From: Acidobacteriota bacterium
Lineage (GTDB): Bacteria; Acidobacteriota; Vicinamibacteria; Vicinamibacterales; 2-12-FULL-66-21
Length of the DNA stretch: 52,659 nucleotides
Direction: 5' to 3'
NCBI GenBank assembly: GCA_003222675.1
Contig: QHWT01000070.1
Span: 24,514-77,172 of the forward strand
Shown: in pieces, positions 1 to 52,659 of the stretch
Numbering within the stretch: the first letter of the stretch is position 1
Layout: every line of letters starts with the position of its first letter
Made by a program: the position numbers and the translations under genes
Notes under the pieces: model-generated
Databases searched by the model: none
Told to the model about the DNA's origin: nothing
The model's input: the letters and a program-made list of their open reading frames with translations, nothing else

Positions 1-4
1 CGAG

Positions 5-139
5 TGCTGCAGCAGGCCGCCCGCGAGAATAGTGAGGGCTGCCGCAAGGTTTTGCCCGATTGCTGCAGCAGGCCGCCCGCGAGAATAGTGAGGGCTGCCG
101 CAAGGTTTTGCCCGATTGCTGCAGCAGGCCGCCCGCGAG
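5..139. repeat. 56-bp tandem repeat, about 2.4 copies
   Basis: Positions 5-60 and 61-116 are identical 56-bp units, and 117-139 begins a third copy that breaks off 16 bases before the first gene's start codon. Each unit starts with tgctgcagcaggccgcccgc. The array may extend left beyond the window. It can be translated in more than one frame without a stop, but nothing suggests it is coding. Confidence 0.9.
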
Positions 140-154
140 GACAGAGAGGACCGT

Positions 155-651
155 ATGCACATCGCTCAGAGGATCGCACCGTGTTTGTGGTTCGACAATC
201 AAGCCGAAGAGGCCGCGAAGTTCTACACAGGCATCTTCAAGAATTCGAAAATCGTGGAGACTTCACGTTACGGAGAAGTGGGCCGCGACGTCCACCGGCG
301 TCCGCCCGGATCGGTCATGACGGTTGCCTTTGAACTCGAGGGCAGGCGTTTACCGCGTTGAATGGCGGCCCGATGTTCACGTTCAACGAAGCGATCTCGC
401 TTCAGGTCTACTGCGACACGCAGGAAGAAGTGGACCACTACTGGCAGAAGCTCTCTCAGGGCGGCGACCCGAAGGCACAGCAGTGTGGCTGGCTCAAAGA
501 CAAGTACGGCGTCTCCTGGCAAGTCGTTCCGAAGGTGTTGCCGGATTTGATCAAGGATCCCGATTCCGCGGAGTCACAAAGAGCCATGGAGGCGGTGCTT
601 CGAATGAAGAAGTTCGACATCGCTGAACTGCAGCGCGCGTACGCGGGGTGA
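155..651 (+). pseudogene. VOC/PhnB-like protein, frameshifted
   Basis: Small vicinal-oxygen-chelate family protein of the PhnB / '3-demethylubiquinone-9 3-methyltransferase' type. It is probably a metal-binding protein of unknown substrate. The first part (from ATG 155) carries [20 protein letters not shown] and runs to about 343. The rest, with the family motifs [26 protein letters not shown] and MKKFDIAELQRAYAG, lies in another frame and ends at the TGA at 649-651. At 341-345 the bases ggcag read as G then Q only if one C is added (ggc-cag), so a single base is missing. It could be a real pseudogene or a sequencing error. The intact protein would be about 165 residues. The next gene starts inside this stop codon. 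Confidence 0.8.
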
Positions 652-1193
652 TGACCGAGTCCCGCCGGCTGCTGCAGCACTTCCTGGCCGCACTGGCATA
701 CCGCACGCAGAAGGCGTTGCGTGGCGCGCCGGACTCGTTCGCCGACTTCCGTGCGGGGACGCAGGTGCGGACGCCGCACGAGCTGCTCCGGCACATGACG
801 GGCGTCATCGGCTACGCGCGTAGCATGCTGCACGGCGGCGACTTCGCTCCGCCGCAGCTGCCCACGCTCGCTGCCGAGATCGCGCGCTTTCACGAGACGC
901 TCGCTGCGCTCCGCGCGGATTTCGAGGATCCCACGCTCACCGCGCGAATCTCGGATGAACAGTTCCTTCACGGCCCTCTCAGCGACGCCATGACGCATGC
1001 GGGGCAGCTGGCCATGCTCCGGCGCCTCGCGGGATCGCCGGTGGCGTCCGAGAACTTCATCTCCGCGGACATTCGCGCGGACAACGTCAGCGCCGTGCAG
1101 GCGATGCCCGCCGCGCCCGATCCCTGGTGGCGGGCCGACCGCCCACCGCCGGCGCCAGGTCCAGGGAATCCATATGACGAGAGCGGTGGGTAA
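651..1193 (+). CDS. DinB/DUF1993-like four-helix protein
   Basis: This 180-residue cytoplasmic protein looks like a DinB-superfamily four-helix bundle. Members use a few histidines to bind metal, and some are thiol-dependent S-transferases; no substrate can be named here. Candidate histidines lie in HELLRHMTGVIGYARSMLHG and THAGQLAMLRRLAGSP. It is a clear paralogue of the protein at 47566-48075, sharing AYRT/SRK near the N-terminus and the motif TH-GQLAM-RRLAG-P near the C-terminus. ATG 651 overlaps the upstream TGA (tgATGa), so the two are probably co-transcribed; a GTG three bases earlier is possible. The last 30 residues are proline-rich. Confidence 0.75.
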   Translation: MTESRRLLQHFLAALAYRTQKALRGAPDSFADFRAGTQVRTPHELLRHMTGVIGYARSMLHGGDFAPPQLPTLAAEIARFHETLAALRADFEDPTLTARISDEQFLHGPLSDAMTHAGQLAMLRRLAGSPVASENFISADIRADNVSAVQAMPAAPDPWWRADRPPPAPGPGNPYDESGG

Positions 1194-1209
1194 TCGGGCT
1201 GTGAATTCA

Positions 1210-2013
1210 ATGCATCTTGAAGCGATCGCAACCGAGTTGCTCGCCGCCCTCGATGAAAGCAGCACGCTGGATGCGATTACGGCACGAGACTCGGGTTTCG
1301 ATTCCGACGCGGCGTATCTGGTCGGTGCGGAGATTCTTCGGCGCCGCCGCGCGCGAGGCGAGAGGCCGATCGGCCGGAAGATCGGTTTCACGAATCGTGG
1401 CATCTGGGCGGAATACGGTGTGTCGGCACCGATGTGGGCGCACGTCTACGACACCACCGTGACCTACCTCGATGAACCTGTCGGATGCCTCGTGTCAGGC
1501 CATCTGGTCCAGCCGCGGCTCGAGCCCGAGATCGTTCTGCACTTCGCGACCACGCCTTCTCCGACGGCAACCGAACAGGAAGTGCTCTCGAACGTCGACT
1601 GGGTTGCTCACGGATACGAGATCGTCCAGAGTCATTTCCCGAATTGGAAATTCAAGTTGCCCGATAGCATCGCGGCGTTCGGACTTCACGGTGCACTCGT
1701 GGTCGGTCCCCGAAGGCGCGTAGCGGATCTCGGTGATGTCGCGCGCAAGTTGCGCACGTTTACGATCACGTTGACGAATGATGACGATGTGACGGCGACC
1801 GGAGCCGGCAAGAACGTGCTCGGTAGCCCAATCGCGGCGGCAATGCACTTGCTGCAGGTGCTGAAGGATCAACATCAGTTCGAGCCCGTGCACGCCGGCG
1901 AGATCGTCACAACAGGTACGCTCCTTTCACCACCGCCGATCGCAGGGGGCGAGACGTGGCGCACGGAGGTGTCTGGGATCGAGTTGCCGGGACTCTGTCT
2001 TCACGTCGAGTAA
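1210..2013 (+). CDS. 2-keto-4-pentenoate hydratase / FAH-family protein
   Basis: This 267-residue protein belongs to the fumarylacetoacetate-hydrolase superfamily, on the 2-oxopent-4-enoate hydratase (MhpD-like) branch. Family members hydrate or decarboxylate 2-oxo-dienoates during aromatic catabolism, using a divalent metal held by acidic residues; EPEIVLHF is the usual metal-binding segment. Further matches are IGRKIGFTNRGIW near residue 60 and GAGKNVLGSPIAAAMHLLQVL near residue 200. ATG 1210 gives the family length and begins MHLEAIATELL. An in-frame ATG at 1174 would overlap the upstream gene by 20 bases. No other gene of an aromatic pathway is adjacent, so the physiological substrate is open. 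Confidence 0.82.
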   Translation: MHLEAIATELLAALDESSTLDAITARDSGFDSDAAYLVGAEILRRRRARGERPIGRKIGFTNRGIWAEYGVSAPMWAHVYDTTVTYLDEPVGCLVSGHLVQPRLEPEIVLHFATTPSPTATEQEVLSNVDWVAHGYEIVQSHFPNWKFKLPDSIAAFGLHGALVVGPRRRVADLGDVARKLRTFTITLTNDDDVTATGAGKNVLGSPIAAAMHLLQVLKDQHQFEPVHAGEIVTTGTLLSPPPIAGGETWRTEVSGIELPGLCLHVE

Positions 2014-2068
2014 GCTCGCGACGAGCACGGCTCGCGAGCCAGTAGACGCAACGGATCGAGGCGGAGAC

Positions 2069-2491
2069 ATGAGCACAAACGCAGTCTCAGGGACCTCCGT
2101 GGTGTGTTCGATTGCACCCATGCTCTCGGTGCGAAACGGCGCGCGCGCAGTCGAGTTCTACAAGTCCGCATTCGGCGCGATCGAGGTCTATCGCGTGGAG
2201 GATCCCGGTGGTTCAGTGGTATCTCGCCTGTCCGTCGACGGCGCGGAGTTCTGGCTGGCTGATGAATCTCCCGATCACGCCAACTTCAGTCCAGAGTCCC
2301 TGGGCGGCGGTTCTGTGCGGATGATCCTGACGGTGCCGGATCCCGATGCGATGGTCGCGAAAGCGCTCGCCGCAGGCGCGCGACTGGTCGTCCCCGTGGA
2401 GGAAGCATATGGATGGCGCCTGGGCCGCGTGGTCGATCCGTTCGGTCATCACTGGGAGATCGGCCATCCGCTGGCTCGTAGCGTCAGGTGA
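2069..2491 (+). CDS. VOC family protein (PhnB-like)
   Basis: A 140-residue single-domain glyoxalase-fold protein. It has SIAPMLSVRNGARAVEFYKSAFGA near the start and DPFGHHWEIGHPL at the end, a typical PhnB/VOC signature with a metal-ligand His and Glu in HHWE. Substrate unknown. It is followed after three bases by the DUF3303 gene and probably shares its transcript. It is intact, unlike the first VOC gene of the window. Confidence 0.85.
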   Translation: MSTNAVSGTSVVCSIAPMLSVRNGARAVEFYKSAFGAIEVYRVEDPGGSVVSRLSVDGAEFWLADESPDHANFSPESLGGGSVRMILTVPDPDAMVAKALAAGARLVVPVEEAYGWRLGRVVDPFGHHWEIGHPLARSVR

Positions 2492-2494
2492 GCG

Positions 2495-2776
2495 ATGCTT
2501 TTCATGGTGATCGAGCACTTCCGCTCCGGGCGAGCGCCCGATGTCTACCATCGCTTTCGCGATCGAGGGCGCATGGCGCCAGACGGGTTGCGCTACGTCG
2601 CCAGCTGGATTGATCTGAATTTCGAACGCTGCTTTCAGGTGATGGAGACGGACAACGAGGCGCTCTTCAAGGAATGGACGGAGAACTGGAAAGATCTGAT
2701 CGAGTTCGAGATCGTTCCTGTGCGGAGATCGGCGGAAGCCGCAGCCTTAATCGATTCCTCGAGAGGCGACGTTTGA
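2495..2776 (+). CDS. DUF3303 family protein
   Basis: A 93-residue protein starting MLFMVIEHFRSG, with MAPDGLRYVASWIDLNFERCFQVMET in the middle and DLIEFEIVPV near the end. This is the pattern of the DUF3303 family, small proteins of unknown function that fold like ferredoxin-type dimeric alpha/beta barrels. No catalytic residues can be assigned. Its TGA overlaps the ATG of the PQQ dehydrogenase by one base, so the pair is translationally coupled. Confidence 0.75.
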   Translation: MLFMVIEHFRSGRAPDVYHRFRDRGRMAPDGLRYVASWIDLNFERCFQVMETDNEALFKEWTENWKDLIEFEIVPVRRSAEAAALIDSSRGDV

Positions 2777-4764
2777 TGAATCTTCGAGCGACGTTTCTAT
2801 GGTTCGTTCTGGTGATGGCCTGCGGCGCCGTGGTCGCGCGCCGAGGCGCTGACGCGCAGGCCGTGCGCGGCGCCGGTCCGACCGGTCCGCACACGACGTG
2901 GAGCGACTACGGTGGCGGGGCTGATGCATCACAGTATTCGGCGCTCACGCAGATCAACCGGACCAATGTCAGCACGCTGCGCGTCGCGTGGACGTATCCG
3001 ACGGGAGACGCTGCCAACTACCTTTTCAATCCCATCGTCGTCGATGAGGTTATGTACGTGCTCGCCCGGAATAATGCGATCGTCGCCCTGGATGCGGCAA
3101 CCGGCAAGGAACTCTGGGTGCACGAGAACCAGCGGGGACGCATCACGACGCGCGGGATGAACTACTGGGAGAGCAAGGATCGCTCCGAGCGGCGGCTGCT
3201 TTACTCGAACGAGAATCGCCTGCAGGCGATCGATGCGCGAACCGGCGCGCCGATCACGTCATTTGGCGTCAACGGCTCGGTGGATCTGCGCGAAGGCCTC
3301 GGACGCGAGCCAGCCGACATCTCCGTCCAATCGTCGACACCGGGACGCGTCTTCGAGGATCTCGTCATCCTGGGATCGGCCACCAACCAGGACTACGATT
3401 CCGCGCCGGGCGACGTCCGCGCGTTCGACGTTCGCGCGGGCAGATTGATCTGGACGTTTCACACGGTCCCACACGCCGGTGAATTCGGCTACGACACGTG
3501 GCCGAAGGACGCGTGGAAGACCATCGGCGGCGCCAACGCATGGGCGGAGATGTCGATCGACGAGAAGCGCGGCATCGTCTATATCCCGACAGCAAGCCCC
3601 AAATACAACTTCTACGGCGCCAACCGCACGGGCGCGAACCTGTTCGGCGACTGCCTGCTGGCGCTCGACGCGAGCACTGGAAAACGCCTCTGGCATTTCC
3701 AGATGGTCCATCACGACATCTGGGACTACGACAACGCCACCGCGCCGAAGCTGCTGACGGTGCGTCACGAGGGAAAGACGATCGACATTGTCGCGCAGGC
3801 CGGCAAGACCGGGTTCCTCTACGTCTTCGATCGCGCAACCGGCGAGCCGCTGTGGCCCATCGAAGAACGTGCTGTTCCGCGGTCCGAGATGCCCGGAGAA
3901 GAAGCGTGGCCGACGCAGCCGTTCCCGCTGGCGCCGAAGCCGTTCGCGCGCCAGTCGTTCACGGAAAAGGATCTGAGTCCGTTCATCGACGATCCCGCCG
4001 AACGCGCGCGGCTGCTCGAAGATATTCGCGGCGCGCGAAACGAAGGCATGTTCACGCCGCCGGGCATCAGGCCGACGATCGAGATGCCAGGCAACAACGG
4101 CGGTTCGAATTTTGGCGGCGCCGCGGTCGATCCGGAACACGGGACCCTGTTCGTCGTGTCGAAAGACTTTCCGTCGATGCTGAAGCTGGAACTGGGCGGC
4201 GCGAACTCCGCGGCGTGGAGGGGCGTTGCTCCAATGCCAGACACGCCGTCCGCTACAGGCGCACCGCCGGCACCGTCGGACCCGGTGACCGCGCGCTACA
4301 AGAGCGGATTCGGTTTCATTATCACGAGCAGCGGCCTTTCTGCCATCGCGCCACCCTGGACGACGTTGACGGCGTACGATCTCAACACCGGCGGCATCAA
4401 GTGGCAGGAACCGCTCGGACAAATTCCGGAGCTCGTGTCCAAGGGATTCAAGGAAACGGGCGGGCACATGCCGAAGGTTGGGCCGGTCGTGACTGCGGGA
4501 GGATTGATATTCACCGGCACGCGCGATCGGATCATTCGAGCGCTCGATGTCGACACCGGACGCGTCCTGTGGCAGGCGGAAGTCGATGCCGGCGTGGAGG
4601 GAATCCCGGCTGTCTTCCAGGTGAAGGGCAGGCAATACCTCGTCTACTGCGCTGCGGCACGAGCGACCACGCACACGCATAGCCTGCCTGGCCATCCGGC
4701 GTCGACCGCACCTGTCGCCGGCGCGTATGTCGCGTTTGCGTTGCCGGACAACGCGACACGCTAA
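2776..4764 (+). CDS. PQQ-dependent dehydrogenase (quinoprotein beta-propeller)
   Basis: A 662-residue exported quinoprotein of the glucose/alcohol dehydrogenase type. Residues 1-29 form a signal peptide (hydrophobic FLWFVLVMACGAVV, then ADAQA). Propeller blades follow, with repeated 'ALDAATGKELW', 'AFDVRAGRLIWTF' and 'ALDVDTGRVLWQAEV' motifs. HHDIWDYDNATAPKL lies near residue 315 and is typical of the family. There is no CxxCH motif, so it is not a quinohaemoprotein. It should oxidise a sugar or alcohol in the periplasm and pass electrons to the quinone pool. The start overlaps the DUF3303 stop. No pqq biosynthesis genes are in the window. Confidence 0.88.
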   Translation: MNLRATFLWFVLVMACGAVVARRGADAQAVRGAGPTGPHTTWSDYGGGADASQYSALTQINRTNVSTLRVAWTYPTGDAANYLFNPIVVDEVMYVLARNNAIVALDAATGKELWVHENQRGRITTRGMNYWESKDRSERRLLYSNENRLQAIDARTGAPITSFGVNGSVDLREGLGREPADISVQSSTPGRVFEDLVILGSATNQDYDSAPGDVRAFDVRAGRLIWTFHTVPHAGEFGYDTWPKDAWKTIGGANAWAEMSIDEKRGIVYIPTASPKYNFYGANRTGANLFGDCLLALDASTGKRLWHFQMVHHDIWDYDNATAPKLLTVRHEGKTIDIVAQAGKTGFLYVFDRATGEPLWPIEERAVPRSEMPGEEAWPTQPFPLAPKPFARQSFTEKDLSPFIDDPAERARLLEDIRGARNEGMFTPPGIRPTIEMPGNNGGSNFGGAAVDPEHGTLFVVSKDFPSMLKLELGGANSAAWRGVAPMPDTPSATGAPPAPSDPVTARYKSGFGFIITSSGLSAIAPPWTTLTAYDLNTGGIKWQEPLGQIPELVSKGFKETGGHMPKVGPVVTAGGLIFTGTRDRIIRALDVDTGRVLWQAEVDAGVEGIPAVFQVKGRQYLVYCAAARATTHTHSLPGHPASTAPVAGAYVAFALPDNATR

Positions 4765-4813
4765 GACCGCGAGCCGACGTGTGGGTCGCGCGCTGGAGTA
4801 GAATCCGGCGCCT

Positions 4814-5770
4814 ATGGCCAAAAAGCGGACGGTGAAGCGGCGGAAGCGGGTCGGCGCGAAGTCCATCGGTCTGAGCGCAGCCGAGACGGCGCAGGTTGAC
4901 GATCGGTCGGTGCGTGCCCTTGCGAATCAGATTGCGGAAGACGAGGGGGCAGTGCTGGCAACCTATCGCGAACCGTTCGGCGGCACGCCGGTGCTGCTCG
5001 CGACGCTGCCGATCGATCGCGTCGAACCGACGCCCTACCAACGCGACCCCTCGCAGCCGCACGTCAAACGCCTGATGAACGTCGTCGAGACGCTCGGACG
5101 ATTCCTGGATCCCATCATCACCATCCGGCAGGACGACGGCTACTGGACGCCGAATGGCAATCACCGTCTCCAGGCCATGCGCAAGCTCGGCGCCAAATCC
5201 GTCGTCGCCCTGGTGATCCCGGATCCGGACGTCGCATTCAAGATCCTGGCGCTGAACACCGAGAAGGCGCACAACCTCAAGGAGAAGTCGCTCGAAACGA
5301 TTCGCATGCTGCGCGCGCTCGCCGAGTCACCAGGCTCGCGAACGGAGCGCGAGTTCGTATTCGAGTTCGACCAGCCCGCGTTTCTCACGCTCGGCGCGGG
5401 GTACGAGCAGCGGCCGCGCCTGAGTGGAGGTGCATATCATCCCTTGCTCCGGCGCATCGACGACTTCCTGGACGAACGTCTCCCGCGCGCGCTGAAGGAA
5501 CGCCAGCGGCGAGCCGGGCTCGTCCTCTCGATCGACGACGAGGTCACCCGCATCGTCGACAAGTTGAAGAAGCGAGGGCTGACCAGTCCCTATCTTCGCC
5601 CGTTCGTCGTCGCCCGCATCAATCCGATTCGGTTCTCGACCTCCACGGAGTTCGAGTTCGACGACGTGCTCCGGCGGATGGAAAAGAACGCCGCAAAATT
5701 CAACGCAGAGAAGATCCGCCAGGAGGACGTCGTCCGCGTTGGCGGTGGTCCGGTCGACGAGGCTGAATAG
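4814..5770 (+). CDS. ParB-like nuclease-domain protein
   Basis: A 318-residue protein with a lysine/arginine-rich first 15 residues (MAKKRTVKRRKR), then a ParB/sulfiredoxin-like domain at about residues 55-150. This domain includes TPYQRDPSQPHVKRLM, ITIRQDDGYWTPNGNHRLQAM and a hydrophobic strand VVALVIPD. It lacks a recognisable helix-turn-helix and has no ParA partner, so it is unlikely to be the chromosome-partitioning ParB. The C-terminal half is charged and helical with no known motif. The DUF2255-like gene follows one base after the stop, suggesting co-expression. DNA or nucleotide binding is plausible but not shown. Confidence 0.78.
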   Translation: MAKKRTVKRRKRVGAKSIGLSAAETAQVDDRSVRALANQIAEDEGAVLATYREPFGGTPVLLATLPIDRVEPTPYQRDPSQPHVKRLMNVVETLGRFLDPIITIRQDDGYWTPNGNHRLQAMRKLGAKSVVALVIPDPDVAFKILALNTEKAHNLKEKSLETIRMLRALAESPGSRTEREFVFEFDQPAFLTLGAGYEQRPRLSGGAYHPLLRRIDDFLDERLPRALKERQRRAGLVLSIDDEVTRIVDKLKKRGLTSPYLRPFVVARINPIRFSTSTEFEFDDVLRRMEKNAAKFNAEKIRQEDVVRVGGGPVDEAE

Positions 5771-5771
5771 C

Positions 5772-6158
5772 GTGCCGCAGTCGAAGCGCCGCTTGTCGAG
5801 TACCGTCGTTTCCGCGATTGACGACAGCAAGATTCTGGGCGTTCGTGCCGGTAGCCGGTCCGATCATCGCTTCATCGGAATCTGGGCGGTGGTGGTGAAC
5901 GGGCGTGCCTTTGCGCGGTCGTGGGCGCAGAAGCCTGCCGGATGGTACCGGACGTTCCTCGAGGATCCGCTCGGAACAATCCAGGTGGGACATCGGAAGA
6001 TCCGTGTTCGCGCGGTCCGCGCGCGAGGCGAGCGGCTTCGCGACGCCATCGAGCGTGCGTATGCGAAAAAATATCCGACGCCGGGGTCCGCAAAATTCGT
6101 GCGCGGCTTCCGGACGCTGCGGCGGCGTGACACGACGATTGAGTTCCTGCCGCCATAA
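5772..6158 (+). CDS. DUF2255-like small protein
   Basis: A 128-residue basic protein. The segment FIGIWAVVVNGRAFARSW...GWYRTFLEDPLGTIQVGHRKIRVRAV resembles DUF2255, a small beta-barrel related to nitroreductase-like deazaflavin-binding folds. I chose GTG 5772 because it falls one base after the ParB-like stop and has gagg nine bases upstream. An in-frame TTG at 5739 would overlap that gene. The protein ends at 6158, eight bases from the stop of the convergent PEBP gene. Function unknown. Confidence 0.6.
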   Translation: MPQSKRRLSSTVVSAIDDSKILGVRAGSRSDHRFIGIWAVVVNGRAFARSWAQKPAGWYRTFLEDPLGTIQVGHRKIRVRAVRARGERLRDAIERAYAKKYPTPGSAKFVRGFRTLRRRDTTIEFLPP

Positions 6159-6165
6159 GAGCCGG

Positions 6166-6627
6166 TCAGTGCGTCCGGACAGGCTGCCGCTGATAGCGGC
6201 CCACGAGGAGCGCCGTTCCGAGGACGTGCGTGTCGATCTTCGCCTCGAGTTGTTCCCGAGTGCCGTGCTCGAGCGCGATGGTGGGAACATCGAGCGCGTG
6301 CAACGTGAACCGGTAGCGATGCGGTCGATCTCCGGACGGCGGACAAGGCCCGCCATAACCGCTTCGTCCGAAGCTGTTCCGCCCCTGTATGCCCTGAGTG
6401 GAGCCCTCGCCGAGCTCCGTCAGGTCGGACGGGAGGTCGTACACCACCCAATGCGTGAAGGTTCCGCGAGGCGCGTCAGGATCGTCCATGACGAGCGCAA
6501 GCGACCGGGTCCCCGGAGGGGTACCCTTCCATGTAAGCCGCGGCGACAGATCCTCGCCGTCACAGGTGTGTCGCGCAGGTATATCTGCGCCATCCGCAAA
6601 GGCCGCTGAACTGAGCTTGAACTCCAT
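6166..6627 (-). CDS. YbhB/YbcL family PEBP protein
   Basis: A 153-residue phosphatidylethanolamine-binding-protein fold, the bacterial Raf-kinase-inhibitor-like family. Diagnostic segments are HTCDGEDLSPRLTW near residue 20, LVMDDPDAPRGTFTHWVVYDLP at 44-65, GRSGYGGPCPPSGDRPHRYRF near 90-110 and HVLGTALLVGRYQR at the end. The DPDAP and GPCPP-H motifs form the anion-binding pocket. It has no signal peptide, so it is probably cytoplasmic. It is transcribed away from the secreted SnoaL-like gene, sharing a 116-bp divergent spacer. The ligand is unknown in bacteria. Confidence 0.9.
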   Translation of the reverse strand: MEFKLSSAAFADGADIPARHTCDGEDLSPRLTWKGTPPGTRSLALVMDDPDAPRGTFTHWVVYDLPSDLTELGEGSTQGIQGRNSFGRSGYGGPCPPSGDRPHRYRFTLHALDVPTIALEHGTREQLEAKIDTHVLGTALLVGRYQRQPVRTH

Positions 6628-6743
6628 GGCGGGATCGAATGCAATCGGCGTGCACTCAGGCGAATGCTGCGGCTTCAGGTCATGTTCTGTGCACTGAATT
6701 CAGCTCGGCCGCACTAATATTCCTCAGGCAGAGGAGGTTCGAC

Positions 6744-7259
6744 ATGCGTTCACTCACAGCCAGACCCGTCCGTCTTCGCCGCGGGGCGGCTTCGGCAAGA
6801 CACGTCGTGATGGCGGCGGGGTTTTTCCTCATCTGCGTCAACGCGCACGCGCAAAGTAACCGAACGGCAAGTGGCGGGAACGTACGGGCGGCAATCGAGG
6901 CGGGCAACAAGAAATTCACGGACGGCGCCGCGAAGGGAGACGCTGCGATGATTGCGTCCGCGTATACCACCGATGCCGAGGCGTTTCCGCCCAACTCCGA
7001 AATCGTCAAGGGACGGCCGGCCCTACAGAAGCTCTGGCAGTCGGTGCTCGACTCCGGGATCTCTACGATTGACCTTGCCACCAAGGAAGTCGAATCGTCT
7101 GGGAACATCGCGTACGAAGTCGGCACTTACGAGATGAAAGCGAAAGACGGCAAGGTCGCGGACCACGGCAAGTACTGCGTCGTCTGGAAGCACGTCGGCG
7201 GACAGTGGCTGCTGCACCGCGATATCTGGACGACGAGCATGCCGCAGGCAAAGAAGTAA
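6744..7259 (+). CDS. Secreted SgcJ/DUF4440-like protein
   Basis: A 171-residue protein with a signal peptide (about residues 1-37, hydrophobic VVMAAGFFLICVNAHAQ) and a SnoaL/DUF4440-type domain. The typical pattern is AIEAGNKKFTDGAAKGDAAMIASAYTTDAEAFPPNSEIVKG near residues 50-90 and WKHVGGQWLLHRDIW near the end. These alpha+beta-barrel proteins range from isomerases to non-enzymatic binding proteins, so no reaction is proposed. The start is fixed by an excellent ribosome-binding site, aggagg at 6732-6737, six bases before ATG 6744. Confidence 0.82.
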   Translation: MRSLTARPVRLRRGAASARHVVMAAGFFLICVNAHAQSNRTASGGNVRAAIEAGNKKFTDGAAKGDAAMIASAYTTDAEAFPPNSEIVKGRPALQKLWQSVLDSGISTIDLATKEVESSGNIAYEVGTYEMKAKDGKVADHGKYCVVWKHVGGQWLLHRDIWTTSMPQAKK

Positions 7260-7319
7260 TCGGTCCGACGGTGCACGTTCGTAACGGCGAAGTCCGCGGA
7301 TGCGGCTGCCTGGCTCCGG

Positions 7320-7724
7320 ATGCGACAAGCGCTGTGGCCCGATGGGATCGATGAGCACGCCGGCGAAATCGAACGGTACTTCGCGGGGCTGCTTCATATG
7401 CCGGTCGAAGTGTTACTTGCTGTCGACGGCGACGCTGTCGTCGGCTTCGCGGAGTTGTCGATCCGCGCGTATGCCGAGGACTGCGTAACGGATCGCGTCG
7501 CCTACCTGGAAGGGTGGTATGTCGAGCCCGGCCACCGGCGACGCGGGGTGGGTCGCGCGCTCGTAACGGCCGCGAAAGCGTGGGCGCGCTCGCAAGGCTG
7601 CACCGAGTTCGCGTCCGACGCGTTGATTGACAATGATGCGAGTGCCGCGGCGCATCAGGCCCTGGGATTCGTGGAGACGGTACAACTCCGGTGCTTTCGA
7701 AAATCGCTCGAGCCGGCGACTTGA
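7320..7724 (+). CDS. AAC(6')-type GNAT acetyltransferase, 5' end doubtful
   Basis: A GNAT N-acetyltransferase resembling the AAC(6') aminoglycoside acetyltransferase branch. Matching segments are YLEGWYVEPGHRRRGVGRAL (acetyl-CoA loop RRRGVG), GCTEFASDALIDNDASAAAHQALGF and a C-terminal CFRKSL. The reading frame is open upstream to 7260 and encodes TAKSADAAAWLR, which matches the missing N-terminal strand and helix of this branch, but that stretch has no start codon in frame. GTG 7271 in another frame gives VHVRN and would join it if one G near 7286 were removed. So the gene is either frameshifted at its start or made as a shortened 134-residue form. Whether it acetylates aminoglycosides cannot be told from sequence. 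Confidence 0.7.
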   Translation: MRQALWPDGIDEHAGEIERYFAGLLHMPVEVLLAVDGDAVVGFAELSIRAYAEDCVTDRVAYLEGWYVEPGHRRRGVGRALVTAAKAWARSQGCTEFASDALIDNDASAAAHQALGFVETVQLRCFRKSLEPAT

Positions 7725-7729
7725 TCGAA

Positions 7730-8302
7730 ATGGAGCGCGCCGTGTCGGCCTTCAAGGAATGGGAAAGCTTCTACGTGATCGTCGGCTCCTCGGGCGCCGC
7801 CCTGACGGGCCTGCAATTCGTGGTCATCGCGCTGACCGCCGATCTGCGCCGGAGCAGCACCAGGGAGATCGACGCATTCGCGACGCCGACGATTATTCAC
7901 TTCGGCGCTGTCCTGCTGCTGTCTGGCATCCTGACGGCACCGTGGCACGGACTCTGGACACCAACCGTCCTGATTGCCGCATGTGGATTCCTGGGGCTCA
8001 TGTATTCGATTCTGGTCGTCCGCCGCGCGCGGCATCAGACAAGCTACAGTCTGGTGCTCGAGGACTGGCTCTTTCACGCAGCGCTCCCCGCACTCGCGTA
8101 CGCGCTCCTGGCGGCCGCGGCGTTGACGCTTCACGGCGCGCCACGTCCAGCGCTCTTCGTCGTGGCCACGGCGGCGCTGCTGCTGCTGTTCATCGGAATA
8201 CACAACGCGTGGGACACGGCCACGTACATGGTGGTCGCGCGCGGTCCCGAGCAAAAGAACGATCCCGCGAAGCAGCCGGCGGATGCAACGGAGCGAACAT
8301 GA
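7730..8302 (+). CDS. Multi-pass membrane protein, unknown function
   Basis: A 190-residue protein beginning MERAVSAFKEWESFYVIVGSS. It has four or five predicted membrane spans: SGAALTGLQFVVIALTA, IIHFGAVLLLSGILTAP, VLIAACGFLGLMYSILVV, ALPALAYALLAAAALTL and ALFVVATAALLLLFIGI. The tail is short, charged and cytoplasmic. No named family is recognised. ATG 7730 lies five bases after the acetyltransferase stop. A GTG at 7691 is in frame but would overlap that gene. Confidence 0.65.
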   Translation: MERAVSAFKEWESFYVIVGSSGAALTGLQFVVIALTADLRRSSTREIDAFATPTIIHFGAVLLLSGILTAPWHGLWTPTVLIAACGFLGLMYSILVVRRARHQTSYSLVLEDWLFHAALPALAYALLAAAALTLHGAPRPALFVVATAALLLLFIGIHNAWDTATYMVVARGPEQKNDPAKQPADATERT

Positions 8303-8345
8303 CGTCGACAATCGGCGCGTTGTCCTTTCTGAAAGGAGATCACGA

Positions 8346-8483
8346 GTGAAGATGGTTCACGACACGACGACCGACGTGCGCGTGATCCGGCACCTTCCAC
8401 CGTCCGACACGCTGGCAGCGTCCGCGCGCGTGACTCAATGGGGGAAGCCGGCTCGACGCCGCGGGCGCTGCCAATCCAAATAA
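8346..8483 (+). CDS. Possible 45-residue small protein
   Basis: A GTG-initiated ORF (VKMVHDTTTDVRVIRHLPP...) preceded by a strong Shine-Dalgarno, aaaggag at 8332-8338, seven bases before GTG 8346. The product ends in a basic run (KPARRRGRCQSK). A 16-codon mini-ORF starting at ATG 8299 overlaps the upstream gene's stop and ends at 8349, over this start, an arrangement that would allow translational coupling. No homologue is recognised. The ribosome-binding site is the main support. Confidence 0.3.
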   Translation: MKMVHDTTTDVRVIRHLPPSDTLAASARVTQWGKPARRRGRCQSK

Positions 8484-8525
8484 CGAATCGCATTAGAATC
8501 GACACGTCCTCGTCAGCCAACGCCC

Positions 8526-8866
8526 ATGCCCCTGTCCACCGACGTCCGCCTTGGCGCTTATGAAATCCTGACGCTGATCGGCCGCGGGCCGCGCGCACCG
8601 TGCGTGGACTGCCCCCCGCGTCCGACCTCGTGAAATGGTCGGATAGAAGGAACGAACTCTTCGCCAGGGTGGGGAGAGTGCCGGTCAAAATCCTGCGCCT
8701 CAACATCGAGACAGGTCGCGCGAATCTCTGGCGGACGTTGACGCCGATCGATCCCGCGGGTGTGGGAAACGTCTTCGAGATCGCGCTGACACCGCACGGT
8801 CAATCGTACTGTTACTCCTACGTCCGTAATCTCTCCGCAGTCTTCGTCGTCGATGGATTGAAGTGA
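8526..8866 (+). pseudogene. Ser/Thr kinase-TolB propeller protein, internally deleted remnant
   Basis: From ATG 8526 the reading MPLSTDVRLGAYEILTLIGRG is the usual opening of Acidobacteriota serine/threonine kinases, the N-lobe strand leading into the glycine-rich loop. Right after it the frame collapses to a stop at 8631-8633. In a second frame, 8600-8866 encodes LVKWSDRRNELFARV, ILRLNIETGRANLWRTLTPI and SYCYSYVRNLSAVFVVDGLK. This is the normal C-terminus of the same proteins, the last TolB/WD40-type blade. The several hundred residues between (catalytic lobe, membrane span, most of the propeller) are missing. Only the two ends survive, so it is a decayed gene. Confidence 0.75.
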
Positions 8867-8871
8867 ACCCG

Positions 8872-9228
8872 ATGGAAGAGCTGAACTGGTTCTGGATCGG
8901 GCTGCAGTTGATCGTCCCGCCGATCGTCGGGTGGCTCGTCGCATGGCCCTTCTGGCGCAGGGACCAGCCGATCTTCGGTAACCTCGCTGGTACGGCGATC
9001 CTCTTCGGAGCGGCGTTCGGTTTGATCATGCGAGAGCACGTCGAAATCGATCGCGCCGTCCGGCAGTGCCTCGACCAGGGGTTCACGTGCGGGCCGGAGC
9101 CGAGCGCGTTCACACGGTTTGCGATTTACGCGTGCGTCGGGATGTTCGAAGTCATCGCGCTCTTTACGGTGAGCCTGAGCGTTGAAGCGAAACGGCGCCG
9201 CCGTGGCTACGATCCGCAATGGAGGTGA
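8872..9228 (+). CDS. Small membrane protein, unknown function
   Basis: A 118-residue protein with three likely membrane spans (WFWIGLQLIVPPIVGWLVAWPF, LAGTAILFGAAFGLIM and IYACVGMFEVIALFTVSLSV) and a basic C-terminus EAKRRRRGYDPQWR. No family is recognised. ATG 8872 follows the kinase remnant by five bases; GTG 8863 is also in frame. It overlaps the start of the CPBP protease gene by ten bases, so the two are probably coupled. Confidence 0.6.
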   Translation: MEELNWFWIGLQLIVPPIVGWLVAWPFWRRDQPIFGNLAGTAILFGAAFGLIMREHVEIDRAVRQCLDQGFTCGPEPSAFTRFAIYACVGMFEVIALFTVSLSVEAKRRRRGYDPQWR

Positions 9229-9878
9229 CGCGGACGTGGGTGGCGTTCGTCGCCGCGCTCCTCCTCGCCCTGCCGCAGCCTTTTCGACCCGTACTCGTGA
9301 TCACGGGCGCCGCGTTGGGGCTGATCCTGATCGTCGTCGGCTCCAGTGCCGCTTCTCGTTGTCGACCCCCTCATCCCCGCACTTCGTCCGATCGGACGAT
9401 CGAGATCATCTGGTCGCTGCTGCTAGGTGCCCTGCTCGGCGCCGTGCTTCTCGGTGCGCTCTGGTGGCTCGCTCGCCTGGAACCCGCGCTGCACGCGAGA
9501 TTCGCACATCGGCAGGATGAACCGCTCTGGCGGCCATTGGCGCTGGCGTTCGAGTCGTCGATCCTGGAAGAGATTACCTTCCGGCTGTTTGCACTGAGCG
9601 TGCTCGCGTGGATCGCCAGCCGTCTCACCAGCCGCGATGCAAGCGTATTCCGCATCGCGTGGCTGGGATCGACATTGCTGTTCGGGCTCGCTCATATTCC
9701 CGCCTGGTCCGCCGCGACGCGTGGCGGGCCGCTGCTGTTTGCGCTGGTCCTCCTCCTGAATGGCGCCGGCGGGTTGCTCCTCGGATGGCTATTCTGGCGG
9801 TGGGGGCTCGTGCAGGCGATCTGTTGCCATTTTGCTGGCGACCTTGTCGTGCAGGCACTCGGCCCGCGCGTTCTGTAG
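9219..9878 (+). CDS. CPBP family intramembrane metalloprotease
   Basis: A 219-residue polytopic membrane protein of the CAAX protease/bacteriocin-processing (Abi, Rce1-like) family. The catalytic signature is complete: EEITFR near residue 115 (EExxxR), FGLAHIP near 155 and HFAGD near 205. Several hydrophobic spans surround these motifs. Family members cleave prenylated or membrane-bound substrates within the bilayer; the bacterial target here is unknown. It overlaps the preceding small membrane protein gene. Confidence 0.82.
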   Translation: MEVTRTWVAFVAALLLALPQPFRPVLVITGAALGLILIVVGSSAASRCRPPHPRTSSDRTIEIIWSLLLGALLGAVLLGALWWLARLEPALHARFAHRQDEPLWRPLALAFESSILEEITFRLFALSVLAWIASRLTSRDASVFRIAWLGSTLLFGLAHIPAWSAATRGGPLLFALVLLLNGAGGLLLGWLFWRWGLVQAICCHFAGDLVVQALGPRVL

Positions 9879-9888
9879 AATCCTCGCC

Positions 9889-10707
9889 ATGGCCGATCTC
9901 GCCGAGCGCCGCCGCGTGTTCCACCGTCTTCACGAGACCGGCTGCTTCGTCATTCCGAACCCCTGGAACCTCGGAAGCGCGCGTGCCCTCGTGCGCCTGG
10001 GATTCCAGGCGCTTGCGACGACGAGCTCGGGCTTCGCATGGTCGACGGGACGCGCCGACAATCGCGTGCCGCTTCAGGACGCGCTGGCCCACTTTCGATT
10101 GCTCGCGGATGGCGTGTCCGTCCCCGTCAGTGGCGATTTCGAAGGGGGCTTCGCCACCGAGCCGCCGGCCGTGTATGCCAATGTTGCGCTCGCGGCGAGT
10201 ACCGGTATTGCCGGACTTTCAATCGAAGATTCGACCGGCGATCCCGAACACCCACTGTTCGATTTCACGCTCGCGGTCGAACGAATCCGCGCGGCGCGGC
10301 GCGCGCTCGACGGGAGCGGCACCGGCATCCTGCTCACCGGCCGCTCCGAAGGGTTCATCGTTGGCCGGCCGGATCTCGAGGAGACGATCCGTCGCCTCAC
10401 CGCATACGCGGAAGCGGGCGCCGATTGTCTCTACGCGCCTGGCATCCGGAACACCTCCGACATTACCGCGGTAGTGAAAGCCGTCGCGCCGAAACCGGTG
10501 AACGTGCTGGTAAGCAGCGACTTCACGACAGTACCGGAGCTCGCGGCGGTGGGCGTGCGGCGCATCAGCGTCGGCGGCGCGCTGGCACGCACGGCCTGGA
10601 CCGGATTTCTGCAGGCGGCGGGCGAAATCGCGAAGCAGGGGACCTTCACGAATCTGGCGCGCGCGGTTTCGTCCGCCGAGATCACGAAATCGTTCGGCGA
10701 GGTGTGA
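9889..10707 (+). CDS. Isocitrate lyase/PEP mutase family protein
   Basis: A 272-residue TIM-barrel enzyme of the PEP mutase/isocitrate lyase superfamily. Markers are FVIPNPWNLGSARAL near residue 20, PVSGDFEGGF near 75 (metal-binding acidic residues), GLSIEDST near 110, the GRSEGF segment near 145 and DCLYAPGI near 180. The typical KKCGH of true isocitrate or methylisocitrate lyases is absent, so it fits the poorly characterised oxaloacetate-decarboxylase-like or carboxyvinyl-phosphonate-mutase-like group. ATG 9889 lies ten bases after the CPBP gene. Confidence 0.82.
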   Translation: MADLAERRRVFHRLHETGCFVIPNPWNLGSARALVRLGFQALATTSSGFAWSTGRADNRVPLQDALAHFRLLADGVSVPVSGDFEGGFATEPPAVYANVALAASTGIAGLSIEDSTGDPEHPLFDFTLAVERIRAARRALDGSGTGILLTGRSEGFIVGRPDLEETIRRLTAYAEAGADCLYAPGIRNTSDITAVVKAVAPKPVNVLVSSDFTTVPELAAVGVRRISVGGALARTAWTGFLQAAGEIAKQGTFTNLARAVSSAEITKSFGEV

Positions 10708-10758
10708 CTCGGTCAACAACGCGGATCCGAACCACCATCCAGTGATCGAGGATGCGCC

Positions 10759-11364
10759 ATGAGCAGGTATGACTTCCTCGTCGAGACCTACCGCACCGAA
10801 CGGCTGAAGACGCTCGGCGTGTGGTTGCAGATTCCTGCCGCCCGCCTCGACTGGCGGCCCGAGGCGCGGGCACGCTCACCGCTCGAGCACATGGTGCATC
10901 AGTGCATGAGCGAAGACACGTGGATGCGCACCATGCTCGGGATTACCAGCGATCGCCGGGCGTTACGTCCGTGGAGAATCGCCACGCGTTTCGAGCACTA
11001 CGCGGCATGTTCTGCCGATCGCCTCGCAGCGCTCGAGAGGCAGAACGACGCGTGGTTCGAAGAGCAAACGCAGTTCTTCGATGTGCGCCGCACCCGCGCA
11101 TGGGTGCTCACACGCCGCATCACACACACCGCGCACCATCGCGGCCAATTGCCGCCGTACATCCGTCTATGGGGATTGCCGCTCTATTCGACGTACGGGC
11201 CGACGGCCGATACCGGCGGACTGCCAAAGCATGGCGCCCGCGTCGTCTATCGCAACGTGTCAGGTGACGATCTGCCTCGGGAACAAGTGGATGTACCGGG
11301 TCCTCCCTTGCCGGGACCGGGCGAGCAGCCCGTCACGGAGCGTCCGCGCATACCGCCGGGATGA
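10759..11364 (+). CDS. DinB family protein
   Basis: A 201-residue DinB-fold protein with the characteristic metal histidines: LEHMVHQCMSEDTWM near residue 48 and ITHTAHHRGQLPPYIRLWG near residue 130. This matches the canonical DinB pattern HxxxHxxHRGQ better than the other three DinB-like proteins here. The proline-rich tail is unlike the core family. Metal-dependent S-transferase or hydrolase activity is possible, but the substrate is unknown. Confidence 0.82.
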   Translation: MSRYDFLVETYRTERLKTLGVWLQIPAARLDWRPEARARSPLEHMVHQCMSEDTWMRTMLGITSDRRALRPWRIATRFEHYAACSADRLAALERQNDAWFEEQTQFFDVRRTRAWVLTRRITHTAHHRGQLPPYIRLWGLPLYSTYGPTADTGGLPKHGARVVYRNVSGDDLPREQVDVPGPPLPGPGEQPVTERPRIPPG

Positions 11365-11410
11365 CCAACTCCGTAGCCTCGTGCCGGCTGAGTCATCAGG
11401 TGCCGAAGCG

Positions 11411-12013
11411 TCAGTGATACGTTTGCGTGCGGGCGTGCGCCGCGTACCCTACTCCAGCCGCAAGCGCGCCGCCGGTTACGAACACGAGCAAGGTCGTCGT
11501 CGGCGACCAGGAATCCTGGAGAAATGCAGAGCGGTGTCCGGGACGCAGTCGTCCGCCCTGCAGCGCCGGAACGTCCTCAGCCGTCTCATGTCGCTCGAGC
11601 CGATCTTCCACGGCGCAAACGCCTCGAACCGACGCGGTCGCAGCTAACGCCGCGTCCGCTTCGTGTGAAAGGATGGGACCGCTCAGGCAGATGCACCCCT
11701 CGTCCGATGCCGATACGTCGATCGACCTCGGATGCGACACAACCCGGCCCAACTCGGCACGGACGCGCTCGGTCAGCTTCCGGCCGTCCGCACCGTCCTG
11801 TCGCAGCCGGCCCTGCACTTCTGCAGCCGCGCCGCGCGCGCGATTCGTCACGTCGCGTGACAGCGCATCCCACCCATCAGCCGTCTTGTTCGTGGCGCGC
11901 AGGAATTTATCGCGCACGAGCGCGCGACGCCTCGCGCCACGGTCGGGGTCGAGGAGAAACATCGTACCAGCGCCGATTGCCGCGCCGGCAAGGAGGCTCA
12001 AGTTGCGAGTCAC
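11411..12013 (-). CDS. BON-domain-like protein
   Basis: A 200-residue protein. Its N-terminus has a glycine-rich hydrophobic segment (LLAGAAIGAGTMFLLDPDRGARRRAL), common in Acidobacteriota BON proteins. A BON-like domain follows at about residues 75-135, with ERVRAELGRVVSHPRSIDVSASDEGCICLSGPILSHEADAA and VRGVCAVEDRLE. A C-terminal membrane span is TTLLVFVTGGALAAGVGYAAHA. BON domains bind phospholipid or other envelope ligands. The start is GTG 12013, because aggagg lies five bases upstream on that strand. An ATG between them is out of frame. Confidence 0.72.
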   Translation of the reverse strand: MTRNLSLLAGAAIGAGTMFLLDPDRGARRRALVRDKFLRATNKTADGWDALSRDVTNRARGAAAEVQGRLRQDGADGRKLTERVRAELGRVVSHPRSIDVSASDEGCICLSGPILSHEADAALAATASVRGVCAVEDRLERHETAEDVPALQGGRLRPGHRSAFLQDSWSPTTTLLVFVTGGALAAGVGYAAHARTQTYH

Positions 12014-12326
12014 AGCATCCTCCTGTCGTTGTCGATTCAACGGTCCGTGAATGGGCAGCAACGTATGTGCCTGACCACTTCGATTTCGGTTGGGCTAATC
12101 TTCGCCCGTCAGCAGAGGTGTAGAGGTGATGACCACAGATCAAGGGCAGCCGCGCATAGACGATTCATGGCAGCGCCATTATCGCCGAGGCGCGCGAGCC
12201 GGTCCGGGACGGATTAGGATTGTCGGCGATCGCCATGCGATTTGCTGTGATCGTTGCAGTACTACGGCCAGCTGCACTGGACGACCGCCTGGCCGTCTCT
12301 GAAGAAGAAGATTGGAAGATAGGAGC
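12014..12326. other. Intergenic gap, divergent, no feature seen
   Basis: This 313-bp gap separates the divergent BON and lipocalin-NadR genes and should hold both promoters. I see the BON Shine-Dalgarno at its left edge and no convincing -35/-10 pair, hairpin, word repeat or small gene. Confidence 0.5.
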
Positions 12327-13661
12327 ATGGATCCATTTACTGGAACATGGAAGGCCGACTTCGCCAGATCGCAGAGAGATCCGAATCACCAGTTTCAGAG
12401 CGCGACGCTGCGTTTCGCGGTGTATGGCGACGCCGTGTCGCTCACGCATGGCGGCGTGAACATGTCCGGCAAAGTGGAGTCCGGCACGACCAATCTCCTC
12501 GCGGACGGTACGCCGCGCGCCGTTTCGCCGGACGCGCCGGGTGTGGTGGTCGTCACGCGCTGGGTGGGCTCGCACGTGCTCGAAACCGCGGCCATGAAGG
12601 ACGGTGAGCTCGTGGGGCACGGCCGGTATGAAGTGTCGGGAGACGGGCAGACGCTGACCGCGAAAGTATCCGGCACCGATGGCAGCGGGACCCACGGGCT
12701 GATTCTCGGCAAGTTCCTTCCGTACCACCTGGGCCACGCGCACCTCATTCGCACGGCGCGCTCCCGGGTCGATCAGCTCACAGTGCTCGTCTGCTCCATG
12801 ATTACCGATCCCATTCCCGGCGGGCTGCGCTACCAGTGGGTCCGCGCCGCGCATCCAGACTGTCGCGTCATCTGGGTCGAGGAGGACGTGCCGCAGGGGC
12901 CGGAGGACGATCCGAGGTTCTGGCCGATCTGGACGGCGTTGATCGAGGGCAGGGTCGGACGCATCGATCGCGTCTTCACCTCAGAAGCGTACGGCGACGA
13001 GCTGGCCCGCCGGCTCGGGGCGGAACACGTGTCGGTGGATCGCGCTCGTCGGGCCGTTGCGATCTCAGGATCTGCTATCCGCACCAATCCGATGAGGCAT
13101 TGGGAGTTCATCCCGTCGCACGTGCGCCCGTACTTCGTGCGTCGGGTCGTGTTCCTCGGCGCGGAGTCCACGGGAAAGTCGACGCTCTGCGAGCGGCTCG
13201 CAGCCGAGCTCTCGACGACGTGGGTCGCGGAGTACGGCCGGCTGTATTGCGAGCAGGGTCGGCCCGCGATGGATCTTGTGCGCGTCGATCTGGAGGCGAT
13301 CGCGTGGGGGCAGGCAACGTGGGAGGATGAGGCCGCACTGTCGGCGAATCGAATCCTGCTTTGCGACACCGACCTCCACACCACCGCCACGTGGAGCGAC
13401 ATCGTGATCGGCTATCGCCCGGAGTGGCTGACGGAAGCGGCCCGCGCGCGCCACTACGACCTCATGATCCTCCTCGATGCTGACGTGCCCTGGGTTGGTG
13501 ATGGGACGCGCGTGCTGCAGGACCGCCGCGTCGAGCATACGCGCCGGATCCGCGAGGAGCTCGACAGTGCCGGCCGAGACTATGTCACGTTATCGGGATC
13601 GTTCGACGACCGAGCCGCAGCCGCGCGACGGCTCGTCGACGCGCTGGTGCGATATGAATAA
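12327..13661 (+). CDS. Lipocalin-like domain fused to NadR-type NMN adenylyltransferase/kinase
   Basis: A 444-residue protein with two unrelated parts. Residues 1-120 (MDPFTGTWKADF, SLTHGGVNMSGKVESGTT, GVVVVTRWVGSHVLET, GQTLTAKVSGTD) form a lipocalin-like beta-barrel normally found as a stand-alone Acidobacteriota protein. From residue 122 on it is a complete NadR-like protein: GLILGKFLPYHLGHAHLI (HxGH nucleotidyltransferase motif), ISGSAIRTNP (second nucleotide-binding motif) and a P-loop kinase domain with GAESTGKST. These make NAD from nicotinamide riboside/NMN and ATP. The junction is at about 12690, where a stand-alone NadR would have its start Met. ATG 12327 is preferred; a TTG at 12312 is also in frame. 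The fusion may be a deletion product. Confidence 0.82.
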   Translation: MDPFTGTWKADFARSQRDPNHQFQSATLRFAVYGDAVSLTHGGVNMSGKVESGTTNLLADGTPRAVSPDAPGVVVVTRWVGSHVLETAAMKDGELVGHGRYEVSGDGQTLTAKVSGTDGSGTHGLILGKFLPYHLGHAHLIRTARSRVDQLTVLVCSMITDPIPGGLRYQWVRAAHPDCRVIWVEEDVPQGPEDDPRFWPIWTALIEGRVGRIDRVFTSEAYGDELARRLGAEHVSVDRARRAVAISGSAIRTNPMRHWEFIPSHVRPYFVRRVVFLGAESTGKSTLCERLAAELSTTWVAEYGRLYCEQGRPAMDLVRVDLEAIAWGQATWEDEAALSANRILLCDTDLHTTATWSDIVIGYRPEWLTEAARARHYDLMILLDADVPWVGDGTRVLQDRRVEHTRRIREELDSAGRDYVTLSGSFDDRAAAARRLVDALVRYE

Positions 13662-14046
13662 TGATGAACAGGCGATTCGCTCCCTCGTCGAAACCTGGAT
13701 GCGTGCGACCCTCGCGGGTGATCTAGATCGTGTGCTCGAGCTGATGGCCGAAGACGTCGTGTTTCTCGGCGCCGGGCGGCCGCCGATGCGCGGCAGGGAG
13801 GCCTTCGCCGCCGCATCCCGGGCGATGGAAGGCAGAGTCCGGGTCGAAGGAAGAGCGGACGTGCAGGAGGTGCGCGTCTTCGGCGACTGGGCGTACTGCT
13901 GGAACCAGTTGACCATCAACATGCATCCAGCAGATGGAGGCGCGCCGACCGAGAGGATCGGTCCCGCCCTGTCGGTGCTTCGCAGAAACCACGACGGTCG
14001 ATGGGTAATCTTCCGCGACGCGAACATGGTCGCGCCAGCGAGATAG
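13654..14046 (+). CDS. SgcJ/EcaC (SnoaL-like, DUF4440) protein
   Basis: A 130-residue cytoplasmic protein of the YybH/SgcJ type: MNNDEQAIRSLVETWMRATLAGDLDRVLELMAEDVVFL, GRPPMRGREAFAAA and a C-terminal RWVIFRDANMVAPAR. The family has an alpha+beta-barrel fold of the nuclear-transport-factor-2 type with diverse functions. Its ATG overlaps the end of the NadR-fusion gene by eight bases, so the two are co-translated. No reaction can be assigned. Confidence 0.85.
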   Translation: MNNDEQAIRSLVETWMRATLAGDLDRVLELMAEDVVFLGAGRPPMRGREAFAAASRAMEGRVRVEGRADVQEVRVFGDWAYCWNQLTINMHPADGGAPTERIGPALSVLRRNHDGRWVIFRDANMVAPAR

Positions 14047-14056
14047 AGGTTCACGC

Positions 14057-14731
14057 ATGTCACTGAGAATCGTTCGCGCCGCATGCGTCGCATTCGTGAT
14101 GGCCTGCATCCTCCGTGCTGACGTGCCTGCCTTCCAGGCAGATCCGTGGGCCAAGGAGATGGCGGCATTCACGGAGCAGGATCACAAGACGCCGGCCGTT
14201 GGCGGCATCGTGTTCGTCGGCAGTTCCAGCATCCGTCTCTGGGACCTGGCGAGAAATTTTCCGAACGTGCCCGCGATCAATCGCGGCTTCGGCGGTTCAC
14301 AGATGATCGACTCGGTGAACCACGTGGATCTCCTCGTCATCAGCCACAAGCCGCGCACGGTGATCGTCTATGCCGGCGACAACGATCTGGCGGCCGGCAA
14401 GAGTCCGCAGCAGGTCAGCGACGACTTCAAGGCGTTTGTGGCGAAGGTGCGGTCCGCGCTGCCGCAGACGCGCGTCGCGTACATCGGCATCAAACCCAGC
14501 CTCCAGCGCTGGGCGCTCATTGCGAAAGTGCGGCAGGCGAACGCGCTCATCCGCGAGTACTGCGACACCGATGACCGTCTCGGATTCATCGACGTCGATG
14601 GCCCGATGCTCGGCTGGGACGGCAAGCCACGCAAGGATCTCTTCATCGAGGACGGCCTTCATCTGTCGCCGAAAGGCTACGCGTTGTGGACGCTGCTCGT
14701 GCGGCCCTTCCTCGACGAGGAACAGCACTGA
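14057..14731 (+). CDS. Secreted SGNH/GDSL hydrolase
   Basis: A 224-residue exported esterase-type hydrolase. A signal peptide covers about residues 1-26 (VRAACVAFVMACILRADVPAFQA). The four SGNH blocks are visible: GSSSIRLWDL (nucleophile Ser), GFGGSQ, YAGDNDL and DGLHLSPKGY (Asp-His pair). Family members deacylate sugars, lipids or peptidoglycan. It begins a tightly packed run with YdcF, DUF1080 and DUF2961 genes, which suggests carbohydrate-ester work in the periplasm. The downstream ATG overlaps its TGA. Confidence 0.87.
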   Translation: MSLRIVRAACVAFVMACILRADVPAFQADPWAKEMAAFTEQDHKTPAVGGIVFVGSSSIRLWDLARNFPNVPAINRGFGGSQMIDSVNHVDLLVISHKPRTVIVYAGDNDLAAGKSPQQVSDDFKAFVAKVRSALPQTRVAYIGIKPSLQRWALIAKVRQANALIREYCDTDDRLGFIDVDGPMLGWDGKPRKDLFIEDGLHLSPKGYALWTLLVRPFLDEEQH

Positions 14732-15456
14732 TGACGCCACGCATCAAGGTGCTCGTCGAGCGGGTCTGGAATTATCATCAGCTGCATCATCCGATCTCGC
14801 CTGCTGACGCCATTCTCGTCCTGTGCAGCCACGACACGATCGTGGCGGAGCGCGGGGCCGAGCTGTTTCTGGACGGATGGGCGCCGTTGCTGATCTTTGC
14901 CGGCGGCCTCGGCGCGATCACGAAGCAGTTCTGGAGCGAGCCGGAAGCCGACCGGTTCGCCGACATCGCGATCCGCATGGGTGTGCCGCGTGAACGCATC
15001 CTCGTCGAGAACCGCTCCACGAACACGGGCGAGAACATCCTGTTCACGAAGCGCCTCCTCGCCGAGCGCCACCTGAATCCTCAGAAGTTCATCGTCGTGC
15101 AGAAACCGTACATGGAGCGCCGGAGCTACGCGACATTCAAGAAGGTGTGGCCGGAGAAGGACGTGGCGGTGACCTCGCCCAGGCTGTCGCTCGACGAGTA
15201 CCTCGAGCGGTATTCGCACGAGATGCTGTCGAAGGAGGACGTGATCAGCATCATGATTGGCGATCTCCAACGCATCCGCGTCTATCCAGCGAAGGGGTTC
15301 CAGATTCACCAGGACATTCCGGCCGATGTCTGGCATGCGTACGACGAACTGGTCAAGGCGGGGTACGACAAGCATCTGATCGACGTATCACACGGATCAC
15401 CGACAACCGACAACCATCATCCGACAATCGATCGTCCACCGTCAGACGAGGGGTAA
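14731..15456 (+). CDS. YdcF family (DUF218) protein
   Basis: A 241-residue ElyC/SanA/YdcF-like protein: ADAILVLCSHD, RGAELFLDGWAPLLIFAGGLG, VPRERILVENRSTNTGENI and a C-terminal helix bundle. The DUF218 fold binds nucleotides such as SAM in Escherichia coli YdcF; related proteins act in envelope carbohydrate metabolism. No membrane span is visible, so it is likely cytoplasmic, unlike SanA. Translation is coupled to the SGNH hydrolase. The last 20 residues come from a repeat-like accgaca/ccgacaa tract and look like a recent extension. Confidence 0.8.
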   Translation: MTPRIKVLVERVWNYHQLHHPISPADAILVLCSHDTIVAERGAELFLDGWAPLLIFAGGLGAITKQFWSEPEADRFADIAIRMGVPRERILVENRSTNTGENILFTKRLLAERHLNPQKFIVVQKPYMERRSYATFKKVWPEKDVAVTSPRLSLDEYLERYSHEMLSKEDVISIMIGDLQRIRVYPAKGFQIHQDIPADVWHAYDELVKAGYDKHLIDVSHGSPTTDNHHPTIDRPPSDEG

Positions 15457-15461
15457 CCATT

Positions 15462-16388
15462 ATGTTGATTGCCTGCCTGCTCGCCGCCGCTTCGATCGTG
15501 AGCACCACCTCGTTCACACAGGAACCTGCGCCACCACCGATTCTTGGACGCTGGGATCTGACGATACACACGGCTCGTGGTGACCGCAGCGCGTGGCTCG
15601 AGGTCCGGCATTCGGGGGTCCAGACGCTGGTCGGCCAGTTCGTTGGCACGTCGGGCAGCGCCCGCCCGATTTCACAGGTCGACTTCAAGGACAACGAGCT
15701 GCGCTTTTCGATCCCGCCGCAATGGGACCGCGTGGATGGCAATCTCGTTGTGACCGGCCGTCTCGACGGCGAGAGCTTGAGCGGGACGATGACGCTGGCC
15801 GGCGCTCAGCCGGAGAAATGGAATGGCGTGCGCGCGCCGTCGCTGCGTCGATCGCAGGAGCCGAAGTGGGGCACGCCGATTCGCCTTCTGCAGGCCAGCG
15901 ACCTCTCCGGCTGGCACGCGCTCGGCACGAACGAATGGGAGGTCGCCGGCGGCGTGCTGAAGAATCGCAAGTCCGGCGGCAATCTCGTCACCGATCAGAC
16001 GTTCACGGACTTCAAGCTGCATCTCGAGTTTCGATATCCCGCCGGCAGCAACAGCGGCGTCTACCTTCGCGGCCGCTACGAAGTGCAGATAGCCGACCTG
16101 CCGTCGGCGGAGCCGGAGCCGGGGATCCTTGGCGCGGTGTACGGATTCCTCTCCCCGAGTGAAAACGCCTCGCGCAAGGCGGGCGAGTGGCAGTCGTTCG
16201 ATATCACGCTGGTCGGCCGCATGGTGACCGTCGCGCTGAATGACAAGACGATCATCTGCAACCAGGCGATTCCCGGCATTACCGGCGCCGCTCTCGACAG
16301 CGATGAAGGCAAACCCGGTCCGCTGCTGCTGCAGGGTGATCACGGTCCAATCGAGTTTCGCAACATCGTCCTGACGCCAGCGAGGTGA
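15462..16388 (+). CDS. Secreted DUF1080 protein with N-terminal lipocalin-like domain
   Basis: A 308-residue protein. A signal peptide covers residues 1-20 (LIACLLAAASIVSTTSF). A beta-sandwich of about 100 residues follows (ILGRWDLTIHTARGD ... GESLSGTMTLAG), then a DUF1080 domain from about residue 125 (LLQASDLSGWHALGTNEWEVAGGVLKN, FKLHLEFRYPAGSNSGVYLRGRYEVQI, GPIEFRNIVL). DUF1080 proteins have a concanavalin-like jelly roll, and several are 3-keto-glycoside hydrolases or lyases. It sits in the run with the GH172-type protein. Confidence 0.85.
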   Translation: MLIACLLAAASIVSTTSFTQEPAPPPILGRWDLTIHTARGDRSAWLEVRHSGVQTLVGQFVGTSGSARPISQVDFKDNELRFSIPPQWDRVDGNLVVTGRLDGESLSGTMTLAGAQPEKWNGVRAPSLRRSQEPKWGTPIRLLQASDLSGWHALGTNEWEVAGGVLKNRKSGGNLVTDQTFTDFKLHLEFRYPAGSNSGVYLRGRYEVQIADLPSAEPEPGILGAVYGFLSPSENASRKAGEWQSFDITLVGRMVTVALNDKTIICNQAIPGITGAALDSDEGKPGPLLLQGDHGPIEFRNIVLTPAR

Positions 16389-16394
16389 TGCGCC

Positions 16395-17522
16395 ATGATT
16401 CCAATGCCGAAGGACCGCCGCGGCTTCCTGCAGCGCCTGTTCGCTGCCGGCACTGTGGCTGCCGCAGTGCCCGCGGGAACGGATGCGCAAGTCCCGACCA
16501 GCGAAGCGTCTTTCCTGCCCCCATACGCCCGCGCTCAGAACTACAAGTCTCTGAAGCAATCGAGTTACGACAGGACGGGCGGCAATGGCGACCGATGGCC
16601 GATCGCGGCCGGTGGAGTGCAGGAAGTCTTCAAGGCGAGTGGCCCTGGGGTCATCACCCACATCTGGTTCACGATCGCCGCACAGAGCGGCGATCATCTG
16701 AAGGAAATCGTCCTGCGTGGCTATTGGGACGACAACGCGAAGCCGAGCGTCGAAGTTCCTGTCGGGGATTTCTTCGGACTCAATCTCGGGAGCTACCAGA
16801 TCTACCAGTCGCAGTACCTCGCGTGTTCGCCGGGCAAATCGTTGAACTGTTATTTTTCGATGCCGTACAAGCGCGCGGCGCGTTTCACGGTGACCAACGA
16901 GGGCAGCCGTGAAGTCGGCGCTTTCTATTCGAACATCGATTACATCAGCGTGCCACGCCTCCCGGACGACACGGTGTACTTCCACGCGCAGTATCGGCAG
17001 AGCGCGCCATCGACGCCGGTGACCGGCACTCCGCCCATGCTGAATCCCGACGGCAAGCAGAACTACGTCTACATGGAAACGCGCGGCCGCGGTCACTTGA
17101 TGGGCGTCACGCTCGGTGTGCTGCAGAACGCGAACGGCTGGTGGGGCGAAGGAGACGACATGATCTTCGTCGACGATGATTCGAAGCCGGCGATCGTCGG
17201 GACCGGAAGCGAGGACTATTTCCTTGGCAGCTGGAATTTCGGCGGCCGCGAGGGAGCGACGGCGTTCGGTCACGCGATGTACGGCGCGCCGCTCATCGTC
17301 AACCCCGAGCGCACCGGCGGCCGGTACTGCTGCTACCGGTGGCACGGCGACAATCCGGTCACCTTCGAGCGTTCGCTGAAGCACACGATGGAGCACGGCC
17401 ATGCCAACGATCGCGGCGACAATTTCTTTTCCGCCGCGTACTGGTATCAGACCGCGCCGTTCACGGATTTCCCATCGCTGCCGCCCGTCGCGGATCGCAT
17501 TCCGCGGGTGAAGACGCCATAG
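16395..17522 (+). CDS. DUF2961 (GH172-type) secreted glycoside hydrolase
   Basis: A 375-residue protein with a Tat-like leader (DRRGFLQRLFAAGTVAAAV) and a DUF2961 body. Markers are GPGVITHIWFTIA, LRGYWDDNAKPSVEVPVGDFFG, the hallmark GTGSEDYF near residue 273 and RWHGDNPVTFERSLK. DUF2961 is the catalytic module of family GH172, which acts on furanose-containing glycans such as fructans and arabinans, with an acidic residue in the GTGxEDYF region. The substrate here cannot be chosen. It is last in the run and ends at the edge of a long inverted repeat. Confidence 0.85.
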   Translation: MIPMPKDRRGFLQRLFAAGTVAAAVPAGTDAQVPTSEASFLPPYARAQNYKSLKQSSYDRTGGNGDRWPIAAGGVQEVFKASGPGVITHIWFTIAAQSGDHLKEIVLRGYWDDNAKPSVEVPVGDFFGLNLGSYQIYQSQYLACSPGKSLNCYFSMPYKRAARFTVTNEGSREVGAFYSNIDYISVPRLPDDTVYFHAQYRQSAPSTPVTGTPPMLNPDGKQNYVYMETRGRGHLMGVTLGVLQNANGWWGEGDDMIFVDDDSKPAIVGTGSEDYFLGSWNFGGREGATAFGHAMYGAPLIVNPERTGGRYCCYRWHGDNPVTFERSLKHTMEHGHANDRGDNFFSAAYWYQTAPFTDFPSLPPVADRIPRVKTP

Positions 17523-17523
17523 T

Positions 17524-17655
17524 GAATCGTTAATCCCTGATCCCTGATCCGGCATCCCTGATCGTCGATCCTGGATCATCGATCCTTGATCCCTGATCGA
17601 TAATGGCGGATCGTGGATGAGGGATGCCGGATCAGGGAGTAGGGATTAACGATTC
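17524..17655. repeat. Long hairpin built of 7-bp words (atccctg type)
   Basis: An inverted repeat between convergent genes. Bases 17524-17538 pair exactly with 17641-17655 (15 bp), and after a 2-base mismatch 17541-17559 pair exactly with 17620-17638 (19 bp). From 17534 the whole tract steps in 7-base units each starting with 'at' or a near variant (atccctg, atccctg, atccggc, atccctg, atcgtcg, atcctgg, atcatcg, atccttg, atccctg and so on), for 16 units. It probably ends transcription in both directions. It has no U-tract, so intrinsic termination is not proven. Confidence 0.9.
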
Positions 17656-19043
17656 CTTCGATGCAGCCACACGCTGTCGACGAGCGGGCCGGGCGCGTTG
17701 CGCACCGTGGCGATGATGGCCTGGCGCGACTGCTCGAACGGTAAGCCGATCGCACTCGTCACCTCGCCGACCAGCGGGCGCGGCTCGTTGTGCAGGAACG
17801 CACCCCCCGGCGTCAGCATGCTGGCGATGTTGCCGAGCGCCAGCGTCAATTCCACGTCATCGAAGTAAGGAAGGATGTTCGTCGCGATGACGAGATCGAA
17901 TGCGGGTCCATGGAGACGCTCGGTCACGACGTCGAGACGCTCAGCGCGCAAGGCGCCGGCGGCCGCCTGGCGGATTCGCACGGTCTTGCGCAAACTGCCG
18001 TTCGCGCCCTCGACGTCGGCGGCGTCTCCGACGGCGCGTCCGAGGCGCGCGAAATACTCAACGTACTCCGGCGAGAACTTCACGTTCGCGTCCTCTCGAA
18101 TGCCGCTGACCAGCGTCAGCGTCGGAGGCTCGGTGCGCGAGCGCCGCAGATGATCCACGACCCGCGGGTTGATGTCCGCTCCCACCACCTCGAGATCGTC
18201 GGCGCGTGAAAGGCCGAGGGCGACGAGCGCATCCATCACCGCCCACGGCTGGTAACTTTCCGGCGGCGCCACTTCGAGCAGTGCCGTTCGCGGCGCGAGA
18301 TCGAGACCCGGGCCGACGATCAGCACGCGGCGAATGGCTCGATCGGGGTCGAGAGACTTGATGACGCCGAGGCCGAGATAGACGACGTATCCCGCTTCGA
18401 CCGCGGTGTCGGTGCTGAGGCCGCGGCTTCGATACAATTGGGCAACCGCGTCGCTGGCGTCGATGGCGCGCTCGGCCACGAATTCCTTTTCATACAGAAA
18501 CCGCATCGCGCGCAGGTATTCACCGAGCAGCGCCTGTTCGCGCACACTATGGTCCGGGAACGTCGATTTCACGAGCGCGCGGAAGTACGCAATGCGGGCA
18601 TCCGTGCCGGAAGAATCCAGGGCGCGGATGAAGGCTGTCATGCGCGATCGAACCGCCGCGGGAATTCTGGCGCGCGGCGCCTCCGACGTGCGGAGAAACG
18701 TGTCGCGCTCTCCGTCCGGTAAACCGTCGACGAGCGCTTTCGCGCTGAGGGCCGGCTCAATCGATGGAAGCGTCGTGAAGCGCGTCGATTGCAGCGCGTA
18801 GAAAACGAGATGGTCGAGGTCTCCTTCACGCACGCGACGAGCGTTGGACTGATGGATTCCCTCGAGGTACGACGGAAACGTGCGCGACGTGATGCCGCGG
18901 GCTTCGAGCCGCGCCCGCAGCGCGGGAACGATATCGTCCCAGGTGATGCGGGCCGTGGTCGACGTGGGCTGAGCGGCGATGACGGCGCAGCCCAGGATGA
19001 GGGCTGCGCCAATCGAGAGAGTGTGAGAGCGCAAACGATTCAC
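17646..19043 (-). CDS. Exported protein with SAM-methyltransferase-like domain
   Basis: A 465-residue protein with a signal peptide (SIGAALILGCAVIAAQP). Its N-terminal helical region has no recognised domain, and from about residue 235 it has a class I methyltransferase-like fold: RRVLIVGPGLDLAPRTALLEV (motif I), DLEVVGADINPRV (motif II acidic), FDLVIATNILPYFDDVELTLALGNIASMLTPGGAFLHNE (motifs IV-V). The second half looks like CheR or small-molecule methyltransferases, but export to the periplasm would separate it from SAM. Either the leader is a membrane anchor with the domain cytoplasmic, or the fold has another use. The start is GTG 19043. Confidence 0.7.
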   Translation of the reverse strand: MNRLRSHTLSIGAALILGCAVIAAQPTSTTARITWDDIVPALRARLEARGITSRTFPSYLEGIHQSNARRVREGDLDHLVFYALQSTRFTTLPSIEPALSAKALVDGLPDGERDTFLRTSEAPRARIPAAVRSRMTAFIRALDSSGTDARIAYFRALVKSTFPDHSVREQALLGEYLRAMRFLYEKEFVAERAIDASDAVAQLYRSRGLSTDTAVEAGYVVYLGLGVIKSLDPDRAIRRVLIVGPGLDLAPRTALLEVAPPESYQPWAVMDALVALGLSRADDLEVVGADINPRVVDHLRRSRTEPPTLTLVSGIREDANVKFSPEYVEYFARLGRAVGDAADVEGANGSLRKTVRIRQAAAGALRAERLDVVTERLHGPAFDLVIATNILPYFDDVELTLALGNIASMLTPGGAFLHNEPRPLVGEVTSAIGLPFEQSRQAIIATVRNAPGPLVDSVWLHRRNR

Positions 19044-19098
19044 TCAGAGGTCACGGAGCCCACAAGGAAACAAACCCAATATCTCCGTGTCTTCTGAG
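19043..19098. repeat. Hairpin downstream of the TonB receptor gene
   Basis: Bases 19043-19058 (ctcagaggtcacggag) pair with 19083-19098 (ctccgtgtcttctgag) at 14 of 16 positions, with a 24-base loop. A third related word, ctccgtggcctcag, follows at about 19109. The hairpin lies just past the TonB receptor stop on the minus strand and touches the GTG of the next gene. It may be both a terminator and part of that gene's leader. Confidence 0.6.
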
Positions 19099-19118
19099 TA
19101 AGACCTTCCTCCGTGGCC

Positions 19119-22100
19119 TCAGAAGATCAGTCGGAATCCGAGCTGGATGAACCGCTGGAAGTTCGACTGGCCCGTTGCGTTACGGTTGATGCGTCCGAAG
19201 TCGGCCGAGTTCGTATCGCGATTGTAGTCGCGCTCGTCGTACATCGGGCTGTTGAACACGTTGAACGCCTCGAGACGAAGCTGGAAGCGCACTCGGTCAG
19301 TGATCTGCGTCGCCTTCGCGAAATTCAGATCGAGCTGCCAGTACGACGGCCGCCGGAGCGAATCCACCAGGAACGGCGTGTTGCGTGGCTGGAACGGCTC
19401 GCGGATAAGGAAGAACGGCTCCGTGCAGCCGTAGGCCTGCGACACCGCCAGCAACTGGTACTGGCCCGTGGTGTTGTTGCGCTGCGCCACGCACGGTTTC
19501 ATCCCGTAGATGAACTGTCCGTCCTTCTTGACCGGCAGCGACGGGTCGCCGACCAGTTCCACGTTCTGCGGCAGACGCCACGGCTGACCGGACTGGAACA
19601 CGAACATCGGTGCTACGGACCATCCCTTGACGAGGGCGCCGATCAGGCCATTGCGGTCGCGCCCGAACGGGAACTCCCAGACGCCCGACGCCGTCAGGCG
19701 GTGCTTGCGCTGGGTCCAGTACGGGCTCACATTCAGCTTGGCTGTCGTCGGATCGATGAACGCATTCAGCGCGCCGTCTTCCGGCGCGGACTGCGTCCAG
19801 CCGGACGAGGCGCCGATCTGCGTGTAGCGAGGCACCCACGTGTAGTTCAGGTTCACCGTGAACCCCTTCGCCCAGCGCTTGTTGCCGACAAGCTGCATCG
19901 AGTCGTAGATGATCTTGCCGTCGTTGCGTTCCGTTTGAATGATCTGGCCGAATGCCGGATTCGGGCGGCTCAGTTCCGACAGCGTCAGCGTGGGATTTGT
20001 AAAGCGGGTCGTGCCTTGGAAGCCCGGCACCTGGAAGAACGGATTCGGCACCAGCGCGTCACAAACCGCGCGGCTCCCGCCCTGCGTCACGTCGCAGCGA
20101 TCGAGCAGCGAGCGTGGCGCCTCGTTGATGCCGCGGAACTCACTCTGCTGCTTGTACGATCGGCTTCCCGCGTAGCTCACTTCAGCCGTGATGCCCCACG
20201 GCAGCTCACGCTGAACGCCCGCCGAGAACTGATCGACGTACGGCACCTGGAAGTTCGGGTTCGAGTACGAAACGCCGCGACCGAGGAATGTGCGCGCGCC
20301 AAGGCTGCTTCCCGGCGGCTGTTGCACACCGCTTGGAAACGGATTGTCCAGGTTGTACAGCGGGTTGCGGTTGCCGTCGTTCGAGGGGATGAGGGTCGTC
20401 TGGAGGCTGAACCCCTGCTGCTGCCCCTGGCCTGTCGGGTTCAGGAAGTAGCGACCGTAGCCGCCGCGCAGCACCGTCTTGTCGTTCAACTGGTACGCGG
20501 TCCCAGCCCGGAGCTGAATGTTGTTGTAGTCCCATTTCCAGGGTTCATCCGGATTTCCATCGACGCCCGCGAATGTGAGCCCGCCTCGAACGGGGATTCC
20601 CACCTGGGCGCTCACCGGATTGGCGAGATTCGGATCGAAGATGTAGTTCAACCGGTTTTGCTTCTCGCTGACGGGGCTGTTGAAGTCCCAGCGGAAGCCG
20701 GCGTTCACGGTGAGCCTGCTCGTGATCTTCCAGTCGTCCTGCACCCACGGTGCCGCATAGGACCACATGAAATCCGGCAGCACGTTGTTGTCGATCGATC
20801 CGCTGGCCGGCGCGCCGAGCAGGAGCGACGCGAGCGCACTGCCCGATCCCACGTCTCCCCGGCTGAAGTCACGCTGGGTGAACCCGCGGCTGAAGTTGAG
20901 CACCATGCCCGCGTTGCCGAAGGTGCGCTGCGCCACTCGGGTGGAGCGATAGTCGAGCCCGCTCCTGATATTGTGGCTTCCTCGCGTCATCGAGATGTTG
21001 GGCTGGAACGTGTAGATGTAGTTTCTGTTCTCGTTCTGTCCGCGCGACAGGTTCGTGAACTCGTCGATGTTGATGATCGGAAACATCTGCTTCGGCAGCT
21101 GGTTGACCAGGCTCGACGGGAAACCGAGCTGCGAGGCGTCGAAGTTGAACGAGTTGTCGGAGCGGCTCAGTTCGAGGAAGTACGTGTAGCTGCCGCGGAC
21201 GTTGAACACCGTGCTGCCGCCGAAGATGTGCACCAGGTCGCCGACGATCGCGCGGTTCGCGCGGATGAGGGGGAGCTGGCCGTTCTGTGCCGGTCCGGTA
21301 CGGATCGGCGTGGTGTTGCGAATCTCATGGCGCGTGTTCTCACCCCACCGCACGAACATGCGGTCATTCGCGCCGAAGTTGTGGTCGACCTTCCCGACCC
21401 AGTTCCAGAACACGTCCTTGTTGAAGTGCTCGGGGTATGCGAGGTTCTGCTGCCACGACGGAACGCCTGCAGTGACGTTGTTGGGCAGCGGATAGAACGC
21501 GAGCAGCTGCCGCGCCACCGGATCGATGCGGTTTGCCGGGATCTGGTTGTTCGGGAATGGATCCCGCACCCACGTGCCGTTGACGTCGTGCCCGGTTGCC
21601 GGATCGAAGATTGTGATCAGGTTACCGGCCGAGTCGCGGTAATTACTGAAGTCGCCATTCCGCATTTCGGCTGTCGGCGTGCTCGAGACGAGCGGATTCG
21701 GCGTCCCCTCGCGGTACTTTTCTCCGGTGAACAGGAAGAACGTCTTATTCTTTCCGTTGTACAACCCGGGGATCTGCACGGGACCATCGACGCTGAACCC
21801 GTACTGATCGAGATAGTGGTCGCTCTTCGGCAGGTTGCGCGAATTGGAGAAGAACGAGTTCGCGTCGAGCCACTTGCGGCGATAGAACTCATACCCGACG
21901 CCGTGCAGCGAGTTCGTACCCGATTTGAGAGACATGTTGACGACGCCGCCCGCCGTGCGGCCGTACTGCGCGTCGTAGGTGTTCGTGGCGATCTTGAACT
22001 CCTGAACGGACTCGGCCGGCGGGACGTAGGCGATGTTGTTGCCGCCCTGATTCGCATTATTGGGCGCGCCGTCCAGCAGGAACTCGTTATTGCGGTTTGC

Positions 22101-22670
22101 GCCGCCGTTCATCGACCAGTCGGCGAGCGCGCCGTTGTCGAACGGCCGGAGATACACGGCCTGTGCGTTGTAGTTCACGCCGGCGACGAGGGTCGCGAGC
22201 GCCATCGGGCTGCGCGACTGCAGGGGCAGTTCAGCGATGCGGTGGCTGTCGATGACCGTGCCGCGGTTCGCATTGCCCGATTCGAGCAGCGGCGCCTCCG
22301 AGACGACGTTCACCTGCTCCGAGACGCCGGCGATCCCGAGCTGCGCGTTGATGGTCGCCGTCTGGCCCACTTCGAGCGTCATGTCCTTGCGCGTGTGCGT
22401 CTGGAATCCGCTCATCTCCACGGTCAGCGTATAGAGGCCAGGCTTGAGGAACGGGATCGTGTAGTTCCCCTCGGTGTTCGTCGTGGCGGTCGCCACTTCG
22501 TTGGTTTGTTGATTGCGGACGCTTACGGTGGCGCCGGGCAAGGCTGCCTGGCTGGAATCAACGACCTGCCCTTTGACGGTCGCGCGGAATTCCTGCGCCG
22601 TCACACCGGCGGCTGCGGCGAGCAGCAGTGCTGCGCCGAGCAGACCGCGGTACACCCGTGTTCTCATCAT
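19119..22670 (-). CDS. TonB-dependent receptor with carboxypeptidase-regulatory domain (Oar-like)
   Basis: A 1183-residue outer-membrane protein of the type expanded in Acidobacteriota. A signal peptide covers about residues 1-25 (VYRGLLGAALLLAAAAGVTAQ). A carboxypeptidase-regulatory beta-sandwich follows at about 28-115 (GQVVDSSQAALPGATVSVRN, TNTEGNYTIPFLKPGLYTLTV). Then come a plug domain (ELPLQSRSPMALATLVAGVNY, NNEFLLDGAPNN, QEFKIATNTYDAQYGRTAGGVVNM) and a 22-strand-type barrel ending RFIQLGFRLIF, with the terminal aromatic needed for BAM insertion. It should import an unknown, possibly carbohydrate, ligand. The gene has a clear Shine-Dalgarno (gggaggagg) before ATG 22670 and the promoter and operator described separately. 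Confidence 0.92.
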   Translation of the reverse strand: MMRTRVYRGLLGAALLLAAAAGVTAQEFRATVKGQVVDSSQAALPGATVSVRNQQTNEVATATTNTEGNYTIPFLKPGLYTLTVEMSGFQTHTRKDMTLEVGQTATINAQLGIAGVSEQVNVVSEAPLLESGNANRGTVIDSHRIAELPLQSRSPMALATLVAGVNYNAQAVYLRPFDNGALADWSMNGGANRNNEFLLDGAPNNANQGGNNIAYVPPAESVQEFKIATNTYDAQYGRTAGGVVNMSLKSGTNSLHGVGYEFYRRKWLDANSFFSNSRNLPKSDHYLDQYGFSVDGPVQIPGLYNGKNKTFFLFTGEKYREGTPNPLVSSTPTAEMRNGDFSNYRDSAGNLITIFDPATGHDVNGTWVRDPFPNNQIPANRIDPVARQLLAFYPLPNNVTAGVPSWQQNLAYPEHFNKDVFWNWVGKVDHNFGANDRMFVRWGENTRHEIRNTTPIRTGPAQNGQLPLIRANRAIVGDLVHIFGGSTVFNVRGSYTYFLELSRSDNSFNFDASQLGFPSSLVNQLPKQMFPIINIDEFTNLSRGQNENRNYIYTFQPNISMTRGSHNIRSGLDYRSTRVAQRTFGNAGMVLNFSRGFTQRDFSRGDVGSGSALASLLLGAPASGSIDNNVLPDFMWSYAAPWVQDDWKITSRLTVNAGFRWDFNSPVSEKQNRLNYIFDPNLANPVSAQVGIPVRGGLTFAGVDGNPDEPWKWDYNNIQLRAGTAYQLNDKTVLRGGYGRYFLNPTGQGQQQGFSLQTTLIPSNDGNRNPLYNLDNPFPSGVQQPPGSSLGARTFLGRGVSYSNPNFQVPYVDQFSAGVQRELPWGITAEVSYAGSRSYKQQSEFRGINEAPRSLLDRCDVTQGGSRAVCDALVPNPFFQVPGFQGTTRFTNPTLTLSELSRPNPAFGQIIQTERNDGKIIYDSMQLVGNKRWAKGFTVNLNYTWVPRYTQIGASSGWTQSAPEDGALNAFIDPTTAKLNVSPYWTQRKHRLTASGVWEFPFGRDRNGLIGALVKGWSVAPMFVFQSGQPWRLPQNVELVGDPSLPVKKDGQFIYGMKPCVAQRNNTTGQYQLLAVSQAYGCTEPFFLIREPFQPRNTPFLVDSLRRPSYWQLDLNFAKATQITDRVRFQLRLEAFNVFNSPMYDERDYNRDTNSADFGRINRNATGQSNFQRFIQLGFRLIF

Positions 22671-22706
22671 CAGCCTCCTCCCCGAGACAGCTTCGAATCA
22701 GAACGG

Positions 22707-22720
22707 TGTAAACGCTTACA
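22707..22720. promoter_or_regulatory. LacI/cre-type operator before the TonB receptor
   Basis: The sequence tgtaaacgcttaca is a near-perfect dyad centred on CG and fits the LacI-family / catabolite-responsive-element pattern TGNAANCGNWNNCA. It lies 37-50 bases upstream of the receptor start and downstream of the putative promoter, a position suited to roadblock repression. Suggests sugar-responsive control; the regulator is not in the window. Confidence 0.55.
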
Positions 22721-22764
22721 GCTCAAAACACTCGTGCATCGTGCCGAAAATACTCAACGGCACG

Positions 22765-22794
22765 GTTATACAACTGATATGCCTGTAATGACAA
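22765..22794 (-). promoter_or_regulatory. Putative sigma-70 promoter of the TonB receptor gene
   Basis: Read on the minus strand, TTGTCA (22794-22789) and TATAAC (22770-22765) are separated by 18 bases, close to the housekeeping consensus. Transcription would start near 22758 and give an 88-base leader containing the operator. It is the best promoter-like match I noticed in the window. Confidence 0.5.
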
Positions 22795-22802
22795 CGAGGT
22801 TA

Positions 22803-23942
22803 TTACGGCATGTTTCCTGGCGGGATCAGACTCGGGTTGAGTTGCTGCGCGCGCGCGAACGAACGGCGCGCGGCGTCCGCCTGACCTAGGCGCTGCAGCG
22901 CTCGTCCGAGTTGATAATGCGCGGGAGCGTACGCTTCAAAGATCGTGGTGGCGCGCCGGAAGCAGTCAACCGCGGCGACGAGATCTCCCCGGTCGAGCTT
23001 TTGTGTCCCCACCGATGTCCATACGCCGGCTTCCTGGACGAGCGCCGCTTCCGCGCGCAGTCGTTCGGCTTCCGTGAAGTGCTCTCGCGCCCCACCCGCA
23101 TCGCCGCTGAGTTCGAGGACTTGCGCGAGCGTGTAGTGGGCGGCGGCGAGGTCCGGCTGCAGCGCAATCGCGCGCCGCAGCGCGTCCGCGGCGCCCTTCC
23201 AGTCCCGCCTCGCTTTCAATAGCGCACCCAGCGTGTTGTGCGCCTCGGCATAGCGCGGCTCGGCAGCAATTGCCGCCCGGAGCGCGCGTATGGCGCGATC
23301 GAGATCCCCCTGGTGCCAGTAGATCACGCCAAGCTGGTAGTGCATTTCCGGGCGCGGATCGATGCCGATCGCGCGGTCCAGCTCGTCGGCCGCTTCGGCC
23401 TGCCGATCCGCTCGGTTGAGGACGAGAGCGAGGTTGTAGCGAGCGAGCGCGTGGCGCGGTGCGAGCTCCAGCGCGCGACGGAAACTGCGGATGGCTTCGG
23501 TGTAATCCTGCTCCGACTCCGCGAGACCCAACGTGAAGTGCGCATCCGGATCGTCTGGCGAGCCATTCACGATCGCGCGCGCGCGTTCGACCGCTTCCGG
23601 TCCTTTTCCGGCCTTGACCAGCGCGAGGATGAGATTGTTGGACGCTTTCCTGAATGAGGGACGCTCCGCCGTCGCCGCGCGAAATGCGTCTACGGCCGCG
23701 TCGAGCGCGCCGATCCGTTCGAGCGCTTCTCCCAGCTGGTTCTGGATGTCCGCGTCGTGCGGGGCAAGTCCCGCGGCCTCCCATAACAGCGAGAGCGCAG
23801 CGGCGTTGTTACCGTTCGCGTCGAGCTCTACGGCACGCGCATACGCCTGCTTGGCGCGCGACGCCGTGTCCTGCGCGACACCGCCTGTCGCGCACACCAG
23901 CAGCAGGACAAGGAAGATCGGCCCGAACCGATCGTGGTTCAT
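22803..23942 (-). CDS. Secreted TPR-repeat protein
   Basis: A 379-residue protein with a signal peptide (IFLVLLLVCATGGVAQ) and about nine tandem tetratricopeptide repeats. Examples are AAGLAPHDADIQNQLGEALERIGALDAAVDAFRAA, AIAAEPRYAEAHNTLGALLKARRDWKGAADALRRAI and YAPAHYQLGRALQRLGQADAARRSF. TPR solenoids bind peptide partners, so it probably scaffolds an envelope complex. It lies upstream of the TonB receptor on the same strand but has its own gap, and the receptor promoter starts just after its stop. Confidence 0.88.
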   Translation of the reverse strand: MNHDRFGPIFLVLLLVCATGGVAQDTASRAKQAYARAVELDANGNNAAALSLLWEAAGLAPHDADIQNQLGEALERIGALDAAVDAFRAATAERPSFRKASNNLILALVKAGKGPEAVERARAIVNGSPDDPDAHFTLGLAESEQDYTEAIRSFRRALELAPRHALARYNLALVLNRADRQAEAADELDRAIGIDPRPEMHYQLGVIYWHQGDLDRAIRALRAAIAAEPRYAEAHNTLGALLKARRDWKGAADALRRAIALQPDLAAAHYTLAQVLELSGDAGGAREHFTEAERLRAEAALVQEAGVWTSVGTQKLDRGDLVAAVDCFRRATTIFEAYAPAHYQLGRALQRLGQADAARRSFARAQQLNPSLIPPGNMP

Positions 23943-24023
23943 CGACCGCGATTATGGCACCTGATGCGGGTCTGAAGAGCCGGCCTACAAATGATAGGAT
24001 TCCGCGTTCGCGAAGGTGACCGC

Positions 24024-25262
24024 ATGACACGAGCGCGGATTCGAGTCCTGTTTTCGGCGGCCATGCTTCTCACGTTCGCATGGCTCGTTCGCACGACCGC
24101 TGAGTCGCAATCCCTCATCGAGCGGTTCCGTCAGCAGTCCGCCAGCGCCGAACAGCGCGGTCTTGCGGAACCCTTCAAAGGCATCACGACGGACGGCCGC
24201 ATTGCACCTGGACTCTTCACGATCGCGTCGACGGGCGTGTCGACTGAACCGGTTCGGAAGGCTGCCGACGCGTTCCTCGCTTCGCTCACGCCCGACCAAC
24301 GCAGAAAGACGATGTTCGGCGTCGAAGACGATGAGTGGCGGAAGTGGATGAACCAGCACTTCTACGTGCGGCAAGGAGTCAGCTTTCTCGAGATGTCGGA
24401 GGCGCAACGGGAGGCGGGCATCGCACTGCTCCGCGCGGCATTGAGCGCGCGCGGACTCAAGCAGACGCGCGACATCATGCGTCTCAATCAGACCCTCGGA
24501 GAGTTGAACGGCAACGATTTCGAGCAGTACGGCGAGTGGCGGTATCACATCACTGTGATGGGGAAGCCGTCCTCAACCGAGCCCTGGGGCTGGCAGCTCG
24601 ACGGCCATCACGCGATCATCAACTACTTTGTGCTCGGCGACCAGGTCGTCATGACGCCGTTCTTCGCCGGCTCCGAGCCCGTCATCGCCACCTCCGGCAA
24701 GTACACGGGGACATCGGTGCTGCAGGACGAGCAGAACCGCGGCCTCGCGTTCGTCAATACACTCGACGCCGCGCAGCGTGCCCGCGCGATTCTCGGCTCC
24801 GACAAGACGCGCAACAACAACCTGACGGAAGCGTGGAAAGACAACGCGGTGGTGCCGCAGGCGGGCATCATGGCGGCGGATCTCTCCGACGCGCAGCGGC
24901 AGCAGCTGTTGAACCTGATTGCGCTGTATGTCGGCAACATGGACGAGGGGCACGCGCGCGTGAAGATGGGCGACGTGCAGCGGCACATCGCGCAGACCTC
25001 GTTTGCGTGGATTGGCGGCGCCGAGCCCGGGAGCGTCTTCTACTACCGCATCCAGAGTCCTGTGGTGCTGATTGAATTCGATCATCAGCTTCCCGCGAAC
25101 CTCCGGCAGCTCGCGTCGAATCCCAACGTTCCCAACCACGAGCACATTCACGTCGTCGTGCGCACGCCCAACGGGAACGACTATGGCAAGGACCTGCTCC
25201 GGAAGCACTACCTGCAGCACCCGCACACCTCTGCTTACGGACTCGCGGACAGCACGCGTTAA
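24024..25262 (+). CDS. Secreted DUF3500 protein
   Basis: A 412-residue protein of the DUF3500 family. A leader covers residues 1-29 (VLFSAAMLLTFAWLVRTTAESQS). Family signatures are AADAFLASLTPDQRRKTMF, GEWRYHITVMGKPSSTEPWGWQLDGHHAIINYFVLGDQVVMTPFFAGSEP, FAWIGGAEPGSVFYYRIQSPVVLIEFDHQ and PNHEHIHVVVRTPNGNDYGKDLLRKHY. The conserved His pairs (DGHH, HEHIH) hint at a metalloenzyme, but the function is unknown. It is a distant paralogue of the protein at 31856-32902. A good Shine-Dalgarno (aaggtga) precedes ATG 24024. Confidence 0.85.
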   Translation: MTRARIRVLFSAAMLLTFAWLVRTTAESQSLIERFRQQSASAEQRGLAEPFKGITTDGRIAPGLFTIASTGVSTEPVRKAADAFLASLTPDQRRKTMFGVEDDEWRKWMNQHFYVRQGVSFLEMSEAQREAGIALLRAALSARGLKQTRDIMRLNQTLGELNGNDFEQYGEWRYHITVMGKPSSTEPWGWQLDGHHAIINYFVLGDQVVMTPFFAGSEPVIATSGKYTGTSVLQDEQNRGLAFVNTLDAAQRARAILGSDKTRNNNLTEAWKDNAVVPQAGIMAADLSDAQRQQLLNLIALYVGNMDEGHARVKMGDVQRHIAQTSFAWIGGAEPGSVFYYRIQSPVVLIEFDHQLPANLRQLASNPNVPNHEHIHVVVRTPNGNDYGKDLLRKHYLQHPHTSAYGLADSTR

Positions 25263-25274
25263 AAGGAGTCAGGC

Positions 25275-25682
25275 ATGGCGACGACCGATCCGATTCTCGC
25301 GCCGGTGAAGGGCGCCGATCACCGTGAGGTCGGCGGCGTGCAGCTCGACATCGCGCGCGCCGGGGCGGCACGCGTCAAGCGCGTGATCTATCGTCCCGGG
25401 TTCCGCTGGTCGACGCACCTGAAGGAAATGGTCGGTACCCATCTCTGCATGCACGCGCACGTGGGATTCCTCGTGCGCGGGCAGATCCATATTCAGTATG
25501 CGGACGGCTGTACGCTGGAGTTCGCGGCGCCGCAGGCCGTGTCGATAGAACCCGGCCATGACGGCTGGGTCGTGGGCGACGAGCCCGCCGTCCTGATCGA
25601 AGTGGACTTCGAAGGAGAAACGGCGCGCCGGTTCGGCATGCCCGAGAGTCACCGGCATCCGGGGTCAGCGCCACGCGAGTAA
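25275..25682 (+). CDS. Cupin-domain protein
   Basis: A 135-residue small beta-barrel protein. The cupin pattern is visible as CMHAHVGFLVRGQIHIQYADG in motif 1 (His and acidic/polar metal ligands) and the strand SIEPGHDGWVVGDEPAVLIEVDF in motif 2. It has no transporter or enzyme partner that would reveal the ligand. It lies 12 bases after the DUF3500 gene with a strong aaaaggag Shine-Dalgarno, so it has its own efficient initiation within the same transcript. Confidence 0.8.
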   Translation: MATTDPILAPVKGADHREVGGVQLDIARAGAARVKRVIYRPGFRWSTHLKEMVGTHLCMHAHVGFLVRGQIHIQYADGCTLEFAAPQAVSIEPGHDGWVVGDEPAVLIEVDFEGETARRFGMPESHRHPGSAPRE

Positions 25683-25693
25683 TCGAAACGTTC

Positions 25694-26152
25694 ATGCTGA
25701 CGCTCCTGAACGAGCCGTCGTTCATCCGCAACATCGGCGACCGCGGCGTCCGCACGATTGCCGATGCGCAGTTGTACATCACGGCGGGCCCGCTGGCGAG
25801 CTACGAGCGATTCGGGTTCGGCCTGTACATGGTGGAGTTGAAACCGTCATGCGCGCCTATCGGCATCTGCGGACTGGTGAAGCGCGACGCGCTCCCCGAC
25901 ATCGACATCGGATTCGCATTTCTGCCGCGGTTCTGGTCCATGGGATACGCGTTCGAGTCCGCATCGGCCGTACGCGATCAGGCGCGCGAAGAGGTCGGGT
26001 TGCGGCGCCTCGTCGCGATTGTCGATCCGGTCAACGATGGCTCGATTCGCGTGCTCGAGAAACTCGGGTTTACGTTCGAACGAATGGTCAGGCTCGGCGA
26101 AGAGGAAAAGGATTTGAAGCTGTTCGGATGCGATCTGTCACGCGCATCATGA
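25694..26152 (+). CDS. GNAT acetyltransferase, N-terminally short
   Basis: A 152-residue RimJ/RimL-type acetyltransferase: LLNEPSFIRNIGDRGVRT, IGICGLVKRDALPDIDIGFAFLPRFWSMGYAFESA (acetyl-CoA loop region) and GLRRLVAIVDPVNDGSIRVLEKLGFTFE. The usual first strand of the family (roughly TERLVLRELTPDD) is missing. In the same frame just before the ATG the bases encode VIETF, so a deletion of about 15 codons between VIET and FMLTLL is the simplest reading. The protein may therefore be inactive. Substrate unknown. Confidence 0.72.
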   Translation: MLTLLNEPSFIRNIGDRGVRTIADAQLYITAGPLASYERFGFGLYMVELKPSCAPIGICGLVKRDALPDIDIGFAFLPRFWSMGYAFESASAVRDQAREEVGLRRLVAIVDPVNDGSIRVLEKLGFTFERMVRLGEEEKDLKLFGCDLSRAS

Positions 26153-26192
26153 GTGCGCTATCCTGGCGCGCGCCACGCAAAGGGGAGAAGCC

Positions 26193-26714
26193 ATGAACGA
26201 TTTGAACGCCGCGATCGCGGACAATCACAAGGCCGTCGACGAGTTCACCGCCACCGCCCGTGCGATCGACGCGGCGGGCTGGAGTCTCCCGCGCGCGGAA
26301 GGCAAATGGTCGCCCGCGCAGCTGGTCGAGCACATCGCGCTCACCTACGAGTACAGCCGCGCCGTGTTGAACAACAACGCACCTGGCCCATCCGCGCCGA
26401 GGTTTCTGCGACCGCTCGTGCGGATCTTCTTCGTGAACCCGGTGCTGAAGCACGGGCGCTTCAAGCCGAACGCGAAGGCACCGTCGATGTTCCAGCCGTC
26501 GTCGGCACCGGGTGATGCCAGGGAACTATTGCCGCGCCTTGAAACCGCCGTCCGCGTATTCGAAGACGACGTACGCGCCGCCGGCGCGTCCGGCCGCTCG
26601 ACGCTCGATCATCCGTTCTTCGGCACGATGCCGGTGGCGGACTACCTGCGGCTGCAGGCGATCCACGCGCGGCATCACCGCGCCCAGTTGCCCGGAGCGG
26701 CCGCGACGGTGTGA
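26193..26714 (+). CDS. DinB family protein (DinB_2 type)
   Basis: A 173-residue DinB-superfamily protein with AEGKWSPAQLVEHIALTYEYS (first His) and the C-terminal motif YLRLQAIHARHHRAQLPG, the expected helix with three histidines near the metal site. Function unknown. A strong aaaggggag Shine-Dalgarno lies before ATG 26193. Its last 40 bases overlap the end of the convergent hydroxyacid oxidase gene, so the two coding regions share DNA. Confidence 0.82.
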   Translation: MNDLNAAIADNHKAVDEFTATARAIDAAGWSLPRAEGKWSPAQLVEHIALTYEYSRAVLNNNAPGPSAPRFLRPLVRIFFVNPVLKHGRFKPNAKAPSMFQPSSAPGDARELLPRLETAVRVFEDDVRAAGASGRSTLDHPFFGTMPVADYLRLQAIHARHHRAQLPGAAATV

Positions 26715-27889
26715 TTGAACCAGTCCGCGGGCGCTTCGATATATGACCGATTCAACTCGGCGATCGAGGGGCAGCCGAGCAGCTTCAGCGTCCGGACGAT
26801 GTCGGTGCGCAGGATGTCGACGGTGCGCGTGACGCCGGGGCCGCCGCCGGCCCCGAGGCCATAGGCATAGGCGCGGCCGATCAGGACGGCACGCGCGCCG
26901 AGGCACAGCGCCTTCACCACGTCGCTCCCGCGGCGGATGCCGCCATCGACCAGGACCTCGACGCGGCCGTTTACGGCCGCGAGCACTTCCGGGAGCACGC
27001 GCAGCGTCGGCGGGACGCCATCGAGCTGCCGGCCGCCGTGGTTCGAGACCACGAGCGCGCTTGCGCCTGCATCCACGGCGCGTCGCGCATCTTCGCTCGT
27101 GTGGATGCCCTTGACCACGATCGGCCCGCGCCACCGATCGCGAATCCAGTCGAGGTCCCGCCACGTCACCGTCGATTGCTCGAGCGCCGCGGCGACGTCG
27201 GTGTAGAGCATTGGCCCTTCTGGCAGCATGACGTTCGGGAACGTCATCAGCCCGCCGTCCGCGATGAACTGCGCGAGCCACCGCGGCCGCGCGATGAACT
27301 GTCCGACGTACGGCAGCATGGGCCACGGCCGGCGAGTGAGGAGCTCCTTCGTGCCGTTCCGGAAATCGCGTTCCCGCAGTCCGGCGACAGGGGTGTCGAT
27401 CGTGACGACGAGCGCGGAGAAGCCGGCATCGCGCGCGCGGCCGATCGTGCTGGCCGCGACGTCGCGTCCTCCGCACAGATAGACCTGGTACCAGGCGTGA
27501 CCCTGCGTCGCTTTCTTGACGTCCTCGAGGCGGCACCCCGAGAGCGTTGACAGAATGTACACGGTGCCGGCGGCGCCCGCCACGCGCGCCGCGACTTCTT
27601 CGCCGCGTGGATAGAACATGCGGGAGCTTCCGACGGGCGCGAACAGGAATGGCAGCGACAGCGGCAGCCCGAGCACCGACGTGCGCAGGTCCGACGGCGG
27701 GGTTTCCACGGCGCACCGCGGCCGGAAGGTGATGGCCTCGAACGCGCGGCAGTTCTCGCGCAGGGTGATCTCCGCGTCGGCGCCGCCGTCGATGTAGTCG
27801 AACACCACGCGGGGCAGGCGCCGGCGCGCGGCGCGCCGCAGATCCTCGACGTTGACGGCGCGCGAGACGGCTCCGGCCATGGCGTTCAT
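26675..27889 (-). CDS. FMN-dependent alpha-hydroxy-acid oxidase/dehydrogenase
   Basis: A 404-residue TIM-barrel flavoenzyme of the lactate/glycolate oxidase family. Landmarks are VVFDYIDGGADAEITLREN near residue 30, LFAPVGSSRMFYPRGE near 80, WYQVYLC near 130, VVTIDTPVAGLRERDFRNG near 165, IVVKGIHTSEDARRAVDAGA near 250, and the catalytic SNHGGRQLDG followed by VLVDGGIRRGSDVVKAL and GRAYAYGLGAGG. The active-site His and Arg are in SNHGGRQ. It oxidises a 2-hydroxy acid to the 2-oxo acid with O2, quinone or cytochrome as acceptor. It is more than enough for a full family fold. ATG 27880 is an alternative start. Confidence 0.9.
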   Translation of the reverse strand: MNAMAGAVSRAVNVEDLRRAARRRLPRVVFDYIDGGADAEITLRENCRAFEAITFRPRCAVETPPSDLRTSVLGLPLSLPFLFAPVGSSRMFYPRGEEVAARVAGAAGTVYILSTLSGCRLEDVKKATQGHAWYQVYLCGGRDVAASTIGRARDAGFSALVVTIDTPVAGLRERDFRNGTKELLTRRPWPMLPYVGQFIARPRWLAQFIADGGLMTFPNVMLPEGPMLYTDVAAALEQSTVTWRDLDWIRDRWRGPIVVKGIHTSEDARRAVDAGASALVVSNHGGRQLDGVPPTLRVLPEVLAAVNGRVEVLVDGGIRRGSDVVKALCLGARAVLIGRAYAYGLGAGGGPGVTRTVDILRTDIVRTLKLLGCPSIAELNRSYIEAPADWFNHTVAAAPGNWAR

Positions 27890-27960
27890 CTTATGACGAC
27901 TGGCGCTCGTTGTTGAGCCACTCGGCCGCGGAAGTGCAGCGATGAGGCGCTCTCCTTTCC

Positions 27961-28036
27961 GTAGTGCAGGCCTTGTGGGCCTGCTTCGGGGACACGCGCA
28001 GCCCTAAAAGGGCTGCGCTACGAAAGCCTGCGCTAC
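27961..28036. repeat. Nested palindrome, gtagcgcaggcc type
   Basis: Outer arms 27961-27974 (gtagtgcaggcctt) and 28023-28036 (aaagcctgcgctac) pair at 12 of 14 positions. Between them are a 7-bp stem (gcaggcc/ggcctgc, 27966-27984) and a perfect 10-bp stem with a 3-base loop (27996-28005 with 28009-28018). The same vocabulary recurs at 38509-38567. It sits in the 186-bp gap upstream of the zinc-finger gene, whose start follows at 28076. Confidence 0.8.
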
Positions 28037-28075
28037 GAGAAATGCCCATAGTACGATCCGGCGGGGGAGGGGACC

Positions 28076-28360
28076 ATGAGGCTGCTCAGAAGACGGTTGG
28101 CGTGTTCGTTCTGCGGCAAGCCCGATTCCGAGGTTGCCAAGCTCGTCGCCGGACCGCGGGTCTTCATTTGCGACGCGTGCGTCGCGATCGCGCAGCGCCT
28201 GATGGATGAGACCGGAGACACCACGCCGTCTCAGAACGTTCGAGGCGGCGGTCTTCTTCAGCGGATCGTCGTTCGCATCCGTGCCGCAGTGCGGGGCGTC
28301 AGCGACTCCCGGATGACGCAGCCGGCTCCAGCTCGCGCAGCCAGATATTCCGAAAACTAA
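28076..28360 (+). CDS. ClpX C4-type zinc-finger protein
   Basis: A 94-residue protein consisting of a stand-alone ClpX-type zinc finger. CSFCGKP and [16 protein letters not shown] supply four cysteines spaced C-x2-C-x18-C-x2-C, as in the N-terminus of the ClpX unfoldase. No AAA+ domain follows, so it may bind adaptors or substrates of Clp. The C-terminal 45 residues are basic and disordered-looking. A strong purine-rich ribosome site (gggggagggg) precedes ATG 28076. The last 60 bases overlap the end of the convergent DUF1080 gene. Confidence 0.82.
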
Positions 28361-29147
28361 TCGGCTGGCTCGGGTCGCCGTGGGCCTGCAGCTTGATCGG
28401 CGCCTCGTCGTACTTCTTGTATTGCGGCTTGCCGATGTAAACCGTTTCTCCTTTCACCTCGGAGTGGTTCTGAATCAGCACGCCGTTGTGAAGTGCGGTC
28501 ACGTAGGCGGGCGTTTTCACCGATCCATCCGCGTTGAACGCCGGCATCGTCCAGACCACGTCATAGGTCTGCCACTCGCCCGGCTTGCGCATGGCATTCA
28601 CGAGCGGGGCGTACTGCTTGTAGATGCTCCCGGCCTGCCCGTTCACATACGTCTTGTTGTTGTACGAGTCGAGGATCTGCAGCTCGTAGCCGCCATCGCC
28701 GCTCCCCGTTGATGCGAGGAACAATCCGCTGTTGCCACGCGCCTGATCGGTTCCCGTGATATCCGGCGGAATGCGCCATTCGAGGTGCAGCTGGTAGTTC
28801 TTGAAGCTGCGCTTCGTTTCGATGTTGCCAGCCTGCTTGTTGACGGTGATGACGCCGTTGGCGACGGTCCACGTCGCCGGCGACTTGTCTTTCGTCGATA
28901 CCCACTGATCGAGGTTGCTGCCGTCGAACAGCACGATCGCATCCGAGGGCGGCGCGCCCTCCGTCGCGGCTGGTGTAATCACTTTGGGCACCGGCTCCCA
29001 GACTTCCGTGTCTTTGGGATTGCCCCGCGGCGGCGTCTGCGCGGCCGACTGCGCGGTTGGGTTCTGCAGCGGTGGATTCTGCTCGGCGACGACCGGCAGC
29101 GCGAAGAGGGTAGTAACGACGAGCGTAACCGACAGGTGAGTTCGCAT
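28299..29147 (-). CDS. Secreted DUF1080 protein
   Basis: A 282-residue exported jelly-roll protein of the 3-keto-disaccharide hydrolase (DUF1080) family. A signal peptide ([16 protein letters not shown]) is followed by a proline/glutamine-rich linker, then the domain from about residue 75: [90 protein letters not shown] and [13 protein letters not shown] 29147 is chosen because translation from further upstream would cross the gaaccgt repeat. It has one domain, unlike the two-domain relative at 15462. Confidence 0.87.
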
Positions 29148-29217
29148 GACGAAGGCCTCGTTTCGGTAGAGATCGGCGGATTGTGTGGCGCGCTCGGCTT
29201 CCCTGTCAACCGCCCCC

Positions 29218-29330
29218 GAACCGTGAACCGTGAACCGCGAACCGTGAACCGTGAACCGTGAACCGTGAACCGCGAACCGCGAACCGTGAACCGCGAACCC
29301 GTGAACCGTGAACCGTGAACCGTGAACCGT
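29218..29330. repeat. Heptanucleotide tandem array, 16 copies of gaaccgt/gaaccgc
   Basis: Sixteen consecutive units of gaaccgt or gaaccgc, with a single 8-base unit (gaacccgt), cover 113 bp of the divergent spacer between the DUF1080 and deaminase genes. Only the sixth base slot varies (t or c). No spacers occur, so it is not a CRISPR. It resembles the 7-bp words in the other intergenic hairpins but has only one arm here. Confidence 0.95.
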
Positions 29331-29354
29331 CGATCGTGAGAAGATGACGCGGAT

Positions 29355-29795
29355 ATGACCGATGCCTTCCTGCGGGCGGCGATTGACGAAGCGCAAACCG
29401 GCGCGCGCGAGGGAGGGATCCCCATCGGGTCCGTGCTGGTTCATGACGGCCGGATCATCGGCCGCGGCCACAACCGGCGCGTGCAGCAGGCGAGCGCCGT
29501 GCTGCATGGCGAGATGGACGCGCTCGAGAAGGCCGGACGGCAGGCGGCGCGCGTGTATCGCGCATCGATCCTCTATACGACGTTATCCCCCTGCGCGATG
29601 TGCAGCGGCGCGATCCTTCTTTACGGGATCCCAAGGGTGATCGTCGGCGAGAACCAGACGTTCATGGGAGAGGAAGCGCTCCTGCGATCGCGGGGTGTGG
29701 CCGTCGAGGTCCTGCAGGACGAGACGTGCATACGTCTCATGACGGAATTCATCCACGCGCACCCGGAGCTCTGGCGCGAGGACATCAGCGTGTGA
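29355..29795 (+). CDS. Cytosine deaminase-like nucleoside deaminase (yeast FCY1 type)
   Basis: A 146-residue zinc deaminase. The catalytic motifs are HGEMD (His51, Glu53) and [33 protein letters not shown] (Cys80, Cys83), with an ending [17 protein letters not shown]. The spacing, the C-A-M-C and Y-G-I-P segments and the W-x-E-D-I ending match the small fungal cytosine deaminase FCY1 better than TadA, which needs a different loop. It should convert cytosine to uracil; relatives use guanine or nucleosides. The gene begins just after the heptad array. Confidence 0.85.
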
Positions 29796-29814
29796 CCATG
29801 CGCACCTTCAATAT

Positions 29815-30114
29815 TCAATCCTGGCCAACAACGGGCTGTTCGATGCCTATGACCTGCGAACCGGCGAGGAAATCTACAGGAAGCGGCTCGAGCCAATCGG
29901 CAGCGGCTTCAGCGCCTCGCCCGTGGCCGCTGACGGCAAGATCTATCTCTCGAACGAGGACGGCGAGATGCTCGTTGTCGCCGCCGGTCCTGACTTCAAG
30001 CAGATTGCGACGAATTCGATCGGCGAGCTGCTCATGGCGACACCGGCGCTGTCGCGGGACGTGATGTACGTACGGTCGCTGCGCACGCTCACTGCGATCG
30101 GAGCAAAGCCGTAG
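29815..30114 (+). pseudogene. 5'-truncated PQQ-like beta-propeller gene
   Basis: The frame ending at TAG 30112-30114 encodes about 99 residues: [48 protein letters not shown] and [28 protein letters not shown]. This is the C-terminal pair of blades of a BamB/PQQ-like propeller. There is no plausible start. Homology begins about 20 bases after the deaminase stop, and the upstream 70% of such a gene is absent. It looks like a deletion remnant left when the deaminase and the repeat array were placed here. Confidence 0.75.
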
Positions 30115-30168
30115 CGTGGCCGACCGGCTGTACAATGGATTGAGCGCATCCTCCACGTGAAACAGCCG

Positions 30169-30237
30169 ATGAAGCTCGATTTTCTCTGGGCGGGGTGGTG
30201 CCTGCTCGGCGCCGTTTATTTCATGTTCCGCGGCTAG
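30169..30237 (+). CDS. Possible 22-residue membrane peptide
   Basis: [22 protein letters not shown] is a short hydrophobic reading frame with a positive end at each side, as in small single-span membrane peptides. An in-frame GTG at 30157 is an alternative start. The ribosome-binding site is weak. It overlaps the end of the convergent regulator gene by four bases. Offered only because the composition is unlike random GC-rich sequence. Confidence 0.25.
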
Positions 30238-30614
30238 ATGGTCACGAGTCCGCGGCTGAGCGCGATGCGCACGGCTTCGGTGCGATTGCTGGCGCCGAGC
30301 TTCCCGCAAATCGATGCAACGTGAAACTTCGCGGTCTGATCGCTGATCGCGAGACGCGCGGCGATCGTCTTGTTCGGCAGTCCTTCGGCGACGAGCTCGA
30401 GCACCTCACGCTCACGGGGCGTCAGCGGCTCGGGCAGCGTTGCCATCGTGGGATCGCGGCGCCGCGAGGGAACCAGCAGCCAGGCGTCGGCGCGGTGATC
30501 ATCGGCACGCGCCTCGGCCAGTGTCGACACCTCTCCCGCGATAACGATGTCTTCAGGAAGGACCGCGCGCAGCCGCGCGCGCTCCTCCCCGGATCCAATC
30601 AGCACCACGTGCAT
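30234..30614 (-). CDS. LuxR-type regulator with reduced receiver domain
   Basis: A 126-residue protein. Residues 65-125 form a LuxR/NarL helix-turn-helix ([56 protein letters not shown]). The first 60 residues ([40 protein letters not shown]) are half the length of a receiver domain and lack the phosphorylatable Asp, so no phosphorelay is expected. It lies 24 bases downstream of the HtrA-like gene on the same strand; the two should be one operon and may sense through protein contact. Confidence 0.85.
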
Positions 30615-30638
30615 CAGTCCTGAGTCCTCCGTCGCGAG

Positions 30639-31535
30639 TCACGCCGGACGCTCCGCGACGGTGACGCTAACGTCGTGCGCTGTGCCCGCACGCAGCAGTC
30701 GCCCCTTGACCGCGCGCCCCACGCGATCCGTGGTCAACAGATCGAGCAGATCGTCGGGGGCCGATACCGGTTGGCCATCGAATTCGATCAACACGTCGCC
30801 AATCAGGAGCGCCGCGGCGTCAGCAGGACCTCCGGGCGTGATCCCGACAATCAGCAGTCCACGATCGTGTCCCGATCCTCCCTGCTGGCGTTCCGCCAGT
30901 TGCACCGGCTGTCCCGCAACACCGAGGTACCCGCGCCGCGGTCTGCCGTGCTTCACTACATCTGACGCCGCGCGCCACGCGATCGATGCCGGAATCACGA
31001 CCCCGAGGCCGCGAATGGCGCTCGCCGTGGTGATCCCCGCCACGGCCCCGGATGCGTCGATGAACGCGCCCCCCGCGAATCCATCGTGCATCGGTGCGGT
31101 CGTGCGCAGCACCTGTTCGATCGACTGGCGACGGCCGGTCGCGAGCGGACCGCCGATGATGGCGATGATGCCGGCGCTCGCCGTGACTGCGTTGCTCCAC
31201 GATCGCGCGACGGCGACGCCCACGTGTCCCACGCGTGGCGGGGCGGTCGATTGACGCGCCGGTTCGATGCCCAGACCCGCCGCCCGCAGCACGGCAATGC
31301 CGGTCGAGGGATCCCACCCTGCCAGCTCTGCGTCGAATGTCTCCCCATCGTGCCGGCGGACGCGCAGTCCATCGTCGCGTCCAATCGCGCGGACGGTCGT
31401 CAGCACCGCATCCGCAGAAAAGACCACGCCGCTGGCGGGACGCCGGCGTCCCTGGACCTGGAGGACCGACGGGGCCGCGGCCTCGACGATGGCCGCCAGC
31501 GCATCGGAAACAGTTGAGAGAGTTGTATTCGTCAT
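30639..31535 (-). CDS. S1C/HtrA-like protein with degenerate catalytic triad
   Basis: A 298-residue trypsin-fold plus PDZ protein. The protease part shows ASGVVFSADAVLTTVRAIG, where HtrA has a His (TNxHV) and this has Arg, DPSTGIAVLRA, where the catalytic Asp of TDLAVL is Gly, and DGFAGGAFID, where the GNSGG serine is Ala. All three catalytic residues are replaced. A PDZ domain follows (LLIVGITPGGPADAAALLIGDVLIEFDGQPVSAPDDLLDLL). No signal peptide is visible, so it is probably a cytoplasmic binding protein paired with the adjacent LuxR gene. GTG 31565 is an alternative start. Confidence 0.82.
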   Translation of the reverse strand: MTNTTLSTVSDALAAIVEAAAPSVLQVQGRRRPASGVVFSADAVLTTVRAIGRDDGLRVRRHDGETFDAELAGWDPSTGIAVLRAAGLGIEPARQSTAPPRVGHVGVAVARSWSNAVTASAGIIAIIGGPLATGRRQSIEQVLRTTAPMHDGFAGGAFIDASGAVAGITTASAIRGLGVVIPASIAWRAASDVVKHGRPRRGYLGVAGQPVQLAERQQGGSGHDRGLLIVGITPGGPADAAALLIGDVLIEFDGQPVSAPDDLLDLLTTDRVGRAVKGRLLRAGTAHDVSVTVAERPA

Positions 31536-31617
31536 GTCCGATTGTGTGTCGTGCGTGCGAGACACTACATCACCCGATCGGGTGGGTAGGCGCTCAGGCG
31601 CGAAGTCTAGTCGGAGT

Positions 31618-31703
31618 TGGTGATTGGGTGATTCAGTGATTTGGTGATTTGAACTCTCTCAAAAAAGCGAAATCACCGGATCGCCCGATTACCAAATCAC
31701 CAA
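31618..31703. repeat. Hairpin of ggtgatt words in a divergent spacer
   Basis: Left arm 31618-31651 (ttggtgatt words, spaced 8-9 bases) and right arm 31670-31703 (ending accaaatcaccaa) pair at 26 of 34 positions. It lies between divergent genes, so it is not an ordinary terminator. The loop holds a run of six A. Confidence 0.75.
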
Positions 31704-31763
31704 GCCGCGCGCGTGGATCCCGCGGAGGTGTCGCACCGGCAGGCGCAGCTTGGACCGTTGAGC

Positions 31764-31819
31764 ATCGCACATCGCACATCGCGCCTCGCACGTCGCGCCT
31801 CGAACCTCGGCCTTCGGCT
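31764..31819. repeat. Degenerate heptad tract atcgcac/ctcgcac
   Basis: Eight consecutive 7-base units: atcgcac, atcgcac, atcgcgc, ctcgcac, gtcgcgc, ctcgaac, ctcggcc, ttcggct. It is a one-armed tract 36 bases before the DUF3500 start. The rest of the 320-bp gap (31536-31855) holds the hairpin described separately and no gene. Confidence 0.75.
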
Positions 31820-31855
31820 CCTCGTGTTAGGATTCGCCGGATGAGGAGACGCATC

Positions 31856-32902
31856 ATGGCACGCTCGACGCTCGCACGAGTTGGACTGGCAGCGGCACTG
31901 GCTATCGTGTACGTCACCAGCGTCGCGATTGGTTCGGAGAAATCTGCCTCCGCGATGGCGACAGCCGCGAAGGCGTGGCTGGCGTCGTTGACGGCCGAGC
32001 AGCGCGAGCAGGCCGCGATGCCGTTCGACGCGGCCGACCGGACGGCGTGGCATTACGTGCCGAACGAGATGTTCCCGCGCAAGGGGGTCACGCTCGGCAC
32101 GATGACGGATTCGCAGCGGGCGCTCGCGCGCGAGCTGCTCAAGACGGGCATGAGCCAGCGCGGGTACATGACCACCGAACAGATCATGGAGCTCGAGAAG
32201 GTGCTGCAGGTGATCGAAGGGGACAAGCGCCGGTTCCCGCGCGATCCCGGCGCGTACGCGCTGGCCGTATTCGGCACGCCCGGCGGAAGTTCGCCGTGGG
32301 GCTGGCGCTTCGTGGGGCACCACATCTCATTCCATTTCACGATTGTCGGCGGACGCACGGTCGGCAACACTCCGACGTTCCTTGGCGCAAATCCGGCCGA
32401 GGTGCGTGAAGGGCCGCAGAAAGGCCAGCGGACGCTCGCCGCCGAAGAGGACGCGGCGCGCGCGCTGCTCGATGCGCTGGACAGCTCCGAGCGGTCCGTC
32501 GCAATCGTGCAGGCCACCGCGCCGAACGAGATGCTGACGGAGAACCGTACGGCCGTCGATCCGCTATCGCCGATCGGCATCAAGGCGTCCGCGATGAACC
32601 CGCCGCAGCGCGATCTGCTGAAGAAGCTGATCGAGGTGTACACCGGCTACATGACGGCCGACATCGCGTCGGATCGGATGGAGAAGGTTCAAAAGGCCGG
32701 CCTCGAGAACGTTGCGTTCGCGTGGGCGGGCGAGACCGAGCGCGGCAAGAAGCACTACTACCGGATTCAGGGACCGACGTTCCTCGTCGAGTACGACAAC
32801 TCGCAGAATGACGGCAATCACATACACTCCGTCTGGCGCGATTTCAACGGCGACTTCGGCCGCGATCTCCTGCGCGAACATCTGCAGGCGTTCCCGCACT
32901 GA
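31856..32902 (+). CDS. Secreted DUF3500 protein, second copy
   Basis: A 348-residue DUF3500 protein with a signal peptide (VGLAAALAIVYVTSVAIG). Conserved segments are AAKAWLASLTAEQREQAAMPF, GYMTTEQIMELEKVL, VFGTPGGSSPWGWRFVGHHISFHFTIVGG, FAWAGETERGKKHYYRIQGPTFLVEYDNSQNDGNHIHSVWRDFNGDFGRDLLREHL. The paired histidines (GHH, HIH) match the copy at 24024-25262. The Shine-Dalgarno aggag at 31844-31848 fixes ATG 31856. It is followed by HupE after eight bases, and the pair is likely functional together. Confidence 0.87.
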   Translation: MARSTLARVGLAAALAIVYVTSVAIGSEKSASAMATAAKAWLASLTAEQREQAAMPFDAADRTAWHYVPNEMFPRKGVTLGTMTDSQRALARELLKTGMSQRGYMTTEQIMELEKVLQVIEGDKRRFPRDPGAYALAVFGTPGGSSPWGWRFVGHHISFHFTIVGGRTVGNTPTFLGANPAEVREGPQKGQRTLAAEEDAARALLDALDSSERSVAIVQATAPNEMLTENRTAVDPLSPIGIKASAMNPPQRDLLKKLIEVYTGYMTADIASDRMEKVQKAGLENVAFAWAGETERGKKHYYRIQGPTFLVEYDNSQNDGNHIHSVWRDFNGDFGRDLLREHLQAFPH

Positions 32903-32910
32903 GGGCTCCG

Positions 32911-33984
32911 ATGCGCGCCGGGCTGCTGACGATTGCCGTGCTGCTCTGCCCAGCGGTCGGCTGGGCGCACCCGGTCCCCTTCAGCTACCTGGACCTGTAT
33001 CTCGCCAAGGGCGCAATCGACGGCGCCATCGTCCTGCACGTCTACGACATCGCGCACGAGCTTCAGCTCGATCCCGCCGAACGGCTGCTCGATCCGGCGA
33101 CCGCGCAGGCACAGCGAGGAGCGATCGAATCGCTCCTCGGCGCCCGAGTGCAGCTCGCTGATGACGATCGGCCGCTCACGCCGGTGATCGGCGCAATCGA
33201 GGTGCTGAGCGATCGCAGCTCGCTCCGCATCCAGCTGCGGTGGCCGCTCAGCCGCGCGCCGGGACGGCTGACGCTGGACGCGTTGCTCTTTCCATACGAT
33301 CCGAATCACCAGACTTTCGTGAACGTCTACGAGCGCGGCACGCTCACCTCGCAGACGATTCTGGATGCGCGGCGCTCGTCGTACGAGTACTTCGCGGGGT
33401 CGCGACAGGGCACGTGGGCGGTCGTGCGGAAGTTCCTGCCGGCCGGCGTGCATCACATCCTGATCGGACCGGACCACCTGCTGTTTCTCGTCGGCCTGCT
33501 GCTCCTCGGTGGCTCCATACGGCAACTCGCGTTCATCGTGACGGCGTTCACCGCCGCCCACAGCGTCACGCTCGCGCTCGCCGTCCTCGATATCGTCAAC
33601 CCGCCGGCGCGGCTGATCGAGCCAGCGATTGCGTTGAGCATCATTTACGTGGGCGCCGATAATCTCTTGATCGGCACGGGTCGGGATATGCGGGCGCTGG
33701 TGGCATTCGTGTTCGGATTCGTTCACGGCTTTGGCTTTGCGGGCGTGCTCAAGGAAATGGAGCTTCCCGCGCGCGCCCTGGGCTGGTCCCTCGTGTCGTT
33801 CAACGCCGGCGTGGAGATTGGGCAGCTGACTGTTGTCTCTGCAGTGGCCTCGGCGCTTGCGATGGTGCGCTCACGGCACGAGGCCGCCGGCCGTCGCCTG
33901 GCCTTCGGCGGATCGATTGTCGTGATCGTCGCAGGCAGCTACTGGTTCATCCAGCGCGTCTTCTTTCCGGGAGGCATTTCATGA
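32911..33984 (+). CDS. HupE/UreJ family membrane protein
   Basis: A 357-residue protein. A signal peptide (LTIAVLLCPAVGWAHPVP) leads to a 160-residue periplasmic beta domain and then a polytopic membrane part with GVHHILIGPDHLLFLVGLLLLGG (metal-binding histidines and acidic residue), FTAAHSVTLALAVL, GADNLL and FVFGFVHGFGFAGVLKEM. These are the HupE/UreJ_2 signatures, a family thought to move nickel or cobalt. No hydrogenase or urease is nearby, so the cargo is unknown. The stop overlaps the next gene by four bases. Confidence 0.87.
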   Translation: MRAGLLTIAVLLCPAVGWAHPVPFSYLDLYLAKGAIDGAIVLHVYDIAHELQLDPAERLLDPATAQAQRGAIESLLGARVQLADDDRPLTPVIGAIEVLSDRSSLRIQLRWPLSRAPGRLTLDALLFPYDPNHQTFVNVYERGTLTSQTILDARRSSYEYFAGSRQGTWAVVRKFLPAGVHHILIGPDHLLFLVGLLLLGGSIRQLAFIVTAFTAAHSVTLALAVLDIVNPPARLIEPAIALSIIYVGADNLLIGTGRDMRALVAFVFGFVHGFGFAGVLKEMELPARALGWSLVSFNAGVEIGQLTVVSAVASALAMVRSRHEAAGRRLAFGGSIVVIVAGSYWFIQRVFFPGGIS

Positions 33985-34895
33985 AGCGTGCAGCCGTATT
34001 GACGCTGTTGATCTCGACTGGAGCGTTAGCGGTGGCGGTGCGCGCCAGGCAGGCGCCGCCGGGAGCCCAGGCGGATCAGCCGAAGGTCGTCGAGGTCGAG
34101 AAGATCAAGGACAACCTGTACATGCTCAAGGGCGGCGGCGGCAATACGGCCGTCTTCGTGACCGACGCCGGGGTTGTGATCGTCGACACCAAGCTCGCGG
34201 GATGGGGCCCGGCGATTCTCGAGAAGATCAAGACGATCACCGACAAGCCGGTCACGACGATCATCAACACCCACACGCACGGGGATCATACCGGCAGCAA
34301 CGAATTCTTCGGATCCTCGGTCGAGATCGTGGCGCACGAGAACACGAAGACGAACATGCAGAAGATGGACGCGTTCTCGGGCGAGAAAGCCGCGTTCCTG
34401 CCGAAGAAGACCTTCAAGGACAAGCTGTCGCTGATGCACGGCAAGGATCAGATCGACCTGTACTACTTCGGGCGCGGACACACAAATGGCGACGCATGGA
34501 TTGTGTTTCCGGCGCTTCGGGTGGTCCACGCGGGCGACATCTTTTCTGGAAGGAACCTGCCGCTGATCGATGTGAACAACGGCGGGACCGCGACGGAGTA
34601 TCCGCGCACGCTGACGAACGCGTGGAACGGCCTGAAGAATGTCGACACGATCATTACCGGGCACAGCACGACATTGCCGTTCGCCGATCTCGAGCAATAC
34701 GCCGCCTTCAACCAGCAGTTCCTGAAGTGGGCGCAGGGTGAGTTGAAGGCGGGAAAGAGCGTTGACGAAGCGGTCGCCGATTACAAGCCGTCGGCGCGAT
34801 TCCAGGATTACACGCTGCAGCCCGCGCGCGTGCGATCCAACGTGAAGATCGTGTATGACGAGTCCGAGATCCGAGGGCCGGGGCCGAACAAATGA
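33981..34895 (+). CDS. Secreted metallo-beta-lactamase-fold hydrolase
   Basis: A 304-residue protein with a signal peptide (VLTLLISTGALAVAV) and a metallo-beta-lactamase fold. Metal ligands are visible in NTHTHGDHTGSNEFF, the segment FGRGHTNGDAWIVF, HAGDIFSGRNLP and ITGHSTTLPF. This resembles the quinoprotein-relay/SoxH-like branch rather than true beta-lactamases, so a beta-lactam substrate is not implied. It is part of the HupE transcript by a four-base ATGA overlap. It may hydrolyse a small ester or thioester in the periplasm. Confidence 0.87.
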   Translation: MKRAAVLTLLISTGALAVAVRARQAPPGAQADQPKVVEVEKIKDNLYMLKGGGGNTAVFVTDAGVVIVDTKLAGWGPAILEKIKTITDKPVTTIINTHTHGDHTGSNEFFGSSVEIVAHENTKTNMQKMDAFSGEKAAFLPKKTFKDKLSLMHGKDQIDLYYFGRGHTNGDAWIVFPALRVVHAGDIFSGRNLPLIDVNNGGTATEYPRTLTNAWNGLKNVDTIITGHSTTLPFADLEQYAAFNQQFLKWAQGELKAGKSVDEAVADYKPSARFQDYTLQPARVRSNVKIVYDESEIRGPGPNK

Positions 34896-35381
34896 TCCGT
34901 TGGATCCCGCTGCTCGCCGTCGCCCGGCGCTCCGAAGGCGAGCCAGCATGGGTCGGTGTCTCAGCACGTCGGCAACACCGTGATCACGATCGAGTACAAC
35001 CGGCCCGTCGCCCGCGGGCGTGACCTGTTCGGAGCGCTGGTGCCGTGGGGCCGCGTGTGGACGCCCGGCGCGGACTATGCGACGACTATTGAGGTATCCA
35101 CACCGGTGCAGATCGAGCGGCAAGCCCTCCCGGCCGGCACCTACTCGCTCTGGACGGAGCCACAGCAGGATCGCTGGACGGTGATCTTCAACCGTGTGCA
35201 GCCGGTGTTTCATACGCGATATCCGGCGGGCGAGGACGTTTTGCGCGTGACGGCGACGCCGCGTGAAGGCATGCACATGGAAACGCTCGCCTTCTACTTT
35301 CCAAAGGTCGATGGCAAGCACGCGGAGCTGGTCCTTCACTGGGGAAAGACAATCGTTCCGCTGGAGATCGAGGTGCCGTGA
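34892..35381 (+). pseudogene. DUF2911 protein, frameshifted in its signal peptide
   Basis: ATG 34892 (overlapping the previous stop as ATGA) opens MIRWIPLLAVA, a start of a signal peptide, but that frame then goes wrong. The mature DUF2911 sequence (APKASQHGSVSQHVGNTVITIEYNRP, FGALVPWGRVWTPGADYATTIE, LPAGTYSLWTEPQQDRWTVIFN, LVLHWGKTIVPLEIEVP) begins in the next frame near 34929. A deletion not divisible by three near 34925 would explain it. The only in-frame start left is GTG 34956 without a leader. Sequencing error is possible. DUF2911 is a small secreted beta-sandwich of unknown role. Confidence 0.75.
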
Positions 35382-36478
35382 TCCGGACTCGCGTGTGGGG
35401 CCCCTTCTGCACGATCGTCTTGGTGTGCGCGCTGTCGTCGGCCGCGCCGGCGCAGAATGCCGCGCGCGAGCAGTCCGCGTTTGCCGGGCAGATTGCCGCG
35501 CTCTCGGAAGCGGGCGGCTACTTCGATACCGACAATCTCATCTCGAACGAGTCGTCGTACCTGCAGGTGATCCCGGAGCTGCAGCGGCGAGGCGTGCACG
35601 GCGGCGCCTATATCGGCGTCGGTCCCGATCAGAACTTCACCTACATCGCGGAAGTCCGTCCCGCGATCGCGTTCATCATCGACATCCGCCGCGACAACAT
35701 GCTGCTGCACCTGTTCTTCAAGGCGCTGTTCCAGTTGTCGCGCACCCGTCAGGACTACCTCTCGATGCTGTTCGGCCGTCGAGTGCCCGCGGTTGCCGGA
35801 AGATGGGCGCGCGAGGCCGACATCGAGGATCTCGTGAAGGAGACGGATGCGCGCTCCGTCGATTCGGCCGATATGGCCGCCGTCCGCGTGCGCGTGTCGC
35901 TGGCGCTCAAGAAGATGGGCGTGCCGCTTTCAGACGAGGACATCGCGACGATTAGCCGGTTCCACGCGCGCTTCGTCGAGGCCGGCCTGTCGCTCCGTTT
36001 CCAGAGCGCCGGCCGTCCGCCGCAGAGTCACTATCCGACGTACCGGCAGTTGCTGCTCGACACGGATCCGTCGGGACGACACACCAACTTCCTGGCATCA
36101 GAAGAATCCTTCCAGTTCCTGAAGTCCCTGCAGGCGCAGGATCGCATCATTCCAGTCGTCGGCGACTTGAGCGGACCGTCTGCGCTGGCGGCCATCGGAC
36201 GCGTAATCGGCTTGCGGCGCGAGCTGCTCTCCGCCTTCTACGTGTCTAACGTCGAGTTCTACCTGTTTCGTGAGGGGAGCTTCCCCAGGTTCGTGGCCAA
36301 CCTGGGCCGCGTGCCGCGCCAGAAGAACAGCGTGCTGATTCGATCGATTTTCGACTACGGCTTCTCGCGCGCCCGCCCGAGCGACGGCAGCGCGTCGCGC
36401 CTCCACGCGATCGATGATCTCCTCGCCAACTTCTCCGCGGGCCGAATCCAGCACTATGGGGACCTGATCTCGCCGTAG
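35378..36478 (+). CDS. Secreted LIC_10091-like protein
   Basis: A 366-residue protein with a signal peptide (PFCTIVLVCALSSAAPAQ). The segments FDTDNLISNESSYLQVIPEL, GVHGGAYIGVGPDQNFTYIAEVRPAIAFIIDIRRDNMLLHLFFKALFQLS, QSHYPTYRQLLLDTDPSGRHTNFLASEESFQFLK and AFYVSNVEFYLF match what I recall of the LIC_10091 family, a methyltransferase-like fold of unknown function first seen in Leptospira. The family name comes from memory and is unverified. GTG 35378 overlaps the DUF2911 stop. Together with the exported protein at 17646 it is a second periplasmic protein with methyltransferase-like features. Confidence 0.65.
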   Translation: MIRTRVWGPFCTIVLVCALSSAAPAQNAAREQSAFAGQIAALSEAGGYFDTDNLISNESSYLQVIPELQRRGVHGGAYIGVGPDQNFTYIAEVRPAIAFIIDIRRDNMLLHLFFKALFQLSRTRQDYLSMLFGRRVPAVAGRWAREADIEDLVKETDARSVDSADMAAVRVRVSLALKKMGVPLSDEDIATISRFHARFVEAGLSLRFQSAGRPPQSHYPTYRQLLLDTDPSGRHTNFLASEESFQFLKSLQAQDRIIPVVGDLSGPSALAAIGRVIGLRRELLSAFYVSNVEFYLFREGSFPRFVANLGRVPRQKNSVLIRSIFDYGFSRARPSDGSASRLHAIDDLLANFSAGRIQHYGDLISP

Positions 36479-36480
36479 AT

Positions 36481-36595
36481 GTCCGAGGTCCGAGGTCCGA
36501 GGTCCGAGGTCCGGGGTCAGGGGTTCGCCGTTCGATATAGCCCGAGGGTCGAGCGCGAGACTCGGGCCTCGGATCTCGGACCTCGGACCTCGACG
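36481..36595. repeat. Hairpin of gtccgag heptads
   Basis: The left arm is a 7-bp tandem: gtccgag four times from 36481, then gtccggg and gtcaggg. The right arm is ctcgggc, ctcggat, ctcggac, ctcggac, ctcgacg from 36561 to 36595. Since ctcggac is the reverse complement of gtccgag, the arms pair in register. It fills the space between convergent genes and probably acts on transcript ends. Its closest analogues are 17524-17655 and 51762-51829. Confidence 0.9.
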
Positions 36596-36598
36596 GTC

Positions 36599-38335
36599 CT
36601 ATCCTTCCCATCCATTGATGATGGTTTCGCGCAGATCGAAGCCGAACGCGCGTTCGCTGACGACGACAATGGGTGGGCCCTGGAGCCGCTTGTAGACGGA
36701 GCGGCGCATTCGGCGGTGCGCGTCATAGACGATCGTGCGGAATGTTTCCCGCGTGTATTTGTCGTAGACCGTGAGCCCCTGGTCGTCCGGCCCGAAACGT
36801 GTCGGATCGAGCGCGTGCTGCTCGAATAACCGGATCAGATCCGCGGGGCTGGTCCGGTGTTCCGCGAATTCGCCCACGATCGGCGAAACGACGGCGTAAT
36901 CGAACGGATCGCACTGTCCTGCCGCGAGCTCGGCGGATGGTTTGATGTGGAACGTGTCCTCCGGGATCATCTCCCGCCCGTGCATGCTGTTCACGTAGCG
37001 GGCCACGCTGTATACATCCATTTTCGACAGGTCGCCGATGAGCGAGATCCCGCCGCACATGTCGCCGTACAGCGTGGCGTATCCGAGCGCGATCTCCGTC
37101 TCGTTGCCGCACGAGATGAGCAGCGCCCCCGTGTCGTTCGATTCAGCCATCATCAGCAGTCCGCGGATGCGGGCGTGCAGGTTCTCGCGCGTGAGATTCT
37201 GCGCGATCGGGTGGGCGCATCCCTCGAACACGCTGCGCACCTTCTCGTCGATCTCCTGGATCGGGACGGTGCCGTAGCGCACGCCGAAGGCGCCGGCCAG
37301 CCGTGCCGCGATCCCTCTCGTCGTCTCGCTGTTGTAGCGTGACGGCAGGTTGTAGGCGAGCACGCGATCCGCGCCCAGCGCGTCCACCGTGAGTGCCAGC
37401 GCGAGTGCGGAATCGATACCGCCGGAAACAGGGACGATCGCGCGCGTGAAGCCGGTCTTGCGCATGTAGTCCCGCAGCGTCATGACGAGCGCGTCGTGCA
37501 GCTCGCGGACCCGATCGTCGCGCGGCAGCTCGACCTCCGGCAGCGGCCCGCCGGCCGCCTCGAGGTCGACGACGAGAAGGTCCTCGTCGAACTGCCGCCC
37601 GACCGCGACCAGCCGTCCGGCGGCGTCGTAAACGAGGCTCTCGCCGTCGAATGGGATGATGTTCTTCCCGGTGTCCGCGGCGCCGACGGTGTTCACGTAC
37701 ACAATCGGGCGATGGAACTGAGCGATGTGCCCGCGGATCAGCCGCTCGCGCGTGTGGCGCTTGCCCGGATGGAACGGCGACGCGTTCAGGTTGAGGAGCA
37801 CGCTCGCCCCCTTCGCCACCAGCTCCGGCAGCGGCTTGATCTCGTAGAACTCGTCCCACATGTCTTCACAAATCGAGACGCCGATGCGCGCACACGTGGA
37901 CCCGACGGCGACATCGATCGGATCGCGCCGTTCCCCCGGCGTGAAGAACCGCTTGTCGTCGAAATAGCGGTAGTTGGGGAGCAGCGACTTGCGCGCCCGC
38001 TGCAGCACGTTTCCGTCGCGCACGACCGCGGCCGCGTTGTACTTGCGGATCGTGCCGTTGTCATTTCTGGCGGCGGGATCGAAGTCGATGAAGCCGACCA
38101 CGGCGGTAATGCCGCGCGCGGCCTGTGCGATCTCCTGCATCGCGCGCTCGTTGGCGTCGAGAAACCCGGCATCCTCGACCAGATCGCCGATGCAGTAGCC
38201 GGGGAGCGCCATTTCCGGCACCACGACGAGATCGGCGCGTTCTCTCCTCGCTGCCGTGAGCGCATCGAGGATGCGCTCCGTGTTATGACGGATGTCGCCG
38301 CTGGTCGGATTGATTTGGGCTAACGCGATTCGCAT
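36599..38335 (-). CDS. nadE: Glutamine-dependent NAD synthetase
   Basis: A 578-residue two-domain enzyme that makes NAD from nicotinic acid adenine dinucleotide, ATP and glutamine. Residues 1-270 are a nitrilase-type amidotransferase with its triad at Glu41 (VVVPEMALPG), Lys116 (RARKSLLPNY) and Cys156 (GVSICEDMW), which releases ammonia. Residues 290-578 are the synthetase, with the ATP P-loop VSGGIDSALALAL and the segments ISCGNETEIALGY, TLYGDMCGGISLIGDLSK and MIPEDTFHIKPSAEL. ATG 38335 gives the family length. An upstream run of three ggttgac words sits directly in front of the start. With the NadR fusion, the window has two independent NAD-making steps. Confidence 0.95.
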   Translation of the reverse strand: MRIALAQINPTSGDIRHNTERILDALTAARRERADLVVVPEMALPGYCIGDLVEDAGFLDANERAMQEIAQAARGITAVVGFIDFDPAARNDNGTIRKYNAAAVVRDGNVLQRARKSLLPNYRYFDDKRFFTPGERRDPIDVAVGSTCARIGVSICEDMWDEFYEIKPLPELVAKGASVLLNLNASPFHPGKRHTRERLIRGHIAQFHRPIVYVNTVGAADTGKNIIPFDGESLVYDAAGRLVAVGRQFDEDLLVVDLEAAGGPLPEVELPRDDRVRELHDALVMTLRDYMRKTGFTRAIVPVSGGIDSALALALTVDALGADRVLAYNLPSRYNSETTRGIAARLAGAFGVRYGTVPIQEIDEKVRSVFEGCAHPIAQNLTRENLHARIRGLLMMAESNDTGALLISCGNETEIALGYATLYGDMCGGISLIGDLSKMDVYSVARYVNSMHGREMIPEDTFHIKPSAELAAGQCDPFDYAVVSPIVGEFAEHRTSPADLIRLFEQHALDPTRFGPDDQGLTVYDKYTRETFRTIVYDAHRRMRRSVYKRLQGPPIVVVSERAFGFDLRETIINGWEG

Positions 38336-38336
38336 C

Positions 38337-38357
38337 GGTTGACGGTTGACGGTTGAC
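38337..38357. repeat. Three ggttgac heptads before nadE
   Basis: ggttgac occurs three times head to tail (38337-38343, 38344-38350, 38351-38357) immediately upstream of the nadE ATG on the opposite strand, replacing any normal Shine-Dalgarno. It is a short one-armed example of the word tracts. A second direct repeat, cttgtgaaatcggg, occurs twice near 38470-38510. Confidence 0.8.
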
Positions 38358-38508
38358 GGATCACACCATCGTAGCGCACGCGTAGTCTGCGGCAGATTCG
38401 TGGCACGTGTGAAAAGACCAAGGCCGCGCTGCAATTGGCCTGTTCTGGTCCTACACTGGAAACCTGCTATCCGTGTTTTGTGAAATCGGGGTCTTGTGAA
38501 ATCGGGTT

Positions 38509-38567
38509 CGTAGCGCAGCCCTTCAGGGCTGCTCGTGGCGCGAGCAGGGCTGAAGCCCTGCGCTACG
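38509..38567. repeat. Palindrome of cgtagcgcag type
   Basis: Left arm 38509-38535 and right arm 38541-38567 share exact outer pairing (cgtagcgcag/ctgcgctacg and gctcg/cgagc), with small self-complementary blocks (cccttcaggg, gggctgaagccc) between. The loop is five bases. It is related to 27961-28036 and lies 30 bases before the dioxygenase start. Confidence 0.8.
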
Positions 38568-38597
38568 GCTTGCCTGACGAGAGAGGACGCGCAAGCG

Positions 38598-39323
38598 ATG
38601 AAAAGGGAAGATCGGAGAGACGTCACGCGACGCGACATGCTGGGGGTCTTCACGGCCGCCGTTGGCGCGGCGTTCATGGGTTGCGGATCAAGTCCAACGA
38701 GCCCCAGCACGAGCAGCGGCACCAGCACATCGACCGGTGGCACGACGTCCGGCGCGTGTGCCGCGACGCCGTCGGAGACCGCGGGCCCGTATCCCGATCG
38801 CACCGGCATGATCAACGGCGCGACCTACTATCGACAGGACGTCACCGAGGGGAAGCTCGGCCTGCCGCTGACGCTGGCGTTGACGGTCGTCAACGTGAAC
38901 AACGCGTGCAGCCCGATCGCGAATGCGACGGTGGAGATCTGGCACTGCGATGCGGCGGGGAACTACTCGGAGTACGGCAACTCGACCGGGCAGACGTTTC
39001 TCCGCGGCCTGCAGCGATCGGATGCGGACGGCAAGGTCACCTTCAACACCGTCTACCCGGGTTGGTACGCCGGCCGCGCCACCCACATCCACCTCGAGGT
39101 GTTCGTGAACGGGGCCAGCGTGAAGACCACGCAGATGGCCTTCCCCGACGACATCACGACCGGCGTGTATGCGACGGATGTCTACGCATCGCGCGGCAAC
39201 AACCCGACGCGCACCAGCGCCGACGGCATCTTCGCGGACGGCACCACGAACGAGCTGGCCACGATGAGCGGCAGCACGTCGAGCGGCTACACGGCCATGC
39301 TGCAATTGGGTGTGGCTGTCTAA
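38598..39323 (+). CDS. Intradiol ring-cleavage dioxygenase-like lipoprotein
   Basis: A 241-residue protein. A Tat-like leader carries RRDMLGVFTAAVGAAFMGCGS, with Cys as a lipid anchor, followed by a Ser/Thr-rich linker and an intradiol dioxygenase-type beta sandwich. Iron-ligand residues are visible: Tyr in TAGPYPD, Tyr in GWYAGR and the two His in ATHIHLEV. The family opens catechols; secreted members of this type are little studied and may act on plant phenolics. ATG 38598 is chosen to start the leader; an upstream in-frame extension would cross the palindrome. Confidence 0.8.
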   Translation: MKREDRRDVTRRDMLGVFTAAVGAAFMGCGSSPTSPSTSSGTSTSTGGTTSGACAATPSETAGPYPDRTGMINGATYYRQDVTEGKLGLPLTLALTVVNVNNACSPIANATVEIWHCDAAGNYSEYGNSTGQTFLRGLQRSDADGKVTFNTVYPGWYAGRATHIHLEVFVNGASVKTTQMAFPDDITTGVYATDVYASRGNNPTRTSADGIFADGTTNELATMSGSTSSGYTAMLQLGVAV

Positions 39324-39324
39324 A

Positions 39325-39468
39325 CAATCGAAGAGTCGAAGGACGAATCGAGGGGTCGAAGGAGCTCACAATAGAATTTTTCGAAGGATCTCACAACCCT
39401 TACGCTGCTCATTCGACAACAAATGTCGTTCCTTCGATTCTTCGAAAGCCCTTCGACCCCTTCGATTG
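39325..39468. repeat. Hairpin of tcgaag words between convergent genes
   Basis: Left arm 39325-39362 (caatcgaagagtcgaagg ...) and right arm 39431-39468 (... cttcgaccccttcgattg) are inverted copies rich in tcgaag/cttcga. Pairing is imperfect and in shifted register; the ends (caatcgaag with cttcgattg) match exactly over nine bases. It fills the spacer between the dioxygenase and tricorn genes. Confidence 0.75.
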
Positions 39469-39478
39469 ATAACACTCC

Positions 39479-42400
39479 CTATCGCTGCGGCGCCGACGTG
39501 GTCGTCTTGCGGTTCGCGAGCTCCTGTTTCAGGATCTCGACGGCCTTTTCGATCTGCGCGTCGCGTCCCTTGATGAAATCGGCCGGCGTGTTGTCGACAT
39601 GCACGTCGGGCGGCACGCCGAAGTTCTCCATGTTCTCGCCGGTCGCGGTCCACACGCCGGAGCCGGGCGTGCGAATCGTCGATCCGTCGAGCAGCGTGTA
39701 GGAGCCCGTCCCAATCACCGCGCCCATCGTGGGCACGCCGACGACCTTGCCGAGGCCGAGCGCCTTGAAGCCGGCGGGGAACATCTCCGCATCCGACGCG
39801 GAGCGCTCGTTCTGCATCACGACCATCGGCCCGTAGAAGTTCTGCGGCCGCGGTTGCTGGAATCCGGTATCACGATTGATGGTGTATTGGTACTCCCGCC
39901 CGGCAAGAATGCCGAGCAGCTCCTGGTCGATCCCGCCGCCGCCGTTGAAACGCTGATCGATGACCAGCGCCTTCTTCGTTCGGTTGGCCGCCAGATCGAG
40001 CTGGAACTGCCGCAGCGACGGCGCGTCCATCGCGCGGATGTGCAGGTAGCCGATCTCGCCGTTACCGAGCTTCCCGACCATCTCGCGTCGATCGTCGACC
40101 CACCGCGCGTACTGCAGATCCGTCCATGCGGTGGCGGCGGCGGGGGAGATTGTCACCTCCCAGGCGCCTTCCTTCGCCGGTTTGTCATTCAGGCGGAAAT
40201 GGAACTTCGCGCCTGAGGCAAGCGTGAAGTACTGCCAGTAGTTGTCGCCCGCCTGCAGAGTGTGGCCGTCCACGCTGACGATGTAGTTTCCTTCCTGGAT
40301 TTTCAGGTAGTCATGATCGGCGGGCCCATCCTTGTACAGGTGACCTACCTTGTAGAACCCTGACGAGTCCGCGACGAGATCGAATCCTGGATAGCGTGTC
40401 TGCAGCGTGCTCGTGCTCGTCGCTGGTCCGCCGCTCACGCCGGTATGCGACGCGTTGAGTTGACCGATCATCATCATCATGACGGCATGGAGTTCCTCCT
40501 CGTCGACGAGGTAGTCGAGAAGCGGCTCATACATCGCCTTGGCCGCGTTCCAGTCGGCGCCATGCATCTTCGCATCGTAGAAGCGGTTCTTCATGATGCG
40601 CCAGCCCTCGTTGAAGACCTGCGAGCGCAGCGCCTTGTGATCCACTTCGAGCGTAGCGGTGTAGGTGACCTGACGCGGTGTCGCGTTCGCGTTGGCTTCC
40701 GCGCCCTCGGTCGAAGAGCTCGCGCCGGCGCCGCCGCCGCGTCCGCCACGGCCGCCGCGCCCCGCCGTCTGCCCCTGGCCGCGCTGCTCGTTCGTGTTCA
40801 GGTTGATCGCCGCGGCGTACAGCCCGGGACCCGATCGGAAGAACAGCGTCCGGCCATCGCGCGCGAACACGAGACTGCCGCCTTGACCGAACGGCCCTCC
40901 AGCGGCGTTCCCACGTCCGCGCCCTTCGGCTTCGGTGTTCTGCGCCGCCGGCGGCACGCGCGTGAGCTGTCCACTCTCCACGTCGATGATGTAAATGCCC
41001 GCAGATGGATCGGCCGGCGCCCCCGCACCACGTCCGCCTCCCGCCGCGCCGCTCGCGGCGTTGAAGGCCACGGAGTGCCCTTCGGGCGCTGCGGCGAGAT
41101 TGGTGATCGCGGTGCCGGGCACGGTCAGCCGCCGCGCGCGGCGCGCCATGCCGTTCCAGTCGATCTTCACCTCGACGGGCGGCTGAGGGCCGCTGGCGCC
41201 AGCGCCGCGACCGGTCTGACGCGCAGCCGCTTCCGCGGCAAGTCCCTCGGCCTCGTTGTCGATATCACGATCCATCGGATCATGCTCCTGGTCTCTCAAC
41301 GGCAGCACCCACAATCCCATCGTGGTGTTGATGCCCCCTTGTGTCGCGATGCCGTTGCTCGTGCCCTCGGAAGAGGTGAACACGATATATCGGCCGTCGG
41401 CCGTCCACACGGCGGTGCTCTCGGCATACTGCACGCGATCGTCCGAGATGTGGCGCTCCTCGCCGCCGCCGATCGGTGCGATGTAGACGTGCGACCGCTG
41501 CGTGCGATCCTGCTTCGAGAAGGCCACCCACCTGCTGTCAGGAGAGATCGACACCGATCCGATGCGAGAGAGATCACTCGACGAGAGGACCTGGATCTTC
41601 GCATCCGCCATGCTGTAGCTGTATAGCTTCTTGTCCGCGGCCGTGTATAGGAGCAGCTTGGAATCGGGCGACCAGACGAGCGCGCCCTTCTCGTTGTCGA
41701 GATCGGTGATCTTCTTCGGCGCACTCCCTTCAGGATCGCTGATCCACACTTCGTCGCGACCGGATCGATCGGACACGAACGCGATGTATTTGCCGTCCGG
41801 AGACCATTTCGGTGAGTCGTTGCGGGACGACATCTTGTCGGGCGCAACGCGCGTGATGTCGCCGCGATCCGTTGCTATCGTCAGCAGCTGCCCCTTCGTG
41901 GAGATGACGGCGCGGCGTCCGGATGGCGAGATGTCAAACCCGTCCACTTGATCCGTGACCGCATCGGCGTCGGTCTCGTTCTCCTTGTCGTCGGTCGTGA
42001 TTTCCAGCTTGATCTCGCTGGTCCGCCCCGTCGCCAGGTCAAGCTTCCACAGGCCGAAGTTCTCCTCGTAGACGATGGTCTTGCCGTCGCTCGATATCGA
42101 GGGCCAGAACAGGTTGCCATCGGTGTGCTTCGTGACCTGCACGGGCTGTCCGCCCTGCACGGGGATCTTGTAGATGTTGTTGACGCTCCTGCGGACTTCC
42201 GCGCTGCCGGGCTTGACGTTCTTCTCGTCGGGCAGCACGTCCGCGACGAAATAGATCGTGTTGTCAGCACCCCACATCGGCCAGTAGCGGTTGTAGCGCT
42301 CGTCACCCAGCAGCTTCGTGTAGGTGTTGTCGGACAGGTTCGCGAGCCAGAGATCCGCGGCGTAGCTGCCGCGGTAATGCTGCCGCGACCACACGGCCGG

Positions 42401-42931
42401 GTGCCGATTGAACACCAGTGACGTTCCGTCGGGCGAATAACTGCCCCAGTACCCCCAGTCGACGGGCAGCGGCTGCTCCTGGCCACCGGTGATCGCGACC
42501 GAGTACAGCGTCGCGACATTCGGGAACGCGCCGTTTCCCCGCGCGGCGCGGAAGATGACGTTCTCTGAGTCGCGCGACCAGCCGACCGTCTCGTCGTTGC
42601 CCGTGTGGAAGGTGAGTCGCCGCGCGGCGCCACCCATCACCGGAATGATGAAGACGTCGTAGTTGCCGTATCGGTTCGACGAGAACGCGATCCATCGGCC
42701 GTCCGGCGAGAACCGTGGATAGACCTCGCGGGCGCGATTGTCGGTGAGCCGCCGCACATTCGAGCCGTCTTCGGACGCGACCCAGATATCGCCGAGATAA
42801 CTGAACGTTACCGTGCCCGCGTGGTAGTCCGGGTGGCGCGGCAGTCGTACGGGCGCCGCGGACACGACAGCGGTGAGAATGATGTTGAAGAGTAGCGCGA
42901 GCACCGCGCGTCCCGATGATCGTCGAACCAT
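39479..42931 (-). CDS. Secreted tricorn-type S41 protease
   Basis: A 1150-residue exported protease. A signal peptide (AVLALLFNIILTAVVSAA) precedes a six- to seven-bladed propeller of WD40/PD40 repeats up to about residue 360 (RFSPDGRWIAFSSNRYGNYDVFI, WSPDGKYIAFVSDRSGRDEVWI) and a second propeller interrupted by a Gly/Arg/Ala-rich insert near residue 720. Then come a helical C1 region (NEGWRIMKNRFYDAKMHGADW), a PDZ domain and the S41 core, with LNASHTG and the nucleophile in NERSASDAEMFP. It degrades peptides in the periplasm. A gggagg Shine-Dalgarno precedes ATG 42931. Confidence 0.92.
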   Translation of the reverse strand: MVRRSSGRAVLALLFNIILTAVVSAAPVRLPRHPDYHAGTVTFSYLGDIWVASEDGSNVRRLTDNRAREVYPRFSPDGRWIAFSSNRYGNYDVFIIPVMGGAARRLTFHTGNDETVGWSRDSENVIFRAARGNGAFPNVATLYSVAITGGQEQPLPVDWGYWGSYSPDGTSLVFNRHPAVWSRQHYRGSYAADLWLANLSDNTYTKLLGDERYNRYWPMWGADNTIYFVADVLPDEKNVKPGSAEVRRSVNNIYKIPVQGGQPVQVTKHTDGNLFWPSISSDGKTIVYEENFGLWKLDLATGRTSEIKLEITTDDKENETDADAVTDQVDGFDISPSGRRAVISTKGQLLTIATDRGDITRVAPDKMSSRNDSPKWSPDGKYIAFVSDRSGRDEVWISDPEGSAPKKITDLDNEKGALVWSPDSKLLLYTAADKKLYSYSMADAKIQVLSSSDLSRIGSVSISPDSRWVAFSKQDRTQRSHVYIAPIGGGEERHISDDRVQYAESTAVWTADGRYIVFTSSEGTSNGIATQGGINTTMGLWVLPLRDQEHDPMDRDIDNEAEGLAAEAAARQTGRGAGASGPQPPVEVKIDWNGMARRARRLTVPGTAITNLAAAPEGHSVAFNAASGAAGGGRGAGAPADPSAGIYIIDVESGQLTRVPPAAQNTEAEGRGRGNAAGGPFGQGGSLVFARDGRTLFFRSGPGLYAAAINLNTNEQRGQGQTAGRGGRGGRGGGAGASSSTEGAEANANATPRQVTYTATLEVDHKALRSQVFNEGWRIMKNRFYDAKMHGADWNAAKAMYEPLLDYLVDEEELHAVMMMMIGQLNASHTGVSGGPATSTSTLQTRYPGFDLVADSSGFYKVGHLYKDGPADHDYLKIQEGNYIVSVDGHTLQAGDNYWQYFTLASGAKFHFRLNDKPAKEGAWEVTISPAAATAWTDLQYARWVDDRREMVGKLGNGEIGYLHIRAMDAPSLRQFQLDLAANRTKKALVIDQRFNGGGGIDQELLGILAGREYQYTINRDTGFQQPRPQNFYGPMVVMQNERSASDAEMFPAGFKALGLGKVVGVPTMGAVIGTGSYTLLDGSTIRTPGSGVWTATGENMENFGVPPDVHVDNTPADFIKGRDAQIEKAVEILKQELANRKTTTSAPQR

Positions 42932-43064
42932 TCCATCCTCCCGGGCGGGATACTAACACCAAGGCGGTGCGGACCGAGAACGCCGAGATGGAGAACGACG
43001 AAGGTAACGGATGGAGAACGACGAAGGTAACGGATGGAGAACGACGAAGGTAACGGATTTCACA

Positions 43065-43362
43065 AACGAAGCAACGAAGGCAACAGAGATGAACGAAGGT
43101 GGCTGCGGATCCCGCGACTCTCGTCGCCGTCCGCCGGGCCGCGCTTCGCGCGGCTGGAGATCGTGCGCGAGCCGAAAAACGAACGCCGTAGGCGACAGAT
43201 GGCGCTCGTTTTTCGTGTCGCGCACGATCTCTCGGGTGCCGGCCACAAGCTGCCCGAGGCCGGCACCGGCGGACGGCGACTCTGATCCGCGCACTGTCGC
43301 GTGAAACGTGCGTGACAAGGGCACTCTCTTCGTTTCCCTTCGTTTGCCTTCGTTGCTTCGTT
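43065..43362. repeat. Composite nested inverted element, locus A
   Basis: The outer stem is exact over 19 bp: 43065-43083 (aacgaagcaacgaaggcaa) with 43344-43362. Inside lies an exact 14-bp stem 43123-43136 (gtcgccgtccgccg) with 43267-43280, then an exact 12-bp stem 43163-43174 with 43219-43230 (gatcgtgcgcga type). The core gtccgccgggccgcgcttcg starts at 43129. Upstream, three copies of a 23-bp unit (ggagaacgacgaaggtaacggat) run from about 42989 to 43060. The outer word (cgaag) recurs through the flanks. It fills the 497-bp divergent spacer between the tricorn and transglutaminase genes; I see no gene in it. Confidence 0.85.
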
Positions 43363-43428
43363 GGTGGGAACCGTTTCCTCCCGCCGTTTCCTCCCTCCGT
43401 TTCCTCCGTCCGTGCGAGAATTCCCCTG

Positions 43429-45129
43429 GTGCCCCTGATTCGTCCGCTGCCCCGCCGCGTGACGCGCGGCTTTTCGATCGTGACGCTCGTCGCGTGGATT
43501 GTCTCCATGGGCGTGCTCGTCAACCGCGCATATTTGCAGGCATCGTCGAATCTCGCGATGGACCTGGCACGCTACGGCTCCGCGGCCGAGTGGCGGGGCG
43601 TCTATTACCGCGGCGAGAAGGTTGGCTTCACCGTCAGCCAGACCGTGCCGACCGCGGACGGCTTCGAGCTGCAGGAACATGGCCGGCTCCAGATGTCGCT
43701 CCTCGGCGCGACGACGGCGGCAACGATCCAGACGAAAGCACAGGTCGATCGCGCCTTTGTCTTGCGGTCGTTCGAGTTCTCGCTGGATCCCGGGACCGGG
43801 CCCGTCGCCATCAGCGGACGCGTGGACGGTCCGCACATGAGACTCAGCATCAAGACGTCCTCAGGCACGCAAACCGAAGAGCGAGAGCTCACCGACGTGC
43901 CGGTGCTCGGCCTGAACCTGTCTCGGCGCCTCGCCAGTCAGGGGCTGAAAGCCGGTTCACGACAGGAGTGGATGATCTTCGATCCCGCGACGCTCACGAA
44001 CCAGCCGGCCGTTGTGGAGGTCGGCAAGCGCGAGATCGTGAACGTCGACGCCGGGGCGCCCATCAGGCTCGGACGCCGTGAAGTGCTGCGGATGGCGAAT
44101 CGGAGCATTCCCGCATTCAGGGTCGACATGACGTTCGCGGGTTTGCGGACGACGTCGTGGGTCACGGATACGGGCGAAGTGGTGCGCGAGGAAAGTCCCA
44201 CGGGATTGATGTCGGTCCGCGAGTCGCCGGAGACGGCGCGTCGCATGGCGATCGGCGACCGCATCCAGGGCGATCTGCTCGAAGCGGCGGCGGTGGTCCC
44301 GCTGCGGACGGCGACGTCGCGTCGACTCGACGATCCGCGCGACGTGCGGCGGCTGGAGCTGCAGCTTGACGGGATCGATCTCGCGAGCCCCGACCTGCAG
44401 GGGGCAGGACAATCGGTCCAGGGGGATGTGCTGGAGATCGTCGACGCGCGATCGTTGCGCGCGTCCCCTGCGGATGTCGATCTGCAGCGGTATCTCGAGC
44501 CGGAACCGCTCATCGAGAGCGACGATCCCGCCATTCGCGCCGAAGCGCGCGCGGCAATCGACGGAGTAACGGGCGCACGCGCGCAGGCGGAGCGGCTGAC
44601 GCGTCGCGTCAACGCGATGCTCGATAAGAAACCCACGGTGAGCCTGCCCTCTGCGCGCGACGTGCTGCGGACGAGGGTTGGTGATTGCAACGAGCACACG
44701 GCGCTGTACGTGGCGATGGCGCGCGCGGCGGGCATCCCGTCGCGCATCGCGGTCGGCCTCGTCTACACTCGCGGCGCGTTCTATTACCACGCGTGGCCGG
44801 AGGTGTTTGTCGACGAGACCCGCAGCCCTTCGACAGGCTCAGGGCGAAGCCGCGGCGTGTGGCTGCCGGTCGATCCGACGTTCAACCAGTTCCCGGCCGA
44901 CGCGACGCATGTCAGACTGGCGCGCGGCGGCCTCGATCGTCAGGCGGCGATCCTTCCACTCGTCGGCAAGCTGAAGATGACGATCCGTGACGTCGATCTC
45001 GGGCCGAACGCGCGGTCGGTGCTCGTTGGCAGGCAGCCTGCGGACCTCGCGCCACTCGCGGTTCCGATTCCACGGCGGAACGCGTCGGGATGCTGCTCGT
45101 GCTGGTCCAATCCTTCGCGCCTGAGATGA
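43429..45129 (+). CDS. Membrane-anchored transglutaminase-like protein
   Basis: A 566-residue protein with an N-terminal membrane anchor (GFSIVTLVAWIVSMGVLV), a beta-rich region of unknown type and a transglutaminase-like domain at about residues 400-500. Catalytic candidates are Cys in VGDCNEHTALYVAMARAAGIPSR, His in YYHAWPEVFV and Asp in WLPVDPTFNQ. Such domains are proteases or cross-linkers. Between His and Asp the sequence has an extra insert, SPSTGSGRS, encoded by a repeat (separate entry). The start is GTG 43429; GTG 43459 is possible. Its TGA overlaps the ATG of the ABC ATPase. Confidence 0.8.
   Translation: MPLIRPLPRRVTRGFSIVTLVAWIVSMGVLVNRAYLQASSNLAMDLARYGSAAEWRGVYYRGEKVGFTVSQTVPTADGFELQEHGRLQMSLLGATTAATIQTKAQVDRAFVLRSFEFSLDPGTGPVAISGRVDGPHMRLSIKTSSGTQTEERELTDVPVLGLNLSRRLASQGLKAGSRQEWMIFDPATLTNQPAVVEVGKREIVNVDAGAPIRLGRREVLRMANRSIPAFRVDMTFAGLRTTSWVTDTGEVVREESPTGLMSVRESPETARRMAIGDRIQGDLLEAAAVVPLRTATSRRLDDPRDVRRLELQLDGIDLASPDLQGAGQSVQGDVLEIVDARSLRASPADVDLQRYLEPEPLIESDDPAIRAEARAAIDGVTGARAQAERLTRRVNAMLDKKPTVSLPSARDVLRTRVGDCNEHTALYVAMARAAGIPSRIAVGLVYTRGAFYYHAWPEVFVDETRSPSTGSGRSRGVWLPVDPTFNQFPADATHVRLARGGLDRQAAILPLVGKLKMTIRDVDLGPNARSVLVGRQPADLAPLAVPIPRRNASGCCSCWSNPSRLR
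44824..44849. repeat. In-frame REP-like palindrome inside the transglutaminase gene
   Basis: agcccttcgacaggctcagg begins at 44824; gccctt and cagggc form a short imperfect stem. This is a well-known type of short palindromic repeat seen in many bacterial genomes between genes. Here it adds residues between the active-site His and Asp without shifting the frame. Confidence 0.75.
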
Positions 45130-45878
45130 TCGCCACTTACGACCTCGTCAAACGATACGGTGGTTTCACGGCGGTCGACGAGGTGAGCCTCGAGGTGAAG
45201 CCCGGAGAGATTCACGGGTTCCTCGGACCGAACGGCGCCGGCAAGACCACGACGATCCGCATAATTGCCGGCCTGCTGAAGCCCACATCAGGGCGTGTCG
45301 TCGTCAACGGCCACGACCTCGCGTTGGAGCCGGAGGCGGCGAAGGCGTCGCTCGGCTTCATTCCCGATCGCCCGTTCATCTACGAGAAGCTGACCGCCGG
45401 CGAGTTCCTGCGATTTCATGGCGGCCTGTATGGTTTGGATGGTGGAGGCGTCGGAGAGCGCGTGCGCGAGATGCTCGAGCTGTTCGAGCTCGCGCGATGG
45501 GAGCACGAGCTCGTCGAGAGCTTCTCGCACGGCATGAAGCAGCGGCTCGTGATGAGCGCGGCATTCCTGCACCGGCCACGGGCGGTCCTCGTCGACGAGC
45601 CGATGGTCGGGCTCGATCCGCGCGGCGCCCGACTGATCAAGGATGTCTTTCGCCGTATGGCCGAGCGCGGCGTCGCGATCCTGATGAGCACGCACACGCT
45701 CGAAGTCGCCGAGGAGATGTGCGATCGGATCAGCATCATTCTCAAGGGGCGCATCATTGCGAGCGGAACGGTGGCGGACCTTCGCGCGCTGGCGGGCAGC
45801 CACGACGATCAGCTGACGGCGGTGTTCCTGAAGCTGACCGGCGGCAGTGCGCTCCAGGAGATCGACGAGATCGTCTGA
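45126..45878 (+). CDS. ABC transporter ATP-binding protein
   Basis: A 250-residue ATPase of the ABC-2 exporter type: Walker A GPNGAGKTT near residue 37, the signature ESFSHGMKQR near 133, Walker B AVLVDEPMVGLDPRG near 155 and a switch His in MSTHTLEVAEEMCD. It starts inside the transglutaminase stop, and its own stop overlaps the permease ATG, so the three are one translational unit. It should power the adjacent permease for export of an unknown substrate. Confidence 0.93.
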   Translation: MIATYDLVKRYGGFTAVDEVSLEVKPGEIHGFLGPNGAGKTTTIRIIAGLLKPTSGRVVVNGHDLALEPEAAKASLGFIPDRPFIYEKLTAGEFLRFHGGLYGLDGGGVGERVREMLELFELARWEHELVESFSHGMKQRLVMSAAFLHRPRAVLVDEPMVGLDPRGARLIKDVFRRMAERGVAILMSTHTLEVAEEMCDRISIILKGRIIASGTVADLRALAGSHDDQLTAVFLKLTGGSALQEIDEIV

Positions 45879-47569
45879 TGCCAGGCCCCGCGTTCCCTTA
45901 TCTCCTCGTTCCCTCCGTTTGGTCGTCGCGCAATCGCGCGCGACGGCGCGAGCACGGCGACCTGGCGCGCGCAATCCTGTTCGGCCTCGTCGGCTGCGTC
46001 GTGTTCGTCGGCCTTTTCGCAGCTGCGTTCTGGCTGACGTGGCAGCTTGGCGACTACGCCGAATTCGGTGATTACCTGCTGCGCCTCGGCCTGTCCTGGC
46101 TGTTCATGGCGTTTCTGTCGTTTCTCGCCTTCAGCGGCGTCGTGACGGCGCTGTCGACGTTCTTTCTTTCAGACGATCTGCGCCTCCTGCTCGCGGCGCC
46201 CATTGCGTTGCGGCGTCTTTGTCATGCGCGGTTCCTGAAGACCGTCGCGCTCTCGTCGTGGATGGTCATCGTGTTCCTGGCGCCGGTTCTGCTGGGCATC
46301 GGCTTCGCGCACTGCGCCCCATGGTCGTTCTATCCGCTCGCGATACTCACCATCGCCCCATTCGTCGTCATTCCGGTTGCTGCCGGGACGGCGATCACGC
46401 TGCTGCTGGTCAACATCTTTCCGGCGCGCCGCGCGCGAGACATTCTGTTGCTGATGGGACTGCTCTTCGCCGGCAGCCTGATCGTCCTGCTCCGCATGAT
46501 TCAGCCGGAGCGACTGCTGCGCGTCGAATCGCTCCCGGACATCGCCGATTTCTTCGCGACGCTGCAGTCTCCGGTGACGCCGCTGCTGCCGTCTTTCTGG
46601 GCCGCGGAAACGCTGTTTGCCAGCCTGCGGGGTCATCTCGATGTCGTGCACGCGGCCGCGCTCTGGAGCACGGCGTTCGCGCTGACCGTGCTGGTCGGAC
46701 GCGCGAATGAGCGTTGGTACTTCGCCGGATTCAGCAAGTCGCAGGAGGCCCGCAAGGCACGGTTCACGCGGTTCGACGGTCTCGATCGCGCGGCGCGGCT
46801 GCTGCCGATGTCCGTCGTTCGGCGGCATCTCCTGATCAAGGACGCGAAGGTGTTCCTCCGGGACGTCAGCCAGTGGTCGCAACTGCTCCTGCTGCTGGCG
46901 CTCGTGCTCGTGTATCTGTACAACTTCCGCGTGCTCGATCTCGAGCGGATTCCCTACATGAGCGGCGTCGTGAAGAACGTCTACGCGTTCGTGAATCTCG
47001 CGATGGCCGGTCTGGTCATGGCCACGCTGTGCGCCCGGTTCGTCTTTCCCGCGGTGTCATCCGAGGGCGGGGCGTTCTGGATCATCCGCACCGCGCCGAT
47101 TTCGCTGCACGATTTCCTGTGGTCGAAGTTCTGGACTGGCGTCGTGCCGGTGTGCCTGCTGTCCGAGGGCTTGACGGTGACGGCCAATCACTTTCTCGGA
47201 ATCGATGCATTTCTCGAGGTCGTTGCGGCCGTCGCCATCGGATTCATGAGCATCGCGCTCGTCGGCCTCGCGGCGGGCCTCGGCGCGCGCTATCCGCGGT
47301 TCAACGCGGAGAATTCGAGCCAGGTCGCCGGATCGTACGGCGGCATCGCCTTCATGATCGTCGCGGTGCTGTTCGTCTTGTTGCTGATCGCGCTTCTCGG
47401 CTGGCCCTCTTCGGTGTACCTCCTGCATCGATCCGGCGGCGTGCCGCTGGGGGTCGGCGACGGCGCGGTGATGGGCGTATGCTTCACGTCCGCGGCCGCA
47501 TTGAGTATTGTGACCTGGCAGGTGGGGATGCGGAGCGGCGTGCGGGCATTGGAGGCGATGGGAAGATGA
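45878..47569 (+). CDS. ABC-2 type permease
   Basis: A 563-residue integral membrane protein with about 12-14 hydrophobic spans (for example AILFGLVGCVVFVGLFAAAFWLTW, FVVIPVAAGTAITLLLVNIF, AFVNLAMAGLVMATLCARFVF, IAFMIVAVLFVLLLIALLGW). It resembles the large putative ABC exporter permeases found in several phyla. RFNAENSSQVAGSYGG near residue 475 is a conserved loop. Coupled to the ATPase by a one-base overlap; the downstream DinB gene is coupled likewise. Substrate unknown. Confidence 0.88.
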   Translation: MPGPAFPYLLVPSVWSSRNRARRREHGDLARAILFGLVGCVVFVGLFAAAFWLTWQLGDYAEFGDYLLRLGLSWLFMAFLSFLAFSGVVTALSTFFLSDDLRLLLAAPIALRRLCHARFLKTVALSSWMVIVFLAPVLLGIGFAHCAPWSFYPLAILTIAPFVVIPVAAGTAITLLLVNIFPARRARDILLLMGLLFAGSLIVLLRMIQPERLLRVESLPDIADFFATLQSPVTPLLPSFWAAETLFASLRGHLDVVHAAALWSTAFALTVLVGRANERWYFAGFSKSQEARKARFTRFDGLDRAARLLPMSVVRRHLLIKDAKVFLRDVSQWSQLLLLLALVLVYLYNFRVLDLERIPYMSGVVKNVYAFVNLAMAGLVMATLCARFVFPAVSSEGGAFWIIRTAPISLHDFLWSKFWTGVVPVCLLSEGLTVTANHFLGIDAFLEVVAAVAIGFMSIALVGLAAGLGARYPRFNAENSSQVAGSYGGIAFMIVAVLFVLLLIALLGWPSSVYLLHRSGGVPLGVGDGAVMGVCFTSAAALSIVTWQVGMRSGVRALEAMGR

Positions 47570-48075
47570 GCGACACCACCGGATCCGGCAATGGCCGCGA
47601 ATTTCTGCGACATACCGTTGCGACGCTGGCGTACCGCTCGCGAAAGATCCTGACCGACGTGCCGACGGATTTCTCGTCATTCCGCGCGTGCGACGCCGTG
47701 AAAGGGACCCACGGCAGCCGGAGCGCGGGCGAAATCCTCGCGCACGTGTGCGATCTGTTCGACTGGGGGGCTGCGCTCGCGCGCGGCGAGCACACCTGGC
47801 GCGAGACGAAGCCGCAGGCGTGGGACGCCGACGTCGGGCGATTCTTCGATGCGCTCGCGCGGTTCGACGCCTCGCTCGGCGCGGATGCGCCGCTCGGGAG
47901 CGCCGCTGAACGCCTGTTCCAGGGTCCCGTGGCCGACGCCCTCACGCACATCGGCCAGCTTGCCATGATGCGCCGCCTTGCCGGCGCGCCCATTCGCGGC
48001 GAGAACTACTTCAAGGCGGAGATCACCGCCGGGCGTGTGGGTGTGGAGCAGGCGCCGCCGCGGCGTGAGTTCTGA
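47566..48075 (+). CDS. DinB/DUF1993-like protein, second copy
   Basis: A 169-residue four-helix protein, paralogous to the one at 651-1193. Shared features are TLAYRSRKILTDVPTDFSSFRA, GEILAHVCDLFDWGAALARGE (His) and ALTHIGQLAMMRRLAGAPIRGENYFKAEI. It is the last gene of the transglutaminase/ABC unit, with ATG 47566 overlapping the permease TGA. Why a DinB-like protein belongs to an exporter operon is not clear; a cytoplasmic conjugating or detoxifying step is one idea. Confidence 0.78.
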   Translation: MSDTTGSGNGREFLRHTVATLAYRSRKILTDVPTDFSSFRACDAVKGTHGSRSAGEILAHVCDLFDWGAALARGEHTWRETKPQAWDADVGRFFDALARFDASLGADAPLGSAAERLFQGPVADALTHIGQLAMMRRLAGAPIRGENYFKAEITAGRVGVEQAPPRREF

Positions 48076-48092
48076 GCGCACGTTGTATGGGT

Positions 48093-48345
48093 CGCGCGGA
48101 GAAGACGATCTCACGCCAAGGCGCCGAGGCGCAAAGGCGCCGCCCCTTTCGCACGTCCGCCGTGCCGCGCTTCGCGCGGCGGAGTGTGCACTCACAGCGC
48201 CCGGCCGGAGGCCGGGCCACGGCGGACGTGCGCCGACGCGGCGCGTCGCGGTCTTCTCCGCGCGCGTCCTTGCAGGGTGACACGATCGGTGTTTATCGGT
48301 GTTCGGCGTGGATTTGCCTCTGCGCCTTCGCGCCTCCGCGTGAGT
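48093..48345. repeat. Composite inverted element, locus B, with crossing stems
   Basis: Three inverted pairs: A, 48093-48106 (cgcgcggagaagac) with 48251-48264, exact 14 bp; B, 48110-48138 (ctcacgccaaggcgc...) with 48317-48345, 24 of 29; C, 48151-48164 (gcacgtccgccgtg) with 48218-48231, exact 14 bp. Between the C arms are ccgcgcttcgcgcgg and cccggccggaggccggg. The order is A B C C' A' B', so A and B cross. The segment gtccgccgtgccgcgcttcg starting at 48155 matches locus A. The 316-bp gap (48076-48391) otherwise has no gene. Confidence 0.85.
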
Positions 48346-48391
48346 TCGTACGTGCCAAGTGGTAGGCGCGACTCTGAGTAAAATGTCGCGG

Positions 48392-49990
48392 ATGCATCGA
48401 ATCATCGCCTGCCTTGTCGACTCGTTGTTCGCTGCGATCTTCTCGGCGCTCGTCACCGCCCAGGTGCCGGACGCGAGCTTCAAGGCGCCGCCGCCGCAAT
48501 TTGCGGACGCTGGCCGGCGCGCGAAGCTGAAGGCGGCGTTCCCGGAGATCGATCGCATCTTCAAGGCGTTTACCGAGCAGGCGCACGTTCCCGGCGCAAG
48601 CTGGGGCATCGTCATTGACGGCGAGCTCGCGCATGCGGGCGTCACCGGTCTTCGGGACGTCGCATCGAAGGCGCCGGTCGAGCCGGACACGGTGTTCCGC
48701 ATCGCTTCGATGACCAAGAGCTTCACCGCCATCGCGATCCTGAAGCTGCGCGACGAGGGTAGGTTGTCGCTCGATGACCCCGCGGAACGCTACGTCCCTG
48801 AGCTCGCAAAGCTCACTTATCCGACCGGCGATTCGCCGCGCGTGACGATCAGGCACCTGCTCTCGCACGCGGAAGGGTTTCCGGAAGACAACCCGTGGGG
48901 CGATCGACAGCTCGCCGACAGCGACGCGCAACTGACCGAGATGCTCGGCGGCGGCATTCCGTTCTCGAACGCCCCGGGCGTCGCCTACGAGTACTCGAAC
49001 TACGGCTTCGCGATTCTCGGGCGGATCGTATCGCGCGTCTCCGGCAGGCCGTATGCGGACTACGTCGCGGCGACGATCTTGCGGCCGCTGGGGATGACCT
49101 CAACTACGCTGGAGCCGGGCGACGTGCCGCGCGCGAAGCTGGCGCTCGGCTATCGATGGGAAGACGGGACGTGGAAGGAAGAGCCGATCCTTGCGCACGG
49201 CTCGTTCGGTTCTATGGGCGGCATGCTCACGACCGTGCCGGATCTCGCGAAATACGTCGGCGCATTTCTCTCGGCGTGGCCGCCGCGTGACGGTGCGGAA
49301 ATCGCCCCCATCCGCCGCGCATCGCTCCGCGAAATGCAGCAGGTGTGGCGGCCTGCGCCCGGCGCGGTGACGCGCGACCCCTCGGGCCAGCTGCAGATGA
49401 GCATCGGTGGATACGCGTTCGGCCTGCGGGTGTCGCAAACCTGCGCGTTCCGGCATGTGGTCGCGCACAGCGGCGGATTACCGGGATATGGATCGCAGAT
49501 GCGCTGGCTGCCGGAGTACGGCGTCGGAATTGTCGCATTCGGCAACCTGCGCTACACGGGTTGGGGGAAGCCGATCGACGACGCCATCGATGCGCTCGCG
49601 CGCACCGGAGCGCTGCAGCCGCGCGTCGTGCAACCGTCGCCCGCGCTCGTGGACGCGCGGGACGCCGTGTCGCGTGTCGTCGCGCACTGGGACGCTGCAC
49701 TGGCCGCCAACATTGCCGCCGACAACTTGTTTCTCGACGACAGCGCCGAACGCCGGCGCGCCCAGCTCGATCAACTGCATGCGAAAGTGGGCGCATGCAC
49801 GGCGCCATCATCGTTCGATCATGTTGAGAACGCTCTGCGCGGCGACTGGACGATCACGTGCGAGCGCGGCCGATTGCAGGTCACGATCACGCTCGCCCCG
49901 ACAATCCCGCCGAAAGTCCAGTTCCTGTCAGTGACCGAAGCGCCGACGGACCGTCCGCCGCCGCAGGCGACGTCCTGTCCGCGTCAATAA
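48392..49990 (+). CDS. Secreted serine hydrolase (class C beta-lactamase/PBP fold)
   Basis: A 532-residue protein. A signal-like segment ([21 protein letters not shown]) precedes the serine beta-lactamase/DD-peptidase-like domain at about residues 55-400: SMTKSF (nucleophile Ser and Lys), YSNYGF (second-site Tyr), and HSGGLPGY, which replaces KTG. Conserved neighbours are [16 protein letters not shown] and [21 protein letters not shown]. The family includes esterases, D-aminopeptidases and PBP-like proteins, and few are true beta-lactamases. The last 130 residues form a separate domain of unknown type. ATG 48383 is another in-frame start. Confidence 0.88.
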
Positions 49991-50083
49991 CCACGGATTA
50001 CACGGACTACACGGATTACACGGACTACACGGATCACACGGATCACACGGATCAGATCCGTGCCCCTTCCGTGTAATCAGTGG
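49991..50083. repeat. 9-bp word tract acggattac with closing arm
   Basis: Seven 9-base units (acggattac, acggactac, acggattac, acggactac, acggatcac twice, acggatcag) run from 49993 to 50055. The beginning (49991-50006, ccacggattacacgga) pairs with 50068-50083 at 14 of 16 positions. It begins directly after the serine hydrolase stop, so it may serve as its transcript end. Confidence 0.85.
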
Positions 50084-50105
50084 TTCGTCTCCGATTTTCT
50101 TGCCG

Positions 50106-50372
50106 TCACGGAACGTGTTGGGACACAGCGCGTGCGAGCACGGCGATGCGCCGTCCGCGGACGTGTAGGTGATGCCGTCGGACGGAACGCTCGACGGCGG
50201 CGTCAAGTAATTTTTTCAGATCTGACGCATTCGGCACGTCGTCACAGCCCTTCGAGCGTGCCGGCGTCGAGGTGGATGCGGACTGCGATGCATCCCGGGA
50301 GCTCGATCCGCTGTCGCCGCACGACGCGATCCCGAAGGCCAAGGCTACGCCGAGCAGGTCACGCAGGCGCAT
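50106..50372 (-). CDS. Possible small lipoprotein, C-terminus doubtful
   Basis: An 88-residue reading frame starting [20 protein letters not shown], a textbook lipoprotein signal peptide with lipobox I-A-S-C, followed by a Ser/Thr linker and [21 protein letters not shown]. After that the residues become arginine-rich and look out of frame. Another frame there ([33 protein letters not shown]) reads more like protein. It may be a decayed or frameshifted lipoprotein gene. It lies opposite to the aldo/keto reductase gene. Confidence 0.4.
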
Positions 50373-50473
50373 AGAACGGTTCTTCCTCTTCTTGTGGCTT
50401 CCGCCCACCGCAGCCTCGGCGGAAACGGCGAGGCGGAACGAATGCTGGCATCGGCGGTGCAAACGACCCGCCC

Positions 50474-51331
50474 ATGGCGACACACACGTTGAACGTCGCG
50501 CTCAGCGGCACGTTCGAGCTCGGCGGCACCACGCCGGTGAACCGGCTCGGGTTCGGCGCGATGCGCATCACCGGCAAGGGCGTCTGGGGACCGCCGCCGG
50601 ATCGCCGCGAAGCGATCGCGGTTCTGCGGCGCGCCATCGACCTGAACATCAACCTGATCGACACGGCGAATTCGTACGGACCACACGTCAGCGAGCAGCT
50701 GATCGCCGAAGCGCTGTACCCATATCCCGAAGGGCTGGTCATTGCGACGAAGGGCGGCCTCGAGCGGCCAGGGCCCGACGCATGGGAGCCGAACGGTCGG
50801 CCCGAGAATCTCGCACGCGAGCTGGAAGGCAGCCTGCACCGCCTGCGCGTTGAGCGAATCGATTTGTATCAGCTGCACCGGATCGATCCGAACGTACCGG
50901 AAGACGATCAGTTCGGCTTCCTGCAGCGCGTGCAGCAGGAAGGCAAAGTGCGTCACGTCGGACTCTCGGAAGCGACCGTCGAGCAGATCGACCGCGCGCA
51001 TCAATACTTCAACGTGGTGTCGGTGCAGAACCGCTACAACCTCGTCGACCGTGAGTGGGAAGGCGTGCTCGACTACTGCACCGCGGAAGGCATCGCCTTC
51101 ATTCCATGGTATCCGCTGCTGGTCGGCAGGATCGGTGAGTCGAACGCCGCGCTCAGCCGCATCGCGCAGCGGCTCGGCGCGACGCCGTCACAAGTGGCGC
51201 TCGCGTGGCTGCTGAAACGCTCGCCGGTAGTGTTGCCGATCCCCGGCACGTCGCGCGTGTCGCATCTTGAAGAGAACGTCGCCGCGGCGGCGATCGAACT
51301 TTCGGAGGAGGATTTCACCGCGCTTGCGTGA
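50474..51331 (+). CDS. Aldo/keto reductase
   Basis: A 285-residue NADPH-dependent TIM-barrel reductase. The catalytic tetrad is visible as Asp and Tyr in [15 protein letters not shown], Lys in VIATKGGLE and His in [10 protein letters not shown]. The C-terminal cofactor segment is [17 protein letters not shown]. It reduces aldehydes or ketones, but the natural substrate is unknown. A cytoplasmic protein, transcribed divergently from the small lipoprotein frame. Confidence 0.93.
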
Positions 51332-51400
51332 CCGAATGCCGAATTTCTGTGTTACGCTTCGGCACGCGCATCGCAAGCGACGTCCTGAGTGCACCCGGAC

Positions 51401-51428
51401 GTCGAGTCCGACTGAAGCCGGACTCCAC
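51401..51428. repeat. Short REP-like palindrome before the SWIB gene
   Basis: gtcgagtccgactgaagccg, then gactccac: gagtccg pairs with cggactc around an actgaagc loop (51404-51425). It lies 27 bases before the SWIB start and precedes a good Shine-Dalgarno (gaaggag). Confidence 0.65.
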
Positions 51429-51454
51429 GATGGGCAATTCTCGAAGGAGACGAG

Positions 51455-51742
51455 ATGGCCAAGAAGTCGACCGCGAAGAAGTCCGTACGGAAGCCGAACG
51501 CTGCATTCATGAAGCCGATGACGCCGAGCTCGTCGCTCGCCGAAGTCGTCGGCACCAAGCCGATTCCGCGGACCGAGGTCACCAAGAAGCTCTGGGCCTA
51601 CATCAAGAAGAACGGCCTGCAGGACAAGAAGAACAAGCGGATGATCAAGGCCGACGATGCGCTGAAGCCGGTGTTTGGCGGCAAGGCCCAGGTCAACATG
51701 TTCGAGATGACCAAGCTGGTGAACAAACACCTGAAGGCCTAG
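51455..51742 (+). CDS. SWIB/MDM2 domain protein
   Basis: A 95-residue DNA-associated protein: a lysine-rich start (MAKKSTAKKSVRKPN), then a SWIB fold at residues 18-95 with SSSLAEVVGTKPIPRTEVTKKLWAYIKKNGLQD and MIKADDALKPVFGGKAQVNMFEMTKLVNKHL. The bacterial versions resemble the chlamydial and plant-organelle SWIB proteins and probably act as small nucleoid or chromatin-like factors. The start has an excellent Shine-Dalgarno (gaaggagac). The lysine-rich codon use differs from its neighbours. Confidence 0.93.
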   Translation: MAKKSTAKKSVRKPNAAFMKPMTPSSSLAEVVGTKPIPRTEVTKKLWAYIKKNGLQDKKNKRMIKADDALKPVFGGKAQVNMFEMTKLVNKHLKA

Positions 51743-51743
51743 G

Positions 51744-51763
51744 GCTGGCGAAGACGCCAGCCT
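51744..51763 (+). terminator. Perfect 8-bp hairpin after SWIB
   Basis: ggctggcg-aaga-cgccagcc is a perfect 8-bp stem with a 4-base loop, two bases after the SWIB stop. No T-run follows, so it resembles a GC-rich terminator without a U-tract. Confidence 0.55.
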
Positions 51764-51829
51764 CAATGCTCAATCCTCAATGCAGAACGTCTCCTTTTGG
51801 ACATTGAGCATTGAACATTGAATCTTGAC
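51762..51829. repeat. Heptad hairpin ctcaatg/cattgag
   Basis: Left words ctcaatg, ctcaatc, ctcaatg (51762-51782) and right words cattgag, cattgaa, cattgaa, tcttgac (51802-51829) are inverted 7-bp tandems. It lies between the convergent SWIB and D-aminoacylase genes. The class matches 17524-17655 and 36481-36595. Confidence 0.88.
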
Positions 51830-51839
51830 ATGCCGGTCG

Positions 51840-52659
51840 TCATTTCTCAGCGACCGGCTGCGATGCCTTCCCGGGTCCGTACAACACGCGCCCGGGTCTC
51901 GCGCTCGTCATTTCTCCCTTCTCGAACGCGATCTGTCCATTGACGACGACGTGCGAGAAGCCCTCCGCGTATTGGTGAGGCTTCTCGTACGTGGCCATGT
52001 CGCGCACGTGCTCGGGATCGAAGACCGCGATATCCGCTTTCATCCCCGGCCGGAGCAGGCCGCGATCCGTCAGGCCCAGCCGCGCGGCCGGGAACCCGGA
52101 CATCTTTCGAATCGCTTCTTCGAGGCCAAGGATCTTCTTGTCGCGCACATAGACCCCGAGCACGCGGGCGAACGTGCCATAACTGCGCGGATGCGGATTC
52201 TCGCGGCCCAACCTGGGCACTTCACCATCGGAGGCGATCATGGTCGCCGGGTGGCGGAGGATGCGCTCGAGGTCTTCGTCGCTCATCGCGTGGAAGATGC
52301 CCTGGCAGCCTCCCTGCTCGACGATCCACAGCGTTGTTTCCGCGGCGTTCTCGATTGTGGCCTCTGACCCGCGCTGCCGCGTGAGGTCCGCGAGGGTTCG
52401 GCCCGCCAGTGACGGATCGAATCCGCAGCTGGCGAACTGCACGTTCTTCGGATCGCCGCCGCCCCGCTCGTCGCGGATCATCGCGATGCTGTCGGCCTTC
52501 GCGCGCTCGCGTGACGCCGGATCGCTGAGACGGCCGAGCGTCGCCTCGCGGCCTCCTTCGAGCACCCATGCGGGCAGCAGCGCGGAGGCGATCGCCGTAC
52601 TCGACGCCGTGTAAGGGTATTGATCGAGCGTGACGTCGACGCCGCGGGCGCGTGCCTCG
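51840..52659 (-). CDS. N-acyl-D-amino-acid deacylase (D-aminoacylase), partial
   Basis: The C-terminal 272 residues of an amidohydrolase-superfamily enzyme; the start lies beyond the right edge. Visible are VDVTLDQYPYTASSTAIASALLP near the break, IFHAMSDEDLERILRHPATMIASDGEVPRLGRENPHPRSYGTFARVLG with the conserved catalytic-site Asp and His, and the end KADIAVFDPEHVRDMATYEKPHQYAEGFSHVVVNGQIAFEKGEMTSARPGRVLYGPG, the classic D-aminoacylase C-terminus. It removes acyl groups from N-acyl-D-amino acids, perhaps for cell-wall peptide recycling. The window holds no partner gene. Only the C-terminal part was seen. Confidence 0.88.
   Translation of the reverse strand, partial: EARARGVDVTLDQYPYTASSTAIASALLPAWVLEGGREATLGRLSDPASRERAKADSIAMIRDERGGGDPKNVQFASCGFDPSLAGRTLADLTRQRGSEATIENAAETTLWIVEQGGCQGIFHAMSDEDLERILRHPATMIASDGEVPRLGRENPHPRSYGTFARVLGVYVRDKKILGLEEAIRKMSGFPAARLGLTDRGLLRPGMKADIAVFDPEHVRDMATYEKPHQYAEGFSHVVVNGQIAFEKGEMTSARPGRVLYGPGKASQPVAEK

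Follow-up and report, generated by a model that had tools for sequence, protein, structure and literature searches.

The question raised by this locus is why the gap between two convergent protein genes should be filled by a long palindrome written in repeated short words. The palindrome lies at 17524-17655 of the window, by which we mean the whole stretch of 52,659 nt that was analysed, and is the best gapless 132-nt palindrome found there. The coordinates in the initial annotation were right: 54 of the 66 positions are in Watson-Crick pairs, and the two stems of 15 and 19 bp described around a 2-base mismatch were recovered as 15 pairs, a G.T plus one mismatch, and 19 pairs, beyond which the inner stem is imperfect. 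A repeat search placed the arms at 17524-17584 and 17595-17655 (85% complementary, 10 nt between them). When 17515-17665 was folded, the check suggested at the outset, it gave -53.2 kcal/mol as DNA (z -10.8) and -92.5 kcal/mol as RNA (z -11.1), values equalled by none of 200 shuffles in either case; the palindrome folds far better than shuffles in both forms (z about -11).

The key clue had also been seen correctly, namely that the palindrome is made of 7-bp words. From 17525 onwards it consists of consecutive RATCNNN heptads in which AT occupies positions 2-3 in 18 of 19 units, so that the reported 'at' phase every 7 bases, loop included, holds; the count of sixteen units was too low, as 18-19 heptads are present. 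The features of the locus are as follows.

17525-17654, no strand assigned: palindromic heptad element of 130 nt with family terminus AATCG..., gene-less (17524 and 17655 pair too).
17525-17559, plus strand: left terminus, 35 nt in five conserved heptads (AATCGTT, AATCCCT, GATCCCT, GATCCGG, CATCCCT).
17620-17654, minus strand: right terminus, five heptads on the opposite strand with 3 mismatches to the pattern.
17560-17619, no strand assigned: variable interior of heptads with phased ATC and a free triplet, including the hairpin loop at 17585-17594.
16395-17522, plus strand: upstream neighbour, DUF2961 protein (PF11175), stop 2 nt short of the element.
17646-19043, minus strand: convergent neighbour, weak methyltransferase-like match, end inside the element.
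17646-17648, minus strand: TAA stop of that convergent gene, supplied by the element (AAT CGT TAA, read as N, R, stop).

The overlap with a gene stop that had been claimed is real, the TAA of the minus-strand gene sitting in the right arm. The name methyltransferase-like given to that gene has a match behind it but a weak one (28.3 bits, Pfam cut-off 30), and its N-terminus looked signal-like by eye. The protein has a match in 7 of 30 relatives and none in the same-genus genome (88% complete), and in the two closest relatives (G014 and G009, 58-59% identity) no DUF2961 gene accompanies it within the 1.5 kb read. In G009, another half array of short words was seen by eye after the methyltransferase-like gene.

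Other repeats occur in the window. A second heptad palindrome at 36468-36598 (GTCCGAG five times, then CTCGGAC four to five times) is the next best separate one, with 41 of 66 positions paired around a centre at 36534, and it likewise lies in a gap of convergent frames, a DUF7790 gene (35378-36478) and an NAD synthase-like gene (36599-38815). About 16 tandem copies of GAACCGT at 29209-29341 lie in the N-terminal frame part of a 3-keto-disaccharide hydrolase-like gene (28299-29507, minus strand), whose true start may lie lower; the word is that of an S23 element described below (L032) and has no inverted partner within 1 kb. Short arrays at 31753-31803, 38336-38359 and 49992-50052 use CATCGCA, CGGTTGA and the 9-nt CACGGATTA, a 56-nt unit is present in 2.5 copies at the window start (1-139), and a perfect 23-nt unit in 3.1 copies at 42987-43058.

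Searching the source genome with the 261-nt region around the palindrome gave 60 matches. The pattern of the outer 35 nt matched this genome 32 times at up to 3 mismatches (reversed control, 0), and none of the 11 other searched genomes of the family at the same threshold. In a directly read sample of 441,668 nt, consisting of the window and 20 stretches picked around matches, 34 ends at 24 loci lie within 6 mismatches of what we call the AATC family; in another set of 27 sites, a few have as many as 8 mismatches and probably represent inner registers. The copies have a sharp outer boundary. Inwards, conservation of heptad positions 5-7 extends over the first five units and falls off at the sixth, with mean information going from 1.62 bits (unit 5) to 0.58 (unit 6) and 0.22 (unit 7), while ATC at positions 2-4 stays high (1.83, 1.41 and 1.20 bits in units 6-8). 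These ends were chosen on the five units themselves, which biases these values. If units 1-2 alone decide the ends, the values are 1.06, 0.87 and 0.84 for units 3-5 and 0.34 and 0.14 for units 6-7; if units 4-5 alone decide them, units 1-3 have 0.47, 0.78 and 0.86 and units 6-7 0.38 and 0.14, the contrast being weaker at unit 1. Because triplet conservation ends after unit 5 and ATC persists, a copy can be described as two terminal signatures of about 35 nt with a phased-ATC interior between them. In that interior the phased ATC is kept while the rest drifts, as if something touched every seventh base. A related AATCCCT family with slightly different termini occurs in a genome of another genus (G009, L079-L082).

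We compared six AATC elements with relatives having alignable flanking genes. In all 13 comparisons, over six junctions, the AATC terminus is absent from the relative's gap: the nearest match has 12-18 mismatches, random pieces of the relatives have a median of 17 and a minimum of 12, and copies within the source genome have 0-4. For one element (L011, 9644-9804) two relatives offer clean empty sites, with 12 nt (G011) and 9 nt (G009) between the flanks; all other compared gaps hold other sequence. In two of them, inverted arms made of other words are clear (scores of 67 at the L008 junction in G001 and 106 at the L011 12712 junction in G002), one holds a RAYT-type repeat (L010 junction in G011, score 41), and at the L008 junction in G009 the arms are borderline (29, against the 28 that 5% of random pieces reach). 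A further array suspected in G001 at the L011 9644 junction, inverted and of a different word, was discarded, its arm score of 25 being short of that level. Lineage-specific presence of the AATC copies is well supported. No target-site duplication was detected in 14 copies, the longest direct repeat averaging 0.93 nt for a copy's own flanks and 0.81 nt for mismatched ones.

Rearrangements were seen at some of these places. Near L010 (1733-3066, contig C126 of the source genome, set against L076 and L077), G009 carries one gene in the opposite orientation, and heptad palindromes of the source genome mark the two break points. The inversion in G001 spans a longer block and has a single break point at such a palindrome. 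Heptad palindromes may serve as inversion points.

One AATC copy carries a gene. At C126:209906-210868, AATC-family ends enclose 963 nt with an S23/23S_rRNA_IVP frame (PF05635, 1.7e-14; for this copy the Pfam search covered the S23 frame alone). The protein is divergent (55.6 bits; no PDB match at 0.01), and at the corresponding junction (L012) G011 is without the next 1.9 kb as well. This is the only one of the 24 AATC-family loci with an S23 gene; the copy at 17524-17655 is gene-less. We found eight PF05635 genes in the source genome, and all eight lie between inverted short-word arrays, each of a different word (by eye AGGAGCT, CCAGCTT, GCGGGGT, GAAGCCC, GAACCGT, GAGAACC, GATCCCT and the 8-nt GGGGAATC). 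The inverted-flank score, a local alignment of the upstream 500 nt with the reverse complement of the downstream 500 nt, ranges from 36 to 109 for these genes, and 0.53% of 3000 random places in the genome reach 36. Heptad arrays as such are frequent, with 37 arrays at lag 7 and 0-6 at those lags from 4 to 30 that are not multiples of 7. In the directly read sample, 37 of 59 heptad arrays are within one letter of an S23 word (19% expected for random words), although sampling had centred on the AATC family, to which 13 of the 37 belong; the other 22 match none of the eight words.

We then asked how far this arrangement extends. PF05635 is present in at least 80 of 120 genomes of the order. From these we fetched 37 loci (8 from the source genome and 29 others) and used 32 (8 and 24), dropping five with short flanks. 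Lag-7 arrays occur in 23 of the 32, against 0, 0, 4, 1 and 0 for lags 5, 6, 8, 9 and 10, and the true flank pair ranked first among 32 at 20 loci. A scan of named genomes, from which the best 80 of at least 563 relatives were taken, reached Chloroflexota, Nitrospirota, Bacteroidota, Planctomycetota, Acidobacteriota, Verrucomicrobiota, Clostridia, Treponema and CPR bacteria. After three loci were dropped, the true pair was best of 77 in 45 of 77 cases. Among the 59 named loci of full length (80 minus 21), 51 score at least 30 and 25 at least 40, whereas displaced controls from the same loci do so in 1 and 0 of 118 cases. On plasmids (12 of the 24 records with S23), 11 of 12 loci score at least 30, against 9 of 132 mismatched pairs, and 11 of 12 rank first. 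The association of S23 genes with inverted short-word arrays is strongly supported, and the rule looks general across the bacteria sampled; 21 of 109 S23 loci are without inverted flanks scoring at least 30. A search of 50,697 phage records with one S23 query gave no match at 1e-5.

The 88 loci with clear arms, that is, all but those 21, share further properties. The best period is 7 or 14 in 56, 8 in 16, another value in 3 and below threshold in 13. Read inwards, G outnumbers C in the arms of 80 of these 88 loci, and C outnumbers G in 7; the AATC family is an exception, running C-rich inwards (24 G and 66 C in the arms of L034). Words are shared by 24 of 76 S23 pairs with at least 60% identity and by 0.5-4.2% in lower identity bands, and word and protein distances give a Mantel correlation of 0.099 that none of 999 permutations reached (8 of the 80 named loci and 5 order loci, all with short flanks, were left out of this comparison). 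Word sharing may come in part or mostly from common descent of whole elements, with some cases across phyla (Nitrospirae L139, Desulfobacteraceae L152, KSB1 L157).

The plasmid loci also bear on the neighbours of S23 genes. Four of them (L175, L182, L180 and L179) lie between cas6 and cas4 (two plasmids), between cas10 and cmr3, and between two ribonucleotide reductase genes, and their flanks form inverted short-word arms, with L180 scoring 29, slightly below the threshold. Eighteen S23 genes in cas loci are mentioned in the available text of PMC3936711. As plasmid S23 genes sit between cas genes and between ribonucleotide reductase genes, the cas association may reflect insertion at gene junctions, and S23 genes in cas loci may be insertions rather than cas partners.

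We propose that the palindrome at 17524-17655 is a gene-less ('solo'), MITE-like copy of an S23-associated, mobile-like element, copied in trans and placed at a gene end; we put the probability of this reading at about 0.62. In its complete form the element would carry a small gene for a four-helix-bundle protein of the S23/IVP kind (PF05635), bordered on one side by an array of one 7-nt word and on the other by that array in inverted orientation. The sequence evidence for this reading consists of the sharp, conserved inverted ends of the dispersed family, the S23 gene inside one of its copies, the enclosure of most sampled S23 genes by inverted short-word arrays, the lack of the copies at matching junctions of relatives, and the stop codons beside roughly half of the family's ends. 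We infer both the mobility of the element and a part of S23 in it. To our knowledge, no nuclease or transposase motif is known in S23. In the mechanism that we envisage, an S23 pentamer would bind heptads of its own word in the hairpin, as DNA or as transcribed RNA, and would, with host enzymes or another partner, generate further copies, which would settle at the ends of genes; those without a gene would be moved in trans, as MITEs or REPINs are. Joining to DNA could proceed through a retro-route like that of Avd, or alternatively through host repair of replication hairpins. RNase III would cleave read-through transcripts at the hairpin, in the manner known from 23S rRNA intervening sequences, and insertion at gene ends would then be nearly harmless. 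The conserved five-heptad end would be the part held by the pentamer. Two solved S23 relatives, PDB entries 2gsc and 2rld, have five chains each, and the Xanthomonas S23 protein is a homopentamer according to the portion of PMC4990558 available to us. The match between five heptads per arm end and one heptad per pentamer subunit is, for the moment, numerology. A broader proposal, to which we give somewhat less than even odds, is that S23/IVP proteins act as pentamers that bind nucleic acid word-specifically, every one of them paired with a 7- or 8-nt word of its own, and that they would drive palindromic elements across bacteria. Such elements would comprise inverted arrays around the gene and numerous gene-less copies served in trans and settled at the ends of genes, the 23S rRNA intervening sequences being their landings in rRNA.

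A different origin would be local growth, in which heptad microsatellites expand by slippage and become palindromic via template switching, S23 genes tolerating them or landing in them. The interiors do differ among copies, 7-nt arrays are common in this genome, and unit expansion is visible inside some copies, as in L021, where about ten near-identical 13-nt units start at 9887, and in L080. We nevertheless consider this origin unlikely, because conserved 35-nt termini with sharp outer edges recur at 24 loci, two relatives have clean empty sites, the S23 association is found in many phyla, and the arms have an inward polarity. The initial annotation had suggested growth by whole words, from the period kept in both arms. 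Among the 14 copies with both ends found, AT phase runs through the centre only in the palindrome at 17524-17655 (18 of 19 units); twelve short copies keep it in 6-13 units of 17-34, and the gene-carrying one in 26 of 138. Since this copy alone keeps an unbroken phase, the phase is a property of that copy and not a growth rule; growth by whole words is unsupported, and the locus belongs to a dispersed family whose 35-nt ends are conserved.

Two further observations concern the arms. In L080, from G009, some 400 nt of 13-14-nt unit expansion occupy one arm, and a terminator-like central hairpin was seen by eye. Arms within one element match each other weakly better than they match arms of other copies (interior p 0.02, no preference at the termini); we rejected arm-by-arm co-evolution as proof of hairpin selection, as the signal is weak and confined to the interior.

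The palindrome could instead be a structure kept by the host between convergent genes, such as a bidirectional terminator, an RNase III site or a nucleoid-protein site, with S23 a host regulator that binds it. The hairpin is strong, and at 18 of the 34 AATC-family ends a long coding-like frame runs in and stops between -56 and +20 nt from the end, and these ends abut stop codons, compared with a stop in the same range at 6.3% of 8400 random places. By this stop test no gene runs into the remaining 16 ends. At one copy (L008 9919) the upstream gene ends in ...DLDQALG followed by an element-derived AAT CGC TAA, and three relatives have their own stops. The ATC phase outlasts the free triplets, as repeated protein contact would demand, and similar five-heptad sites of Geobacter metallireducens are filed as putative IHF/HU sites in the text available from PMC2700814. 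Against such a role, no intrinsic terminator was found in 17300-17900, with no terminator-like T run after the hairpin, relatives have no AATC copy at the corresponding junctions, and S23 is carried inside arrays and found in rRNA as well. We therefore regard a host-kept structure as improbable. We also tried the idea that inward words are rich in stops in three frames and so end neighbour genes quickly; with 44 loci for and 31 against (p 0.17) it was not supported, the named loci alone giving 33 against 17 (p 0.03).

A REP/REPIN palindrome moved by a RAYT, a Y1 HUH transposase, would also be palindromic, extragenic and dispersed with one partner gene per family, and two Y1_Tnp matches are present in the source genome. 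Each of these Y1 genes (L172 and L173) is flanked by a separate inverted repeat, GTGACAGTCACAGTT and GGGGTCAGACCCC by eye, with no 7-nt period and with inverted-flank scores of 58 and 57; within 900 nt of them the nearest sequence to an AATC terminus has 14-15 mismatches over 33 fixed letters, and the gene inside the AATC family is S23, not Y1. A RAYT origin is on these grounds very unlikely. Two systems coexist in the genome, one of Y1 genes and their repeats and one of AATC palindromes and S23. The L172 repeat was also seen by eye in the same-genus G011 (L075 site A), at a place where the source genome has an AATC palindrome.

Chance or an assembly artefact can practically be dismissed, given the fold (z -10.8, none of 200 shuffles) and the recurrence of the same termini at 24 loci with different neighbours, which makes an artefact unlikely.

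If our reading of the palindrome as a solo copy of an S23-associated element is correct, two things described apart, the S23 protein known from 23S rRNA inserts and heptameric intergenic repeats treated as G-quadruplex or regulator sites, would be joined as one element that occurs in numerous phyla, on plasmids as well as chromosomes, and both at junctions within operons and inside rRNA. In the mainly open-access literature searched, we found no paper linking S23 genes in general to inverted heptad arrays. Our results suggest a widespread, largely overlooked kind of mobile-like element. The orphan S23 protein would gain a candidate role, binding its own word, and a second REPIN-RAYT-like system would be offered for studying how gene-less repeats persist.

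Several known systems invite comparison. REPIN-RAYT systems consist of many extragenic, palindromic, gene-less copies and a few with a small partner gene, with one partner per family; their partner is a Y1 transposase, whereas that of the AATC family is S23. As in MITEs, terminal inverted repeats and dispersed copies are found, although target-site duplication is not, and tandem 7-nt units in intergenic DNA place the locus among intergenic heptameric SSRs. Avd of diversity-generating retroelements is a relative of S23, PF05635 (2GSC) and Avd (4DWL) being homologous in the available text of PMC10053308.

The intervening sequences of 23S rRNA share a plan in which terminal inverted repeats enclose an S23 gene and pair into one hairpin. 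In Coxiella burnetii, the accessible part of PMC4990558 describes a 28-bp stem, two or three tandem heptamers ahead of the S23 ORF, and RNase III excision from the transcript in vitro. On plasmid p2 of Azospirillum lipoferum 4B (L183), we found an S23 match inside a large-subunit rRNA gene (RF02541, 1350 bits), flanked by inverted heptads of type CAGAGGACGGATGA. The palindrome also has terminal inverted repeats folding into one long hairpin. The intervening sequences sit in rRNA, whereas the palindrome is gene-less, belongs to a multi-copy family and lies between two convergent protein genes, with no Rfam match anywhere in the window at gathering scores; it is therefore not a classical intervening sequence and has only the same build.

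Xanthomonas GGGAATC heptamers likewise form intergenic arrays, two genomes containing 70 and 75 of them as close inverted pairs (Rehm et al. 2015, PMC4692102); the portion of that paper available to us treats them as G-quadruplex repeats not generally tied to mobile elements and contains no link to S23. Class 3 'global regulator sites' of Geobacter metallireducens, 15 of 16 of which are five tandem heptanucleotides with a strand-switching loop, are discussed as putative IHF/HU sites in the available text of PMC2700814, which names no partner gene. Their arms have the five-heptad length of the AATC termini, and these heptad quintets would fit the proposal that one pentamer holds five heptads.
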